Source: an uncultured Clostridia bacterium
Lineage (GTDB): Bacteria; Bacillota_I; Bacilli_A; RF39; UBA660
Length of the DNA: 52,568 nt
NCBI GenBank assembly: GCA_947643225.1
Contig: CANRVH010000005.1
Location: 1 to 52,568 of the forward strand
Reading direction: 5' to 3'
The translations under genes were made by a program, and so were the position numbers. The notes beneath the pieces are model-generated. The model did no database searches. It was not told the DNA's origin and saw nothing but the letters and a program-made list of their open reading frames with translations. Position 1 is the first letter of the stretch. Each line of letters starts with the position of its first letter. Of the stretch, positions 1 through 52,568 are shown piece after piece.

Positions 1-70
1 CTGTACGGAATTCGAATCCGTGAATGCTGCCTTGAGAGGGCAGTGTGTTAAGCCACTTCACCAACAGACC
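1..70 (-). tRNA. tRNA-Glu (anticodon CTC), 3' end cut by window edge
   Basis: Read on the minus strand, the acceptor 5' strand GGTCTGT begins at position 70. The anticodon arm is CTGCC / CTCTCAA / GGCAG, giving anticodon CTC (codon GAG), and the T arm contains GATTCGAAT. The 3' acceptor strand runs off the window after ACAG, so the last three acceptor bases, the discriminator and CCA are missing. The GGTCTGTTGG start is typical of bacterial tRNA-Glu. Confidence 0.9.
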
Positions 71-98
71 AAATAAGAAATATCTTTTTCAAGACAAT

Positions 99-104
99 AT
101 TATA
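99..104 (-). promoter_or_regulatory. -10 box probably serving tRNA-Glu
   Basis: A perfect TATAAT on the minus strand lies 28 bases before the tRNA 5' end, the expected place for a short pre-tRNA leader. I see no good -35 at 16-18 bases, so this rests on the -10 alone. Confidence 0.35.
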
Positions 105-183
105 CTAACATAGATATTAATATTTTACAATACTTAAAAAAAATTAAATATAAAACTTAATTAACTATAAAAAACTCTCAATT

Positions 184-500
184 TTACAATTTACTATTTG
201 TTACATTTTTTAATGCCTTTGCTCCTCTTTCAGCATAACGTATCAACCAAATTTAATCGAAACATAAATATCTTTATTATTATAGCCCTCTTCTCTATAG
301 AAGACATCTATTACCTTCATTTGTTATAGAGATAGAACTTTATATTTACCATCATCAAATAGATAACAATCCAACTAATAATTAGAATACTATTCTAATA
401 ATTTGCCTTATTCTCTTTTATATTAATATAATTTTTTCATATCTAACTCATATTAATAAATTCCTATTTCCTGATTATTTGCTTTTGCAAAAAATTTCAT
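184..500 (-). pseudogene. Decayed small gene (about 105 codons) with six in-frame stops and one frameshift
   Basis: Downstream of the sortase gene, a GGGGAG ribosome binding site lies 7 bases before ATG (500). One frame then reads as protein-like sequence (MKFFAKANNQEIGIY, then YELDMKKLY, LDCYLFDDGKYKVLSL, QMKVIDVFYREEG) interrupted by TAA, TAA, TAA, TAG, TAG and TAA, and reaches TGA. A one-base shift continues with IRYAERGAKALKNVTNSKL and a final TAA at 184-186. Every one of the six stops is one C-to-T change away from a Gln codon. The start lies only 28 bases after the sortase stop, so this was probably the third gene of the sortase operon. Its function is not recognised. The alternative is chance coding likeness in AT-rich DNA, but the well-placed ribosome binding site and the long consistent frame argue against that. 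This is the only content I see between tRNA-Glu and the sortase. Confidence 0.5.
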
Positions 501-528
501 TTACTTACTCCCCTAATTATTTTATATC

Positions 529-1353
529 TTATCTTTTTTGCGATTCAATTAACTTAGCATGTAATACAACTTTTTCCTCTTCATTAAAACATGTAGAAAG
601 GGTCAATACTTTATCTTCTAAATTTACTGTAGTCTGAAAATCATAAACACTACGACTACTAATCTTATCCAAAAAAGTAACAAAATTACCATCAGTCGAA
701 AAATCAGTTTGAATATAATCATTTGTAGTATGAATCCTATAAATACTAAATACTTGCCACAAACTATTTTCATACGGAGTAGATAGTTTAATAATATGAT
801 TATTAGAATCTTGATACCAATTGCTATTAAGTACCTTTTTTAAAGTTCCAAACATGGAACCATTTTTTCTTCCATGAGCATATATAATTGTATTTCTTTG
901 AAAAGAATCTCTTTGATTTCGATAATCCATAAAAACCCAACCAGCTTCATTTTTAGAACGACTAAAACTATGATTTAAATAATACTGATTATCACTATGC
1001 TGAACAACAGGGTAATTAATATTAGTTCCTCTAACAAAAATCCAGGCAACCACTTCTTTATTCATTTCCTTTAATTTGGAGAAATTGACTTCCATATAAT
1101 TCGTTTTAATAAAATCAAAATATGGATTAAAAGAAGATTGCTCATCCTGTTGTTCTTTCTCACCATCAAAAATCTCCTTTTCAATAATAGGTGTTTCTTC
1201 TTGTATTTCCTTGATCTCACTAGTAATTTTACTATTATCAAAACACCATATGACTATACAAACAAAATGATAAAAAATTAAAATAGTAGAGAAAAGAATG
1301 ACAAGAATAAAACAAAATTTTTTCTTTTTTAAATGTAATTTTCTTTTTTTCAT
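529..1353 (-). CDS. Class B-like sortase (cysteine transpeptidase)
   Basis: This is a membrane-anchored transpeptidase that cuts sorting signals and attaches surface proteins to the wall. One N-terminal membrane segment (about residues 14-38) is followed by the sortase fold. Family landmarks are INYPVVQHSDNQYYLN, IIYAHGRKNGSMFG with the catalytic His near residue 160, and LTLSTC with the catalytic Cys near residue 255. The catalytic Arg expected six or so residues after the Cys is a Lys in EEEKVVLHAKLI (codon AAA), which is unusual. Length (274 aa) is normal for class B. The ATG at 1353 has AGGAG six bases upstream; the GTG at 1356 would be only three bases away, so ATG is preferred. It lies directly behind its probable substrate gene, separated by a terminator-like hairpin. 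Confidence 0.9.
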   Translation of the reverse strand: MKKRKLHLKKKKFCFILVILFSTILIFYHFVCIVIWCFDNSKITSEIKEIQEETPIIEKEIFDGEKEQQDEQSSFNPYFDFIKTNYMEVNFSKLKEMNKEVVAWIFVRGTNINYPVVQHSDNQYYLNHSFSRSKNEAGWVFMDYRNQRDSFQRNTIIYAHGRKNGSMFGTLKKVLNSNWYQDSNNHIIKLSTPYENSLWQVFSIYRIHTTNDYIQTDFSTDGNFVTFLDKISSRSVYDFQTTVNLEDKVLTLSTCFNEEEKVVLHAKLIESQKR

Positions 1354-1364
1354 CACTTGCTCCT

Positions 1365-1392
1365 AAAAAGTTCTATGTTTTCACATAGAACT
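1365..1392 (-). terminator. Intrinsic terminator/attenuator between cargo and sortase genes
   Basis: On the minus strand a 9-10 bp perfect stem (AGTTCTATG / CATAGAACT, 4-6 base loop) is followed at once by TTTTT and then the sortase ribosome binding site AGGAG. It sits right after the cargo stop codon. Partial termination here would give high cargo and low sortase expression from one promoter. Confidence 0.75.
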
Positions 1393-1393
1393 C

Positions 1394-2401
1394 TTAATTA
1401 AATTTTTTGTATAATAAAGTACTTCCAAATAATGTTAAACTTCCCAAAATTAACATAATAATGTTTTTTTGGATTCCATCTAATGTATTAGGATTCTTTT
1501 CATTTACAACATCATTACTATTAACAGAATTATTCATTCCATAAACAGCATACTCAGATAAATGACTAGTTGTAAAAGTTACATATCCGTTTTCATAGGT
1601 AGAATCTAACGTTTCAATAATTGATCCATTGTCTACATAAGCTACTTTATAAGTATCATATTTTTCAGATACAGGTAATTTAATTTGAAATGAACCATTA
1701 TTTAATGGAACAATTGTCCCTCCATTATACATTGAAATATCATAAGCAACGATATAATTAAATTGATCCAGTGGAATATTTTTAAGATCTACAGCTGATA
1801 CTTTTAATGTATAACCACTGTTTAATGGACTATCACTTGTAAATGTTACATCATTATCAGTAAAAATTTTATTATTGTTAATATTTTGATTTCCATTCAT
1901 CATTTCATCAATAACATCATAATTAGTATTAGATTGAATCGTTTTTTCAATTTCATTTCTCATTGTATCATTATGATAAATAGCTCCAGAAAATGTTTTA
2001 CTTCCAACAACAACATATGGAGTAGCATAAGTAGTACTAGCTTGATTAAAGAAAGTTGCTACTTTATTTAATAAATTAAAATTTGATTGATTACTTGATA
2101 ATTCATAACTAACTATTTTAAATTTATCTCCATATTGAGGAAGTAATACATCCTTTATATAAGTTAGAAAATTTTTACAATTTACACATCCATCTTTTCT
2201 AAACAAATAAATGGGTACCTTATCTCCTGTCTCACTATAATTGCTAAGATCATAATTTGTTATTCCTTCTGCATCAAAAGCTTCTTGCAATGTTTCACTA
2301 GTTGTACCTGTTAAATCTAATCCTGCTGCAAATGTACTTGTAGGAATAAGAATAACAGAAACAAAAAGTATCAAAAACATAAAAATTATATTTTTCTTCA
2401 T
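1394..2401 (-). CDS. Secreted, probably sortase-anchored thioredoxin-fold protein
   Basis: The 335-residue precursor has a Sec signal peptide (KKN, hydrophobic core, cleavage near TFAA, residues 23-26). A thioredoxin-like domain follows (about 60-160) with a redox motif CVNC at 72-75 and the cis-Pro region ATPYVVVG. A beta-rich domain (about 180-290) ends in FTTSHLSEYAVYG, a motif common in surface-protein Ig-like domains. The C terminus has NPNTLD (303-308), a hydrophobic helix (313-331) and a KK tail, the layout of a sorting signal of the NPxT type used by class B sortases. The sortase gene follows directly. The likely role is thiol-disulfide exchange or cysteine protection at the cell wall. 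What is seen: signal, CxxC and tail. The anchoring by the neighbouring sortase is inferred. AGGAG precedes the ATG. Confidence 0.8.
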   Translation of the reverse strand: MKKNIIFMFLILFVSVILIPTSTFAAGLDLTGTTSETLQEAFDAEGITNYDLSNYSETGDKVPIYLFRKDGCVNCKNFLTYIKDVLLPQYGDKFKIVSYELSSNQSNFNLLNKVATFFNQASTTYATPYVVVGSKTFSGAIYHNDTMRNEIEKTIQSNTNYDVIDEMMNGNQNINNNKIFTDNDVTFTSDSPLNSGYTLKVSAVDLKNIPLDQFNYIVAYDISMYNGGTIVPLNNGSFQIKLPVSEKYDTYKVAYVDNGSIIETLDSTYENGYVTFTTSHLSEYAVYGMNNSVNSNDVVNEKNPNTLDGIQKNIIMLILGSLTLFGSTLLYKKFN

Positions 2402-2428
2402 TTTCTCATTTCTCCTTTTCTTATTTAT

Positions 2429-2457
2429 AATTTATATGATTTTAGTTAAAATGTCAA
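2429..2457 (-). promoter_or_regulatory. Sigma-A-type promoter of the cargo-sortase operon
   Basis: TTGACA (2452-2457) and TAAATT (2429-2434) on the minus strand are separated by 17 bases, with a short leader ahead of the cargo gene. The -35 box is perfect. Confidence 0.65.
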
Positions 2458-2491
2458 TAGATCAGGTTCAATTTTACATAATAAATATCTG

Positions 2492-3154
2492 TCATTTATT
2501 TCCATTTTTATTATATGAATAAACCTTATAAAAACGATTTCTAGTATCTCTAGCTTTCTTTCTATATACAAAATTACAAAAACCTCTCATATTACAACAA
2601 CTCTCAATCTTCTTAATAGTCTGATCTAAGAAAAAAGAATTCTGATAAAGATCTGGAAAAAATGCCAAAAAGTAATTAGTAGATGCTAAAAATAAGACAT
2701 CACAATCTAAATCCATTAATGTTTCATATACTAAATTCGTATAAACTATCATATCATATGCTATACATTCTAATAATTGTTGATTCTCTTGAAAGTTTAT
2801 TTTTCGACACTCCTCTTGATATGTTAAATAATTATTTACAAGAAGATTAATTTGAGTATCATCTTTTGTTGTAATATCATTTAATAAAACTATAATTTCG
2901 TTCATTAAACAAGTTAAATCACAATCTAAATAATTAAATCTATTAAAAAAAATAAACTCTTTTATTTTTAATGGTATCGCAGAATCCATTAAAACAAAGG
3001 CACTTTCACTTTTTAACAAATTTCTTATGGCCAAAAGAAAGAGTCTAATTTGGTTCTCACCCTGATTAGTAGACTTAATCTTATCTATAGAATCAGTAAT
3101 AAGTTGATGTTTAACTATTAAGGTAGTAACGAACTCTTCCATATTATATTCCAT
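2492..3154 (-). CDS. Conserved-looking hypothetical protein, third gene of the ABC-2 operon
   Basis: I do not recognise the family. The product (220 aa from the second ATG) is predicted all-helical and cytosolic, without a signal peptide or membrane segment. It has a Cys-rich stretch near the C terminus (SCCNMRGFCNFVYRKKARDTRNRF) that could bind metal or DNA. It starts 30 bases after the natB-like permease gene and in the same direction, so it is probably cotranscribed with the transporter. A regulator role (TetR C-terminal-like helices) is possible, but I see no helix-turn-helix. GGAGG lies nine bases before the ATG at 3154 and only three before the ATG at 3160, so I chose the former. Confidence 0.6.
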   Translation of the reverse strand: MEYNMEEFVTTLIVKHQLITDSIDKIKSTNQGENQIRLFLLAIRNLLKSESAFVLMDSAIPLKIKEFIFFNRFNYLDCDLTCLMNEIIVLLNDITTKDDTQINLLVNNYLTYQEECRKINFQENQQLLECIAYDMIVYTNLVYETLMDLDCDVLFLASTNYFLAFFPDLYQNSFFLDQTIKKIESCCNMRGFCNFVYRKKARDTRNRFYKVYSYNKNGNK

Positions 3155-3184
3155 GAACATTCACCTCCAAGAGCACAACTACTA

Positions 3185-4333
3185 TTATTTATTAAACAAC
3201 ACATTCTCAGATTTATATTGTTTGATGATAATAGATAACACAACAATAATAACTAGAATTGTTGAAAATAACATACAAATTACATGAATAAAATTCACAT
3301 CATGAGAAGTAATATCTGTAAATAATAAGGTAAAATTTAAAAACGGCACAAAAGATAATAACGTTGTAGTTTTTAAATCAATCATAAAAGCAACAAAACT
3401 AGGAAAGAAAGAAAGAAAAGTTAAAGGAGTTAAAGCACTTTGAGCTTCCTTAAAAGTTTTAGAATTACTAGCAATAGCAATACATAAACCACTAATTAAT
3501 AAAGAATAAGCAATAATAACTAAAAATGCAAAAATCATACTTTCAGATGATAACATCAAATTAACATCTTCATAAATTTTAAACATATGATTAGCAGCTA
3601 ATAAAGAAACAATCGTTAGAGTCAAACTAATCACACCAGTAATAATAGAAGATAAAGATACACCCAAAAACTTACCAACAATAATGTCTCTACTCTTAAT
3701 TGGAAAGGTAAGTAAAGTTTCCAAGGTCCCTCTTTCTTTCTCTCCTGCTGTCGCATCAGTAGCTGGATATGTAGAAGAAACAGTAATTGCCATAATAATA
3801 AACAAAAAAGCATAATTAGTAATATAATCAGCAAAAAAATTCTCTGACTCAACAATATCTTTTTCAACAGTAATAATATTAACAATTTCTTTAGGAGAAA
3901 CATGATAATTAGTTAAAGAAATATTTTGCAAATATTCTTTATAAGATGAAAAATAAGAATCCGCTAATGCTGTTGCATAAGTTGTATTATCACTTTCACT
4001 TCCATGAATAATATATCGATTATTTTCCTTTGTGACATATAAATCAATTTTCTCTTTTAAATACTTTCTTTTAAGCTCTTTCTCACTACCAAAAACAGTA
4101 TCAATACCCACCTCATGAGCAATATCTTTCTCAACATCACTCATTTCATAAGCAAAACCTATTTTATTATAATCTTCTATTGGCTTATTCATTTGAGAAT
4201 CAAAAAAAGCAGACATTCCAATTACTAATAGAGGAATCATAATAGGAAGAATTAACATCATAGATAAAGATTTCTTATCTCTAAACATTTCTTTAATTTC
4301 TTTTTTTAAAATACTCCAAACATTACTTTTCAC
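3185..4333 (-). CDS. natB: ABC-2 type exporter permease, NatB-like
   Basis: Membrane subunit of an ABC exporter of the NatAB (Na+/drug efflux) class. It has a first membrane segment at about 23-44, a long extracytoplasmic domain (about 50-165), then five or so segments. The hallmark cytosolic motif GEKERGTLETLLTFP is at about 197-211, followed by the helix where these permeases dock on the ATPase. The start is GTG at 4333 with GGAGG eight bases upstream. It overlaps the ATPase gene by 11 bases, so translation is coupled. The substrate cannot be read from sequence; the symbol is given by family resemblance. Confidence 0.85.
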   Translation of the reverse strand: MKSNVWSILKKEIKEMFRDKKSLSMMLILPIMIPLLVIGMSAFFDSQMNKPIEDYNKIGFAYEMSDVEKDIAHEVGIDTVFGSEKELKRKYLKEKIDLYVTKENNRYIIHGSESDNTTYATALADSYFSSYKEYLQNISLTNYHVSPKEIVNIITVEKDIVESENFFADYITNYAFLFIIMAITVSSTYPATDATAGEKERGTLETLLTFPIKSRDIIVGKFLGVSLSSIITGVISLTLTIVSLLAANHMFKIYEDVNLMLSSESMIFAFLVIIAYSLLISGLCIAIASNSKTFKEAQSALTPLTFLSFFPSFVAFMIDLKTTTLLSFVPFLNFTLLFTDITSHDVNFIHVICMLFSTILVIIVVLSIIIKQYKSENVLFNK

Positions 4334-5081
4334 TGATATTACCTCCTATCAACTGAAAAAAAGCATCTCGTAAATTAGTTGTTCCAGTTTCATGTTTAAT
4401 CATATCAGGAGTACCTTCTTTAATTACTACTCCTTTATTAATCATAATCACTCGATCACATATATTTTCCGCTTCTTCCATATAATGAGTTGAATATAGA
4501 ATGCACTTTCCTTTTTTTCTTTCTTCCTTCATAAAATTCAAAATAATTTGACTAGATATAATATCAAGTCCATTAGTAGCTTCATCAAAAATATAATATT
4601 TTGGGTCATGCACCAAACACCTAGCAATATTTACCCTTTGCATTTGTCCAGTGGATAATCTTCCAATTCGATTATACAAAAATTCTTTCATATTTAAGAT
4701 ATTAGTTACTTCTTGAATTCTACTTTCGACTAAACTTTGATCCACATGATAAATTTCACAACACATTTTAAGAAGTTCATAAGTTGACAAAGAATGATAA
4801 ATTTTAGTATTTCCAGAAAGATAAGCAATATTCTTTTTAATTTCAATCTCATTACTTTTAAAATTCATTTCATCAAAAGCAATAATTCCAGAAGTAGGTT
4901 CTAATATTCCTGCAATCATTCTAAGTAAAGTAGTTTTCCCCGCTCCATTAGGACCCAAAATCCCAATAATCTCTCCTTCCTTCGCCTGAAAAGAAATATC
5001 ATTATCCGCCAAAAACTCTTCTTTTTTTCTTTTAGAATTATATCTAATAAATTTCTTTTTTAACTGACTAACCTCTAACAT
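4323..5081 (-). CDS. natA: ABC transporter ATP-binding subunit, NatA-like
   Basis: The cytosolic ATPase (252 aa) drives the neighbouring ABC-2 permease. Walker A is GPNGAGKT at 43-50, the signature is LSTGQ at 142-146, Walker B is YIFDEATNGLD at 163-173, and the switch His is in YSTHYMEEAE. All catalytic elements are present. It is first in a three-gene operon with the permease and an unknown helical protein, behind a good promoter. GAGG lies five bases before the ATG. Confidence 0.92.
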   Translation of the reverse strand: MLEVSQLKKKFIRYNSKRKKEEFLADNDISFQAKEGEIIGILGPNGAGKTTLLRMIAGILEPTSGIIAFDEMNFKSNEIEIKKNIAYLSGNTKIYHSLSTYELLKMCCEIYHVDQSLVESRIQEVTNILNMKEFLYNRIGRLSTGQMQRVNIARCLVHDPKYYIFDEATNGLDIISSQIILNFMKEERKKGKCILYSTHYMEEAENICDRVIMINKGVVIKEGTPDMIKHETGTTNLRDAFFQLIGGNISEK

Positions 5082-5115
5082 AATTACCTCACTCTATAAA
5101 ATATTAATTAAACCT

Positions 5116-5145
5116 ATTCTATCATATAATAACTATATAGTTCAA
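5116..5145 (-). promoter_or_regulatory. Promoter of the natAB-like operon
   Basis: TTGAAC (5140-5145) and TAGAAT (5116-5121) on the minus strand are separated by 18 bases and lie 35 bases upstream of natA. Confidence 0.5.
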
Positions 5146-5149
5146 TTAA

Positions 5150-5179
5150 AAATAATTCTAACACCTGTTAAAATTATTT
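5150..5179 (-). terminator. Terminator after the ABC exporter operon
   Basis: On the minus strand a 13-bp stem (one G-T pair) closes an AGGT loop and runs into TTTAATT. It sits 10 bases after the exporter stop codon and just before the natA promoter, insulating the two operons. The stem is AT-rich, and symmetric enough to act in both directions. Confidence 0.55.
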
Positions 5180-5188
5180 TTTTAATCC

Positions 5189-6922
5189 TTATTCTTCTAT
5201 TGTACTTATACTAGCAAAGCTTCTATTTTGAAGATCTCGATAAATATTAGATCTTTTATACACCTGCTCATTAAGTCCTTTACAAGAAACATGACCATTA
5301 TTCATAACAATTACCCTATCTGCAATTTTCATCATTTCAGGCTTATGAGTAATCATAATAATTGTATGATCTGTTTTAAGATCCATTAAAACCTCTGAAA
5401 TCATACTAGTATGTTCTGAATCAATATTACTAGTAACCTCATCAAAAATTAAAATTTCAGCTTTTGAAAGAAGAGCTCTAGCAATTACAAGTAATTGCTT
5501 TTTACCATCAGATAATAATACATTATCTTCTCCAATAACCGTGTGATACCCTTTTGGCAAACTTTCAATAAAATCATGTATTCCTACCCTCTTACAAGCT
5601 TCAACCTGATTTTTAAAATTAGAATCAACTAGTGCTAAATTTTCCTTAATACTCATATCAAAAACAAAAGGTTTTTGATAGACTCCTGAAACATTAGAAG
5701 AATAAACATCTTTTGAATAATTATAAATACTTTCATTATCAATTAATATTTCCCCAGATTTAATTCTTCCTAGCCGATATAGCAAGTTAACAATAGTTGT
5801 TTTTCCACTACCACTATGTCCAACAATAGCATTAATTTCATTAGGATAAATTTTAAATGATACTTTATCTAATATTTTTTTATTTCTAATATGATAACAA
5901 ACATTTTTAAATTCTACACTACCATTAATATAATCATTATCTAAATCACCAAAATCTATTCCCTTTTGAGGAGTATAATCAAGAATCGTTTTTATTCGCT
6001 TTACTCTAACTCCATAATTACTAAGATTAAGTAGATTATCAAGCATTAAATCCATACACGTCATTGTCATTTCAAAATAGCTAATTAATAAAACCAATTT
6101 ATCAAGAGTCATCTTTTGGTTAATAACTAAATAGGCCAAAAAAATATATAAAATAATTTTTCCAATATAAACAATAAAAGGCATCAAACAATAGCGAATA
6201 GTCATATTGCTTCTTCTACCCTTATATTGCTCACTCCACCTTTTTCTAGTTTTATCTAAATTTTTATTAAGCATTGGCATTAAATTAAGTGTCTTTACCT
6301 GTTTTAAATTAGTAAGCATTTGATTTAAAATATCAATGATTTTATCTTCATACTTCCTAGTACCTTCATAATATTTAGAACACTTCCTAGAATTATCATT
6401 CATTAATGTTAAATATAATAAATCTAAGACTAACACCATTGTTGCCACTAAAATATTATAATACATAAATATAACAAAAATAATCAATAATTTAACAATG
6501 CTCATAGAGGCTTTAACAACACAGTCAACTACATCAACCAAATAACGGATATCATCACTACAAGTTTCCACAATTCTACCTTTCGAAAATTTTTCAAAAA
6601 TTGCTTCATTATTGGCAACCTTCTCAAAAAGCATTTTTTGGACTTCCAAATGATAATAATCAGCCACCTTAGTATAAGCAAAATAATTCCAATGTAAAGT
6701 CCCAAAATAAATAGAATAAAACACTAAATACAAGAAAACATAAAACCAAATACCATTAAAATTATTTTCTGTAACCATAGCAACAATTCCAGCAGTTGCA
6801 ACAGGAGGCAATAGACTAGCAACATTATTTAGACCTGAACTAACAAACATCTGAATAATAAGAAACAATCGATTATTAGCAATACTTAAAAGATCTTTAA
6901 ATGTATTAAAATAACTTTTCAT
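5189..6922 (-). CDS. Type I ABC exporter, fused membrane and ATPase domains
   Basis: A half-transporter of 577 aa. The membrane domain covers residues 20-310 (six helices) and the nucleotide-binding domain 335-577. Walker A is GHSGSGKTT at 368-376, Walker B is LIFDEVTSN at 491-499 with the catalytic Glu, and the switch His is in MITHKPEM. The signature, normally LSGGQ, is LSDGKK (470-475), a departure that usually keeps some activity but is worth noting. It is the last gene of a tight operon behind a GNAT enzyme and a CorA-like membrane protein (gaps 9 and 6 bases). No peptidase C39 domain is present. The substrate may be a small molecule or peptide modified by the GNAT; that is inference. 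Confidence 0.85.
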   Translation of the reverse strand: MKSYFNTFKDLLSIANNRLFLIIQMFVSSGLNNVASLLPPVATAGIVAMVTENNFNGIWFYVFLYLVFYSIYFGTLHWNYFAYTKVADYYHLEVQKMLFEKVANNEAIFEKFSKGRIVETCSDDIRYLVDVVDCVVKASMSIVKLLIIFVIFMYYNILVATMVLVLDLLYLTLMNDNSRKCSKYYEGTRKYEDKIIDILNQMLTNLKQVKTLNLMPMLNKNLDKTRKRWSEQYKGRRSNMTIRYCLMPFIVYIGKIILYIFLAYLVINQKMTLDKLVLLISYFEMTMTCMDLMLDNLLNLSNYGVRVKRIKTILDYTPQKGIDFGDLDNDYINGSVEFKNVCYHIRNKKILDKVSFKIYPNEINAIVGHSGSGKTTIVNLLYRLGRIKSGEILIDNESIYNYSKDVYSSNVSGVYQKPFVFDMSIKENLALVDSNFKNQVEACKRVGIHDFIESLPKGYHTVIGEDNVLLSDGKKQLLVIARALLSKAEILIFDEVTSNIDSEHTSMISEVLMDLKTDHTIIMITHKPEMMKIADRVIVMNNGHVSCKGLNEQVYKRSNIYRDLQNRSFASISTIEE

Positions 6923-6928
6923 ACTACC

Positions 6929-8110
6929 CTATTTAAAATCTTTTTCATATTCTACATCACTAACTTCATATTTTCTATTATTTGAAATAAAACTTAATAA
7001 TCTAGTAGAACTCCATCCAATAATAGCTAAAATAAAGAAATAGAAAACTCCAAAAATAGTAAATTCAGGTGCTGTTTCTGTAAGTAAGCCAATAATAGAA
7101 GCCCCTGCACTCATCGAAGTAACAATTGTTAAACTATTAACAGAACTAGATGTAACATCTTGCTTAATCCCATCAAATAACTTTTGAGCTGCTGAAACAT
7201 AATTTTTCGTCATTCCCCATAAATATTTAATATAATCTAAAGTATCACGTAAAGTCTCATAACGATATCCAGATATAGCCAAAAATTCCTCCAACTCAGA
7301 GTCACTTTTAGCAATCTTTTCTCTTGTCGAAATATAAGTACTCATTTGATTAATTCTTCCTTCTATTAAGTTAATCGTTTTAGCATAACCCTCAAGTTTA
7401 GTCGTAAACTTAACAATTTCAGCACCTTTTACATTAATATTTTCTTTAACAACGTCTATTTTTTCCCAAATAATTCGGTGAATATTTAAGTATCGATGTA
7501 GTTGTCCTTTAAACTCACGAATAAAAACCTGTTCTTCTATATATCTTTCTATATTATCAAAAGATTGTTTCTTATTATTGATAAAATAATATTTATCTCC
7601 TCTTATAACATCATATTTATCATTATTAAACTCAAAATACTTCTGTTTTTCTGTTCTAGACAATAAATCAGATATTCCCTCACGAGCAACATTATCACAA
7701 ACAATAAAATAAGGATAAATATTTTCAATATTAGCAAGCTCCTTTGGAACAGGAGCACCTAAACTAAATAAATAATTAAAAGCAGGGGTTAATTTATTCT
7801 CATAATAGTCTTGAACATGATCGATATCAGCAAATAAAGTATCTTCACTTACCTTCTGATTATTAAGAACAATTAATCCATCTTCAAATATTTTAACCTT
7901 AATATCAACAGCAGTAGTAAATTCAATATACTCTTCGCCTGCCACACCATAATCAATCTTACCAATTTCTAACGCCTTACGAAATGCACTCATTTTTTCA
8001 GCATCAAGATTAAGCTCAGTTTTACAATCTCTTAAGAAATCATAAACTTCAGATAATTGTAACATTGTCCTTTGAAACCAACCACCAATATATACATTAC
8101 TAATTTTCAT
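6929..8110 (-). CDS. Unknown two-helix membrane protein with CorA-like layout
   Basis: The 393-aa protein has a large N-terminal cytosolic part, a long helical coiled region (about 200-325) and two C-terminal membrane segments (about 327-342 and 350-367) with a short charged tail. This layout recalls CorA-type channels, yet the GMN selectivity motif between the helices is absent: the loop reads TETAPEF. I cannot assign a function. Alternatives are a membrane-anchored carrier or partner for the ABC exporter encoded six bases downstream. GGGGGG lies about five bases before the ATG. Being sandwiched between a GNAT gene and an exporter gene suggests one shared job. Confidence 0.65.
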   Translation of the reverse strand: MKISNVYIGGWFQRTMLQLSEVYDFLRDCKTELNLDAEKMSAFRKALEIGKIDYGVAGEEYIEFTTAVDIKVKIFEDGLIVLNNQKVSEDTLFADIDHVQDYYENKLTPAFNYLFSLGAPVPKELANIENIYPYFIVCDNVAREGISDLLSRTEKQKYFEFNNDKYDVIRGDKYYFINNKKQSFDNIERYIEEQVFIREFKGQLHRYLNIHRIIWEKIDVVKENINVKGAEIVKFTTKLEGYAKTINLIEGRINQMSTYISTREKIAKSDSELEEFLAISGYRYETLRDTLDYIKYLWGMTKNYVSAAQKLFDGIKQDVTSSSVNSLTIVTSMSAGASIIGLLTETAPEFTIFGVFYFFILAIIGWSSTRLLSFISNNRKYEVSDVEYEKDFK

Positions 8111-8119
8111 AAAGCCCCC

Positions 8120-8584
8120 CTAAATAAAATCGTTGGAAAATACTTCCTTTGAAAAGAATTTTGCATCATTAACAACAAAACCATAATTCTTATAACATGC
8201 ATGAGCTGCTTGTCTAAAATTATTAGACCATAACTCAACCGCTTTACAATTCTTTTCTTTACAAATTTTAAATACTTCATCTAACATCATAGTTGCTAAA
8301 TTATGACGTCTATATTTCGGTTTTACACAAACATGATTAATAATTGCATAGGTATTCATCTTCTCATAAATTGTTGGAATAACTGTAATTTTCACATGAG
8401 CAACAGCCTCATCGTCTATCATTCCAATCAAGTAAATTTGATTCTCATCATTCATAGTCTCTTCAAATACTTTTCTCGCATATTCTATACTTGTATTTTC
8501 TTCAAAACACTCATTACATAAATCAATAATTTTCTCTACATCATCAAGATTTGCTTTTCTAAAAACAGCATTTACTTCATTCAT
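8120..8584 (-). CDS. GNAT family N-acetyltransferase
   Basis: The 154-aa product has the whole GNAT fold. The acetyl-CoA-binding motif A is VCVKPKYRRHNLATMML (about 91-107), where the usual Gly of the pyrophosphate loop is Asn. Motif B ends in ACYKNYGF, typical of the family. It transfers an acyl group from CoA to an amine; the acceptor is unknown. It is the first gene of the operon with the CorA-like protein and the ABC exporter, so it may modify the exported compound or give self-protection. GGAGG lies eight bases before the ATG. A TATAAT box (8645-8650, minus strand) probably drives the operon. Confidence 0.85.
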   Translation of the reverse strand: MNEVNAVFRKANLDDVEKIIDLCNECFEENTSIEYARKVFEETMNDENQIYLIGMIDDEAVAHVKITVIPTIYEKMNTYAIINHVCVKPKYRRHNLATMMLDEVFKICKEKNCKAVELWSNNFRQAAHACYKNYGFVVNDAKFFSKEVFSNDFI

Positions 8585-8712
8585 TTCTTAAACCTCCAAA
8601 TACTTCTATACTACAATTTTAGAATATTCTCATATCCTAATTACATTATACATTAAACTTATCGAATAATAAACAAAAAAATAAAATACTTTTATTTATG
8701 TTACAATAAATA

Positions 8713-8721
8713 TGTTATAAT
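8713..8721 (+). promoter_or_regulatory. Extended -10 promoter of the transglutaminase-like gene
   Basis: TGT followed by TATAAT lies 47 bases before the ATG. The -35 region is weak (TATTTA), as is usual for extended -10 promoters. It is divergent from the GNAT operon. Confidence 0.55.
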
Positions 8722-8768
8722 AAATACAATAAAAAATTAGCTATATTTTAAATATTAGGAGGAAACCA

Positions 8769-9686
8769 ATGAAAAATAACGATATAATTATTAATTTTTA
8801 TCAAAACACAAGTTTATTTACTGATCTAGGACTTTACACAAATTTTGCTAAAAAATTACCTAATAATATAGAAACTTTATGTTCATTACTTAGAAATCAA
8901 ATTATTCATCCATTCGATTTAAAAGATGAAAATGAAAGAAAAAAGAAAGACAGTTTTTATGGTGATATGTCCTTAATACCTGAAACAAGCTTAATTTTTG
9001 AAAATGATCTATTTCCCAATGCAATATCAATGATAGCAGAATTATTAAGAAGAGATAATAATTTTACAACAAAAAGAAAAATTAAAGACAAAATACATGT
9101 ATGTTGTAGAGAAACCTCCATTTTACTAGTTGCAATTTTAAAAGCAAAAAACATTCCAGCAAGAACAAGATGTGGTTTCACTTATTCTGTCAGTGAAGAA
9201 GCAATGACAGGAGCTGGAGAACACTGGATTGTTGAATATTATCACAAAACAAAAGAAAAATGGATACTAGTAGATCCCACTATGTATTATGATCAAGAAA
9301 CTTTAGAATACTATAAAATTGACTATTCCTTAACAAATATTCCAAGGGATAAATTCATTTTTGCTACTGAGGCTTATTTAGGAATTAGAAATAAAAAGTA
9401 TAAATCAAAGGATATCTACTCTTTTACCAATCCAATAACTTTTGGAATAAAGGCAGCAATAAACCAATTATTTCATGATTTCCATTCTTTAATGAATAAT
9501 GAAATTCTTTTCTGTCAAAATCCAAAATATTTACAAGATATTCATTATAAATTAACAGATGATGAATATAAAGAATTAGATGAATTAGCTAATTTAATGT
9601 TAGAACCAAATAAAAATTTTGAACATTTAAAATATATATGGAACAATAATGAAAAGTTTAAAATATTATCAGGAGGCATGAATTAG
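8769..9686 (+). CDS. Transglutaminase-like (papain-fold) domain protein
   Basis: A 305-aa cytosolic-looking protein with a transglutaminase-like core. The Cys block is HVCCRETSILLVAILKAKN (near 115-133), followed by IPARTRCGF, the His block GEHWIVEYY (near 155-163) and the Asp block WILVDPTM (near 171-178), so the Cys-His-Asp triad is complete. Bacterial relatives include peptidases, amidases and cyclases; the reaction here cannot be stated. There is no signal peptide. AGGAGG lies before the ATG and a good extended -10 promoter lies upstream. It stands alone, divergent from the GNAT/ABC operon. Confidence 0.8.
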   Translation: MKNNDIIINFYQNTSLFTDLGLYTNFAKKLPNNIETLCSLLRNQIIHPFDLKDENERKKKDSFYGDMSLIPETSLIFENDLFPNAISMIAELLRRDNNFTTKRKIKDKIHVCCRETSILLVAILKAKNIPARTRCGFTYSVSEEAMTGAGEHWIVEYYHKTKEKWILVDPTMYYDQETLEYYKIDYSLTNIPRDKFIFATEAYLGIRNKKYKSKDIYSFTNPITFGIKAAINQLFHDFHSLMNNEILFCQNPKYLQDIHYKLTDDEYKELDELANLMLEPNKNFEHLKYIWNNNEKFKILSGGMN

Positions 9687-9750
9687 ATTCTAATTATATA
9701 ACAATATCTAAAATATTTTTTTCTAAAAAATAAAATATAACTCATCTACC

Positions 9751-9868
9751 TGAACCCTAAAAGTTGGACAGTTTATAAAATATTTCTGACTAGAGGTTGT
9801 AATCTATCACAATTATAATCATTAATATAGTCAACTATCGTAACAGAAAAAGCTGATTCATTACTTAA
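9751..9868 (-). mobile_element. Remnant of an IS3-family (IS150-like) element, 3' end of transposase plus terminal repeat
   Basis: On the minus strand a frame encodes ESAFSVTIVDYINDYNCDRLQP and a few more residues to TAA at 9773-9775. This matches the C-terminal pattern of IS3-family OrfB (YI-YYN--R-Q). It is followed 3 bases later by TGTCCAACTTTTAGGGTTCA (9751-9770), the typical IS150-group terminal inverted repeat. Everything upstream is lost, so it is a dead end fragment. Apart from the C10 run and the gltX terminator, this is all I see between the transglutaminase-like gene and gltX. Confidence 0.6.
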
Positions 9869-9870
9869 TA

Positions 9871-9880
9871 CCCCCCCCCC
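9871..9880. repeat. Homopolymer of ten C
   Basis: Ten consecutive C in an otherwise very AT-rich intergenic stretch, at the broken edge of the IS3 remnant. No gene or promoter obviously depends on it. It may vary in length or be an assembly artefact. Confidence 0.9.
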
Positions 9881-9950
9881 TATTAATTATTCCTTCCTTT
9901 ACTTCTTTAGAATAAATTTTATTTTACTTCATAAGATAACTTTTCCATAT

Positions 9951-9982
9951 AAAAGCCTCGTTTCTATCACCAAGAAACGAGG
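9951..9982 (-). terminator. Intrinsic terminator of gltX
   Basis: A perfect 10-bp stem CCTCGTTTCT / AGAAACGAGG with a 7-base loop is followed on the minus strand by CTTTTAT, seven bases beyond the gltX stop. It is one of the strongest terminators in the window. Confidence 0.9.
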
Positions 9983-9988
9983 TTCATA

Positions 9989-11614
9989 TTATTTCTGAAA
10001 TTCTATTCTTTTTTGTATTTCTTCTTTTCCAAGTATTTTTAAAATATCATAAAGATTAGGGGTTTGTCTCCTCCCAGTTATAACATAGCGGAGCTCTTCA
10101 CATATAGTACCAATATGTCCTTTATAATCACTTGGACTATTTTTATATTCTTTAACACTTGTAGCATAACCGTTATTAGAAGCAAGTTCTTGTATTTTTT
10201 GATACCATTCATCCTGAGTATCATCCCCACTATATAGTTGTAAATACTTTTCTAGTACATCTAAATCAAGATTTGAGTCAACTATTTTCTTTTGATCAAA
10301 TAATTCAGAAAATAAATAACTAGATTCTTGCTTAATATCTTGATAAGTTGCAATATCTTTACGAGGTCTTTTTCCATTTCGCTCAATATCAAGAAAAGAA
10401 ACCAATTTTTCTCGATTCGAAAGCATTAATTGATAAAATTCCTCATCATATTTTTTATAATAAATCAAACTATCTTCATAAATCTGTTCTGCTGTAAGTC
10501 GAGAAAAATAAGTACGACAAATATTATTTAATTTTTCTGTATCAAATAAAGTTCCACCAGTTGGCATTTTTTTAAACGAAAATGGAAAATCGATATAAGA
10601 TTTATCACTATTTTGCAAGTACCATTCTTCAAAATTAGTATTAATTATTGTAGATAAAAATAACTTAACAGCTTCAACTGGTATCCCAGCTTCATCATAA
10701 TAACTAACAGAAAATTCTGGATCTTTTCTCTTACTTAACTTTCTAATATTTCCATTTTCCTTCTTTGTAAGTGGTGCATAATGCGCATACTTTGGTGTTT
10801 TAAAACCTAATAACTGACATAACTGTAAATGTTTAGGATAACTAGGAACCCACTCATCTCCACGAATGACAACTGTAGTATGCATTAAATAATCATCGAT
10901 CACATGTGCAAAATGGTAAGTTGGTAAACCATCTTTTTTCATAATCACTTCATCGATAATATTTTCAGGTAAAGTAATATCACCCTTAATTAAATCATGT
11001 AGAATTACTTGTTTATTAATATCACCAGGTGATTTTATTCGGATAACATAATGATCACCATGATCTAAATGTTTTTTTACCTCATCTAGAGAAAGATCTC
11101 GATCAACAGCATAATAACCATATACTCCAATAGCTTCTTTTCTAAGTTCTTGTCCTTCTCTAATTTCTTGCAATTCCTCTTTACTCATAAAACAAGGATA
11201 AGCTAGTCCTTTTAAAAGTAAATCTTTAATATAAACTTGATAAATTTCTTTACGCATACTCTGAATATAAGGACCATATTGACCACTTGAAAATGCTCCC
11301 TCACTTGGCATAATACCATAATTAGATAACGTTTCTTTAATTAAATCAACAGCTCCTTCAACATACCTCTCCTGATCAGTATCTTCAAGTCTAATATAAA
11401 ATTGACCCTTACTCTGAGTAGCAAAAATATAATCCAAAAAAGCACTTTCTAGGTTTCCTATATGCATAAAACCTGTTGGACTAGGAGCAAAACGAGTAAC
11501 CTTAGCACCATCATCTAATTTTCTCTTAGGGTATCGTTGTTCTATTTCTTCTCTAGTAGCAATAATATTAGGAAACAATAAATTGGCTAATTCCTTTTTC
11601 TCTTCCTCACTCAT
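9989..11614 (-). CDS. gltX: Glutamyl-tRNA synthetase
   Basis: Class I synthetase charging tRNA-Glu, and in bacteria without GlnRS also tRNA-Gln, which GatCAB then corrects. The ATP site HIGN is in FAPSPTGFMHIGNL (about residues 42-55), and the second motif, KMSKS in the family consensus, is KLSKR in IRKLSKRKD. The true start is ATG 11614 with GGAGGGAG seven bases upstream, giving 541 aa; the open frame running further upstream is translated tRNA. It carries about 35 residues before the Rossmann fold, somewhat longer than usual. tRNA-Gln lies 41 bases upstream in the same transcript, which fits a non-discriminating enzyme (inference). Confidence 0.95.
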   Translation of the reverse strand: MSEEEKKELANLLFPNIIATREEIEQRYPKRKLDDGAKVTRFAPSPTGFMHIGNLESAFLDYIFATQSKGQFYIRLEDTDQERYVEGAVDLIKETLSNYGIMPSEGAFSSGQYGPYIQSMRKEIYQVYIKDLLLKGLAYPCFMSKEELQEIREGQELRKEAIGVYGYYAVDRDLSLDEVKKHLDHGDHYVIRIKSPGDINKQVILHDLIKGDITLPENIIDEVIMKKDGLPTYHFAHVIDDYLMHTTVVIRGDEWVPSYPKHLQLCQLLGFKTPKYAHYAPLTKKENGNIRKLSKRKDPEFSVSYYDEAGIPVEAVKLFLSTIINTNFEEWYLQNSDKSYIDFPFSFKKMPTGGTLFDTEKLNNICRTYFSRLTAEQIYEDSLIYYKKYDEEFYQLMLSNREKLVSFLDIERNGKRPRKDIATYQDIKQESSYLFSELFDQKKIVDSNLDLDVLEKYLQLYSGDDTQDEWYQKIQELASNNGYATSVKEYKNSPSDYKGHIGTICEELRYVITGRRQTPNLYDILKILGKEEIQKRIEFQK

Positions 11615-11655
11615 ATAACTCCCTCCATCTATTAAAAATAAATAATTTTCAAAAT

Positions 11656-11730
11656 TGGCTGCTCCAGCTAGATTCGAACTAGCGCATAATGCGGTCAGAG
11701 CGCACTGCCTTACCACTTGGCTATGGAGCA
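11656..11730 (-). tRNA. tRNA-Gln (anticodon CTG)
   Basis: The acceptor is TGCTCCA / TGGAGCA with discriminator G and an encoded CCA (11656-11658). The anticodon arm is GTGCG / CTCTGAC / CGCAT, anticodon CTG, reading CAG. U1-A72 is typical of tRNA-Gln. The T arm is GCTAG TTCGAAT CTAGC. It is transcribed with gltX from one promoter. Confidence 0.93.
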
Positions 11731-11743
11731 ATTCAACATATAC

Positions 11744-11772
11744 ATTTTATCTCAAAATACCACTTTTTACAA
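11744..11772 (-). promoter_or_regulatory. Promoter of the tRNA-Gln-gltX unit
   Basis: TTGTAA (11767-11772) and TAAAAT (11744-11749) on the minus strand, 17-base spacer; the -10 ends 13 bases before the tRNA 5' end. Confidence 0.65.
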
Positions 11773-11777
11773 GTACT

Positions 11778-11800
11778 AAAAAAGACTTTTTCAAAAGTCT
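11778..11800 (-). terminator. Terminator of the hypothetical gene upstream of tRNA-Gln
   Basis: AGACTTT / AAAGTCT stem with a 4-base loop (TGAA), followed by TTTTTT on the minus strand. Its first two bases overlap the stop codon of the gene it ends. Confidence 0.8.
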
Positions 11801-12338
11801 ACTTACAATTAACTACATCTTTTTTTTGAGAAATAATACAATTTAATGGATAACCAGAAAATAATATCATTCTAGTATTATAATAAACACTTTTACGTTG
11901 TCTTTCAAATACTGGACTTTTTTCCGAAAAATTAGAAAAGAAAAGAGCCTTTTCCATTATACTAAATTCTCTACTCGTATATCTTTCTAAAACATCAAAA
12001 GTAAACAAATCAATAAATTGATGAATTATACTAGCCAATTTCAAACTTTGACGTTGCTCATCAGTATCAAACAAATGATAAATTCTTTCAAAACTTAAAC
12101 TATCTGGATCTTTCAACATTTGAATTAGTTCATTTTTTAAACTAACAATATTGTTCCCCTCTCCAAATTCACTCTTTCCCTTAAAACAATAAGAACTATC
12201 CATTCTAACAGCATATAATTGATCAAAAAATTCTTTCCATTTTACCTGATTTATATCACTTCTTAAACTACAACTTAAACAAACAAAATCATTCGATTTC
12301 GGATCAAATACACAAAATTGCTTAGATTTATTACTCAT
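11799..12338 (-). CDS. Hypothetical protein, single-gene transcript
   Basis: The 179-aa product is not recognised. It begins MSNKSKQFCVFDPKSNDF and carries two N-terminal Cys in CLSC, with no signal peptide or membrane segment; the rest is mainly helical. The ATG at 12338 has GAGGGGG five bases upstream; the longer open frame to 12407 runs through the promoter and is not the real start. It has its own strong promoter and terminator, so it is expressed alone. No neighbour gives a clue to its function. Confidence 0.7.
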   Translation of the reverse strand: MSNKSKQFCVFDPKSNDFVCLSCSLRSDINQVKWKEFFDQLYAVRMDSSYCFKGKSEFGEGNNIVSLKNELIQMLKDPDSLSFERIYHLFDTDEQRQSLKLASIIHQFIDLFTFDVLERYTSREFSIMEKALFFSNFSEKSPVFERQRKSVYYNTRMILFSGYPLNCIISQKKDVVNCK

Positions 12339-12368
12339 AAAATCCCCCTCTTTTACAAAAGTGTTACC

Positions 12369-12397
12369 ATTATAACATATAAAAACAACTATTGCAA
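12369..12397 (-). promoter_or_regulatory. Strong sigma-A promoter of the hypothetical gene
   Basis: TTGCAA (12392-12397) and a perfect TATAAT (12369-12374) on the minus strand, 17-base spacer, about 30 bases before the ATG. Confidence 0.75.
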
Positions 12398-12443
12398 ACT
12401 TTTTCAAAAAATTGTCAAGCTATCAAATATAACTATTATATAA

Positions 12444-12474
12444 CAAAAAAGAAAAATACCTCTTTGTACTTTTC
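12444..12474 (-). terminator. Terminator of the TasA-like surface protein gene
   Basis: GAAAAGTAC / GTATTTTTC stem (one G-T pair), 6-base loop, followed by TTTTTTG on the minus strand; it directly follows the stop codon at 12475. Confidence 0.8.
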
Positions 12475-13767
12475 TTATTTATTAATTTCCACTACTGCCC
12501 GAACACTTCTAAGCCCACTACTTAACATCTCCATAGTATTAACATAACCAGCAGTAGTAACTCCTGCTACAAATCTAGTATTATTACTACTATTCATTGT
12601 CCAGTATGAATAAGCAGTTCCCTCCTCAGTTCCACCATAGTTAGTAGCATCTTTCATATAATTATGTAACCATACAGCACAACTTCCACTTCCATTTGTA
12701 CATGCCAATGCATTAGTCTCCTGAACCGTAATCATTCTTGCCTTTGCCGTTCTTTCTAACAAAACATAACCATTACTTGAACAGATATTGATATTATTTT
12801 CACTACCACATGTTGTATAAGCATTTTCTTTAAATACTGTTGTCCCCATAGTATAAGTCTGGTCATTGACATACTTCCATGTTTCCGTTGCTTTTTCTAA
12901 TGTTGGAAGTGCTATTGTTGGTCCATTAACATTCGTACTCTCTGACCATATTACATTACTAACAGTATCTCTTTGACTTTGCATGATTAATGTATTTCCA
13001 TGATCAAACATCACATGAAATGGAACCGTATCTGTACCGTTTACTTCATATTGAATAATTGTTCCAGCAGGACAACTACCTGCTATTCTGGTTCCATAAC
13101 AAGCTGTTTTTTGACATGTAGCCTCCTCCCCTGTTACACAATAATTATCCGCTCCCTCAGTTTGATTATAAGTATATGCTCCTATAATATGACTATTTGT
13201 TTTTTGACTAGCCTCTATTCTTAATTTTTTCTTAAATACTTTATTCGTAGCATCACGATTAAAATGGTTTTCATCCAACCATATTCGCAAAGTATATATA
13301 CTGGTAGTATCAATATCTATTAAATTACTATCTAAAATATTACTACCTAAATGATCAACAAAATCTGTCTTAATCAACACATTATCCCTTGTTAAACTAT
13401 ATTTTACATAACGATCATCAAGTCGACTTTCTCCACTTGCTAAATCAGCATCATCTAAAAAAATTGAATAATTACTCTCTATATTTCCTATATTTTTCAC
13501 TTTAAATGTGTATCCATTTGTTTCCAAACCATCCTCATCACTCATTGGAACCTGACCTGCAAGTTGAATCTCACCACCATCCGTATCATCAAAAGTCAAA
13601 TCAAGATTTCCCGCTATTAATTCAGTTCTTTTTTGACTATTAGCATTAACAACAAACCAAGCATAACTTGTCCCAAAAAGAATAATACACGTCATCACTA
13701 CTACCAAAGATAAAATGGTTACTTGTTTTTTATCCTCACCACTCAAATAATTCATATCCTTTTTCAT
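12475..13767 (-). CDS. TasA/pilin-like exported surface protein
   Basis: About 430 aa. The N terminus is a SipW-type signal or anchor: positive KKDMNYLSGEDKKQ, then a hydrophobic stretch ending FGTSYAWF, the pattern of TasA/camelysin-like proteins. The beta-rich domain that follows (about 50-190) has the TasA-like phrase AGNLDLTFDD. A Cys-bearing linker (CVTGEEATCQKTACYG) leads to a C-terminal domain ending in YWTMNSSNN...GLRSVRAVVEI, a WT...GVRPVV-type module seen in many gut Bacillota surface proteins. ATG 13767 has AGGTG nine bases upstream; ATG 13776 and GTG 13779 overlap that site. The role is probably fibre or matrix formation on the surface (inference). A decayed relative lies at 34.4-34.7 kb. 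Confidence 0.7.
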   Translation of the reverse strand: MKKDMNYLSGEDKKQVTILSLVVVMTCIILFGTSYAWFVVNANSQKRTELIAGNLDLTFDDTDGGEIQLAGQVPMSDEDGLETNGYTFKVKNIGNIESNYSIFLDDADLASGESRLDDRYVKYSLTRDNVLIKTDFVDHLGSNILDSNLIDIDTTSIYTLRIWLDENHFNRDATNKVFKKKLRIEASQKTNSHIIGAYTYNQTEGADNYCVTGEEATCQKTACYGTRIAGSCPAGTIIQYEVNGTDTVPFHVMFDHGNTLIMQSQRDTVSNVIWSESTNVNGPTIALPTLEKATETWKYVNDQTYTMGTTVFKENAYTTCGSENNINICSSNGYVLLERTAKARMITVQETNALACTNGSGSCAVWLHNYMKDATNYGGTEEGTAYSYWTMNSSNNTRFVAGVTTAGYVNTMEMLSSGLRSVRAVVEINK

Positions 13768-13809
13768 AAAAAGCATCACCTATCTTCTATTATTTTATCA
13801 TAGATAATT

Positions 13810-14559
13810 TTAACTTTCTACAAAATTTGTAATTTTCTCTAACATTTTTTTACTCTTCAAATAAAGTCCAGTATATCTCTCATAATACTCTTCTAAAAAA
13901 TAATTCACTTCTTTTAAATTTTCAAGTTTAATATCAAGTTTACTGATCTTATCAATATCCACATAATAAAACATACGAATAAGCTTAATTGTAATATCCT
14001 TTACAAGATAACCATTAGTATAACAATTACTACAAATAAATCCTCCTACTTCACTATCAATTGTTATAATATTCTTATTAGTCCCACATACACCACAACA
14101 ATCAATATTAGGTTTAACACCTAAATAATCTAAGTATTTAAGTTCTAAAATATTTGCAATAACTAAAGGAGAAAATCCCTCATTTATTTTATCCAAACTA
14201 CTTCTTAACAAATCAAAAACTTCTAAACAATCACTCTGTTTAACAACCTGTTCCGATAATTCCAAAAGATATGTTGCATAACTAACACGAGTTAAATCAC
14301 TAACAAGATGAGAATAACTATTAATTAAATCAACACTAATCAAAGTTGATAAACCATCTCTTTTATAATATATATGGAAATTCCCATAAATTAACTTACG
14401 ACTGATTCCTCTTAGTTTACTCTTCATATTTCTGCAACCCTTAGAAATAATCCCAATTAGCCCATATTCTTTAGTCAATACATTTAAAATCTTACTAGAT
14501 TCACTATAATTGACATCATTCAAAACAATTCCTGTTACACATTCAATCGCTACTTTCAT
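13810..14559 (-). CDS. recO: DNA repair protein RecO
   Basis: 249 aa, the usual RecO length. It loads RecA on SSB-covered single strands together with RecR. It has an N-terminal OB fold starting ECVTGIVLNDVNYSESSKILNVLT and a zinc site in the C-terminal half, CCGVCGTNKNIITID...CSNC (near 154-182). It overlaps yqzL by 17 bases at the end of the era cluster, the standard Bacillota order. Confidence 0.93.
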   Translation of the reverse strand: MKVAIECVTGIVLNDVNYSESSKILNVLTKEYGLIGIISKGCRNMKSKLRGISRKLIYGNFHIYYKRDGLSTLISVDLINSYSHLVSDLTRVSYATYLLELSEQVVKQSDCLEVFDLLRSSLDKINEGFSPLVIANILELKYLDYLGVKPNIDCCGVCGTNKNIITIDSEVGGFICSNCYTNGYLVKDITIKLIRMFYYVDIDKISKLDIKLENLKEVNYFLEEYYERYTGLYLKSKKMLEKITNFVES

Positions 14560-14644
14560 CCTCTTCTCCCTTAAATTTTAAATACAAAAAATAATACTTA
14601 ATATTCCCTGTTTCCTTAAATAATTTCCATGTTAATTCCTTCAT
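14543..14644 (-). CDS. yqzL: YqzL family small protein
   Basis: A 33-residue protein beginning MKELTWKLFKETGNIKYYFL. This matches the YqzL family, a tiny conserved protein encoded between era and recO in Bacillota, whose function is unknown. GAGGTGA lies five bases before the ATG and it ends with TGA inside recO. It is too short for many gene finders. The ribosome binding site lies inside a hairpin. Confidence 0.85.
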   Translation of the reverse strand: MKELTWKLFKETGNIKYYFLYLKFKGEEDESSD

Positions 14645-14646
14645 AA

Positions 14647-14676
14647 AAATCACCTCTACTAATATATTGGTGATTT
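14647..14676 (-). promoter_or_regulatory. Hairpin covering the yqzL ribosome binding site, terminator-like
   Basis: On the minus strand AAATCACC and GGTGATTT pair perfectly (8 bp, 14-base loop). The right arm includes GGTGA of the yqzL ribosome binding site and is followed by TTT. It may attenuate era read-through or hide the ribosome binding site. Confidence 0.55.
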
Positions 14677-14686
14677 CCTTTATTTT

Positions 14687-15571
14687 TTATTCATCTTCTT
14701 TTAACCCTAATTCTAAAAAGTACTTTTCCTCTTCTCGCCAATTTTTTATTGTCTTTACATAAGTTTCTAAATAAACCTTTTTTCCAAAAAATATTTCTAA
14801 ATCTTTTCTTGCTAAAATACCAACCTGTTTTAAAAGTTTTCCCCCTTTTCCAATAATAATTTTTTTCAAATTATCCCGTTCAACAACAACCAAAACATGA
14901 ATATGAATCACATCTTTTTCTTCCTTAAACTCCTCTGTATAACAAGTTACAGTATGAGGCACTTCACGATGAGTAAGTTCAAGTATCTTTTCTCTAACTA
15001 TTTCACTTGCCATAAATCTACTTGAAACATTAGTAAGTTCATCATCTGAATAGATTTTATCCTGTTCCTTCAAATATTTTTTAATTGTTTTCATAACCTC
15101 TTCAAGATTATCCTTCTTAATAGCAGAAACAGGAATAATTTCATTAAAAGGATAAAGATCTTTAGCTATATCTATTTCTTTTAGAAGTTGTTCACGACTT
15201 AATTGATCAATTTTATTAATAATTAAAAATACAGGTAAATCAATATCTTTAAGTTTTTCAAAAATGAACCGATCCCCCTTTCCAATACCAGTAGAACCAT
15301 CTACTAAAAACAATACTAAATCAACCCCATCTATATTAGAATAACTTTTTTTATTTAATAGACTATCTAATTTATTACTAGGCTTATGAATCCCTGGTGT
15401 ATCAACAAAAATAATTTGACTATCTGCATCATGATAAATACCATTAATGATATTACGGGTTGTCCCTACTTTATCACTAGTAATAGCCAGTTTAATATTT
15501 AAAATACTATTCATTAAAGTACTTTTTCCAACATTAGGCCTTCCAACTAAACTAACAAATCCTACCCTCAT
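14687..15571 (-). CDS. era: GTPase Era, 16S rRNA-binding assembly factor
   Basis: 294 aa. G1 is GRPNVGKST (10-18), G3 is DTPGIHKPSNK, G4 is NKID, and the C-terminal KH domain has IIIGKGGKLLKQVG. It binds the 3' end of 16S rRNA and helps 30S maturation. It overlaps cdd by 4 bases and lies in the conserved ybeY-dgkA-cdd-era cluster. Confidence 0.97.
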   Translation of the reverse strand: MRVGFVSLVGRPNVGKSTLMNSILNIKLAITSDKVGTTRNIINGIYHDADSQIIFVDTPGIHKPSNKLDSLLNKKSYSNIDGVDLVLFLVDGSTGIGKGDRFIFEKLKDIDLPVFLIINKIDQLSREQLLKEIDIAKDLYPFNEIIPVSAIKKDNLEEVMKTIKKYLKEQDKIYSDDELTNVSSRFMASEIVREKILELTHREVPHTVTCYTEEFKEEKDVIHIHVLVVVERDNLKKIIIGKGGKLLKQVGILARKDLEIFFGKKVYLETYVKTIKNWREEEKYFLELGLKEDE

Positions 15572-15951
15572 TTTAAATCAGCTCCTGAAAAACAATATGG
15601 TGTTAACTCTCTTACTGTAACCTTTTTTTCTCCCTCTTCAAAGTAAATAACAATTTCCATATCTAAATTACAAAACTCCACTAAAGCTTGTCTACAAATA
15701 AAACATGGATACAATAGTTGATTTGTACCTGCCTTTAAATAAAGTCTTTTAAAATCATCTTTCTGATAACCATTGCTAATTGCACTAAAAATAGCATTTC
15801 TTTCTGCACAAATTCCAGCCTGAGGCGAAGCAGTTTCTACATTTACACCCTTAAACAATGTTCCATCACTACATTCTAAAATTGCACTAACTGGATAATG
15901 AAAATAAGTACTCTTACTTTTTTCTAACAATAAATCTAATTTTTCTCTCAC
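15568..15951 (-). CDS. cdd: Cytidine deaminase
   Basis: 127 aa, tetrameric zinc type. The substrate and zinc motifs are VNVETASPQAGICAERNAI and PCFICRQAL (Cys-Ala-Glu with PCxxC). It converts cytidine and deoxycytidine to uridine forms in pyrimidine salvage. The position between dgkA and era is standard for Bacillota. Overlap with era implies translational coupling. Confidence 0.95.
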   Translation of the reverse strand: MREKLDLLLEKSKSTYFHYPVSAILECSDGTLFKGVNVETASPQAGICAERNAIFSAISNGYQKDDFKRLYLKAGTNQLLYPCFICRQALVEFCNLDMEIVIYFEEGEKKVTVRELTPYCFSGADLK

Positions 15952-15974
15952 TTTTCTAACTCCTATCTATAAAA

Positions 15975-16388
15975 CTAAGTAAAAAAATCAACCATATAAG
16001 GAATGAAAATAATCATTTCCCCAACAAATGCCAAAACACTCATCATAAAAGTTGTTGCACTTCCCACATCCTTTGCTCTTTTAGCAAGAGGATGAATTCT
16101 ATCTGTTATTAAATCAACAGAAGCCTCAATCGCTGTATTAAGAAGTTCAGCACATAAAATCATTCCCATAAGAATAATCGAAAATATCCACTCATATCGG
16201 CTAATATGAAAGACAAAACCACAAAGTACAACGATCACACTCATCACCAAATGAATCCATAAGCTTTGCTCATCCTTATAACTCATAAAAACGCCATTAA
16301 CAGAATTGAAAAAACTTCTACTAAATCTTCTCAGTCCATACTTCTTATCTCGGTCAAACTTTTTCCTTCTTCTACCTGGAAATGCCAT
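15975..16388 (-). CDS. dgkA: Diacylglycerol/undecaprenol kinase (DgkA type)
   Basis: 137 aa with a positive N terminus and three membrane helices. The catalytic signature is ELLNTAIEASVDLITDR followed by HPLAKRAKDVGSATT. Gram-positive members phosphorylate undecaprenol to recycle the wall lipid carrier. It overlaps ybeY by 17 bases. Confidence 0.93.
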   Translation of the reverse strand: MAFPGRRRKKFDRDKKYGLRRFSRSFFNSVNGVFMSYKDEQSLWIHLVMSVIVVLCGFVFHISRYEWIFSIILMGMILCAELLNTAIEASVDLITDRIHPLAKRAKDVGSATTFMMSVLAFVGEMIIFIPYMVDFFT

Positions 16389-16821
16389 ATTCCATCAAGA
16401 CCTCCTCTTGTTTTTGAAACATAATTTCTTCCTCTTCCCTACTCATATGATCATATCCTAAAAGATGATAAAAACCATGTACTGCTAAAAAGGAAATCTC
16501 TCTTAAAAAAGAATGACCATATTCTATAGCTTGGCTTCTAGCCTGTGAAATAGATAAATAAATATCACCTAATATTCTTTCACCACTGCCATTAATAACA
16601 AACTTCTCATCTTCTAAGGCAAAGGTAATGACATCAGTCTTTTTGTCTATTCCTCGATAAGTTTTATTAAGATCATGAATATAAGAATCATCAACCAAAA
16701 TAAGAGCAAAAGTAGTATCTTCCAGTTTCTCCTTATCCATTGCATACAATAAAACCTTCTCTACAATATCAATTTCTTTTATTTCTTCATCCAATAAGTT
16801 ATTAATTATAACTTTATTCAT
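16372..16821 (-). CDS. ybeY: Endoribonuclease YbeY
   Basis: 149 aa. The zinc motif HGFYHLLGYDH (H-x3-H-x5-H) near 114-124 is preceded by DVITFALED. It takes part in 16S rRNA 3' maturation and ribosome quality control. phoH usually precedes it but is absent here; a VanZ-like gene takes that place. Confidence 0.95.
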   Translation of the reverse strand: MNKVIINNLLDEEIKEIDIVEKVLLYAMDKEKLEDTTFALILVDDSYIHDLNKTYRGIDKKTDVITFALEDEKFVINGSGERILGDIYLSISQARSQAIEYGHSFLREISFLAVHGFYHLLGYDHMSREEEEIMFQKQEEVLMEYGISR

Positions 16822-16851
16822 CTATATCACCACTATTAAATTATATCATGA

Positions 16852-17439
16852 TTAAATTAATGTTAAAAGTCCCAATAAAATAAGAACAGAACAAATATTA
16901 AGAAAAACCTCACTCCTAAATATTGCTGGAATTTTCTTTGAAATATTAATAATCATATAGTAAAAATAAAAGCCTAACAATCCTCCAATGGCATTAAGTA
17001 AAATATCATCGACATCAAACACTCTACCAATACTCATTTGAACGGTTTCAATTACACAAGAACCAACTAATGTCAAAAATAAAATCAACCACGGTTTCTC
17101 TTCCTTCAAATAATAACTAGCGAAAAAACCATATGGTAAAAACAAAAGAACATTGCCTACTACATTTTTAAGAAACAATCTACTTCCTACTGGATATCTA
17201 AATATTTCCTTAAAAGGAACAAAATTATTAGTAGACCAACTAACAACATCTTGCTTAGTAACAACTTGGAATAAAATCAAAACATAAATAATAGATGCCA
17301 ATTTAAATAATTCCTGATAAAAAACAAAATGACCCCTGTTTTTAATCAAATAAGTGACCCTTAAACTAACAATAATTACAACACTAACTAAGACCATAGG
17401 CCAAGTTGTATCAATAACATTACCAATAATATTATTCAT
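16852..17439 (-). CDS. VanZ-like membrane protein
   Basis: 195 aa from ATG 17439, which has GGGAGG seven bases upstream; the longer frame reads into yqfD. It has five or so membrane helices and the VanZ-like pattern NNFVPFKEIF, then NVVGNVLLFLPYGFF and RVFDVDDILLNAIGGLLGF. VanZ-family proteins are linked to teicoplanin tolerance and to unknown envelope roles. Its place inside the yqfD-ybeY cluster, where phoH and yqfF are expected, is unusual. It overlaps yqfD by 8 bases. Confidence 0.85.
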   Translation of the reverse strand: MNNIIGNVIDTTWPMVLVSVVIIVSLRVTYLIKNRGHFVFYQELFKLASIIYVLILFQVVTKQDVVSWSTNNFVPFKEIFRYPVGSRLFLKNVVGNVLLFLPYGFFASYYLKEEKPWLILFLTLVGSCVIETVQMSIGRVFDVDDILLNAIGGLLGFYFYYMIINISKKIPAIFRSEVFLNICSVLILLGLLTLI

Positions 17440-18577
17440 CTGTATCCTCCCGAAGACTAAGATCTGTGATTTTCTGGTAATCTGTAACATCCTCTTTTAC
17501 CTTTAAAAATATATCTACTATTATTTTACTATCTTTAAGTGTTTTTTTCAAAACTTTTTCTAATAGAATATTCTTTTTTTTAAATTTACTTTCAGCAATC
17601 TCTAAAGCTTTTTCTTCTATATTATAAATATTATAGTTTCTTTTAATTACTTTTGTCTCTTTTTTTTCTTCAAAAACCAAACGAATAGGTAATATTGGAT
17701 TTTCTAAAATCTTAGTCTCATGAAAAGAATAATTTTGATATTTTTTAAATTCAAAACTAAGACTCTTATTTAATATTTTTAGACTAACCACTTTCTTTTT
17801 TCTTCCTGTCGGTTTTTCTTCATAATAATGAATAGGAATTTCTGTCCTAATTTTATACCAAACTTCGCCAAATATTTGTCCCTCTGCTCTAATTTTACTA
17901 ACTTCATTCTCCTTATTCTTAATAGTACCGCTAACAATAATATCTCCTTTTTTTACATAATCATACTTTTTCTTAACGATTTCACCATTTCTTGCCTGTA
18001 TACTTAAAATCATAGTATCTTTTTTAGCAATAATATCTCTAGGAGCAGAATCTGTATTCACCTTTTTCTTTTTTCGTTCTTCCACATGAACAACATACTT
18101 TGTCCCAATACGATCAATTTCTAACCATTCTATTTTAGACTTTTCCTTAGCCAAAATCTTTTTTTTAATCTTCTCTTTCTTCTCATAACTAATAACAAAA
18201 TGATATTTCTCAAGCCCATATTGAGCTAAATCGTGATAAATCAAATTTCTTATTTCTTCTTTAGAATGAACTACTTCAACAGAAAAAATAATATTAGATA
18301 GAAAAAGAATAAAAGAAAGTCCTAACAGAAAAAAGAAAAGTAAATAACGATATTTATAGACTAAGTATTTATACTTTTCCATTCCAAAACGATTAAGTAT
18401 CTTAATTTTACAACTGGTTTTAATTTTTTTTACTTTTTGATAATCATCACTATTAATAACAATAATTAACTGATTTTTTTCTTCTTCTATAGAATATAAT
18501 TCTATTTTATTTCTAATAAGAGTACCCAAAAAATATCGACAAGAAAAACCTGTTATCTGTAACTTATATCTATTCAT
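17432..18577 (-). CDS. yqfD: Sporulation protein YqfD
   Basis: 381 aa of the YqfD family. A short N-terminal domain is followed by one membrane segment (about 78-98) and a large extracytoplasmic part with the IEWLEIDRIGTKYVVHVEER block typical of the family. It is paired with yqfC, as in spore formers where both are expressed in the mother cell. It is unusually Lys-rich. It overlaps yqfC by 8 bases. Confidence 0.88.
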   Translation of the reverse strand: MNRYKLQITGFSCRYFLGTLIRNKIELYSIEEEKNQLIIVINSDDYQKVKKIKTSCKIKILNRFGMEKYKYLVYKYRYLLFFFLLGLSFILFLSNIIFSVEVVHSKEEIRNLIYHDLAQYGLEKYHFVISYEKKEKIKKKILAKEKSKIEWLEIDRIGTKYVVHVEERKKKKVNTDSAPRDIIAKKDTMILSIQARNGEIVKKKYDYVKKGDIIVSGTIKNKENEVSKIRAEGQIFGEVWYKIRTEIPIHYYEEKPTGRKKKVVSLKILNKSLSFEFKKYQNYSFHETKILENPILPIRLVFEEKKETKVIKRNYNIYNIEEKALEIAESKFKKKNILLEKVLKKTLKDSKIIVDIFLKVKEDVTDYQKITDLSLREDTDE

Positions 18578-18809
18578 CTTTTACCTCGATAAAATGAATA
18601 TCTCCTGTAATCAACACCTCATCATCTAATAACTTATTTAATACCAAATTCTCTCCTCGAATCATAATTTTAGAAAATTCACTTTTTAAAATCATTTCTT
18701 TACTATCAATTTGTAATAATGATTGATAATTTACAATATTAACTCGATCTTTCAAAAGAGTTAACTGAAATTCTTCACTATCAATAAACTCTCTAATCAA
18801 CTTTCGCAT
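18570..18809 (-). CDS. yqfC: Sporulation protein YqfC
   Basis: 79 aa from ATG 18809, with GGTGA five bases upstream; GTG and TTG starts four to five codons earlier are less well placed. It contains the YqfC-type end ILKSEFSKIMIRGENLVLNKLLDDEVLITGDI. It heads the long transcript yqfC-yqfD-vanZ-ybeY-dgkA-cdd-era-yqzL-recO. In Bacillus the gene is sigma-E controlled; I could not find a convincing sigma-E site here. Confidence 0.85.
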   Translation of the reverse strand: MRKLIREFIDSEEFQLTLLKDRVNIVNYQSLLQIDSKEMILKSEFSKIMIRGENLVLNKLLDDEVLITGDIHFIEVKDE

Positions 18810-18850
18810 ACTCTTCACCAATACAAGTTTATGTAGTAAGAATATATTTT

Positions 18851-18884
18851 AGAAAAAGAAAAAGATCCTTAAAGCATCTTTTCT
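18851..18884 (-). terminator. Terminator of the dnaG-rpoD-trmK transcript
   Basis: AAAAGAT / ATCTTTT stem with a 9-base loop overlapping the trmK stop, followed by TCTTTTTCT on the minus strand. It separates the housekeeping unit from yqfC. Confidence 0.6.
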
Positions 18885-19549
18885 AATTCATCCTTAATTA
18901 AAATCATTTCTTTCTTTACTTTTCTCTTTTTAAAATAATAATTCTTTGGCAATAAGGCTAAAAGAATTTCTCGAGACTTTAACTCCCTTTGATAGTAATC
19001 TCTAAAATTAGCATCTTTTTTCGTCAATAGAATTGGTCCAAAAAAATATTCCCTGCTGGTATACCTTTTCTTTCCCTTAACAAATTTCAATATTTGATAA
19101 ATGAATTTCCCCTCTTTAATAAAAACTTCATCTTTTATAAAATATCCCATCTTAACCAAAAATTTTTTAACATCACTTTGGTAATTATTAGGAGAAAGAA
19201 TAATCGTCTCAATTGTCTTCAAATACTCTAGATTTTTTTTAAAGATTCCTATCATATTTCTACCACCCATACCAGAAATAATAACAGTATCAATATCCGT
19301 TGTATAAACGTCTAATCCATCGCCTAAACGTAATTCTATATTCTGTTGCAATTGATACTTCTCCAAATTCTTTTTTGCCTGTTCAAGAGGACCCTCTTTA
19401 TTATCACTAGCAACAATTTTCTTGAAATCCATCTCTTTTTTTCTCGCCAAATAAATATCCAAAAAGGCATGATCACACCCAATATCGAGAAAAGATGAAT
19501 AAGGATCTACCATCTCACTCACCTTTTTTAATCTATTATTCAAATTCAT
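18869..19549 (-). CDS. trmK: tRNA (adenine22-N1)-methyltransferase
   Basis: 226 aa. The Rossmann SAM site is FLDIGCDHAFLDIYLA near residue 20, with the family motifs IISGMGGRNMI and ILSPNNYQSDVKKFL. It methylates A22 in the D loop of some tRNAs. The start ATG overlaps the rpoD stop (TAATG), and this follows rpoD as in Bacillus. Confidence 0.93.
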   Translation of the reverse strand: MNLNNRLKKVSEMVDPYSSFLDIGCDHAFLDIYLARKKEMDFKKIVASDNKEGPLEQAKKNLEKYQLQQNIELRLGDGLDVYTTDIDTVIISGMGGRNMIGIFKKNLEYLKTIETIILSPNNYQSDVKKFLVKMGYFIKDEVFIKEGKFIYQILKFVKGKKRYTSREYFFGPILLTKKDANFRDYYQRELKSREILLALLPKNYYFKKRKVKKEMILIKDELEKML

Positions 19550-20640
19550 TAGTCTGTTAAAAAATCCTTTAATTTTCTTGAACGGGAAGGATGACGTAAT
19601 TTTCGAAGAGCCTTTGCTTCGATTTGGCGGATTCTCTCACGAGTAACACCAAAAATTTGCCCAACTTCCTCTAAAGTTCTACATTGTCCATCATCTAGTC
19701 CAAATCTTAAACGAAGTACTTTTTCTTCGCGATCAGTTAAAGTTAAAAGAACATTATCAAGTTCCTCTTTTAACATCTCTTGTGTCGTAAACTCCTCAGG
19801 TCCCATAGTTCTCTCATCTTTAATAAAATCACCTAGATGCGAATCATCTTCTTCTCCTATTGGAGTTTCTAAAGATACTGGATCTTGACTAATTTTATAG
19901 ACTTCACGAACTTTTTCTACAGTAATACCAAGTTTTTTAGCAATTTCTTCATCTGTTGGCTCACGATTTAATTCTTGAGTCAATTGTCGTTGAATACGAG
20001 CTAATTTATTAATTGTCTCTACCATATGAACAGGAACACGAATAGTACGAGCTTGATCAGCAATGGCACGAGTAATAGCTTGTCTTATCCACCAAGTTGC
20101 ATAAGTCGAAAATTTATATCCCTTAGTTGGATCAAACTTTTCGACTGCTTTCATTAATCCAATATTGCCCTCTTGAATTAAATCTAAAAATAACATCCCT
20201 CTTCCAACATAACGTTTAGCAATTGAAACAACCAAACGAAGGTTAGATTCAGCTAAAGCTTTTTTAGCATCCTCATCTCCTTCAACTGCTCTTTGAGCAT
20301 ATTCAAACTCTTCATCTGATGTAAGTAAGTTAATTCGCCCAATTTCTTTTAAATACATTCTAACTGGATCATTGATTTTTACATCTTTAGATAAAGTTAA
20401 CTCTTCTGCTTTTGTATCTCCAGTAATATCTGATCCATCTGCATCATCACTACCGTCTTCTGATACAACCTCTATTCCATTTTCAATAAAAGTATTATAT
20501 AACTCATCTAGAGTATCACTATCTATTTCTAAGCCTTTAAGACGATCTGCTAATTGTTCATAAGTAATATATCCTTGTGTTTTTCCTAGTGAAATTAGTT
20601 TATTTTTTCTCTCTTCAAATGTCGTAATTTCTTCAACCAT
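19549..20640 (-). CDS. rpoD: Primary RNA polymerase sigma factor SigA
   Basis: 363 aa. Region 1.1 is acidic. Region 2 has [21 protein letters not shown] and RTIRVPVHM. Region 4.2 has [21 protein letters not shown], the helix-turn-helix that reads the -35. It is the housekeeping sigma factor, which agrees with the TTGACA/TATAAT promoters found here. AGGAG lies nine bases before the ATG. It overlaps dnaG by 8 bases. Confidence 0.97.
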
Positions 20641-22372
20641 TTTTTATTTCTCCTATCCTTAAAGCCCTAATTTCATTTCCTATCATAGCTTGTCTTTTTG
20701 GATCCAATTCTTCCCTTAACTTTTTTTCTAAAACTTTTATTTGTCGATTTATAGAGTCTTCTCTAATTACTCCAAAATATAAATACAAAGTTTCCTTATC
20801 CAATTGATCACGATAAGAAGCATTAATAATAGAATTTAACGAAATTAACAACTCATCTTTATCACTTAAATAAGTAATAAAATCGGCAATTGTAACACTC
20901 CCATACTTCTTATAATAGTAAATTATTTCTTTAACTAAAATTCTCACATCTAAATCTGATATTAGAAGTTTTTCCCTTTCAACTTCACTAATCACCCATT
21001 CATTAGTTAACATAAAATAAACTACTTGTTCCATTGCCTTTCGATACTTATTTTTACGTGATAAACTTACCTTCTTCACTTCTAGTTGTACTTTTGGTTT
21101 TTGATTTTTTTTTCTTAAATTCAAAAACTTTTTTTCCAAGGTATTATACCCTATATTGAAATCTTTTGCAAGTTTTTTTAAAATTATCTCGCATCTTATC
21201 ACATCGTCAATCACACTAATTTCTTCTATTACCCGGTTAATATAATCGGATGTTTCTTGAATACTGTTAAAATTAACATCTTCCCTTATCACTTTAATTT
21301 TATAGTCATTATAATTAACAGCATTTTCTAGATAACTAAGAAAACTTTCCTTTCCCTCTTTTAAAATAAAACTATCAGGATCATCATCATGAGGAAGAGT
21401 GACAACCTTTACTTCAATCCCCTCTTTTAGAAAAATTTCTCCAATTTTATAAGCAGCATTTCTTCCAGGTTTATCTCCATCCAAACATAAAATAATTTGA
21501 TTAGATAATCTTTTAATTAACCTAATTTGTTCATTTGTCAAAGCAGTTCCCATAAGAGCAATCGTATTTTTAATACCAATTGTACTAGCCCTAATCACAT
21601 CCATAAAACCTTCCATAACAATAACAGATTTAGAAATTCTGCATTCTTGTTTAGCAATATGATAATGATATAAACAGTCTCCTTTTACAAAAATCGGTGT
21701 TTCCTTAGTATTAACATACTTATTACTATCTTCACTTGCATAAACTCTTCCTGAAAAAGCGACCACTCTTCCATTTGGATCATATAAAGGAAACATAATT
21801 CTATTACTATATACATCATGATCACCATTTGATAAGCCCATTATATTTAGGTCTGTCAAATCATATTTTTTTAAAATCAACAATTTAGTTAAATCATCTA
21901 TTCCTCTTAAAGATAACCCAATTTGAAATTCTTTAATGATTTCTTCTGTAATTCCTCTTTTTTCTAAATAGCTACGGGCTGTCTCTCCCAGTTTTGTAGA
22001 TAAATTATTTTGATAATATTTAACCGTTAAATCATAAAGATCATAATATTGCTGATACTTAGGATTTTGCTTTTTAATATGAATATTCTTAGTATCAACT
22101 CCTACCTTTTCTCCCAAATATTGAAGTGCTTCTGCAAAAGTAATATTTTCATAATTCGTTAAAAAAGTAAATACACTTCCTGTTGCATGACATGAAAAAC
22201 AAGTATAAATCTGCTTTTCTGGTGATACACATAAAGAAGGTGATCGATCATCATGAAATGGACAAACACCAAAATAGTTTTTTCCTTTTTTTTCAAGAGG
22301 TATTCTTTCTCCAATAATATCTACAATATCCACTTTTTGACGAATTTGACGACTCAAACTCTCATCTTGCAT
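20633..22372 (-). CDS. dnaG: DNA primase
   Basis: 579 aa from ATG 22372 with GAGGGAGGTG seven bases upstream; the longer frame has no support. The zinc ribbon is C37-H40...C58-C61 ([14 protein letters not shown]). The TOPRIM core has [10 protein letters not shown] and [13 protein letters not shown]. The C-terminal helical part (about 450-579) would bind the replicative helicase. It makes replication primers. It is first in the dnaG-rpoD-trmK unit. Confidence 0.97.
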
Positions 22373-22397
22373 AGAAAAACACCTCCCTCTAATTAAA

Positions 22398-22426
22398 ATT
22401 ATCTCACAAAATATTGGTGATATCAA
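22398..22426 (-). promoter_or_regulatory. Promoter of the dnaG-rpoD-trmK operon
   Basis: TTGATA (22421-22426) and GATAAT (22398-22403) on the minus strand, 17-base spacer, 26 bases before the dnaG ATG. Confidence 0.65.
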
Positions 22427-22451
22427 TAAGTAGTGTTTTTATCAAAAAGAA

Positions 22452-22474
22452 AGTACTATCATTCTAATAGTACT
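22452..22474 (-). terminator. Second hairpin between the small protein gene and dnaG
   Basis: AGTACTAT / ATAGTACT perfect 8-bp stem with a 7-base loop, followed by TTCTTTTTG on the minus strand. It backs up the terminator at 22.59 kb and insulates dnaG. Confidence 0.5.
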
Positions 22475-22586
22475 CACTTATTTTTGTTTCATAAACACGA
22501 TTAATTAAAAACTACTCCCACAATCAAAGATTTAATACTTTAAAAAAATTATTGTTCATACCTAAATCAACAGATCTAAATTTCAT

Positions 22587-22614
22587 AAAAAAAGAACTTC
22601 ATAAACAAAGTTCT
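22587..22614 (-). terminator. Terminator of the mtaB-recD2-small protein operon
   Basis: AGAACTT / AAGTTCT stem, 8-base loop, then TTTTTTT on the minus strand; the stem begins in the stop codon of the 55-residue protein gene. Confidence 0.85.
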
Positions 22615-22780
22615 ATTCAAATTCTTCTAATGAATATGCTACTTTATAAGCCATATCTTTAGCCATATTCTTAACCTCTTGCATCGCATTAGGATTTTTC
22701 TTTTTATACATCATCCAAGCAGTAATTCCAATACCAGCAATAGCCATAGCTGACATAGCCATTTTACCCTTACCTTTCAT
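22613..22780 (-). CDS. Small YtxH-like membrane protein
   Basis: 55 aa, beginning MKGKGKMAMSAMAIAGIGIT, with one membrane segment (about 7-24), then MMYKKKNPNAMQEVKNMAKD and an amphipathic acidic tail. It resembles the short YtxH/gas-vesicle-like membrane proteins of Bacillota. GAGGTGA lies four bases before the ATG, and a strong terminator overlaps the stop codon. It is cotranscribed behind recD2 (34 bases). The function is unknown. Confidence 0.75.
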   Translation of the reverse strand: MKGKGKMAMSAMAIAGIGITAWMMYKKKNPNAMQEVKNMAKDMAYKVAYSLEEFE

Positions 22781-22814
22781 TATTTCACCTCACAAATATT
22801 ATGAAGCAAATAAT

Positions 22815-25004
22815 TTATTTTATACCATCAATCAAAAAGTCTTTAATACTTGTTCTTCTAATATCATTAACTTTATTATGAATGGCTAAATTTAATGCAC
22901 TAACCTCACCAATTAAAAATAACTTTTTCTTACACCTAGTAACAGCTGTATAAATAAGTTTACGATAAAGCATTTTATGAAAAGATCTAACAACAGGAAT
23001 AATTACAACATCAAATTCACTACCTTGAGCCTTATGAATCGAAATAGCATAAGCTTTTTTAAACTTTGTAAAATTTGTTGGTGTATATTTTACTATATTT
23101 CCATCAAAATCAATATAAATTTCTTTTTTTGGTCTACTATTAATCTTAGTAATAATCCCAATATCTCCATTATAAACATTATCATCTGGCATATTAGTAA
23201 GCTGTAACACTTTATCTCCTTCTCGATATATTTCCTCTCCAATTGCTATTTCTTTTTTTGATACCCTTTTTGGATTAAAAATATTTTGCAAACTAACATT
23301 AATATAATCAATACCACATATTGTTTTATACATAGGTGCTAAAACCTGAAATTTTTTATAAGAATAGTCGAGATAAGTTTTACTAATTTCGTTAATCTGA
23401 TCAATAACCTCATTATCCTTACACTCAATAAAAGTCAAATCCTCTTCTTGATTAAAAAATTCATGTTCTACCTCACCATTTTTAATTTCATAAGCAAGAC
23501 TAATAATATTAGATCCCTCTTCTTGACGATATAAAGTATTTAATTTACACACATTTAATTTTTCACTACAAATTAAATCACTTAATACTTGTCCAGCTCC
23601 AACACTAGGAAGTTGATCAACATCTCCTACTAAAATAATTTTAGTATGTACACTAAGTCCTTTTAACAAATGGCTAAATAAATATGTATCAATCATACTT
23701 GCCTCATCAATTAAAACAAACTCCACTTTACTTTTATTGTACTCATTAACTTGAAATTTATTAGTATCTTTGTTCCACTTTAAAAAACGATGAATAGTTG
23801 AACTTGGTAAATTAGTTGCTTCACTCATTCTTTTAGCCGCTCTTCCAGTAGGTGCTAAAAGAGCAATCTTCTCTTTTAATTTTTCATAGTCTAACTGGTG
23901 TATTTCTTTATATAATTCACATATTGCTCGCATAATTGTTGTCTTTCCTGTTCCTGGACCACCAGTAATAATCAAAAAATTTTTAAAATAACTATTCTTA
24001 ATCGCCTCTTCTTGATCAATATTATAATCAATTTGAAAGTATTCTTCTAATTTTTTAAGATAAGAATCAATATCCTTAACAACATGATCACTAGAATGTT
24101 GCAAAATATTAATCCGATTGACAATAAAACACTCACTATCATACATTTCTCTTAAATAATATTTATCCTCTACATTAACTATCATACTATCTAAAATTAA
24201 CTGCTCAATTGCTTCTTTAAAACGTTCCTCACTAATATTAATTCCTAATACTCTAGGTAATAAAGAACCAATTTCCTCAAGGTAATAATAGCTATGACCA
24301 TAGCGATTACTAACCTCATTCATAATATAAACAATAGAAGCCATGATACGATTAAGATGATCTCTTGAAATCTCATTATTTAAAGCAATATAATCCACTC
24401 TTTTAAATGAGAATTGATCAATATCATATAAAATATGATACAAATTATTCTCTATCACCTCTAAACTTCTAGCCCTATACTTATTATAAATGAGCATTGC
24501 TTCTCTAGTATTAAATCCCATATCACCAAGTTTTATAACAAGATCATAACTTTCTTCATAATCAATCAGTTTATCATGCAATCCTTTTATATCTTTTTCA
24601 CTAATACCCGGAATTAAAACCAAATTACTAGGTTGATTAAGAATAATATTTAATGCATCTTTTCCTAAAACAGAAACAATTTTTTTGGCCTTTCCCTCTC
24701 CTATTCCTTTAAATAGACCACTACTTAAAAACTCAACAAGTGCATCCTTACTTTCTGGCTTACATCTCTCATAACTTTCTGTTTGAAACTGCATCCCATA
24801 TTTTACGTGTTCTACTACTTTTCCATGAAAAATATACGTATCCATATCATTGAGTTCATGAAAATAACCAGTAAAAGTAATCGTTTTGCCTACAATATCC
24901 ACTAAATCATCACTAGCACTTTCTACTTTGAAAAGTCCTATTACATATCCAGATTCTGATTGATAAATATTTTTTTTATACTTTCCCTTTATAAAACTAA
25001 TCAT
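22815..25004 (-). CDS. recD2: RecD2-type SF1B DNA helicase
   Basis: 729 aa. The N-terminal OB-like and helix-hairpin-helix part (LFKGIGEGKAKKIV, LIPGISEKDIKGL) is followed by helicase motifs. Walker A is GGPGTGKT (about 348-355), motif II is VLIDEAS, motif III is LVGDVDQLPSVGAGQVL, and the C-terminal motif is YAISIHKAQGSEFD. It is a 5'-3' helicase without RecBC, acting in repair or fork stability. ATG 25004 has AGGTGA five bases upstream. It overlaps mtaB by 8 bases. Confidence 0.93.
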   Translation of the reverse strand: MISFIKGKYKKNIYQSESGYVIGLFKVESASDDLVDIVGKTITFTGYFHELNDMDTYIFHGKVVEHVKYGMQFQTESYERCKPESKDALVEFLSSGLFKGIGEGKAKKIVSVLGKDALNIILNQPSNLVLIPGISEKDIKGLHDKLIDYEESYDLVIKLGDMGFNTREAMLIYNKYRARSLEVIENNLYHILYDIDQFSFKRVDYIALNNEISRDHLNRIMASIVYIMNEVSNRYGHSYYYLEEIGSLLPRVLGINISEERFKEAIEQLILDSMIVNVEDKYYLREMYDSECFIVNRINILQHSSDHVVKDIDSYLKKLEEYFQIDYNIDQEEAIKNSYFKNFLIITGGPGTGKTTIMRAICELYKEIHQLDYEKLKEKIALLAPTGRAAKRMSEATNLPSSTIHRFLKWNKDTNKFQVNEYNKSKVEFVLIDEASMIDTYLFSHLLKGLSVHTKIILVGDVDQLPSVGAGQVLSDLICSEKLNVCKLNTLYRQEEGSNIISLAYEIKNGEVEHEFFNQEEDLTFIECKDNEVIDQINEISKTYLDYSYKKFQVLAPMYKTICGIDYINVSLQNIFNPKRVSKKEIAIGEEIYREGDKVLQLTNMPDDNVYNGDIGIITKINSRPKKEIYIDFDGNIVKYTPTNFTKFKKAYAISIHKAQGSEFDVVIIPVVRSFHKMLYRKLIYTAVTRCKKKLFLIGEVSALNLAIHNKVNDIRRTSIKDFLIDGIK

Positions 25005-26283
25005 TAACTTCACCTATAATATAAGGATATTCTACTCCAACAAGTCTAACAGAAATCAGTTGATCACGTTCATAGATACCCCTAATTTTTATATGTAAAT
25101 AATTTCCAGTATGTCCGTAAGTATAACCATCTCTATGATTTTCTGTTAATACCATTTTCACTTTATTAATAAACCCATCCATATATTTCTTTTCTAATTC
25201 ACGACTGACATCTAATAATTTTCTTGCTCTTTTTTTCTTAACATTACCATCAACTTGTTCCATTAAAGCAGATTTTGTTCCACTTCTTAATGAATAAGGA
25301 AAAACATGAATTTTAGCAAAGGCCAAATCATAACAAGTTTGAATTGTCTCCAAAAAATCCTCATCACTTTCTAATGGATGCCCAACAATAATATCCGTTG
25401 TAATAGCAATATTAGGTCTAATTTTTCTAATTTCTTCAATCTTTCTTTTAAAATAATCTAAATCATATTTTCTATTCATGACATCTAAAACATGATCACT
25501 CCCTGCCTGAAGAGGAATATGTAAATGATCTACAATAACAGGATAATTTTTAAGAACAGTAAGAACTTCCTCATCTAACTCAGTAATTTCAATAGAAGAA
25601 ATTCTAAGTCGCTCGAGCCCTTTAATTTTAACAATTTCCCCTAAAAGTTTAGCAAAGCTAGTATTGATATCCACTCCATAATTACCAGTATGAATCCCTG
25701 TTAAAACAACTTCTTTATATCCATTAGAAACTAAAGAAGTAATCTCCTTTATTACAGTATCAAATTTTTTACTTCTACACCTTCCTCTAACATAAGGAAT
25801 AATACAATAACTACAAAAATTCTCACAACCATCTTGGATTTTTACAAAAGCTCTTGTTCTACCTGAAAAACTCGTAATATACATATCCTCAAATACGTTT
25901 TTTTCTTCACTTTCAATATCTCTAATCACCCTTTGATTTTCAAAAAAGTCATCTAATAACTCTACAATTTTAGACTTATCTTTTGTTCCTAAATAAATAT
26001 CAACACCATCTTCTACAAACTCTTGATGGGATTCAATAAAACATCCCATCGCTACAATACAAGCATTACGATTTCTTTTAATTGCATTTCTAATCATTTT
26101 GCGAGATTTAATATCAGATTGATTAGTTACAGTACAAGTATTAATAATATAAATATCGCACAAATCTTCAAATTCTTTAATCTCATAATGATTTTTCTTA
26201 AGTAAATCAGAAATAAACAATGATTCATATGTATTTACCTTACATCCCAATGTACAAATTCCAACACTTTTCAAATCAACCAC
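24997..26283 (-). CDS. mtaB: tRNA t6A37 methylthiotransferase MtaB
   Basis: 428 aa, radical SAM methylthiotransferase. The N-terminal cluster Cys are C14 (LGCKVN), C50 (NTCTVTN) and C81 (GCFIES). The radical SAM triad is C153-C157-C160 (CENFCSYC). A C-terminal TRAM domain is present. It converts t6A37 to ms2t6A37 in ANN-decoding tRNAs. The CTLGCKVNTYES start favours MtaB over MiaB. The start is GTG 26283 with a weak GGAAAG. Confidence 0.93.
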   Translation of the reverse strand: MVDLKSVGICTLGCKVNTYESLFISDLLKKNHYEIKEFEDLCDIYIINTCTVTNQSDIKSRKMIRNAIKRNRNACIVAMGCFIESHQEFVEDGVDIYLGTKDKSKIVELLDDFFENQRVIRDIESEEKNVFEDMYITSFSGRTRAFVKIQDGCENFCSYCIIPYVRGRCRSKKFDTVIKEITSLVSNGYKEVVLTGIHTGNYGVDINTSFAKLLGEIVKIKGLERLRISSIEITELDEEVLTVLKNYPVIVDHLHIPLQAGSDHVLDVMNRKYDLDYFKRKIEEIRKIRPNIAITTDIIVGHPLESDEDFLETIQTCYDLAFAKIHVFPYSLRSGTKSALMEQVDGNVKKKRARKLLDVSRELEKKYMDGFINKVKMVLTENHRDGYTYGHTGNYLHIKIRGIYERDQLISVRLVGVEYPYIIGEVND

Positions 26284-26391
26284 TACTTTCCACTTATTGA
26301 TGATCTTCTAAGATGATTAAATCATAAAAATCAACTTAATATATTATACGATCCTATATAATTATTTTTAAGCAAAATATTTTCATTTATT

Positions 26392-26419
26392 ACTATAACA
26401 TAAAACGAATGTTTGTCAA
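26392..26419 (-). promoter_or_regulatory. Promoter of the mtaB-recD2 operon
   Basis: TTGACA (26414-26419) and TATAGT (26392-26397) preceded by TGT on the minus strand, 16-base spacer: a strong extended promoter. It leaves an approximately 100-base leader with short hairpins (ATGATTTAATCAT and AAGAT-type palindromes) of no recognised class. Confidence 0.7.
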
Positions 26420-26444
26420 TATGAAAGATTAGAACCAAATAAAT

Positions 26445-26470
26445 AAAAAACTAGGCTAATCTAGTTTTTT
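26445..26470 (-). terminator. Terminator of the acidic membrane protein gene
   Basis: AAAAAACTAG / CTAGTTTTTT, a perfect 10-bp stem with a 6-base loop overlapping the stop codon at 26456. It is symmetric, so it works on both strands. Confidence 0.85.
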
Positions 26471-27556
26471 TTGCAATTCTTTTAATGCCACAATAAATTG
26501 ATTGGTTTTTCTAATTTCGGCATCCAATTTTTCAAAGTTTGCAGTATTTTCTAATTCCAATTCTGTATTTTTATAAATTTCCTTTGGCCTATTTTCAAGA
26601 CCATATACAGGTGAAATAACTGGACTACTTTTAAACCTTTTTTCTGTAGATGGAGTAAAACCTTCAATAGAAGAAACTTTAGAACATACCGAATCTTCTA
26701 ATTCCAACTGTTCGATTATCTCCTCCTTATCATGTTTATCCTCTTTATTCAAACACAATACTTCCTGTTTTCTTTTTTCCAAATCAGCTAAACTGATAGG
26801 TTCATTTCCTTCATCTTGATATTGGATCTCTTCATTCTTACCATAAAGCTCACCTGCTTTTTTCATTAACTCATCCAAACTAATAATTGCAGTATCTTCT
26901 TGCATTCTCTCAAACTCAGTTAACTCAATATTTTCCTCTTTTTCTAACCTTTCAGTAACCTCAGCAAGTTGTTGTTTTGCTTCTTCCTTTGCTGGTTCAA
27001 TACTAGTATAAGATATTTCTTGAACTGCCTCTATTTTCTCTGGAATAACTTCTTCCTTTTTCTCCTGTAAAGTCTCTTGTTGCATAGAAAGGGCAACATT
27101 TTCTACCTTAGTTTTATCTATATCTGTAGAAATATTAATACTTTTTGCCTCTAAAACATCTTTATCTACTAAATCATTTTCCAAAGCGATACTAGAAACA
27201 GTATTACAATTATTTTTCTCTAATAAATGATTAACTGATAAATCGTCTCTTGCTTTCTCTTTTACCAATGGTAACTTTATATTTTCTTCTTTCTTTTCCA
27301 CCTCTGAAACTAAAGACTGACATATCTCATTTTGCTCCTCTTGAATAATAAACAAGGGAGTTTTAACCTGAACTTTAGGCTGAGATTCCACCTCTTCTAC
27401 AAGTTTATTCAACTCCATTGTATTTTGTTTTTTAATCCGTTCTTGTTTAGTATTTTTAATAAAACTAATCCCTACATAAATAATACTAACTACTAAAGCA
27501 ATAAGATACACAAGAATAGCTTCTTCACTAACTAAAAAACTTATTAAATCGTTCAT
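26456..27556 (-). CDS. Membrane-anchored acidic coiled protein of unknown function
   Basis: 366 aa from ATG 27556 with GAGGTGG six bases upstream. One N-terminal membrane segment (about 11-33) is followed by KNTKQERIKKQ, so the rest lies in the cytosol. The body is very rich in Glu and Lys, low in complexity and partly disordered, with stretches such as EVTERLEKEENIELTEFERM and a C-terminal coil. The layout recalls divisome or envelope scaffold proteins such as EzrA, ZipA or SepF partners, but I find no defining motif and do not assign a function. It follows the YfhO-like gene by 57 bases. Confidence 0.7.
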   Translation of the reverse strand: MNDLISFLVSEEAILVYLIALVVSIIYVGISFIKNTKQERIKKQNTMELNKLVEEVESQPKVQVKTPLFIIQEEQNEICQSLVSEVEKKEENIKLPLVKEKARDDLSVNHLLEKNNCNTVSSIALENDLVDKDVLEAKSINISTDIDKTKVENVALSMQQETLQEKKEEVIPEKIEAVQEISYTSIEPAKEEAKQQLAEVTERLEKEENIELTEFERMQEDTAIISLDELMKKAGELYGKNEEIQYQDEGNEPISLADLEKRKQEVLCLNKEDKHDKEEIIEQLELEDSVCSKVSSIEGFTPSTEKRFKSSPVISPVYGLENRPKEIYKNTELELENTANFEKLDAEIRKTNQFIVALKELQKKLD

Positions 27557-27613
27557 TACTACCACCTCTATTATCAGTTTATCATATCTTACCCTCTTGG
27601 GAAACATCTTTTT

Positions 27614-30115
27614 TCATTTTTTTCTGATTTGATAACGAACATATTTTTCATAAATCAGTACAATTATAAATAATATAAAGGAAATAAAACTAATAATCTT
27701 TCCCTCTTTTAAAAACTTAGCTGTATAAACAATCTTCACATGATGATTACCCTTCTTTATCTTCGTACCAAGAAAAGCTTTGTTCACCTTTAAAAGCTTA
27801 CTTTTCACCCCATCAATATAAATAGAAAAACCTTGATCATAAGGAATCGTACTAACTAAATAACTATCCCTATCTACCTTAATTCTTCCCTCTATTCGAT
27901 CACCCACTGTCTGATCATAATTAAACTCCAAATTATTAGGATTTTGCTGATACTTTTTAAAACTTTCATAATCCATACTATAAACTGCAAGATCACAAAT
28001 ATCATAAATACCCTTCCCTATTGTAATTTTATAATCATTATTTTCTGATATAGTATAATGAAAAGTATAATTACGATTTTGATATTCATAATCTTTAGAT
28101 GAACAACTAAGTTTATTTTTTATTCCATTAATTGTAATAAATCGATCAATATGATTACAATCACTTTGATTTCTAATTCTAAACTGAATAAAGAGTAATT
28201 TATTCTTTAATGTCTCACTTTTTGGAATATTAAAAACAAGATCCCTTTTTGCCTCAATTCTTATTTTATCTCCATGATATTCTATATTTTTATTTTTTAA
28301 TAATACAGGATGCTCTACTTTTTGAATAAAATGATTTACTTTAATATTACTCTTTTCATTAGTAATTACCCCTTGAAATAAGTAATCTAAATTATAAGGA
28401 TATTCAACCTTTTCATATTCCTTTTCATTAATAATTCGATCACTTGCATAAATAATGGACCTAGAATTAGAATTAGAGTAAATATTTTTTAAAACCTCAT
28501 GATATCCAAATAAATTACTTTTACCAATAACATACTTTACCCCCAAATAACTATCGAAAATTAAATCTTTAGTACTCGTTAACATTAATTTATTTCGATT
28601 TGGCAAAGCTATTTTTAACTCATTCCTTAAAAAAGCACGATATTCTTGATTCTCCAAAGAAGAATAAAGAGAAGTAGTATAATAATTAGGAGTATATACT
28701 TTATTAACATTTCTTAAAGAAAAATCAATTTGTTTCATTCGATAAATATCTTTATCCTTTGCAAGAATAGTATTAATTTCCTTATTTGAATTTCTTTCAT
28801 AAACATAATTACGATCTACAAAACTCTCTTGATAACTACAACCAATATTTAATATGAATAAAAAAGCAATAAGAAAATTAATGTAAATCTTCTTTCTCAT
28901 ACTACTTAATAATAAATAAGTAAAGATAAAATCTAATATCAAAAGAAAAAAATAAAAATAGTGATTTCCAAAAAATAAAGAATAAGAAAAAAACAAACAA
29001 AATAAACCAAAAAGCAACTTATTATATTTTTTTCGCTCATTTAAAATAGATTCTAAATAATGGCATAAGAGTAACAAAACAAGCAGAATAAAAGGAATTA
29101 AAACTTTACTTCTAATATAAAGTCGCCCGTTTAAAAGATACATAATAATAGGAAAAAATAAAGTAATTGCCAAAACAATTCCCAAAAACTTTTTCCCTCT
29201 ATTCTTATCTTTTTTAAAAATAAAAGAGAAAATACTAAGAATACTAATAAAAGAAAGACCCAATCCATAATAATCATAAAAAACATTTTTAATATTAAAA
29301 TTAGGGAGAATGATTTCATACCAAGAAAGATTATGACTCATACTATCTCTTCCATTTTTAATCACACCAATGGTAGGTAAAAGTAAAATCGCACTAATTC
29401 CAATAGAAAGAAGAAGTCCAAAAGCCAACGGAAGGCCCCTTTTTATATATTGACTTAGCTGAAACTGATTTTCTTTAAGGTCTTTAAGATAAAGATAAGT
29501 AAAGTAAATGATTTCTACTAATATAGAAGAGATACTATAATAATAACTAGAAAAAATAAGAAGAGTATTAAAGAGAATAAAAGAAGAGATTTTCCCATTC
29601 TTCATATAAGAATGAATAGCAAATAAACTAAGTAATAAAAAAGGTAAATAATCAACAAACATATAATGTCGATGTACCTGAAACAAGATTGGTGTAGAAA
29701 GAAAGAAAAAAATAGAACCAAAAAAAGCAACATTTCTACTTACTTCTTTTTTTAAAAAAGCATAAAACAATAATCCTGTACTAATATAAATCAAAATATT
29801 CAAACTTTGCATATAATCGATCATCTTTATAAAAGGAAGAAGATAACTAAAAAGAAAAAGTGGATTATATAACCCATAGTAGGAAAAATGATAAATATTC
29901 TGCCCTCCACCTAAATGAAAAGCAAAACTAGGAAAAACTTGACCTGTATGATAAAATAACTTTCTAAAATAATCAGGAAACTGAATATGTTGATTATACC
30001 AATCAACACTAGAACCAAAAAAACTTTTACTTCTCATTGTACTAATCAAAAAAAGAAGAGCACTAATCACTAATAGAATATAGTAAAAATCAAATTTTTT
30101 CCTTTTATTTCTCAT
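27614..30115 (-). CDS. YfhO family large membrane protein
   Basis: 833 aa from ATG 30115 (AGGATGTG upstream); earlier in-frame ATGs lie in the promoter. It has 12 or so N-terminal membrane helices, a large extracytoplasmic C-terminal domain and a last helix near the end. The GT-C-like loop FFGSSVDWYNQHIQFPDYFR and FHLGGGQNIYHFSYYGLYNP is typical of YfhO, which works with flippases to glycosylate lipoteichoic acid or related polymers. The divergent neighbour is a SpoVB/flippase-like gene, which fits lipid-linked sugar handling (inference). Confidence 0.85.
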   Translation of the reverse strand: MRNKRKKFDFYYILLVISALLFLISTMRSKSFFGSSVDWYNQHIQFPDYFRKLFYHTGQVFPSFAFHLGGGQNIYHFSYYGLYNPLFLFSYLLPFIKMIDYMQSLNILIYISTGLLFYAFLKKEVSRNVAFFGSIFFFLSTPILFQVHRHYMFVDYLPFLLLSLFAIHSYMKNGKISSFILFNTLLIFSSYYYSISSILVEIIYFTYLYLKDLKENQFQLSQYIKRGLPLAFGLLLSIGISAILLLPTIGVIKNGRDSMSHNLSWYEIILPNFNIKNVFYDYYGLGLSFISILSIFSFIFKKDKNRGKKFLGIVLAITLFFPIIMYLLNGRLYIRSKVLIPFILLVLLLLCHYLESILNERKKYNKLLFGLFCLFFSYSLFFGNHYFYFFLLILDFIFTYLLLSSMRKKIYINFLIAFLFILNIGCSYQESFVDRNYVYERNSNKEINTILAKDKDIYRMKQIDFSLRNVNKVYTPNYYTTSLYSSLENQEYRAFLRNELKIALPNRNKLMLTSTKDLIFDSYLGVKYVIGKSNLFGYHEVLKNIYSNSNSRSIIYASDRIINEKEYEKVEYPYNLDYLFQGVITNEKSNIKVNHFIQKVEHPVLLKNKNIEYHGDKIRIEAKRDLVFNIPKSETLKNKLLFIQFRIRNQSDCNHIDRFITINGIKNKLSCSSKDYEYQNRNYTFHYTISENNDYKITIGKGIYDICDLAVYSMDYESFKKYQQNPNNLEFNYDQTVGDRIEGRIKVDRDSYLVSTIPYDQGFSIYIDGVKSKLLKVNKAFLGTKIKKGNHHVKIVYTAKFLKEGKIISFISFILFIIVLIYEKYVRYQIRKK

Positions 30116-30161
30116 GTAATCACATCCTAACTTTAATACTTTTACCTTCCTTTTCATATAC

Positions 30162-30170
30162 ATTATAACA
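30162..30170 (-). promoter_or_regulatory. Extended -10 of the YfhO-like gene
   Basis: TGT followed by TATAAT on the minus strand, 46 bases before the ATG. The opposite strand may serve spoVB, but I cannot define that promoter. Confidence 0.45.
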
Positions 30171-30194
30171 GATATTTAGAAAGGGAAGAAAAAA

Positions 30195-31493
30195 ATGAAA
30201 GAAAAATTCATTAAATCAACAATTATTTTAATTATTGGTGGATTGATTACAAAGATATTAGGAATTGTAAATAAAGTGATAATGACAAGATTATTAAAAA
30301 CTGAAGGGGTTGGCCTTTATATGTTAATTTTACCAACCTTTACCCTTTTTATCAATTTAGCTAGTTTTGGATTTCCAATAGCAGTTTCTAAACTCGTAGC
30401 AGAGGATGATAAAAATAATAAAAAACTAATCTTTTCAGTTATCCCTTTCAGTCTATTAATCAATGTAATTTTAATTATTCTCATTATGATATTCGCTCCA
30501 TTCTTATCCCACTACTTATTAAAAGAAGATAAAGTCTACTATGCAATTATTGCTATTTCTTTAGTTATTCCCTTTACCTCGATCTCTGCTATTTTAAGAA
30601 GCTATTTTTTTGGTAAAGAAAAGATGTTTCCTCATGTTATATCAAATGTAATAGAGGATATTGCAAGATTAGTTTTAATTATAGTTGGCATTCCTATTTT
30701 CTTAGAATATGGTATTGAATATGCTGTTTTTTTCTTAGTCGCCAGTAACGTCATATCCGAACTTGCATCCATTCTCATTTTATTCCTATTTTTACCTAAA
30801 AACTTTAAGTTAAAAAGAAATGACATTAAACCTAGTAAAATTTATTTAAAAGATTCTTTAGAAATCAGTGTTCCTACTACAATCAGCAGATTAATTGGAA
30901 GTTTCACTTACTTTTTAGAACCAATTATTTTAACAAGTATCCTTCTTTATACAGGTTATACAAGAAGTTATATTACAACAGAATATGGAGTAATTAGTGG
31001 TTATGTTATGCCTATTATTTTACTTCCCTCCTTTTTTAGTAATGCAATTAGTCAAGCGCTCCTTCCAATTGTAAGTAAAAGCTACAAGAAAAAAAATTAT
31101 AAGTATACAAAGAAAAAGATTAAACAAGCAATATCGATCTCTTTAGCAATTGGAATTCTTTTTACCATATCATTTATTACAATACCTGATGTGATCTTAA
31201 AACTAATTTATAATACAACAGAAGGCTCAACTTACTTAAAATTTTTTGCCCCCATCTGTCTATTACAATATATCGTCTCTCCCCTTTCGATGAGTTTAGA
31301 TGCTATGGGAAAAAGTAAGGATAATTTAATTGTAACTATTGTTATATCGATCATTAGAACAGTAGCACTTCCTCTTTTTGCTCTATTAAAAATCGGAATG
31401 TGGGCTTTAATTATCTCAACTAGCATAAATATTATTGTAGATACATTAATGAGTCTTAAAAGAGTAAAAATTGCCTTATCTGATGTAAACTAA
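30195..31493 (+). CDS. SpoVB-like lipid flippase (MOP superfamily)
   Basis: 432 aa with about 12 membrane helices. The N terminus KSTIILIIGGLITKILGIVNKVIM with EGVGLYMLILPTFTLFINLASFGFP matches the SpoVB/MurJ-like branch of Bacillota. Members flip lipid-linked wall precursors and SpoVB is needed for the spore cortex. It is shorter than the usual 500-540 aa, apparently lacking the last pair of helices. GGGAAG lies before the ATG. Confidence 0.82.
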   Translation: MKEKFIKSTIILIIGGLITKILGIVNKVIMTRLLKTEGVGLYMLILPTFTLFINLASFGFPIAVSKLVAEDDKNNKKLIFSVIPFSLLINVILIILIMIFAPFLSHYLLKEDKVYYAIIAISLVIPFTSISAILRSYFFGKEKMFPHVISNVIEDIARLVLIIVGIPIFLEYGIEYAVFFLVASNVISELASILILFLFLPKNFKLKRNDIKPSKIYLKDSLEISVPTTISRLIGSFTYFLEPIILTSILLYTGYTRSYITTEYGVISGYVMPIILLPSFFSNAISQALLPIVSKSYKKKNYKYTKKKIKQAISISLAIGILFTISFITIPDVILKLIYNTTEGSTYLKFFAPICLLQYIVSPLSMSLDAMGKSKDNLIVTIVISIIRTVALPLFALLKIGMWALIISTSINIIVDTLMSLKRVKIALSDVN

Positions 31494-31524
31494 CCATTTT
31501 TTTTAAAAAATAAAGAATAAAGAA

Positions 31525-31553
31525 TTGAACTTAATGTATTTTTTTGATAAACT
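31525..31553 (+). promoter_or_regulatory. Promoter of the DUF4234 gene
   Basis: TTGAAC and TAAACT separated by 17 bases, 24 bases before the ATG at 31578. Confidence 0.6.
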
Positions 31554-31577
31554 TAAAAACAAGAAGGAGTGAGAAAA

Positions 31578-31940
31578 ATGCAAAATAATTATGGAATTAA
31601 AGAAAGAAACATTCCAGTAAGTATTATCTTAAGTATTGTAACTTGTGGGATATATGCAATTTATTGGTTCATTTGTGTAACTGATGATATGGGAAAATTA
31701 AGTAACGATACTAGATTAAGTGGTGGAGTATGTTTCTTACTTACATTAGTAACTTGTGGGCTTTATGGAATTTATTGGGCATATCTAATGGGAAAAGCAA
31801 GTTATAATGCTAAAACTGCTAGAAATCTTCCAGCAAGCGATAATTCTGTTATTTATTTAATTTTAGAAATCTTTGGTTTAGGTCTAATTGTCTATGCCTT
31901 AGCACAAAATGAAATAAATGACATGGTTAAAGCAAACTAA
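31578..31940 (+). CDS. DUF4234-like small membrane protein
   Basis: 120 aa from ATG 31578 (AAGGAG eight bases upstream; GTG 31569 is too close). The pattern NIPVSIILSIVTCGIYAIYWF is repeated as LLTLVTCGLYGIYWAYLMGKA, followed by a third helix LILEIFGLGLIVYALAQ. This internal duplication is diagnostic of DUF4234. The function is unknown. It is paired with a DUF2752 gene, a common combination. Confidence 0.85.
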   Translation: MQNNYGIKERNIPVSIILSIVTCGIYAIYWFICVTDDMGKLSNDTRLSGGVCFLLTLVTCGLYGIYWAYLMGKASYNAKTARNLPASDNSVIYLILEIFGLGLIVYALAQNEINDMVKAN

Positions 31941-31961
31941 AAAGGAGGATTCCTTTTTTTT
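31939..31961 (+). terminator. Terminator hairpin that also holds the next gene's ribosome binding site
   Basis: AAAAAGGA / TCCTTTTT with a GGAT loop is followed by more T and then ATG 31962. The only ribosome binding site for the DUF2752 gene, AGGAGG, lies in the stem and loop, 13 bases from its ATG. It can end DUF4234 transcripts and hide the ribosome binding site at once. Confidence 0.7.
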
Positions 31962-32276
31962 ATGAATATTTTTAAATATTTCTTTTGCCCTTTTTATAAA
32001 ATAACAAATCTCTATTGTCCAGGATGTGGTATTACTAGAATGTGCTTAAGTATCTTTAAAGGAGATTTCAAACAAGCATTTCGTTATAATCCCCTATTAT
32101 TCACTCTGATTCCTCTTTTTCTCTTCCTAATAATCAATCACTTTTTTAAATATAAAATAATAAAAAAGAAACACCAAGAAATAATCTATTTCATTATAAT
32201 TATAATGCTAATAATCTTTGGTATTTTAAGAAATATCCCTCTATTTTCCTATTTAAAACCTACCAAAATAAATTAA
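31962..32276 (+). CDS. DUF2752 family membrane protein
   Basis: 104 aa. The hallmark CPFYKITNLYCPGCGITRMCLSIFKGDF (cited in two parts: CPFYKITNLYCPGCG, ITRMCLSIFKGDF) is followed by FRYNPLLF and two further helices. DUF2752 proteins are small membrane proteins of unknown role with a conserved CPGCG-R core. Expression is probably low, given the ribosome binding site inside a hairpin. Confidence 0.88.
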   Translation: MNIFKYFFCPFYKITNLYCPGCGITRMCLSIFKGDFKQAFRYNPLLFTLIPLFLFLIINHFFKYKIIKKKHQEIIYFIIIIMLIIFGILRNIPLFSYLKPTKIN

Positions 32277-32326
32277 TTTCACCAATTATTCACAAAAAAC
32301 TGATATGATCAATATGAGGTGGTATG

Positions 32327-32992
32327 ATGAATTTATTAATTGTCGACGATGAAGAAAAAATAAGAGAAGTAATTAAAGAATATTCTGAAGCAGAAAATTA
32401 CATAGTAGAAGAAGCAGACAATGGAAAATCCGCTCTAGATAAACTAATACAAAACCATTATGATTTACTCATATTAGACATTATGATGCCCGAAATGGAT
32501 GGGTACACATTACTAAAAACTTTACCAAAAGAAAAAAGAATTCCTACAATTATTTTATCAGCAAGGGATGAAGTGTATGATAAACTACAAGGATTTGATC
32601 TTGGAATTGATGACTATGTTACCAAACCCTTCTCTCCTAAGGAATTAATGGCTAGAATAAAAGCCTTAGCAAAAAGAACAAAACACTCAAATATTTACCA
32701 ACTAAACACATTAGAAATTAATTTTGCTGCTCACACTGTAAAAATCAATCAACAAAAAATTAACCTAACCCCTAAAGAATTTGACATTTTAAGCTATTTA
32801 ATAGAAAACAAAAATATTGCCATTTCTAGAGAACAACTACTAAGTAAAATTTGGGGATATAGTTATTTTGGAGATGATAGAACGATAGATACCCATATTA
32901 AGATGTTAAGAAGTCACTTAAAACAATATAAAAATCATATTGAAACTGTACGTGGTATAGGATATAAATTTACAGATGAAGAAAATCAATAA
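32327..32992 (+). CDS. OmpR-family response regulator
   Basis: About 221 aa. The receiver has the acidic pair VDDEE, phospho-Asp 51 in LLILDIMMPEMDG, Ser/Thr in ILSARD and Lys in VTKPFSP. A winged-helix DNA-binding domain follows (LTPKEFDILSYLIENK, DDRTIDTHIKMLRSHL, VRGIGYKF). GAGGTGG precedes two ATGs; the second (32327) has the better distance. It overlaps the kinase gene by 17 bases. The targets are unknown. Confidence 0.93.
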   Translation: MNLLIVDDEEKIREVIKEYSEAENYIVEEADNGKSALDKLIQNHYDLLILDIMMPEMDGYTLLKTLPKEKRIPTIILSARDEVYDKLQGFDLGIDDYVTKPFSPKELMARIKALAKRTKHSNIYQLNTLEINFAAHTVKINQQKINLTPKEFDILSYLIENKNIAISREQLLSKIWGYSYFGDDRTIDTHIKMLRSHLKQYKNHIETVRGIGYKFTDEENQ

Positions 32993-34370
32993 AAATTCCT
33001 TAACCATTAAAATATGGAAATACCTAGTTTTATTTTCCGCTATTATCCTATCTTTTCTCTGGTTTTTTCAAGTAGTATTTTTAAAAACATACTATAAAAG
33101 TGTCAAAAAAAAGGAATTATGGCAAGTAGCTAATCTTTTAAAATTGAAAAAAAACAGTGCTAATCTATCAACAATAATAGATAATATTACTTATGATAAA
33201 AATATTTGCATTGAAATAACAGATAATACAAGCTACTCTACTCATATATCTTCTATTACCTCAAGTGGATGTATGATAGACTATAAAAATAGCTATACCT
33301 ATAAACAAGACTTCATTATCAGTGATAAAAATAAACAAATATATGAATTGGAAAATCCCCGTTTTAAAAATAATATCTTAATTTATGCAGTTAAATTAGA
33401 TAACGATGAATATGCCTTTATTAATACATCTATTGAACCAATGGACTCTTCAACAAAAATTTTAAAAAATCAATTAATTTATGTTACCATCATCGTTCTT
33501 GTTCTCTCTTTTATCATCGCATACTACATTTCAAAACAAATCTCAAAACCGATTATAAAAATCAATCAGGCAACCAAGATTTTAGCAACAGGAAATTATA
33601 ACGTCGAATTTAAAACTAGTGAAAATATTGAAGAAATTAATAATCTTGTTAAAACATTAAACTATGCTAAAGATGAAATGGCTAAAACAGAAGAATTAAG
33701 AAAAGATTTAATGGCTAATGTTTCCCATGATTTAAAAACTCCTTTAACTATGATTAAAGCATATGCTGAAATGGCAAGAGATTTAAACACTAATCATCAA
33801 GAAAAAAGAGAAAAAAACTTAAATACGATTATCGAAGAAACAGATCGTTTAACCATTCTAGTCAACGATATATTAACACTATCTAAAATGCAATCGGAAA
33901 TTGAAAAATTAAAAATAGAAGAATTTGATTTAATTGATCTCATTAATAACATTCTAAAAAGATATGATGTTTTTAAAGAATTAGAAGGTTATAATTTTAA
34001 ATTTATTCATCAAAAGAAAAAAATCTTAATTAAAGCAGATAAAAAGAAAATAGAACAGGTAATCTATAATTTAATTAACAATGCAATTAATTATACAGGA
34101 AAAGATAACTTAATTAAAATTAGAGTACAAGAAAAAAATGATATCTTAGTCGAAATTATAGATACAGGTATAGGAATCAAAAAAGAGGAACTTCCCTATA
34201 TTTGGGATAAATATTATAAAAATAAGAAAAAACATAAAAGAAATTTAATTGGTACAGGACTAGGTTTATCTATTGTAAAAAAAATATTAGAAGAACATCA
34301 TTATTCATATGGAGTTAAATCTATAATTAATAAAGGATCAACCTTTTACTTTAGAATACCCAAAAAATAA
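32976..34370 (+). CDS. Membrane sensor histidine kinase
   Basis: 464 aa. Membrane segments lie at about 13-36 and 165-185 around a 130-residue extracellular sensor. They are followed by HAMP (about 185-240), the phospho-acceptor His251 in NVSHDLKTPLTMIKAYAE, and the ATPase boxes NLINNAINYTGKD, DTGIGIKKEELPYIW and GTGLGLSIVKKI. It partners the preceding response regulator. The signal is unknown; envelope stress is plausible for this subgroup. Confidence 0.93.
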   Translation: MKKINKNSLTIKIWKYLVLFSAIILSFLWFFQVVFLKTYYKSVKKKELWQVANLLKLKKNSANLSTIIDNITYDKNICIEITDNTSYSTHISSITSSGCMIDYKNSYTYKQDFIISDKNKQIYELENPRFKNNILIYAVKLDNDEYAFINTSIEPMDSSTKILKNQLIYVTIIVLVLSFIIAYYISKQISKPIIKINQATKILATGNYNVEFKTSENIEEINNLVKTLNYAKDEMAKTEELRKDLMANVSHDLKTPLTMIKAYAEMARDLNTNHQEKREKNLNTIIEETDRLTILVNDILTLSKMQSEIEKLKIEEFDLIDLINNILKRYDVFKELEGYNFKFIHQKKKILIKADKKKIEQVIYNLINNAINYTGKDNLIKIRVQEKNDILVEIIDTGIGIKKEELPYIWDKYYKNKKKHKRNLIGTGLGLSIVKKILEEHHYSYGVKSIINKGSTFYFRIPKK

Positions 34371-34383
34371 TTTTCAGAATACA

Positions 34384-34710
34384 TTAAAATTCTGTATATT
34401 TATCATGAGATGATGAACTATCACTACTAGAACCATCATAGATAGCTGAAGCCACTACATCATAATAAAAACTATAATCCATAGTATTATAAAATAAAAT
34501 AGATACTGGATTAGAAGCCAAAACCAAATATTCAGAAGCTTGTAAATAATTGTACATCATTAGATAAGTACCACTTTTAGAAAATCGACACCCTAAATTT
34601 TCGGTTTCCTCTACTGTTATCATTCTTACTTTACATATCCTTATCCGATTTAAGGAAAAAATATTACCTCCATCAAAACTAGAAAAGAAAGATAGATTTA
34701 TCTTTCTTTA
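34384..34710 (-). pseudogene. Decayed fragment of a TasA/pilin-like surface protein
   Basis: An open minus-strand frame, without a proper start, reads DGGNIFSLNRIRICKVRMIT then VEETENLGC and MMYNYLQASEYL, ending in a Ser-rich tail (SSSDSSSSHDK). The core parallels ARMITVQETNALAC...VWLHNYM of the intact surface protein at 12.5-13.8 kb. No ribosome binding site suits the internal ATG at 34623, and the N-terminal two thirds are gone. I take it as a dead paralogue rather than a 79-aa gene. Confidence 0.5.
34684..34709 (-). terminator. AT-rich hairpin downstream of the MarR-ABC operon
   Basis: AAAGAAAGATA / TATCTTTCTTT, a perfect 11-bp stem with loop GATT on the plus strand; on the minus strand it continues into TCTAGTTTT. 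The U tract is imperfect and it lies almost 290 bases past the ABC stop. Confidence 0.45.
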
Positions 34711-34761
34711 TAGACTTATACTCTTACTTAGAATAATTAAACACGATATAAAAAAGAGCTT

Positions 34762-34965
34762 GTTATTCAAACTCTACAAACTACTTTTACAAAAGAAAAT
34801 TATCCAACTCATAGTATCATCCATTCAGACAAAATAATCAATATCGTTCATATAATTTTAAAAATTTAATTATTAATCACCATAGTTTATTTAGTTATCC
34901 CCCTTTAAATGCCATACTATTTTTGTTCTTATGCCACTTTTTTATAGACAACTATATAAAAGATC
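34762..34965 (+). mobile_element. Degenerate IS3-like transposase (OrfB) remnant
   Basis: Plus-strand frames carry IS3 OrfB-like phrases: VIQTLQTTFTKENYPTHSII with HSD (34822-34830, the place of the second catalytic Asp). After a frameshift comes NHHSLFSYPPLNAILF, at the place of the usual S-G-PLDNA-IE block. Stops and the shift show it is dead. No terminal repeats are seen. Apart from this and the hairpin at 34.7 kb I see nothing else between the pilin-like fragment and the ABC gene. Confidence 0.4.
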
Positions 34966-34997
34966 AACCATTAAAATTTTATCATATCTCATCATAC

Positions 34998-37367
34998 CTA
35001 ACTTTCAAATTGTGAGTTATATAAATCAGCATAGAAACCTTTTTTCTTAATAAGTTCACTATGACTTCCCTGCTCAATAATATTACCTTCTTTCATGACC
35101 AAAATAATATCGGCATTCTTAATAGTAGATAAACGATGAGCTATAATAAAACTAGTTTTACCTTCTGTCAATTTATCCATCGCCTTTTGAACCAATTCCT
35201 CTGTCCTTGTATCAACAGACGAAGTTGCTTCATCAAGAATTAGGAAAGGAGCATTTTCAATCATTCCACGAGCAATAGTAAGTAACTGTTTTTGTCCAAC
35301 TGATATCGAATCATTATCTGTAATCTCATAATCTAAATCATTAGGAAGAGTTTTCACAAAGTGATCAACCCCAACTGTCCTTAAAGCCTTCCAAATATCT
35401 CGATCACTAACCTCTTCTTGATTATATTTAATATTATCTCTAATTGTACCATTAAACAACCAAGTATCTTGCAAAACCATTACAAATAACTGATGAACAT
35501 TTTCTCTAGTTAATTCTTTAATAGAAATACCATCAATTTTAATATCACCAGAATTAATATTATAGAACTTCATCAAAAGATTAACCATAGTAGTCTTTCC
35601 TGCACCAGTTGGTCCTACTATAGCAATTTTCTGACCTTTTTTAACCTTACAATTAAAATCTTTAATAACAATCTTATCTTCGTTATAACCAAACTTAACA
35701 TGAGAAAATTCAATATTGCCTTTGGCCTCTTGATTAGTAAGTACCTTAGTTAAATGACTTTCCTCCTCCATTTCTCCCTCCTCTAAAAATTCAAACACCC
35801 TTTCACTTGCAGCAGCAGTTGTTTGAAGTTGTGTCATTCCTTGAGCAATCTGAGAAAGTGGAGTAGTAAATAAACGAACATAAATCATAAATGCTACAAT
35901 AACACCAAATGTAATATGATTATTGATAACAAGTAAAGCCCCTACTATACAAACAGCAACATAACTAAAATTACCAATAAAGGCCATAATAGGTTGCATT
36001 AATCCAGATAGAAATTGACTTTTTCGATTACATTCATAAACCCGATCATTTAACTCATCAAATTTTAATGAAGACTCCCTCTCTCCATTATATGCTTTTA
36101 CAACATGATGAGAAGAATAAATCTCTTCGATATGACCATTTAATTTTCCAAGTTCTACCTGCCTTGCCATAAAGTATTTCTGTGATTTTCCTAAAATAAC
36201 AAACATCAAAATAAATCCAAGTAAAGAAGATAAAATCGCGGTTACTGCCATAATCCAATTCGTTCCAAACATCATAATAATAGAACCAATAAATAAAGTA
36301 ATCGCTCCTACTAAAGAACCTAAACTTTGATACATAGAAAATCCAATTGTATCGACATCATTGGTTACTCTAGATAAAATATCACCATAACTATTTTGAT
36401 CAAAATATTTTAAAGGAAGTCGATTAATTTTAATAGAAATCTTCGTTCTTAACTCCTGAGCAAAATGATTGGACACAATAGCCATAATAAAACCCTGAAT
36501 AAAATTAAAAGATGCACCAATAAGATAAAGAATAAGTAAAACTAAACTAAGACCTTTAATATATTGGAAATCCATATTAGGCTTAATTAAATCATAAATA
36601 CTTTGAGGAAGCCTATCCAACTCCTTATATATTTTAGTCGGATTTTCAAAATCTTCAACTTTACTCATCATCTCTAAAAATTGAAGTTGATCACTAGTCG
36701 TAATCTTTTTCTTTTGAACCGTAAATGTTGGTAAAAATATGTCCTGGATACTTGAAGGAATATGATGCACTGTCTTAACGGCTTCCTTTTCATCCTTTAT
36801 TTGAGCAATTAAACTTAAATACTTGATTTGATCATCTTTAGATATAATCTTACCTTGATAACTACTATCTTTAAAGACAATCCTTTGAATAGCCTTTGGT
36901 AAAGAAGTAATTTGACTAATCATATTCTGATCATTAATAGTATTCATGACTTCCTGAAATTTCATTTTATCATCATGAGATATATCATCTGATAATAAAA
37001 TTTCTCTAACAACTTCTGAATTAAGATCAATACAAATAATATCTTTAGAAATTTTCTGAATACGTTTTTCCTCTAACTTATTAGATATTCCCTGACTAAC
37101 TAACTTTAAGTTCCTTTCATTAATTACTAACCCCTTAGAAATTTTATCTGTTAAATCACTTAATTTATTCGGACCAATAATAGAAAATACTGAACTTAAA
37201 GAAGAAAGAACTAAAGCAATAACAATTAAAGGAACAAAACGATGAAGATATTTAATCATCTTTCTAAGAGCAGATTTTAAATTTTTTGGTTTTTCTCCTG
37301 CTCCCCCTCTTCCCCTAGGACCTGCCATATGAGGTTTAGAATTCACTTTTTTTTCTTCACTATTCAT
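34998..37367 (-). CDS. Heterodimeric ABC exporter, subunit with large repeated extracellular loop
   Basis: 789 aa. The cytosolic N terminus is Gly/Arg-rich (AGPRGRGGAGEKPKN). TM1 is at about 42-64, and then about 185 residues (80-266) lie between TM1 and TM2, where normal exporters have a short loop. This insert holds three repeats of about 45 residues (starting near 128, 175 and 222), each ending in a (L/I)P-x-x-I-x-x-I motif. The ATPase domain follows: Walker A GPTGAGKTT, signature ISVGQ in place of LSGGQ, Walker B LILDEATSSVD, switch AHRLST. It overlaps its partner gene by 8 bases. The loop may bind substrate or a wall component (inference). Confidence 0.88.
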   Translation of the reverse strand: MNSEEKKVNSKPHMAGPRGRGGAGEKPKNLKSALRKMIKYLHRFVPLIVIALVLSSLSSVFSIIGPNKLSDLTDKISKGLVINERNLKLVSQGISNKLEEKRIQKISKDIICIDLNSEVVREILLSDDISHDDKMKFQEVMNTINDQNMISQITSLPKAIQRIVFKDSSYQGKIISKDDQIKYLSLIAQIKDEKEAVKTVHHIPSSIQDIFLPTFTVQKKKITTSDQLQFLEMMSKVEDFENPTKIYKELDRLPQSIYDLIKPNMDFQYIKGLSLVLLILYLIGASFNFIQGFIMAIVSNHFAQELRTKISIKINRLPLKYFDQNSYGDILSRVTNDVDTIGFSMYQSLGSLVGAITLFIGSIIMMFGTNWIMAVTAILSSLLGFILMFVILGKSQKYFMARQVELGKLNGHIEEIYSSHHVVKAYNGERESSLKFDELNDRVYECNRKSQFLSGLMQPIMAFIGNFSYVAVCIVGALLVINNHITFGVIVAFMIYVRLFTTPLSQIAQGMTQLQTTAAASERVFEFLEEGEMEEESHLTKVLTNQEAKGNIEFSHVKFGYNEDKIVIKDFNCKVKKGQKIAIVGPTGAGKTTMVNLLMKFYNINSGDIKIDGISIKELTRENVHQLFVMVLQDTWLFNGTIRDNIKYNQEEVSDRDIWKALRTVGVDHFVKTLPNDLDYEITDNDSISVGQKQLLTIARGMIENAPFLILDEATSSVDTRTEELVQKAMDKLTEGKTSFIIAHRLSTIKNADIILVMKEGNIIEQGSHSELIKKKGFYADLYNSQFES

Positions 37368-39120
37368 GTTCTAACTCCTCCTTTGAAAGTTGTGAATAGG
37401 CAATTTCTTGATAAACACTACAACTTTTAAGTAATTCCTGATGCGTCCCCATTCCCACACAAATTCCAGCATCTAAAACAATAATTTTATCTGCATTCAT
37501 AATCGTTCCGATTCTTTGAGCAACAATTAAACTAGTAGCATTTTTTGTATACTCCTTCAATTTACTACGAAGTAAATAATCGGTCTTATAATCAAGGGCA
37601 CTAAAAGAATCATCAAAAATATAAATTTCTGGATCCCTAGCAATGGCACGAGCAATAGCTAATCTTTGTTTTTGACCACCAGATACATTGATTCCTCCTT
37701 GAGAAATATTATGATTATATTGATCTGACATTTTTAAAACAAATTCCTCAGCTTGAGCTACTCTAATTGCTTCCTTGACTTTTTCATCTGTAATCTTTTT
37801 CTTACCATTTTTTCCATAGCTAACATTATAATGAATACTTCCATTAAACATAACTGCCTTTTGAGGAACATAACCAAGCTTATCGTGAAGTTCCTCTAAT
37901 GTATAATCTTTAACATTAACATCATCAACCAATACTTCTCCATCTGTTACATCATAGAATCTAGGTACTAAATTAATCAATGTACTTTTACCACTTCCTG
38001 TTGAACCAATGAATGCAACAACTTCTCCCATATTAGCTGTAAAAGATATATCTTTTAAAAGATATTCATCTGAATCAGGATATTTAAAAGAGACATGTTT
38101 GAATTCCACTTTTCCTTTTACTTTACAATTTTCTCTTCCTTCACCATCTAATACTTTCACTTTAGTATAGATAACTTCATTAATTCTTTCAGCAGAAACT
38201 GCTGCTCTTGGATACATAATAAAAATCATCGCAAGCATTAAAAATGACATAATCACTTGTATCGCATAGGATACAAATACTACCATATCACTAAATAAAC
38301 CTATTTTATCGGCCAAAAGTGCTTGATGAATTAAGTTTGCTCCGATAAAATAAATTCCTAGTGTTAACAAATTCATAATTAAATACATAACAGGAGCCAT
38401 AATAGACATCATTTTCTGATTAAATAATTGAGTATTTGTTAAAATCATATTACCTTTTTCAAATTTCGCTTCCTGATATTTTTCCGCATTAAATGCACGA
38501 ATCACACGTATTCCTGTTAAATTTTCACGCGTTAAACCATTAATATTATCAATCAACTTTTGAACAATTTTAAACTTAGGAAGAACTGTAACCATTAATA
38601 AAACAACTGTACCAATTAATACTAAAACTGCAACACCAGTCAAAGCACTCCATTCCCAACTTTTATTTAAAATCTTTAAAACTGCCCATACTGCTACAAT
38701 AGGAGCCTTAATCATCATTTGTAAGCCCATAGAAATAAACATTTGAATATTAGTAATATCATTAGTTGACCTAGTAATCAAACTACTAGTAGAAAATAAT
38801 TTAATTTCTTCCATTCCAAAACTTTGGACCTTTTCAAATACTTTCTTACGAATATTCTTAGAAAAAGTAGCAGAAATTAAAGAAGCCAAATACCCAACAA
38901 TAATAGCAGAAATTAAACTTCCTAAAGCACAAACTAACATATAACTACCTTGTACTAAAATATCAGATATTTTACTTCCCTCTGTTTGAACCAAAACAGT
39001 AACTTCTGACATATAATCAGGTAATTTTAAATCTAACCATACCTGAAAAATAATTAAAAGAATACAGACAATAATCAATCCAACATCTTTTCTGTGAAAA
39101 TTCTTAAATAACTTAAACAT
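37360..39120 (-). CDS. Heterodimeric ABC exporter, partner subunit
   Basis: 586 aa, a type I exporter of the multidrug class with six membrane helices (about 15-310) and an ATPase domain. Walker A is GSTGSGKST, the signature is VSGGQ in GINVSGGQKQRLAIARAI, and Walker B is YIFDDSFSALD, in which the catalytic Glu is Asp: the degenerate site usual in one half of heterodimers. The switch position is Gln in VAQRIGT instead of His. So this half carries the non-hydrolysing site and the partner the active one. It lies directly behind the MarR gene. Confidence 0.9.
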   Translation of the reverse strand: MFKLFKNFHRKDVGLIIVCILLIIFQVWLDLKLPDYMSEVTVLVQTEGSKISDILVQGSYMLVCALGSLISAIIVGYLASLISATFSKNIRKKVFEKVQSFGMEEIKLFSTSSLITRSTNDITNIQMFISMGLQMMIKAPIVAVWAVLKILNKSWEWSALTGVAVLVLIGTVVLLMVTVLPKFKIVQKLIDNINGLTRENLTGIRVIRAFNAEKYQEAKFEKGNMILTNTQLFNQKMMSIMAPVMYLIMNLLTLGIYFIGANLIHQALLADKIGLFSDMVVFVSYAIQVIMSFLMLAMIFIMYPRAAVSAERINEVIYTKVKVLDGEGRENCKVKGKVEFKHVSFKYPDSDEYLLKDISFTANMGEVVAFIGSTGSGKSTLINLVPRFYDVTDGEVLVDDVNVKDYTLEELHDKLGYVPQKAVMFNGSIHYNVSYGKNGKKKITDEKVKEAIRVAQAEEFVLKMSDQYNHNISQGGINVSGGQKQRLAIARAIARDPEIYIFDDSFSALDYKTDYLLRSKLKEYTKNATSLIVAQRIGTIMNADKIIVLDAGICVGMGTHQELLKSCSVYQEIAYSQLSKEELEHE

Positions 39121-39564
39121 CTACTCATTCCCTTCACTTAAATTCTTCTTAATTTGACGAATAACTTTTAAAAATATTTCTAAATCCTTTCTAGAAATAT
39201 CCTTCTCAAGCTGATTCTCTATTTTTTTTAAACTTTCTTGTATTTCTTTTTCTTTACTTATCGCTTTTTCAGTAAAGATAACCTGCCTAACTCTAGCATC
39301 CTCTTGAACAGCTATTTTCTTAATCATGTTATTCCTCTCCATTGTCTGTAACACACCAGAAATAGTCGATCTCCTAAGACCTAAAAATTTTTCTAAATCT
39401 CTCTGATAAACTTTTTCATTTTTATGTTCTAAAAGATAATTAATGATTCTAGCCTGTACTGGTGACAAAGGTAGATTTTCTGATATTTTAGTATGATGCA
39501 TAATCTCTCTTGCTATCAATAAATCTATTTCTTTCAATTCAAATAATACAGATTTCCTCATCAT
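39121..39564 (-). CDS. MarR family transcriptional regulator
   Basis: 147 aa from ATG 39564 (AAGGTG eight bases upstream). The winged helix-turn-helix has LSPVQARIINYLLEHKNEKV, YQRDLEKFLGLRRSTISGVL, MERNNMIKKI and DARVRQVIFTEKA. It is the first gene of an operon with two ABC exporter halves, the classic layout of a drug-sensing repressor controlling its own efflux pump. A perfect inverted repeat sits just after the promoter. Confidence 0.92.
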   Translation of the reverse strand: MMRKSVLFELKEIDLLIAREIMHHTKISENLPLSPVQARIINYLLEHKNEKVYQRDLEKFLGLRRSTISGVLQTMERNNMIKKIAVQEDARVRQVIFTEKAISKEKEIQESLKKIENQLEKDISRKDLEIFLKVIRQIKKNLSEGNE

Positions 39565-39584
39565 TTCTCTCACACCTTCATTTT

Positions 39585-39602
39585 TTGTTAGGGGGCTAAC
39601 AA
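39585..39602 (-). promoter_or_regulatory. Probable MarR operator
   Basis: TTGTTAG GGGG CTAACAA: 7-bp perfect arms around four G, six bases after the -10 box and about 20 bases before the marR ATG. Size, symmetry and place fit an autorepression site. Confidence 0.7.
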
Positions 39603-39607
39603 TAAAA

Positions 39608-39637
39608 AGTATATAATAAAAATAAGAATAAAGTCAA
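39608..39637 (-). promoter_or_regulatory. Promoter of the MarR-ABC operon
   Basis: TTGACT (39632-39637) and TATACT (39608-39613) on the minus strand, 18-base spacer. Confidence 0.65.
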
Positions 39638-39646
39638 CTATCTTTA

Positions 39647-40507
39647 TTATATTCTATTATTTGCCTTTTGCTCTCTAACTAATACTCCAACACCAGAATG
39701 TAAGGGAATCCCTTTCTTTAAATACAATCCAATCCCTCTCTGTAACAAAGTATTTTGTCTTGTTTCATTATGAATAACAAATTTTAAAAATGAAGCTTGA
39801 TCCTCCACTAATCCCACCAATTGAAATTTCTTTTGAAATTGAATAATATGACTATCATCATCCAAAATTTGAAGTAATTCTGGACTTAAAAGCCAACTAT
39901 CTGTATAATAAATAACCTCTTCAAGATCAATTTCTTGATAATACTTTTCAATTAAAGAATCAACCTTTTCCAACGAATTGCTAACATCATCTAAATTCAG
40001 TTCTTTATTATAAGGAATATGAATCTTAAATAAACTCTTTGAAGCATAACTTTCCAAATATTTTGGGGTTTGATAAACTAGTTCATATTGAAGAGGGCCA
40101 ATCTCGATTAAATTTCCTCTTATCAACCTAGCTCCCCACTGTAAATCATCAAAACTCACTTCCTTCTTTTTCAAAATAGAATGAATAACATAAATCTGTC
40201 TTTCTACCTGCCACAAATCAAAATTTCTTCTTTGCATATTCTTTAAATGAAGAAAATATCCAGTAAGAAGAATAATTCCGTTTAAACTCTTATTATTTTT
40301 CAAATCTTCATCATATTTTTTGAGTATTTTATAATATTCTGTATTATCAACAAATAATAATTGATGATAATAAATAATACTATCTTGAAGCACAGAGTTA
40401 TGAGAAACAATAACCAACAGTTTCAATATGTTCTCAATTTCTGTTACCCGATAAAAACTCATTGCCCTTATTATATAATCTTTTTCCAAATATTTTTCCA
40501 TAAACAT
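39647..40507 (-). CDS. Acyltransferase-domain protein (NAT_N/GNAT_C type)
   Basis: 286 aa. An N-terminal helical domain is followed by a GNAT_C-like half: LFKIHIPYNKELNLDDVSNS, then YTDSWLLSPELLQILDDDSH and IIQFQKKFQLVG. This is the pattern (IHIP..., C-SWLL-P-L, SNI--F---F) of the acyltransferase-domain proteins widespread in Clostridia and Bacilli. The substrate is unknown. It begins 31 bases after the half-helicase/nuclease gene, in the same direction, so cotranscription is likely. The ribosome binding site is weak (GGAAAA); ATG 40501 is an alternative start. Confidence 0.65.
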   Translation of the reverse strand: MFMEKYLEKDYIIRAMSFYRVTEIENILKLLVIVSHNSVLQDSIIYYHQLLFVDNTEYYKILKKYDEDLKNNKSLNGIILLTGYFLHLKNMQRRNFDLWQVERQIYVIHSILKKKEVSFDDLQWGARLIRGNLIEIGPLQYELVYQTPKYLESYASKSLFKIHIPYNKELNLDDVSNSLEKVDSLIEKYYQEIDLEEVIYYTDSWLLSPELLQILDDDSHIIQFQKKFQLVGLVEDQASFLKFVIHNETRQNTLLQRGIGLYLKKGIPLHSGVGVLVREQKANNRI

Positions 40508-40538
40508 TTTTCCATTATTATGACTATTTATGAACTAG

Positions 40539-42101
40539 CTATATACTCATAGACATTAGAAGTTTCTCTATCTTATCTAATAAATAATCTGATGGTTCCT
40601 CCCCTTTTTCTTTTAAAGCAATCATAATTAATAGATCTTCATCAGTCAGATCAATAATCAATTGTTTCTCATCTTTTAAAATCCCCATAGAAACAAAATA
40701 AGCATTTTCATGAAAACCGTGCCGAGAAATAACAAAAGCTACATTCCTCAATGCGGATGAAAATAAATACTTCTGTGTAATGTAAATTGAATTTTGAGGG
40801 ACAAGATCCGAATAGTTTTTATATTCAAAAACAACAAATTTTGTATGATAGAACTGAATTAAAAACTTCCAAAACTCTGTTGTTCCCTTCAAAGAACACA
40901 ATAAATCCATCTGAAACATATTATCTTTTGTTCTATGTTGAAATGATTTTTGCAAAAATTCTCCAGAAAAAAGATATAAAATAATATCATTACAAATATT
41001 TTGATACTCATAATTTGTATTTTCTTCTTTTCCTGCTGGACAATTTTTAAGTCTCTTTTCAAATATCTGATAATAAGAAACTTTAGAATCCTGAATAATA
41101 CTTTCAATACTTTTCTGACTAGATAACAAAGCCTGTTTTTCTATACCAGTTACAGAGTATGGCATAATATTACAAAGTTTATTCATTAAATCCTGCGAAG
41201 ATTGGACCAAATAAAGAATATTACAAATATCCCAAATTTCTATTTGTTTCTCATCATAAGCTCTCTTTTTAAAACCTGAATCAACAATACAATTCATTAC
41301 TAAAACAGAACAAATATTTCCTTCTATATTTTGTTTTATTTTTTCTACTTGATGAATTGCCTGTTTAACTAACGAAGAAGAAACAATAGAATCCCGATAA
41401 GTCTTTACTTCAAATAAATAAGACATTCCATCCTTCTTAGCCATCACATCAATACAATACTTTTGATGTTGAGAATTGATCTGCTTTTCACATACGATAT
41501 CTAAATACCCTAAATATTTCAGTAATGAAATAAAGAAATTAGTAATAAATGATTTTTCTAGAGATTGGTGAATCACTCCATCCTCAAAAGCCTCCGACAT
41601 ACGATATTCATAAATAGGTTGAAAAAAACGATTAAACCTATTTCTATTACCTTTACGATTAGTAATTTCTAGATATTTTGTTTTAGAATCACCTTTTATA
41701 AAAAGATCCCTCTTATTCAAATAGAAACGATCCACATCTTCATAAATAATTAAATCAAATGAATTTTTTTCAATTTGATCAAAAGGAACAAGTAATAAAT
41801 CCTGAACAGAGCACAAAAAGACATTCCCTTTTTTAATATTTAATAAAGAATCAGCTAATAATACGATAACAGATTGATCAATTATTTTTCTATATTGCTG
41901 AAGTATTTCATTATGAGAACAAAAAATCAATATTCGAGCAGTACGATCATTTTTTAAAATTTTTTCAATAACCGTTGCAATAATAACTGATTTTCCAACT
42001 CCTGCTGGAAGAATCACACTTCCACTGAATAAATCAGAATAAAAGAAATGAACAATCTTCTCCACCGCTTCTCTCTGATACGAATATAACTCATTTTTCA
42101 T
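40539..42101 (-). CDS. Half SF2 helicase fused to two nuclease-like domains
   Basis: 520 aa. Residues 1-180 form helicase lobe 1 of the type I restriction/UvrB-like branch: Q motif LYSYQREAV, Walker A PAGVGKS (32-38), motif Ia ILIFCSHNEILQQY, motif II IIYEDVDRF (118-125, EDVD instead of DEAD/DEAH), and a lobe end QPIYEYRMSEAFEDGVI. Lobe 2 with motifs IV-VI is missing. Residues 185-300 look like a PD-(D/E)xK nuclease: IDVMAKK...LFEVKTY with Asp218, Glu231, Lys233. Residues 365-475 look like a second: MDLLCSL...FEYKNYS with Asp399, Glu426, Lys428. It is possibly a defence or DNA-repair protein. Neighbours are a phosphotransferase-like gene (37-base gap) and an acyltransferase gene. Domain calls rest on motifs only. 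Confidence 0.6.
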   Translation of the reverse strand: MKNELYSYQREAVEKIVHFFYSDLFSGSVILPAGVGKSVIIATVIEKILKNDRTARILIFCSHNEILQQYRKIIDQSVIVLLADSLLNIKKGNVFLCSVQDLLLVPFDQIEKNSFDLIIYEDVDRFYLNKRDLFIKGDSKTKYLEITNRKGNRNRFNRFFQPIYEYRMSEAFEDGVIHQSLEKSFITNFFISLLKYLGYLDIVCEKQINSQHQKYCIDVMAKKDGMSYLFEVKTYRDSIVSSSLVKQAIHQVEKIKQNIEGNICSVLVMNCIVDSGFKKRAYDEKQIEIWDICNILYLVQSSQDLMNKLCNIMPYSVTGIEKQALLSSQKSIESIIQDSKVSYYQIFEKRLKNCPAGKEENTNYEYQNICNDIILYLFSGEFLQKSFQHRTKDNMFQMDLLCSLKGTTEFWKFLIQFYHTKFVVFEYKNYSDLVPQNSIYITQKYLFSSALRNVAFVISRHGFHENAYFVSMGILKDEKQLIIDLTDEDLLIMIALKEKGEEPSDYLLDKIEKLLMSMSI

Positions 42102-42138
42102 TTCATCACCTCATTATTTAACAATTTTTACATATAAA

Positions 42139-43923
42139 TCATTTTACTTTTATTATTCCTGTACTACCATCCATTTGTACAAAATCACCATCATTTAATA
42201 CTTTAGTAGCTCTTTTACAACCAACTATACAAGGTATTTGAAGTTCACGGGCAACTATACTTGCATGACATGTAATTCCCCCTTCATCTGTAATTATCCC
42301 CTTTGCTCTTTTAATCACTTCAATAAACTTTGGAACAGTCATTGGTGTCACTAAAATATCCCCATCTTTAAACTTTTTAAAATCTTTTTCACTAAAAACT
42401 TTACAAACCCTTCCACTTACACTTCCAGAACAAGCAATTTCTCCTTTTAAACCATCAGTTTCCTCTTCCTCATCAATTATACACATATGATTATCTTCTA
42501 ACCATTTTTTGTAATTATCCGTTGTATATAATTGACCAAAATAAATATAACCCTTACTTCTTTCTTCTAAATCTTTTATTGAGGGAAATTTTTGATTGAC
42601 TATCTCCTTCAAAGTTAAAAATGAAATATAATTTTGATACTTTTCACTTAATTCATCTCTTATCCTCTCTTCTAAAAGTATACAAGTCTCATGAATAAAA
42701 TGATCATAATGATCTCTATACTCCAAAAATATCTCTTTAACTCTTTTCGTAATATCATGAAAATGACCTGCCAATTGACCTAAACTACTAAAAGGATATA
42801 GACTAATCAACAATCTACTTATTTCTTCTATATCAACTTTTTCACTTTTTATTTTTGTATTAATTTTTTCTATATTTTTAATTGCAATATGATATCGATC
42901 CAACAATTCATCATAATGAAAATCAAGCTCTCTATATATTAGTCTTGGATCCTCTTCAAGATCTAAATAATTATAATAAATTTCAACTGTTTCATAATAG
43001 GAACGATAAATAAACAGTGGTTTGAAATAATAAAGACCTCTTGTTAAATTTTTAATTCCATAAAACTCGCCCTTAAAATATATTTCCTGCTCAATAATTG
43101 AATGAGGTCTCGTTATAGACAAAGAAAATGGCTTTATAGATTTTATCATTTTACTAATCGGTCTTACTTGCAATATAAATATTTCACCACCTTTAATCGC
43201 ATACTCTATATCAACAGGAAAACCATATATTTTTTCAATTTTTAATATTATTTTCTCTAAATCAACGATAATTTGATGATCTATATTTATCGTTCCAATC
43301 TTTAAATCAATATTCGATGTTTGCCTTCTTACTAAAAATTTATTGGGAGTTTTTTGACCCGAAACTAATTCCTCGCCTAAACCTTCTACAATTTCAATAA
43401 CAGAATAATTATTTTTATCATCCGTAGGATCAATAGAAAAAGCAACCCCCGCAAAATCAGCATCAACCATTTGTTGAACTATTACATTCATTCCAAATAT
43501 ATTTGGACTTTCCTCATATTCCAATATATTTTTTTCATATAAAGAACACCAACATTTTTTTATGCTCTTTTCCAAATTATCTTCATCAATATTTAAATAT
43601 GTATTATATTGCCCAGCAAATGACTTAAAATTTCCATCTTCATTAGATGCTGAAGACCTAACTGATACTTTTTGACAATTTAATTTTCTAAATTCTTTTT
43701 TTATTTTAAAAATGAACTTATCATCAAAGCTACCATTTAAAATATTTCTTATAATTTCTTCATTTTTCTTTTCTTCAAACAACGATTCTATTTTTTTAAC
43801 TAAATAATTATCATTTAAAAATTGAATATACTCTTGCTCATCTATAATAAAAAATTCAGGAATATTTATCTTATTTTCTTTCAATTTTAATAATGAATTA
43901 GCTTTACCACCATAATTTTTCAT
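42139..43923 (-). CDS. Rifampin-phosphotransferase/PEP-synthase-like dikinase
   Basis: 594 aa. The N-terminal PPDK-type ATP-grasp covers about 1-255: GGKANSLLKL, SVRSSASNEDGNFKSFAGQY, FILQVRPI. A middle helical domain (about 270-480) corresponds to the substrate-binding region of rifampin phosphotransferases. The C-terminal swivelling His domain (about 495-594) has DEGGITCHASIVARELQIPC, with the phospho-His in TCHAS. The PEP-binding TIM barrel of true PEP synthases is absent. It thus transfers phosphate from ATP through His to an unknown acceptor. It is shorter than the about 860-aa Rph proteins, so the middle domain is reduced. AGAGG lies five bases before the ATG. Confidence 0.8.
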   Translation of the reverse strand: MKNYGGKANSLLKLKENKINIPEFFIIDEQEYIQFLNDNYLVKKIESLFEEKKNEEIIRNILNGSFDDKFIFKIKKEFRKLNCQKVSVRSSASNEDGNFKSFAGQYNTYLNIDEDNLEKSIKKCWCSLYEKNILEYEESPNIFGMNVIVQQMVDADFAGVAFSIDPTDDKNNYSVIEIVEGLGEELVSGQKTPNKFLVRRQTSNIDLKIGTINIDHQIIVDLEKIILKIEKIYGFPVDIEYAIKGGEIFILQVRPISKMIKSIKPFSLSITRPHSIIEQEIYFKGEFYGIKNLTRGLYYFKPLFIYRSYYETVEIYYNYLDLEEDPRLIYRELDFHYDELLDRYHIAIKNIEKINTKIKSEKVDIEEISRLLISLYPFSSLGQLAGHFHDITKRVKEIFLEYRDHYDHFIHETCILLEERIRDELSEKYQNYISFLTLKEIVNQKFPSIKDLEERSKGYIYFGQLYTTDNYKKWLEDNHMCIIDEEEETDGLKGEIACSGSVSGRVCKVFSEKDFKKFKDGDILVTPMTVPKFIEVIKRAKGIITDEGGITCHASIVARELQIPCIVGCKRATKVLNDGDFVQMDGSTGIIKVK

Positions 43924-44000
43924 ATTTACCTCTTTACTAACAAAATCTGTGCGATTAATCTAGTATGGAAAACGATACTCTTTCTTTTAAAAGAATATTA

Positions 44001-45206
44001 CTAAACATCTTTTAAACTTAATAACGATAGACATTCAACGTGATAAGTTCCTGGAAACATATTAAATAACTTGATACTTAAAAGTTGATATTTCTCTTTT
44101 AAATCCTTTAAATCTCTAGCAAAAGTAATAGGATCACAAGATATATAAATTATATATTTTGAATTTATCCTTTTTAAGAAGTCTCTTGTTTTTCGATCTA
44201 GCCCACTTCTTGGAGGATCTATAATAATTGTATCATAATTGGTAGGCAACTGATCCAAAATATCTTCTACTCTAGAATGAATAAAACGGATATTTCGAAT
44301 ATCGTTAATTTCTTTGTTGTAATTAGCATCTTCTATTGCCTCTTTCACTACCTCTATTCCTACAACTTCATCTACATAAGGAGAAAGGGATATTCCAATT
44401 GTTCCTACACCACAATATAAGTCTAACACCCTTTTAGAATTTAAATGCTTGATTTGATTAATTATCTCCTGATATAAATACTCTACAACTTGATCATTAA
44501 CCTGAAAAAAAGAAGAGGATCCAACACAAAATTTTTTATCCATAATATAAGAAGAGATATATCTTTTAGAGACAACTTTTTGATTAACAATTAAACTATC
44601 TGAAAGTGCTAGAAAATCATCAATATGTTTTACTTTACCAACAATAGCCATCATCACTTCATTCGTTCGATAACCAAGTCTTAACATAATTTTTGATATT
44701 CCCATCTCCTTTCGTACTAAAACCTTCAATACTTTTATAATATCATTTAACTGCTCATGAACAAGATAACATCGATCAATTTCTACTAATTGATTGGATC
44801 TTTCCCTTAATAGACCTATTTTTCCATTCTCTACTGTTAAGGTAATTTTATTTCGATAAAAATAACGATCTCCTCCTATAAAATTTAAATTATAAGATTC
44901 AATCCCAGCAAATTTTTTTAAGATATTGATCACTTTATCTTTCTTAAATTGTTCTTCTAAAAGCAAATTCATATGTTGTAAACAACAACCTCCACAAACA
45001 AAAAAATATGGACATCTAGTTTCTATTCTATTTTCATTTTTTTCAAAAATAGATAATGCTTCTGCTTGATTATATTTTTTCCTTTTTTCAGTAATTTTAT
45101 ATTCTACTAGTTCATTTTCTAATACATAAGGAATAAATGTAATTTTGTCATCAATAAAAGCTATTCCTCTGCCAAAATCATCCAATTTTTTAATTTGTAC
45201 ATTCAC
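44001..45206 (-). CDS. 23S rRNA uracil-C5-methyltransferase (RlmD/RlmCD family)
   Basis: 401 aa. A degenerate TRAM domain is followed by the [4Fe-4S] motif CPYFFVCGGC (C65, C71, C74), SAM site LDLYCGVGTIGISLSP, DPPRSGLD and the nucleophile Cys in YISCDPITFARDL. It methylates uridines in 23S rRNA. Bacillota carry one or two paralogues, so the exact position cannot be stated. It is divergent from the gerA-like gene. Confidence 0.92.
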   Translation of the reverse strand: MNVQIKKLDDFGRGIAFIDDKITFIPYVLENELVEYKITEKRKKYNQAEALSIFEKNENRIETRCPYFFVCGGCCLQHMNLLLEEQFKKDKVINILKKFAGIESYNLNFIGGDRYFYRNKITLTVENGKIGLLRERSNQLVEIDRCYLVHEQLNDIIKVLKVLVRKEMGISKIMLRLGYRTNEVMMAIVGKVKHIDDFLALSDSLIVNQKVVSKRYISSYIMDKKFCVGSSSFFQVNDQVVEYLYQEIINQIKHLNSKRVLDLYCGVGTIGISLSPYVDEVVGIEVVKEAIEDANYNKEINDIRNIRFIHSRVEDILDQLPTNYDTIIIDPPRSGLDRKTRDFLKRINSKYIIYISCDPITFARDLKDLKEKYQLLSIKLFNMFPGTYHVECLSLLSLKDV

Positions 45207-45227
45207 TACTCTTCACCAAATCTATTA

Positions 45228-45257
45228 TACATAATTTTTCTTTCTTTTTCCATACTA
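45228..45257 (+). promoter_or_regulatory. Candidate sigma-G/sigma-F promoter of the gerA-like gene
   Basis: TACATA (45228-45233), 17-base spacer, CATACTA (45251-45257). The -10 matches the forespore consensus CATAMTA exactly. The transcript would start close to the ribosome binding site (45263-45267), which is tight and lowers confidence. A TATAAT box for the divergent methyltransferase overlaps at 45224-45229 on the minus strand. Confidence 0.35.
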
Positions 45258-45276
45258 ATAATGGAGGAAAATCACT

Positions 45277-46677
45277 ATGCTTATAGATAAACTAAAAAAA
45301 GAAACAATTCATAGTAATGACTATATCTATAAACCTATTACTATTGATCGAAAAGAAGTATGGGTAATCTTTAATGAAGTATTAGTCTCTACCAGTGACT
45401 GTAGTGATTTCATTTTAGAAAACTTAATTACTTTAAAAGGAAAAGAACTACGTCATTTAGAAAACGTACTTCCAGATTGTAATTTAAAAGAAATTAAAGA
45501 AGATGAAATTTTTAACTATGTTAATAATGGCTTTTTAGTGATTATCACGAATAAAATTACAGCAATTGAAATGAGAGCTAATCTTGACCGAGGAGTAGCA
45601 ACTGTAGAATCAGAGCTTAGTATCAAGGGTAGTAAAGATGCTTTTTCTGAGACATTTAATACTAATTTAGGATTAATTAGAAGAAGAATAAAATCCACTA
45701 ATTTAGAATGCCGAGATTTAGAAATTGGTAGAGTTACTAAAACAAGAGTTGGTATCCTATCCATTAAAGGAATCGTAGATGAAGATTTAATTGAACAAGT
45801 AAAATTAAAACTTTCGACAATAGATATTGATGGAATTCTTGACTCTACTTATTTAAAGGAAAATTTGGAGTCGAAAAACTCTAGTTTTTTTCCTACTATT
45901 ATGACAACAGAAAGGCCTGACAAAGTATGTATGGCTCTTTTAGAAGGAAAAGTCGCTATTTTAGTCGATACTAGTCCTTATGTTTTAATTATGCCGAATT
46001 TTTTTATTGATTTTTTTCATACTGTTGACGACTACTATCAAAAACCCATTAATATATCCTTTATTAGGATCATTAGACTAATTGCCTTTTTTATTGCTAT
46101 TTTTATTCCTGCTTTCTACATTATGGTCACAACTCATAATCATGATTTAATTAGCCTCGATCTTCTCCTTTCTTTAAAAGCTCAACGAGAATCCGTCCCT
46201 TTTCCAGCAATTATAGAAGCAATTTTAATGATGATCAGTTTTGAAATTTTAAGAGAAAGTGACATTAGAATGTCCTCTACTAGTGGTAATGCTGTATCTA
46301 TATTAGGAGGTTTAATCTTAGGAGATGCAGCCGTCTCAGCAGGAATTATTTCACCTATTATGATTATTGTTGTTGCAATATCAGCAATTTCTGGGCTCGT
46401 TTTCAATTCAATAGAACTAGTTAGTGCTATTAGATGGTGGCGCTTGATCATGATCTTCTTAGCAGCCTTTTTTGGCTTAGAAGGAGTGATTATTGGTTTA
46501 ATAATTCTTCTCATTCGACTAGCTACTCTTAAATGTTTTGGTCGCCATTATCTCGCACCATTTATTCCCTTTAATAGAAAAGAAATGAAAGACACATTCT
46601 TAAAAGAAGAAAATAAAGGAGATAAATATAGAAATCCTTTACTTACTAACAATCTAAAAAGGGGGAATTTTAGATGA
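45277..46677 (+). CDS. GerA family spore germination protein, A subunit
   Basis: 466 aa. The cytosolic N-terminal domain (about 1-245) contains ERPDKVCMALLEGKVAILVD. A membrane domain follows with the family blocks VPFPAIIEAILMMISFEILRE, STSGNAVSILGGLILGDAAV, SAGIISPIMIIVVAISAIS and LRL-like C-terminal helices. GerA proteins form the nutrient-gated ion channel that starts spore germination. GGAGG lies nine bases before the ATG. The next gene, a GerC-like lipoprotein, overlaps by 4 bases. No GerB permease gene is present beside it. Confidence 0.93.
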   Translation: MLIDKLKKETIHSNDYIYKPITIDRKEVWVIFNEVLVSTSDCSDFILENLITLKGKELRHLENVLPDCNLKEIKEDEIFNYVNNGFLVIITNKITAIEMRANLDRGVATVESELSIKGSKDAFSETFNTNLGLIRRRIKSTNLECRDLEIGRVTKTRVGILSIKGIVDEDLIEQVKLKLSTIDIDGILDSTYLKENLESKNSSFFPTIMTTERPDKVCMALLEGKVAILVDTSPYVLIMPNFFIDFFHTVDDYYQKPINISFIRIIRLIAFFIAIFIPAFYIMVTTHNHDLISLDLLLSLKAQRESVPFPAIIEAILMMISFEILRESDIRMSSTSGNAVSILGGLILGDAAVSAGIISPIMIIVVAISAISGLVFNSIELVSAIRWWRLIMIFLAAFFGLEGVIIGLIILLIRLATLKCFGRHYLAPFIPFNRKEMKDTFLKEENKGDKYRNPLLTNNLKRGNFR

Positions 46678-47231
46678 AAAAAATAATTTACCTTATAATA
46701 AGTATTATATTGTGCACAGCCTGTACTAAATATGAAGAATTAAATAGTCTTTCTATTATTAGTAATATCACAATTGAAAAAAATGAAAATACTTATAAAG
46801 TAACAATGCAAGAAATCATTCCCACTAAAAAAGAAAATGGAGTAAATTATAACTACAAATATCGAACAGGTAATTCAAAAAACCTAGAAAAGGCATTCAA
46901 CAATATCATCAATCATTCACCTAAAAAAATTTATCTTAAAAAAGTACAAAATATAATAATTAGTAATAAAAATAAAAAAGAAGTTGTTATAGAGCTAAGA
47001 AATTATGCCCGAAAAAAGAAAGAATTTAATAAAGAAACCTCTATTGTAATTGCTGAAAATGATCTACACAAAGTTCTAAAAGTAAATAGTGATTATATGT
47101 ATATTGATAGTGTTCTTAAAAGCAAAAAATTGTTACTTAAAGATTTAAGCAACAAAGAAAAAGTAAAGATTCCTATTTTAAAAATCAAAAACAAAGAACT
47201 AATCTTTACAAAATACTACTATTTACATTGA
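46674..47231 (+). CDS. Short Ger(x)C-like lipoprotein
   Basis: 185 aa. A lipoprotein signal peptide has lipobox LCTAC (Cys17). The rest matches the N-terminal domain of Ger(x)C proteins in layout: YEELNSLSIISNITIEKNEN, then NLEKAFNNIINHSPKKIYLKK, and QNIIISNKNKKEVVIELRNY. Full GerC proteins are about 370-400 aa, so domains 2-3 are missing, and the frame ends with a normal stop. It overlaps the gerA-like gene (ATGA) and, tail to tail, the convergent gene by 13 bases. It is either a truncated or a naturally short germinant-receptor lipoprotein. Confidence 0.75.
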   Translation: MKKIIYLIISIILCTACTKYEELNSLSIISNITIEKNENTYKVTMQEIIPTKKENGVNYNYKYRTGNSKNLEKAFNNIINHSPKKIYLKKVQNIIISNKNKKEVVIELRNYARKKKEFNKETSIVIAENDLHKVLKVNSDYMYIDSVLKSKKLLLKDLSNKEKVKIPILKIKNKELIFTKYYYLH

Positions 47232-47659
47232 TAACCAATTTTCTCATAGTATTTTTTTAATGATGAATATGGTTTATACATATTTTTAATTGTCTGATCA
47301 TGAGAATTAGATTGATAAACATTCTGATTCAAAGTAATAATAACATCACTATTAATATAACGATATGTACTGTCTTTTAAACCACAAAAATAATTAATCT
47401 GACTAGCAAACGATGAAAAATAAAGATTCTCTTTGGGAATACTTAAATCAGCATATTGAATTTGAATATGATCTACCTGTGAATTTTTATAAGTAGTCTG
47501 AAAAGTAATCTGATAGTGTTCTACCTTTAAACTACATATTAATCTTTGCTCTTCTATAAAGGTTTTATCCCTTGGGAAAAATATCCTAAATAACGGTGGT
47601 AAAACAATAAGAATAATTAGCAAAAAAATAAATATAATATTTTTTATATGACTCTTCAT
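47219..47659 (-). CDS. Hypothetical membrane-anchored extracytoplasmic protein
   Basis: 146 aa, not recognised. An N-terminal signal anchor (about 8-28, ending LPPLFRIFFPRD) is followed by an extracytoplasmic beta-rich domain with three Cys (CSLKVEHYQITFQTTYKNSQ, YFCGLKD, YQCK). The beginning loosely recalls small DUF1307-like lipoproteins, but the lipobox is missing. The start overlaps the stop of the preceding repeat-bearing gene, so the two are coupled. Confidence 0.65.
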   Translation of the reverse strand: MKSHIKNIIFIFLLIILIVLPPLFRIFFPRDKTFIEEQRLICSLKVEHYQITFQTTYKNSQVDHIQIQYADLSIPKENLYFSSFASQINYFCGLKDSTYRYINSDVIITLNQNVYQSNSHDQTIKNMYKPYSSLKKYYEKIGYQCK

Positions 47660-48384
47660 TATAATAACTCTATATCCTCTTTTTCTTCTTGAATTTCAAT
47701 CTTAGGTATTTCTTGTATCCTAATTTGAATATTATTGGGCTCTTGAACCATTGCAGTTGCATCCTTCTGCATTTGAACTTGATTATTATTAGGTTCTTGC
47801 ATCATTACATTTATATCTTTCTGCATTTGAACTTGATTATTATTAGGTTCTTGCATCATTACATTTATATCTTTCTGCATTTGAACTTGATTATTATCAG
47901 GTTCTTGCATCATTACATTTATATCTTTCTGCATCTGAACCTGATTATTATCAGGTTCTTGAACCATTATAGTTGAATTTTCTTCTATTTGAACTATTTC
48001 TTCCCTTTTTGGTTTATTTTTTATTAATTTGAATATCTTAATAAATAAAACAAGAAGTGCAATTACAGGTACTATTGGTGCTCCAAAAACAACATAAGAA
48101 ACAACATACTTGCCACTCATCTGATCTACCTGTTGTTTAAGTGCAAGAGCAAAACCTACAAGAATAGCTAAAAAAACAAGGACAAGTAAGATACTAACAA
48201 TAAGACTAGCTAAATTAATTCTATATTGGTAAATAGGATCCTTATGATCTTTATGCTTAGCAGAATAAATAAGCAAAATTATACTACACAAGATAATAAA
48301 AATTAAAAAAGGAATTAGTAAATATCCTATTATTTGTTTAACATACGGAAAATCATATATGAACTTAATACTAGTTTCCATCAT
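47659..48384 (-). CDS. Membrane protein with tandem 18-residue repeats in its tail
   Basis: 241 aa. Three membrane helices (about 15-38, 50-80 and 95-118) are followed by a Lys-rich junction and a Gln/Asn-rich tail. The tail is built of about four and a half copies of an 18-residue unit (QEPNNNQVQMQKDINVMM), ending in an acidic stretch EIQEEKEDIELL. The family is not known; the tail is probably disordered and cytosolic. GGGGTG precedes ATG-ATG. It has its own promoter and is coupled to the next gene. Confidence 0.75.
   Translation of the reverse strand: MMETSIKFIYDFPYVKQIIGYLLIPFLIFIILCSIILLIYSAKHKDHKDPIYQYRINLASLIVSILLVLVFLAILVGFALALKQQVDQMSGKYVVSYVVFGAPIVPVIALLVLFIKIFKLIKNKPKREEIVQIEENSTIMVQEPDNNQVQMQKDINVMMQEPDNNQVQMQKDINVMMQEPNNNQVQMQKDINVMMQEPNNNQVQMQKDATAMVQEPNNIQIRIQEIPKIEIQEEKEDIELL
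47735..47986. repeat. 54-bp in-frame tandem repeats
   Basis: Units begin at 47771, 47825, 47879 and 47933, with a partial unit before. The first two (47771-47878) are identical, the third differs at one base and the fourth is degenerate. The period of 54 keeps the frame, so copy-number change would only lengthen or shorten the protein tail. Confidence 0.92.
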
Positions 48385-48412
48385 ATCACCCCAATTTTAT
48401 TCTATATAAACT

Positions 48413-48441
48413 ATATTAACACATACTTTCCCTTTTTTCAA
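48413..48441 (-). promoter_or_regulatory. Promoter of the repeat-protein operon
   Basis: TTGAAA (48436-48441) and TAATAT (48413-48418) on the minus strand, 17-base spacer, 28 bases before the ATG. Confidence 0.55.
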
Positions 48442-48729
48442 CATCGGTTCAAGAAAAAAATTAGATAGTTTTCCTATCCAAAATTTAAACAATTATAAAA
48501 TACAAGACATCTATCTAATTTTACATAAATCATCTACATAATATAATTTTACTTTATTACTACTATAACAAAAAATAAAATGATCATTCTTTCTTCTAAT
48601 AACCAATACTTGCTACAATAATCGATTAACCTTATTTTTTTATCACTTCATCAAAATCATCATATTTAAAATCAATGTTTTATATCCAGGTTTAATAAAA
48701 TACGACTCAAAAATTGCACTATTTTATTA
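48442..48729. other. Intergenic region with an 11-bp inverted repeat; possible decayed coding traces
   Basis: AAATTAGATAG (48458-48468) and CTATCTAATTT (48511-48521) form a perfect inverted repeat over a 42-base gap. On the minus strand one frame reads DFKYDDFDEVIKK, then SIIVASIGY and SFYFLL, broken by TAA/TAG, which could be a dead gene behind the P-type ATPase. No intact gene, RNA or clear terminator is seen. Confidence 0.35.
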
Positions 48730-51351
48730 CTAACTATTTTTTAACCGAATAATCTTTTTATATATTTCTACCACAACTAAAATAATTAATGCAATCAAAA
48801 ACAAATAAATTAAGTGAAGAAAAGGAACAGATGTAGTTTGTAAAAATTTTGATAGTATTGGAGTCTCCATCACAATTACTTGCAATAAAATAGAAAAAAA
48901 TACTCCTCCAACAATCAACAAATTACTTTTTATAGGAATACTAAAAGCAGAATGAGTTTCACTTCTACAATTAAAGACATGAATATTTTGAATAAATACC
49001 ATTAAAGCCATAATATAACCACGAGCAACAGATAATTCTACATTTAACCATTTTAATAAAATATACCAAACTAGAAAAACAATACCACCAATAACCAAAC
49101 CTGATATTATAATTTCTTGAATTAAATCTTGATTAAAAATCGACTCTTTAGGACTTCTAGGTGATTCCCTAAGAATACCCCTTTCTGCCTGTTCAAAGGA
49201 TAAAGCAAAATCCTGAATACCATCAGTTACCATATTAAGCCATAATAATTGAATAGCAACCAACGGCATAGGTAAATCAATAATAATCGATAAGCAAAAG
49301 AATATGACCTCTGCCAATCCACAAGAAATCAAAAATAATATAATCTTACGAATATTAGAATAAGCAACTCTTCCCTCCTTAATTCCTGTAACAATTGACT
49401 TAAAATTATCATCTACAATAATCATATCAGCAGTTTCCCTTGCTAAATCAGTTCCACTTCCCATAGCAATACCAATATTGGCCACTTTTAAAGCGGGGGC
49501 ATCATTGACACCATCTCCTGTAACAGCAACAAACTCGCCTTGTCTTTTTAGCGACTCAACTATTTTTAACTTTTCTAATGGAGTAACTCTAGCAAAAACC
49601 TTTTTTTGACGAATAAACTGATCAAAATGAACATCACCCTTTTTTAATTCCTCAGCTATAGTAACTCCCTCTACAACTTCATCATAAGAACCAACAATAT
49701 TTAACTCCTTCGCAATAGAAAAAGCAGTCAATGGATGATCTCCTGTTATCATACACACTTTTATTCCTGCAGTATGACACTCCTCAAGTGAATGAATCAC
49801 TTCCTTTCTTATAGGATCAATAAAACCTACCATTCCCATAAAAGTTAATCCTCTTATATCCTCAGGACTATATTTAATCTGCTTTTTTACTTTACCATTA
49901 GCAATAGCAATAACTCGGTATCCATCACTCGCTAAAAATTCATTTTGTTTTTCTAACAAATTAGAACGAATATCATCATCAACTAAATCAATATCTTGAC
50001 AAAAAGACTGAACAACTTCTAATGATCCTTTTACTGTACAATATACCTCATTATCTTTTTCATAAAAAACAGCAGAATATTGACTTTCTGACTCATAAGG
50101 AATAACCTGTATCTTTTTGATTTGTTCTTCTTGAACATTTACTTTTCTTCCTAAAACCTTAAATGCAATATCTATAGAATCCCCAATATGATGATTTTCA
50201 CTAACATCAGCTTCATTATTAATTACCCCAAGCAAAGCTAGTTCTTGAGCTAATTCTATCCTTTCACCGTCTACCTTTCCCTCAAAACTAAATCCCCTAC
50301 CTTCAATATGATATTCATTATAATTAGGTAAAAGAATTTTCTTAGCCGTTTGTTCATTAACAGTTAAAGTTCCTGTTTTATCAGATGCTATAACTGTACA
50401 ACTTCCTAATGACTCTGCAGATTTTAATTTTCTAACAATAACATTCTTTTTAGCCATCTTATTAGAAGCAATAGTAAGGGCCATAGTTAAAGCCAAAGGT
50501 AACCCTTCTGGCATAGCTGAAATTGCTAAGGCTATAACAGATAAAAATATCTCATGATAAGCAACACCTTTAATAAATAATAAAATAGCAACCACAAAAG
50601 CAACGATTAAAATTAATATACTAATTTGCTTAGACAATTTTTCTATTCTTATAGTAAGAGGAGACTTTTCCTCAATAGAACGAGTTAGACTATCAGCTAT
50701 TTTTCCAATCTCTGTATTAATACCAATACCAACGACAATTGCCTTAGCTCGACCTTTTACAACTGTAGTTCCAGAAAAAGCCATATTACTTTGTTCAGCA
50801 ATAATAACATTGTTTTTTTCAATAGTTTGACTATTTTTATTTACCTGAATACTCTCTCCTGTTAAAATCGATTCATCAATCATTAAATTATCAGATTCAA
50901 CTATTCTCATATCTGCACTTACTTTATCACCTGATTCAAGAACAACATAATCACCTATTGTTAACTCCTCAACATCGATTACTTCCATGGTATTTTCTCT
51001 AATAACTTTAACTTTTGATGATACAAGTTTAGCTAAAGAATCAGCAGAATGATTAGCCTTGTTTTCCTGATAAGTCCCTAAAACTGCATCAACCAAAACA
51101 ATAAAAACTATAGCTAAAGCATCAATCATTTCCCCCGTAATAAAAGAAACAACAATCGCTACTAAAAGCAAGATAATCATAGGATCTTTAAATTCACTTA
51201 AAAAAATCTTTAATATACTTTCCTTCTTCTTATTGGGCAAACTATTTTTACCATATTTTTGCTTTCTTTTTTCTACTTCTTCTATATCTAATCCCGCACA
51301 ACTTGTCTTTAACCTTTTTTCTAGTTCTTCCCTACTTTGATTATAATACAT
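48730..51351 (-). CDS. Ca2+-type P-ATPase (P2 family cation pump)
   Basis: 873 aa. The actuator motif is TGES (164-167), the membrane core has AISAMPEGLPLAL (P281 region), the phospho-Asp324 is in SDKTGTLT, and the hinge is VTGDGVNDAPALK. The C-terminal part has six helices including NMVTDGIQDFALSFE. The PEGLP motif and overall layout indicate Ca2+ efflux from the cytosol, as in bacterial LMCA1-like pumps; Mn2+ is also possible. It is transcribed alone from an extended -10 promoter, and AGGAG lies six bases before the ATG. Confidence 0.93.
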   Translation of the reverse strand: MYYNQSREELEKRLKTSCAGLDIEEVEKRKQKYGKNSLPNKKKESILKIFLSEFKDPMIILLLVAIVVSFITGEMIDALAIVFIVLVDAVLGTYQENKANHSADSLAKLVSSKVKVIRENTMEVIDVEELTIGDYVVLESGDKVSADMRIVESDNLMIDESILTGESIQVNKNSQTIEKNNVIIAEQSNMAFSGTTVVKGRAKAIVVGIGINTEIGKIADSLTRSIEEKSPLTIRIEKLSKQISILILIVAFVVAILLFIKGVAYHEIFLSVIALAISAMPEGLPLALTMALTIASNKMAKKNVIVRKLKSAESLGSCTVIASDKTGTLTVNEQTAKKILLPNYNEYHIEGRGFSFEGKVDGERIELAQELALLGVINNEADVSENHHIGDSIDIAFKVLGRKVNVQEEQIKKIQVIPYESESQYSAVFYEKDNEVYCTVKGSLEVVQSFCQDIDLVDDDIRSNLLEKQNEFLASDGYRVIAIANGKVKKQIKYSPEDIRGLTFMGMVGFIDPIRKEVIHSLEECHTAGIKVCMITGDHPLTAFSIAKELNIVGSYDEVVEGVTIAEELKKGDVHFDQFIRQKKVFARVTPLEKLKIVESLKRQGEFVAVTGDGVNDAPALKVANIGIAMGSGTDLARETADMIIVDDNFKSIVTGIKEGRVAYSNIRKIILFLISCGLAEVIFFCLSIIIDLPMPLVAIQLLWLNMVTDGIQDFALSFEQAERGILRESPRSPKESIFNQDLIQEIIISGLVIGGIVFLVWYILLKWLNVELSVARGYIMALMVFIQNIHVFNCRSETHSAFSIPIKSNLLIVGGVFFSILLQVIVMETPILSKFLQTTSVPFLHLIYLFLIALIILVVVEIYKKIIRLKNS

Positions 51352-51389
51352 ATTTTCTCCTAACTAAATTATCATATTTTACTATATCA

Positions 51390-51398
51390 ATTATAACA
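51390..51398 (-). promoter_or_regulatory. Extended -10 of the P-type ATPase gene
   Basis: TGT followed by TATAAT on the minus strand, 38 bases before the ATG; the -35 is weak. Confidence 0.5.
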
Positions 51399-51468
51399 TG
51401 AATATCACCAATAATAAAAGATAGCTAATTAAAAATTCAATTTTATCTACAACAATAATAAATAATAA

Positions 51469-52047
51469 TCATTCCTTTACTACTATTTCTACATCTTTTA
51501 TATGTTCCTTATCTGTTACAAATAAGTCTATTCTTCCATTACTCATACTACTTCCACATGAATCAAGAACAATAGCTGGATAATCCATCCCATCTATTGT
51601 TAATGTTAACTCATCATAATATTTATATGTATGAACACCCTCACTAAGGTTATAACCATATTTTAATAAGTAATCAGTAGCAGTAGCTATAACAAGTTTA
51701 CCTTGATAGGTATACCAACCATGTTCATTAATACTAAAATCATCTACTCCTAAGCCACTTCCTGTAATAGACCCTGTTTCATATCCATCATTTGAATAAT
51801 AACTAGTCATTCTTGTTGTATATGAATGCTGTAAATCCCTCATAACATGTTCCTGGACTGTACTCAGCTTTTCCTCTACCTTTCCCTCTGCTATTATAAC
51901 TTTCTCCTGCTTAGTTAATAAATTTTCCCTCTTGATTACTGATTTAGATATATAATCTTTCTTAAGTGGTTGAGATAATAAAAATACGAATAATACTAAG
52001 ATGGATACTTTTACCCACTTTCTCAGTTTGTATTTTTTCTTTTTCAT
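51469..52047 (-). CDS. Exported 3D-domain-like protein
   Basis: 192 aa. One N-terminal membrane segment or signal (about 13-27) and a charged spacer are followed by a double-psi barrel similar to 3D domains of YabE/YocH-type wall proteins: TSYYSNDG, GKLVIATAT, YDELTLTIDGMDYPAIVLDS then CGSSMSNGRIDLFV. This corresponds to the D-G--M-G-RIDL-V end of the family, with the first Gly as Cys. It probably acts on peptidoglycan. GGAGAG lies before the ATG. Confidence 0.75.
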   Translation of the reverse strand: MKKKKYKLRKWVKVSILVLFVFLLSQPLKKDYISKSVIKRENLLTKQEKVIIAEGKVEEKLSTVQEHVMRDLQHSYTTRMTSYYSNDGYETGSITGSGLGVDDFSINEHGWYTYQGKLVIATATDYLLKYGYNLSEGVHTYKYYDELTLTIDGMDYPAIVLDSCGSSMSNGRIDLFVTDKEHIKDVEIVVKE

Positions 52048-52141
52048 ACACTCTCCTTAAAATAGTGCCACCCTTTATATATTATATTCACTAATTTATC
52101 ATTTTATTTATTATAATTATCCTACTATTGATTCTTAACTT

Positions 52142-52243
52142 TCACTTACTTCCATTTTTTATAATCCAAACTTATTTAATCCCTTTCCTTTTGCATTGAT
52201 ACATTTAAAATTTAACCGTTGGTTTTACTCCTATTTTCCTTAT
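52142..52243 (-). pseudogene. Possible decayed small gene
   Basis: A GGAGG site lies five bases before ATA (52243), where ATG would be expected. The frame then reads RKIGVKPTVKF, stop, MYQCKRKGIK, stop, VWIIKNGSK and TGA. Start loss and two TAA stops suggest a dead 33-codon gene. The evidence is weak. Otherwise I see nothing between the 3D-like gene and the 40-residue peptide gene. Confidence 0.25.
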
Positions 52244-52351
52244 GATAACCTCCTAGATTAATAATAATCATATACCTCTTTAAACCTTAAAAATAGTTAA
52301 AAAACGGCTTATTTTCTCATATTGACACTAGTACAATAGATATTTCAATTG

Positions 52352-52474
52352 TCATGCAACCACTACCAATACTGAAATAATTATTGATAAGATAATTAGT
52401 TTAATTAAAAAACTATAATATACTATTAATTTACTTTCTGCCTCATCGAAGAAATAATTAATAATTTTATTCAT
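52352..52474 (-). CDS. Small hydrophobic peptide, 40 residues
   Basis: A GGAGG site 8 bases upstream of the ATG opens a frame of 40 codons ending in TGA. The N-terminal half MNKIINYFFDEAESKLIVYY is amphipathic and acidic, and the rest is a membrane helix (SFLIKLIILSIIISVLVVVA). It resembles small single-pass peptides or type I toxins only in size and layout; no antisense RNA gene is visible. Chance is unlikely given the well-placed ribosome binding site. Confidence 0.5.
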   Translation of the reverse strand: MNKIINYFFDEAESKLIVYYSFLIKLIILSIIISVLVVVA

Positions 52475-52518
52475 AATAAAAAGCCTCCATTTTTCAACTA
52501 TTTTCGCCAATTACCCAC

Positions 52519-52568
52519 TGTCAAAATTTCTTGAAAATGTCAGTAAAATCATTTTGAGAAAATGTCAG
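52519..52568. repeat. Short direct repeats at window edge, possible insertion-sequence end
   Basis: GAAAATGTCAG occurs at 52533-52543 and again at 52558-52568, 25 bases apart, with a further TGTCA at 52519-52523. Multiple repeated TGTCA blocks are characteristic of IS21-family ends. The rest of any element would lie beyond the window. Confidence 0.35.

What the first reader, a model, noticed from the sequence alone, without database searches (positions are those of the whole stretch)
39647..43923. Candidate new system: phosphotransferase-like enzyme, half-helicase/double nuclease, acyltransferase
Three minus-strand genes with gaps of 31-37 bases combine an Rph-like dikinase, a helicase lobe 1 with EDVD Walker B but no lobe 2, fused to two PD-(D/E)xK-like domains, and a NAT/GNAT_C acyltransferase. 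Nuclease-helicase fusions are typical of defence systems, but this architecture, with only half a motor, is unlike the restriction systems I know. The lobe 1 may act as an ATP switch rather than a motor.
Basis: partly seen in the sequence, partly recalled or inferred. Interest (0 to 1): 0.7.

Follow-up and report, generated by a model that had tools for sequence, protein, structure and literature searches.

The report
Lone half-helicase double-nuclease defence gene
One of the three genes is a real but unnamed bacterial protein that joins half of a DNA-unwinding motor to two DNA-cutting domains, moves between genomes on its own and probably destroys invading DNA; the two genes beside it are chance neighbours, so the proposed three-gene system is not supported.

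Summary
In detail: three minus-strand genes with 37- and 31-base gaps encode a PEP-synthase/Rph-like dikinase, a helicase lobe 1 fused to two PD-(D/E)xK domains, and a GNAT_C protein. They are not a system. In sister species G003 the locus is colinear (RumA–GNAT_C–MarR–ABC–ABC) but lacks the dikinase and the half-helicase nuclease. None of the fused homologues examined has a dikinase or GNAT_C gene beside it, and 18 homologue-bearing genomes lack a dikinase orthologue.

The middle gene ('HELNUC') is a conserved, complete, roughly 500–530-aa family in Bacillota: one clade, at least 19 members, no second lobe. Its C-terminal 335 aa is a widespread stand-alone two-nuclease family (phrog_31260, unknown function), also found fused to TIR or cytosine methylase. 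Both nuclease triads are nearly invariant. The lobe diverges: 11 of 18 lack GK[ST], 8 of 18 lack the Walker lysine. HELNUC moves horizontally: in two Blautia species it is 96% identical beside 74%-identical rumA genes, and in one it lies between ~150-bp repeats of the rumA end.

Best reading: a single-gene, DNA-degrading defence nuclease whose half-helicase is a recognition/docking module, not a motor. Function is inferred; nothing was assayed.

The parts
40539..42101 (-). HELNUC: helicase lobe 1 + two PD-(D/E)xK nuclease domains (520 aa); the feature of interest
41553..42101 (-). SF2 helicase lobe 1 (residues 1-183), RadD/XPB-like; the chain leaves the helicase near the usual lobe1-lobe2 hinge and runs into nuclease 1
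   Evidence: Pfam ResIII; profile search matches RadD and XPB, and HsdR over residues 6-184; Foldseek RadD
41988..42008 (-). Walker A PAGVGKS (residues 32-38), intact here, degenerate in 11 of 18 family members
41730..41741 (-). Walker B position EDVD (residues 121-124)
41202..41552 (-). nuclease domain 1, Mrr-like PD-(D/E)xK (residues ~184-300; D218, E231, K233)
   Evidence: fold hits AF1548, XisH, R.BspD6I
40539..41057 (-). nuclease domain 2, PD-(D/E)xK (residues ~349-520; D399, E426, K428 invariant); most conserved part (59% mean pairwise identity against 30% for nuclease 1 and 25% for the lobe)
   Evidence: PADLOC PDC-M36A match 349-499
42139..43923 (-). PEP-synthase/Rph-like dikinase, 594 aa (ATP-grasp, middle domain, His-domain); accessory gene between rumA and HELNUC, not linked to HELNUC elsewhere
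39647..40507 (-). GNAT_C acyltransferase-like protein; shared with sister genome G003 at the same locus, not part of the insert
44001..45206 (-). RumA-type 23S rRNA uracil methyltransferase; the insert follows its 3' end
   Evidence: rumA is a known ICE insertion site (PMC4701971)

Best explanation
Shown: HELNUC (40539-42101) is a complete member of a single-gene protein family in which a helicase lobe 1 is fused to the N-terminus of a widespread two-nuclease module. It lies, next to an accessory dikinase gene, in an insert between rumA and a GNAT_C gene that a sister species has without the insert. Inferred: it is a single-gene defence (type IV-like or abortive) nuclease. The helicase lobe docks on or recognises some feature of invading DNA (replication intermediates, ends or modified DNA) without translocating. 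This places or releases the two PD-(D/E)xK active sites, which cut the DNA, plausibly one strand each. Where Walker A is intact, as in the window copy, ATP binding may gate this step, but the motor cycle of a two-lobed helicase is not available. The dikinase and GNAT_C take no part.
For: Fused homologues of ~500-530 aa in Lachnospiraceae, Oscillospiraceae, Clostridia and Bacilli fall in one clade (100% SH-aLRT, 19 fused rows plus one stand-alone). No dikinase or GNAT_C gene lies beside them and no dikinase orthologue is found in 18 homologue-bearing genomes. Colinear sister locus without the insert. Nuclease residues in the 18 fused rows: nuclease 1 D 18/18, E or D 17/18, K 17/18; nuclease 2 D/E/K 18/18; in 33 mixed fused and stand-alone rows D/E/K are invariant except two E-to-D. 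Lobe: GK[ST] absent in 11/18, lysine absent in 8/18, needing at least 2 and 3 changes on the nuclease tree. Mobility: HELNUC is 96.1% identical between Blautia schinkii and B. parvula while adjacent rumA is 74.0%; rumA-end repeats of ~150 bp flank it. Swappable N-termini on the same module: none, helicase lobe, TIR_2, C5 cytosine methylase; nuclease 2 alone on an AAA ATPase in Klebsiella plasmids. Defence neighbours: Gabija 8 bp downstream and Fic upstream (L053), Fic (L047, L050), Mrr (L041, L095). PADLOC families matched by the 113 nearest genes: 206; by 113 distant genes of the same loci: 48.
Against: No activity was measured. Many loci show no recognised defence gene next door, and PADLOC counts are of overlapping models, not independent genes; the mad2/mad3 hits near HELNUC are partly the RumA methyltransferase itself. 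Stand-alone members are common on predicted viral contigs, so the module could serve phage or plasmid competition rather than host defence. The domain arrangement in the models is uncertain (pTM 0.58-0.61), so cooperation of the two active sites is not shown.
Confidence: 0.6

Rival explanations
1. The three genes form one defence system: the dikinase and the acyltransferase make or sense a signal that controls the half-helicase nuclease.
For: Same strand, gaps of 31-37 bases, so possibly co-transcribed.
Against: No HELNUC locus elsewhere has either gene; no dikinase orthologue in 18 HELNUC genomes; GNAT_C sits at the same locus without HELNUC in sister G003; the genome holds dikinase paralogues at two other loci without HELNUC.
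Confidence: 0.04
2. HELNUC is a mobile-element or prophage gene used against competing elements (superinfection exclusion or inter-phage/plasmid warfare) rather than a host defence gene as such.
For: The stand-alone module is phrog_31260 and occurs on about 25 IMG/VR viral contigs; a fused copy lies on an IMG/VR contig between rumA-type repeats (L095); plasmid-borne members; rumA is an ICE insertion site (PMC4701971).
Against: In the window no integrase, phage or conjugation gene was recognised next to it, though neighbours of other loci were only sampled; the effect would still be DNA destruction, so the mechanism is the same.
Confidence: 0.2
3. HELNUC acts in DNA repair or recombination of the host, like RadD (helicase) or the XPB-Bax1 helicase-nuclease pair.
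For: Lobe 1 is closest to RadD and XPB; XPB-Bax1 complexes are weak fold hits.
Against: Patchy: 1 of 8 genomes of its own genus, only the window's genome among 392 in the phylum sample and 2 fused of 397 in the Blautia family; horizontally transferred; Walker lysine absent in 8 of 18.
Confidence: 0.08
4. The lobe is a decaying relic of a helicase-nuclease and only the nucleases matter.
For: GK[ST] absent in 11 of 18, and lobe identity only 25% against 59% for nuclease 2.
Against: The lobe is kept at near full length in the fused members aligned, including those without Walker A, while only one possible complete loss (L046) was seen; a relic would be expected to be deleted more often.
Confidence: 0.08

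Closest known systems
phrog_31260 / stand-alone two-nuclease 'restriction endonuclease' (e.g. WP_010974295.1 of Agrobacterium fabrum C58)
   Same: The C-terminal 316-335 aa of HELNUC align end to end (E 1.7e-54; 27-29% identity) with both D/E/K triads
   Different: No helicase lobe; found in Pseudomonadota, Bacteroidota, Acidobacteriota and Bacillota and on viral contigs
Mrr (type IV restriction, PF04471)
   Same: Nuclease 1 of stand-alone, TIR- and methylase-fused relatives and of the fused L047 scores above the Mrr_cat cut-off
   Different: HELNUC has a second nuclease and a helicase lobe; the window copy itself does not reach the Mrr_cat model
RadD / XPB (SF2 helicases)
   Same: Lobe 1 fold and motifs I and II
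   Different: No lobe 2, hence no motif VI arginine finger; nucleases in its place
PDC-M36A (PADLOC phage defence candidate)
   Same: Nuclease 2 matches positions 287-436 of the 457-position model (2.5e-10)
   Different: Only that domain matches; the window's two neighbours match no PADLOC family
SauUSI (ATP-dependent type IV enzyme)
   Same: One polypeptide with helicase and nuclease parts; Foldseek hit 7clg
   Different: From general knowledge, SauUSI has a complete two-lobed motor and a PLD nuclease
Rph / PEP synthase / PigC (for the dikinase gene)
   Same: ATP-grasp and His-domains with the catalytic histidine motif
   Different: 594 aa against about 780-900 positions in those models; far below all NCBIfam cut-offs; substrate unknown

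Membership tests
   no dikinase or GNAT_C gene beside the fused homologues examined; sister genome has GNAT_C without the others
functional SF2 helicase | two RecA lobes | tested here: not met
   no lobe 2 in sequence or model of the window protein, nor in the aligned fused members
functional SF2 helicase | Walker A GK[ST] | tested here: inconclusive
   present in the window copy and 6 relatives, absent in 11 of 18
PD-(D/E)xK nuclease (both domains) | fold plus D...(D/E)xK residues | tested here: met
Mrr family (PF04471) | score above gathering cut-off | tested here: inconclusive
   not reached by the window protein or several fused relatives; reached by stand-alone relatives and L047
phrog_31260 | near full-length match to the family model | tested here: met
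   residues 204-519 to positions 31-364 of 365; HELNUC is an extended member
PDC-M36 | whole PDC-M36A protein with a partner gene | tested here: not met
   partial match only; neighbours match nothing in PADLOC
anti-phage defence gene | protects cells against phage | not testable with these tools
   context only
Rph (rifamycin phosphotransferase) | NCBIfam equivalog cut-off | tested here: not met
   167.6 bits against 999
GNAT_C (PF18164) | gathering score | tested here: met
   86 bits against 22.8

The most novel reading that the evidence does not exclude
The two-nuclease module is a general effector that bacteria and phages arm with interchangeable recognition heads (half-helicase, TIR, cytosine methylase, AAA ATPase). 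In the half-helicase branch a single RecA lobe without motor function, often without a working ATP site, serves as the DNA-recognition head of a one-gene defence protein.
Probability: 0.35. Interest if true: 0.65.

Novelty: new variant of a known kind. Interest (0 to 1): 0.47.

Why it matters
It turns a misread three-gene 'system' into a defined, testable one-gene family with no name, and shows one helicase lobe kept as a building block after its motor parts, and often its ATP site, are gone. The same nuclease pair on helicase, TIR and methylase heads offers a direct way to ask how sensing heads switch on a common DNA-cutting effector.

Tried and rejected
(1) Three-gene system: rejected by sister-genome synteny and homologue neighbourhoods. 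(2) Truncation or frameshift of a longer helicase: rejected, since fused homologues have the same length. (3) Direct repeats of the rumA 3' end in the window, as in Blautia: none found, so the site-specific route is indicated only in Blautia. (4) RumA as a functional partner of HELNUC: considered because a rumA-family gene is adjacent in L035, L036, L037 and L056; an insertion hot spot explains it better (repeats; differing genes after rumA in other Blautia; PMC4701971). (5) PADLOC mad2/mad3 hits near HELNUC: discounted, at least partly methyltransferase cross-matches. (6) Literature searches for PDC-M36, helicase-nuclease single proteins and Mrr-TIR defence proteins found no description of this protein; hits were judged by title and abstract only and subscription papers are not covered.

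Full report
Observation. The three ORFs, gaps and domains are as described. The window is contig C5 of a 1.4-Mb genome in 65 contigs, by its gene content and relatives a member of the Bacillota; the nearest HELNUC relative is in a Bacilli MAG (L038).

The genes are not a unit. In same-genus genome G003 (L118) the order ABC–ABC–MarR–GNAT_C–RumA, with further genes on both sides, is colinear with the window but lacks the dikinase and HELNUC. DNA similarity runs through the rumA end and resumes at the GNAT_C start. G002 has RumA–MarR–ABC–ABC without GNAT_C, and G005 has a different five-gene insert there. HELNUC has no homologue in the 7 other genus members sampled. The dikinase has a 47% paralogue and a second, more distant one elsewhere in the genome, and otherwise one broken orthologue among 394 other genomes of the class sample. 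Since the insert lies inside a colinear contig, a binning artefact is unlikely. Whether both genes came in together is not known, and gain here rather than loss elsewhere is the more economical reading, not proved.

HELNUC is a real family. One scan of 84,980 species genomes gave 60 loci. The 17 fused relatives aligned with the window copy all lack lobe 2. The C-terminal 335 aa is the stand-alone family phrog_31260. In the tree of the nuclease part the fused proteins fall in one clade with 100% SH-aLRT (19 fused, 1 stand-alone); the enclosing larger clade also holds Bacillota stand-alone, TIR-fused and methylase-fused proteins (quick tree without bootstrap). This fits one origin of the fusion.

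What is conserved. Mean pairwise identity: lobe 25%, nuclease 1 30%, nuclease 2 59%. Nuclease residues are nearly invariant and the Walker A is not. From inspection of alignment A3, the segment where SF2 helicases carry motif III shows no S/T-A-T in the aligned members; this was read by eye, not tested. The end of the lobe (YxY...eAixDGY) resembles the segment that precedes lobe 2 in restriction-type helicases, and the HsdR match extends over it.

Mobility and context. B. schinkii and B. parvula HELNUC genes are 96.1% identical, adjacent rumA genes 74.0%. In L035 repeats of ~150 bp (87%) at 7701-7870 and 9770-9918 flank HELNUC; L036 has a shorter second copy; viral contig L095 has HELNUC and an Mrr-like gene between two copies. 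rumA is a known integration site of streptococcal ICEs (PMC4701971). Neighbours include Fic, Gabija, Mrr and an HTH-peptidase regulator; PADLOC families are commoner among the nearest than the distant genes. Counts there are of models, so the size of the enrichment is not calibrated.

Models. AlphaFold2 gave pLDDT 88.6 (whole) and 92.3 (nuclease pair), but pTM 0.61 and 0.58, so the domains are reliable and their arrangement is not. Fold hits: RadD, SauUSI, Card1; AF1548, Card1, XisH, Can2, R.BspD6I; phage restriction endonucleases in BFVD.

Mechanism. Shown: architecture, conserved active sites, lack of lobe 2, partial loss of the ATP site, horizontal transfer in Blautia, independence from the neighbours. 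Inferred: DNA cutting, defence role, lobe as recognition or docking head, ATP as optional gate.

Noticed in passing
L177:1270-2781, L178:1498-2931: TIR_2 domain fused to the same two-nuclease module in two genomes of the Blautia family (one match above, one below the Pfam cut-off); could be a one-gene TIR-nuclease defence protein.
   Followed up: partly
L179:484-2430: C5 cytosine methylase (PF00145) fused to the same two-nuclease module: a possible restriction-modification enzyme in one chain.
   Followed up: partly
L207:2501-4570 (CP109716.1); similar matches in 66 Klebsiella plasmid records and 2 phage records: 689-aa AAA-type ATPase whose C-terminus matches the second nuclease domain only.
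   Followed up: partly
window 42139-43923; G000:C10:17236-18996; G000:C18:11595-13289: Three dikinase paralogues in one small genome; the C10 copy lies next to a haloacid dehalogenase-like hydrolase gene, and the C18 copy near a small gene that looks HAD-like by eye.
   Followed up: partly
L121:2241-6436 (G005): A different five-gene insert in the same rumA-ABC interval of a same-genus genome, so the site is variable.
   Followed up: no
L047, L050, L053 upstream of HELNUC: Fic/DOC genes directly upstream of HELNUC (about 15 bp in L047 and L050, overlapping ORFs in L053).
   Followed up: partly
L031:4523-7685 (Rhizobium pCC511_4): TIR/TGT-like, OGG-like glycosylase, QueC-like and TIR genes next to the stand-alone nuclease: looks like a deazaguanine-related defence cluster.
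   Followed up: no
L043 and L044: An 'Ignavibacteriae' MAG contig has the same gene layout and HELNUC length as a Firmicutes MAG (both HGW series): possibly a binning error.
   Followed up: no
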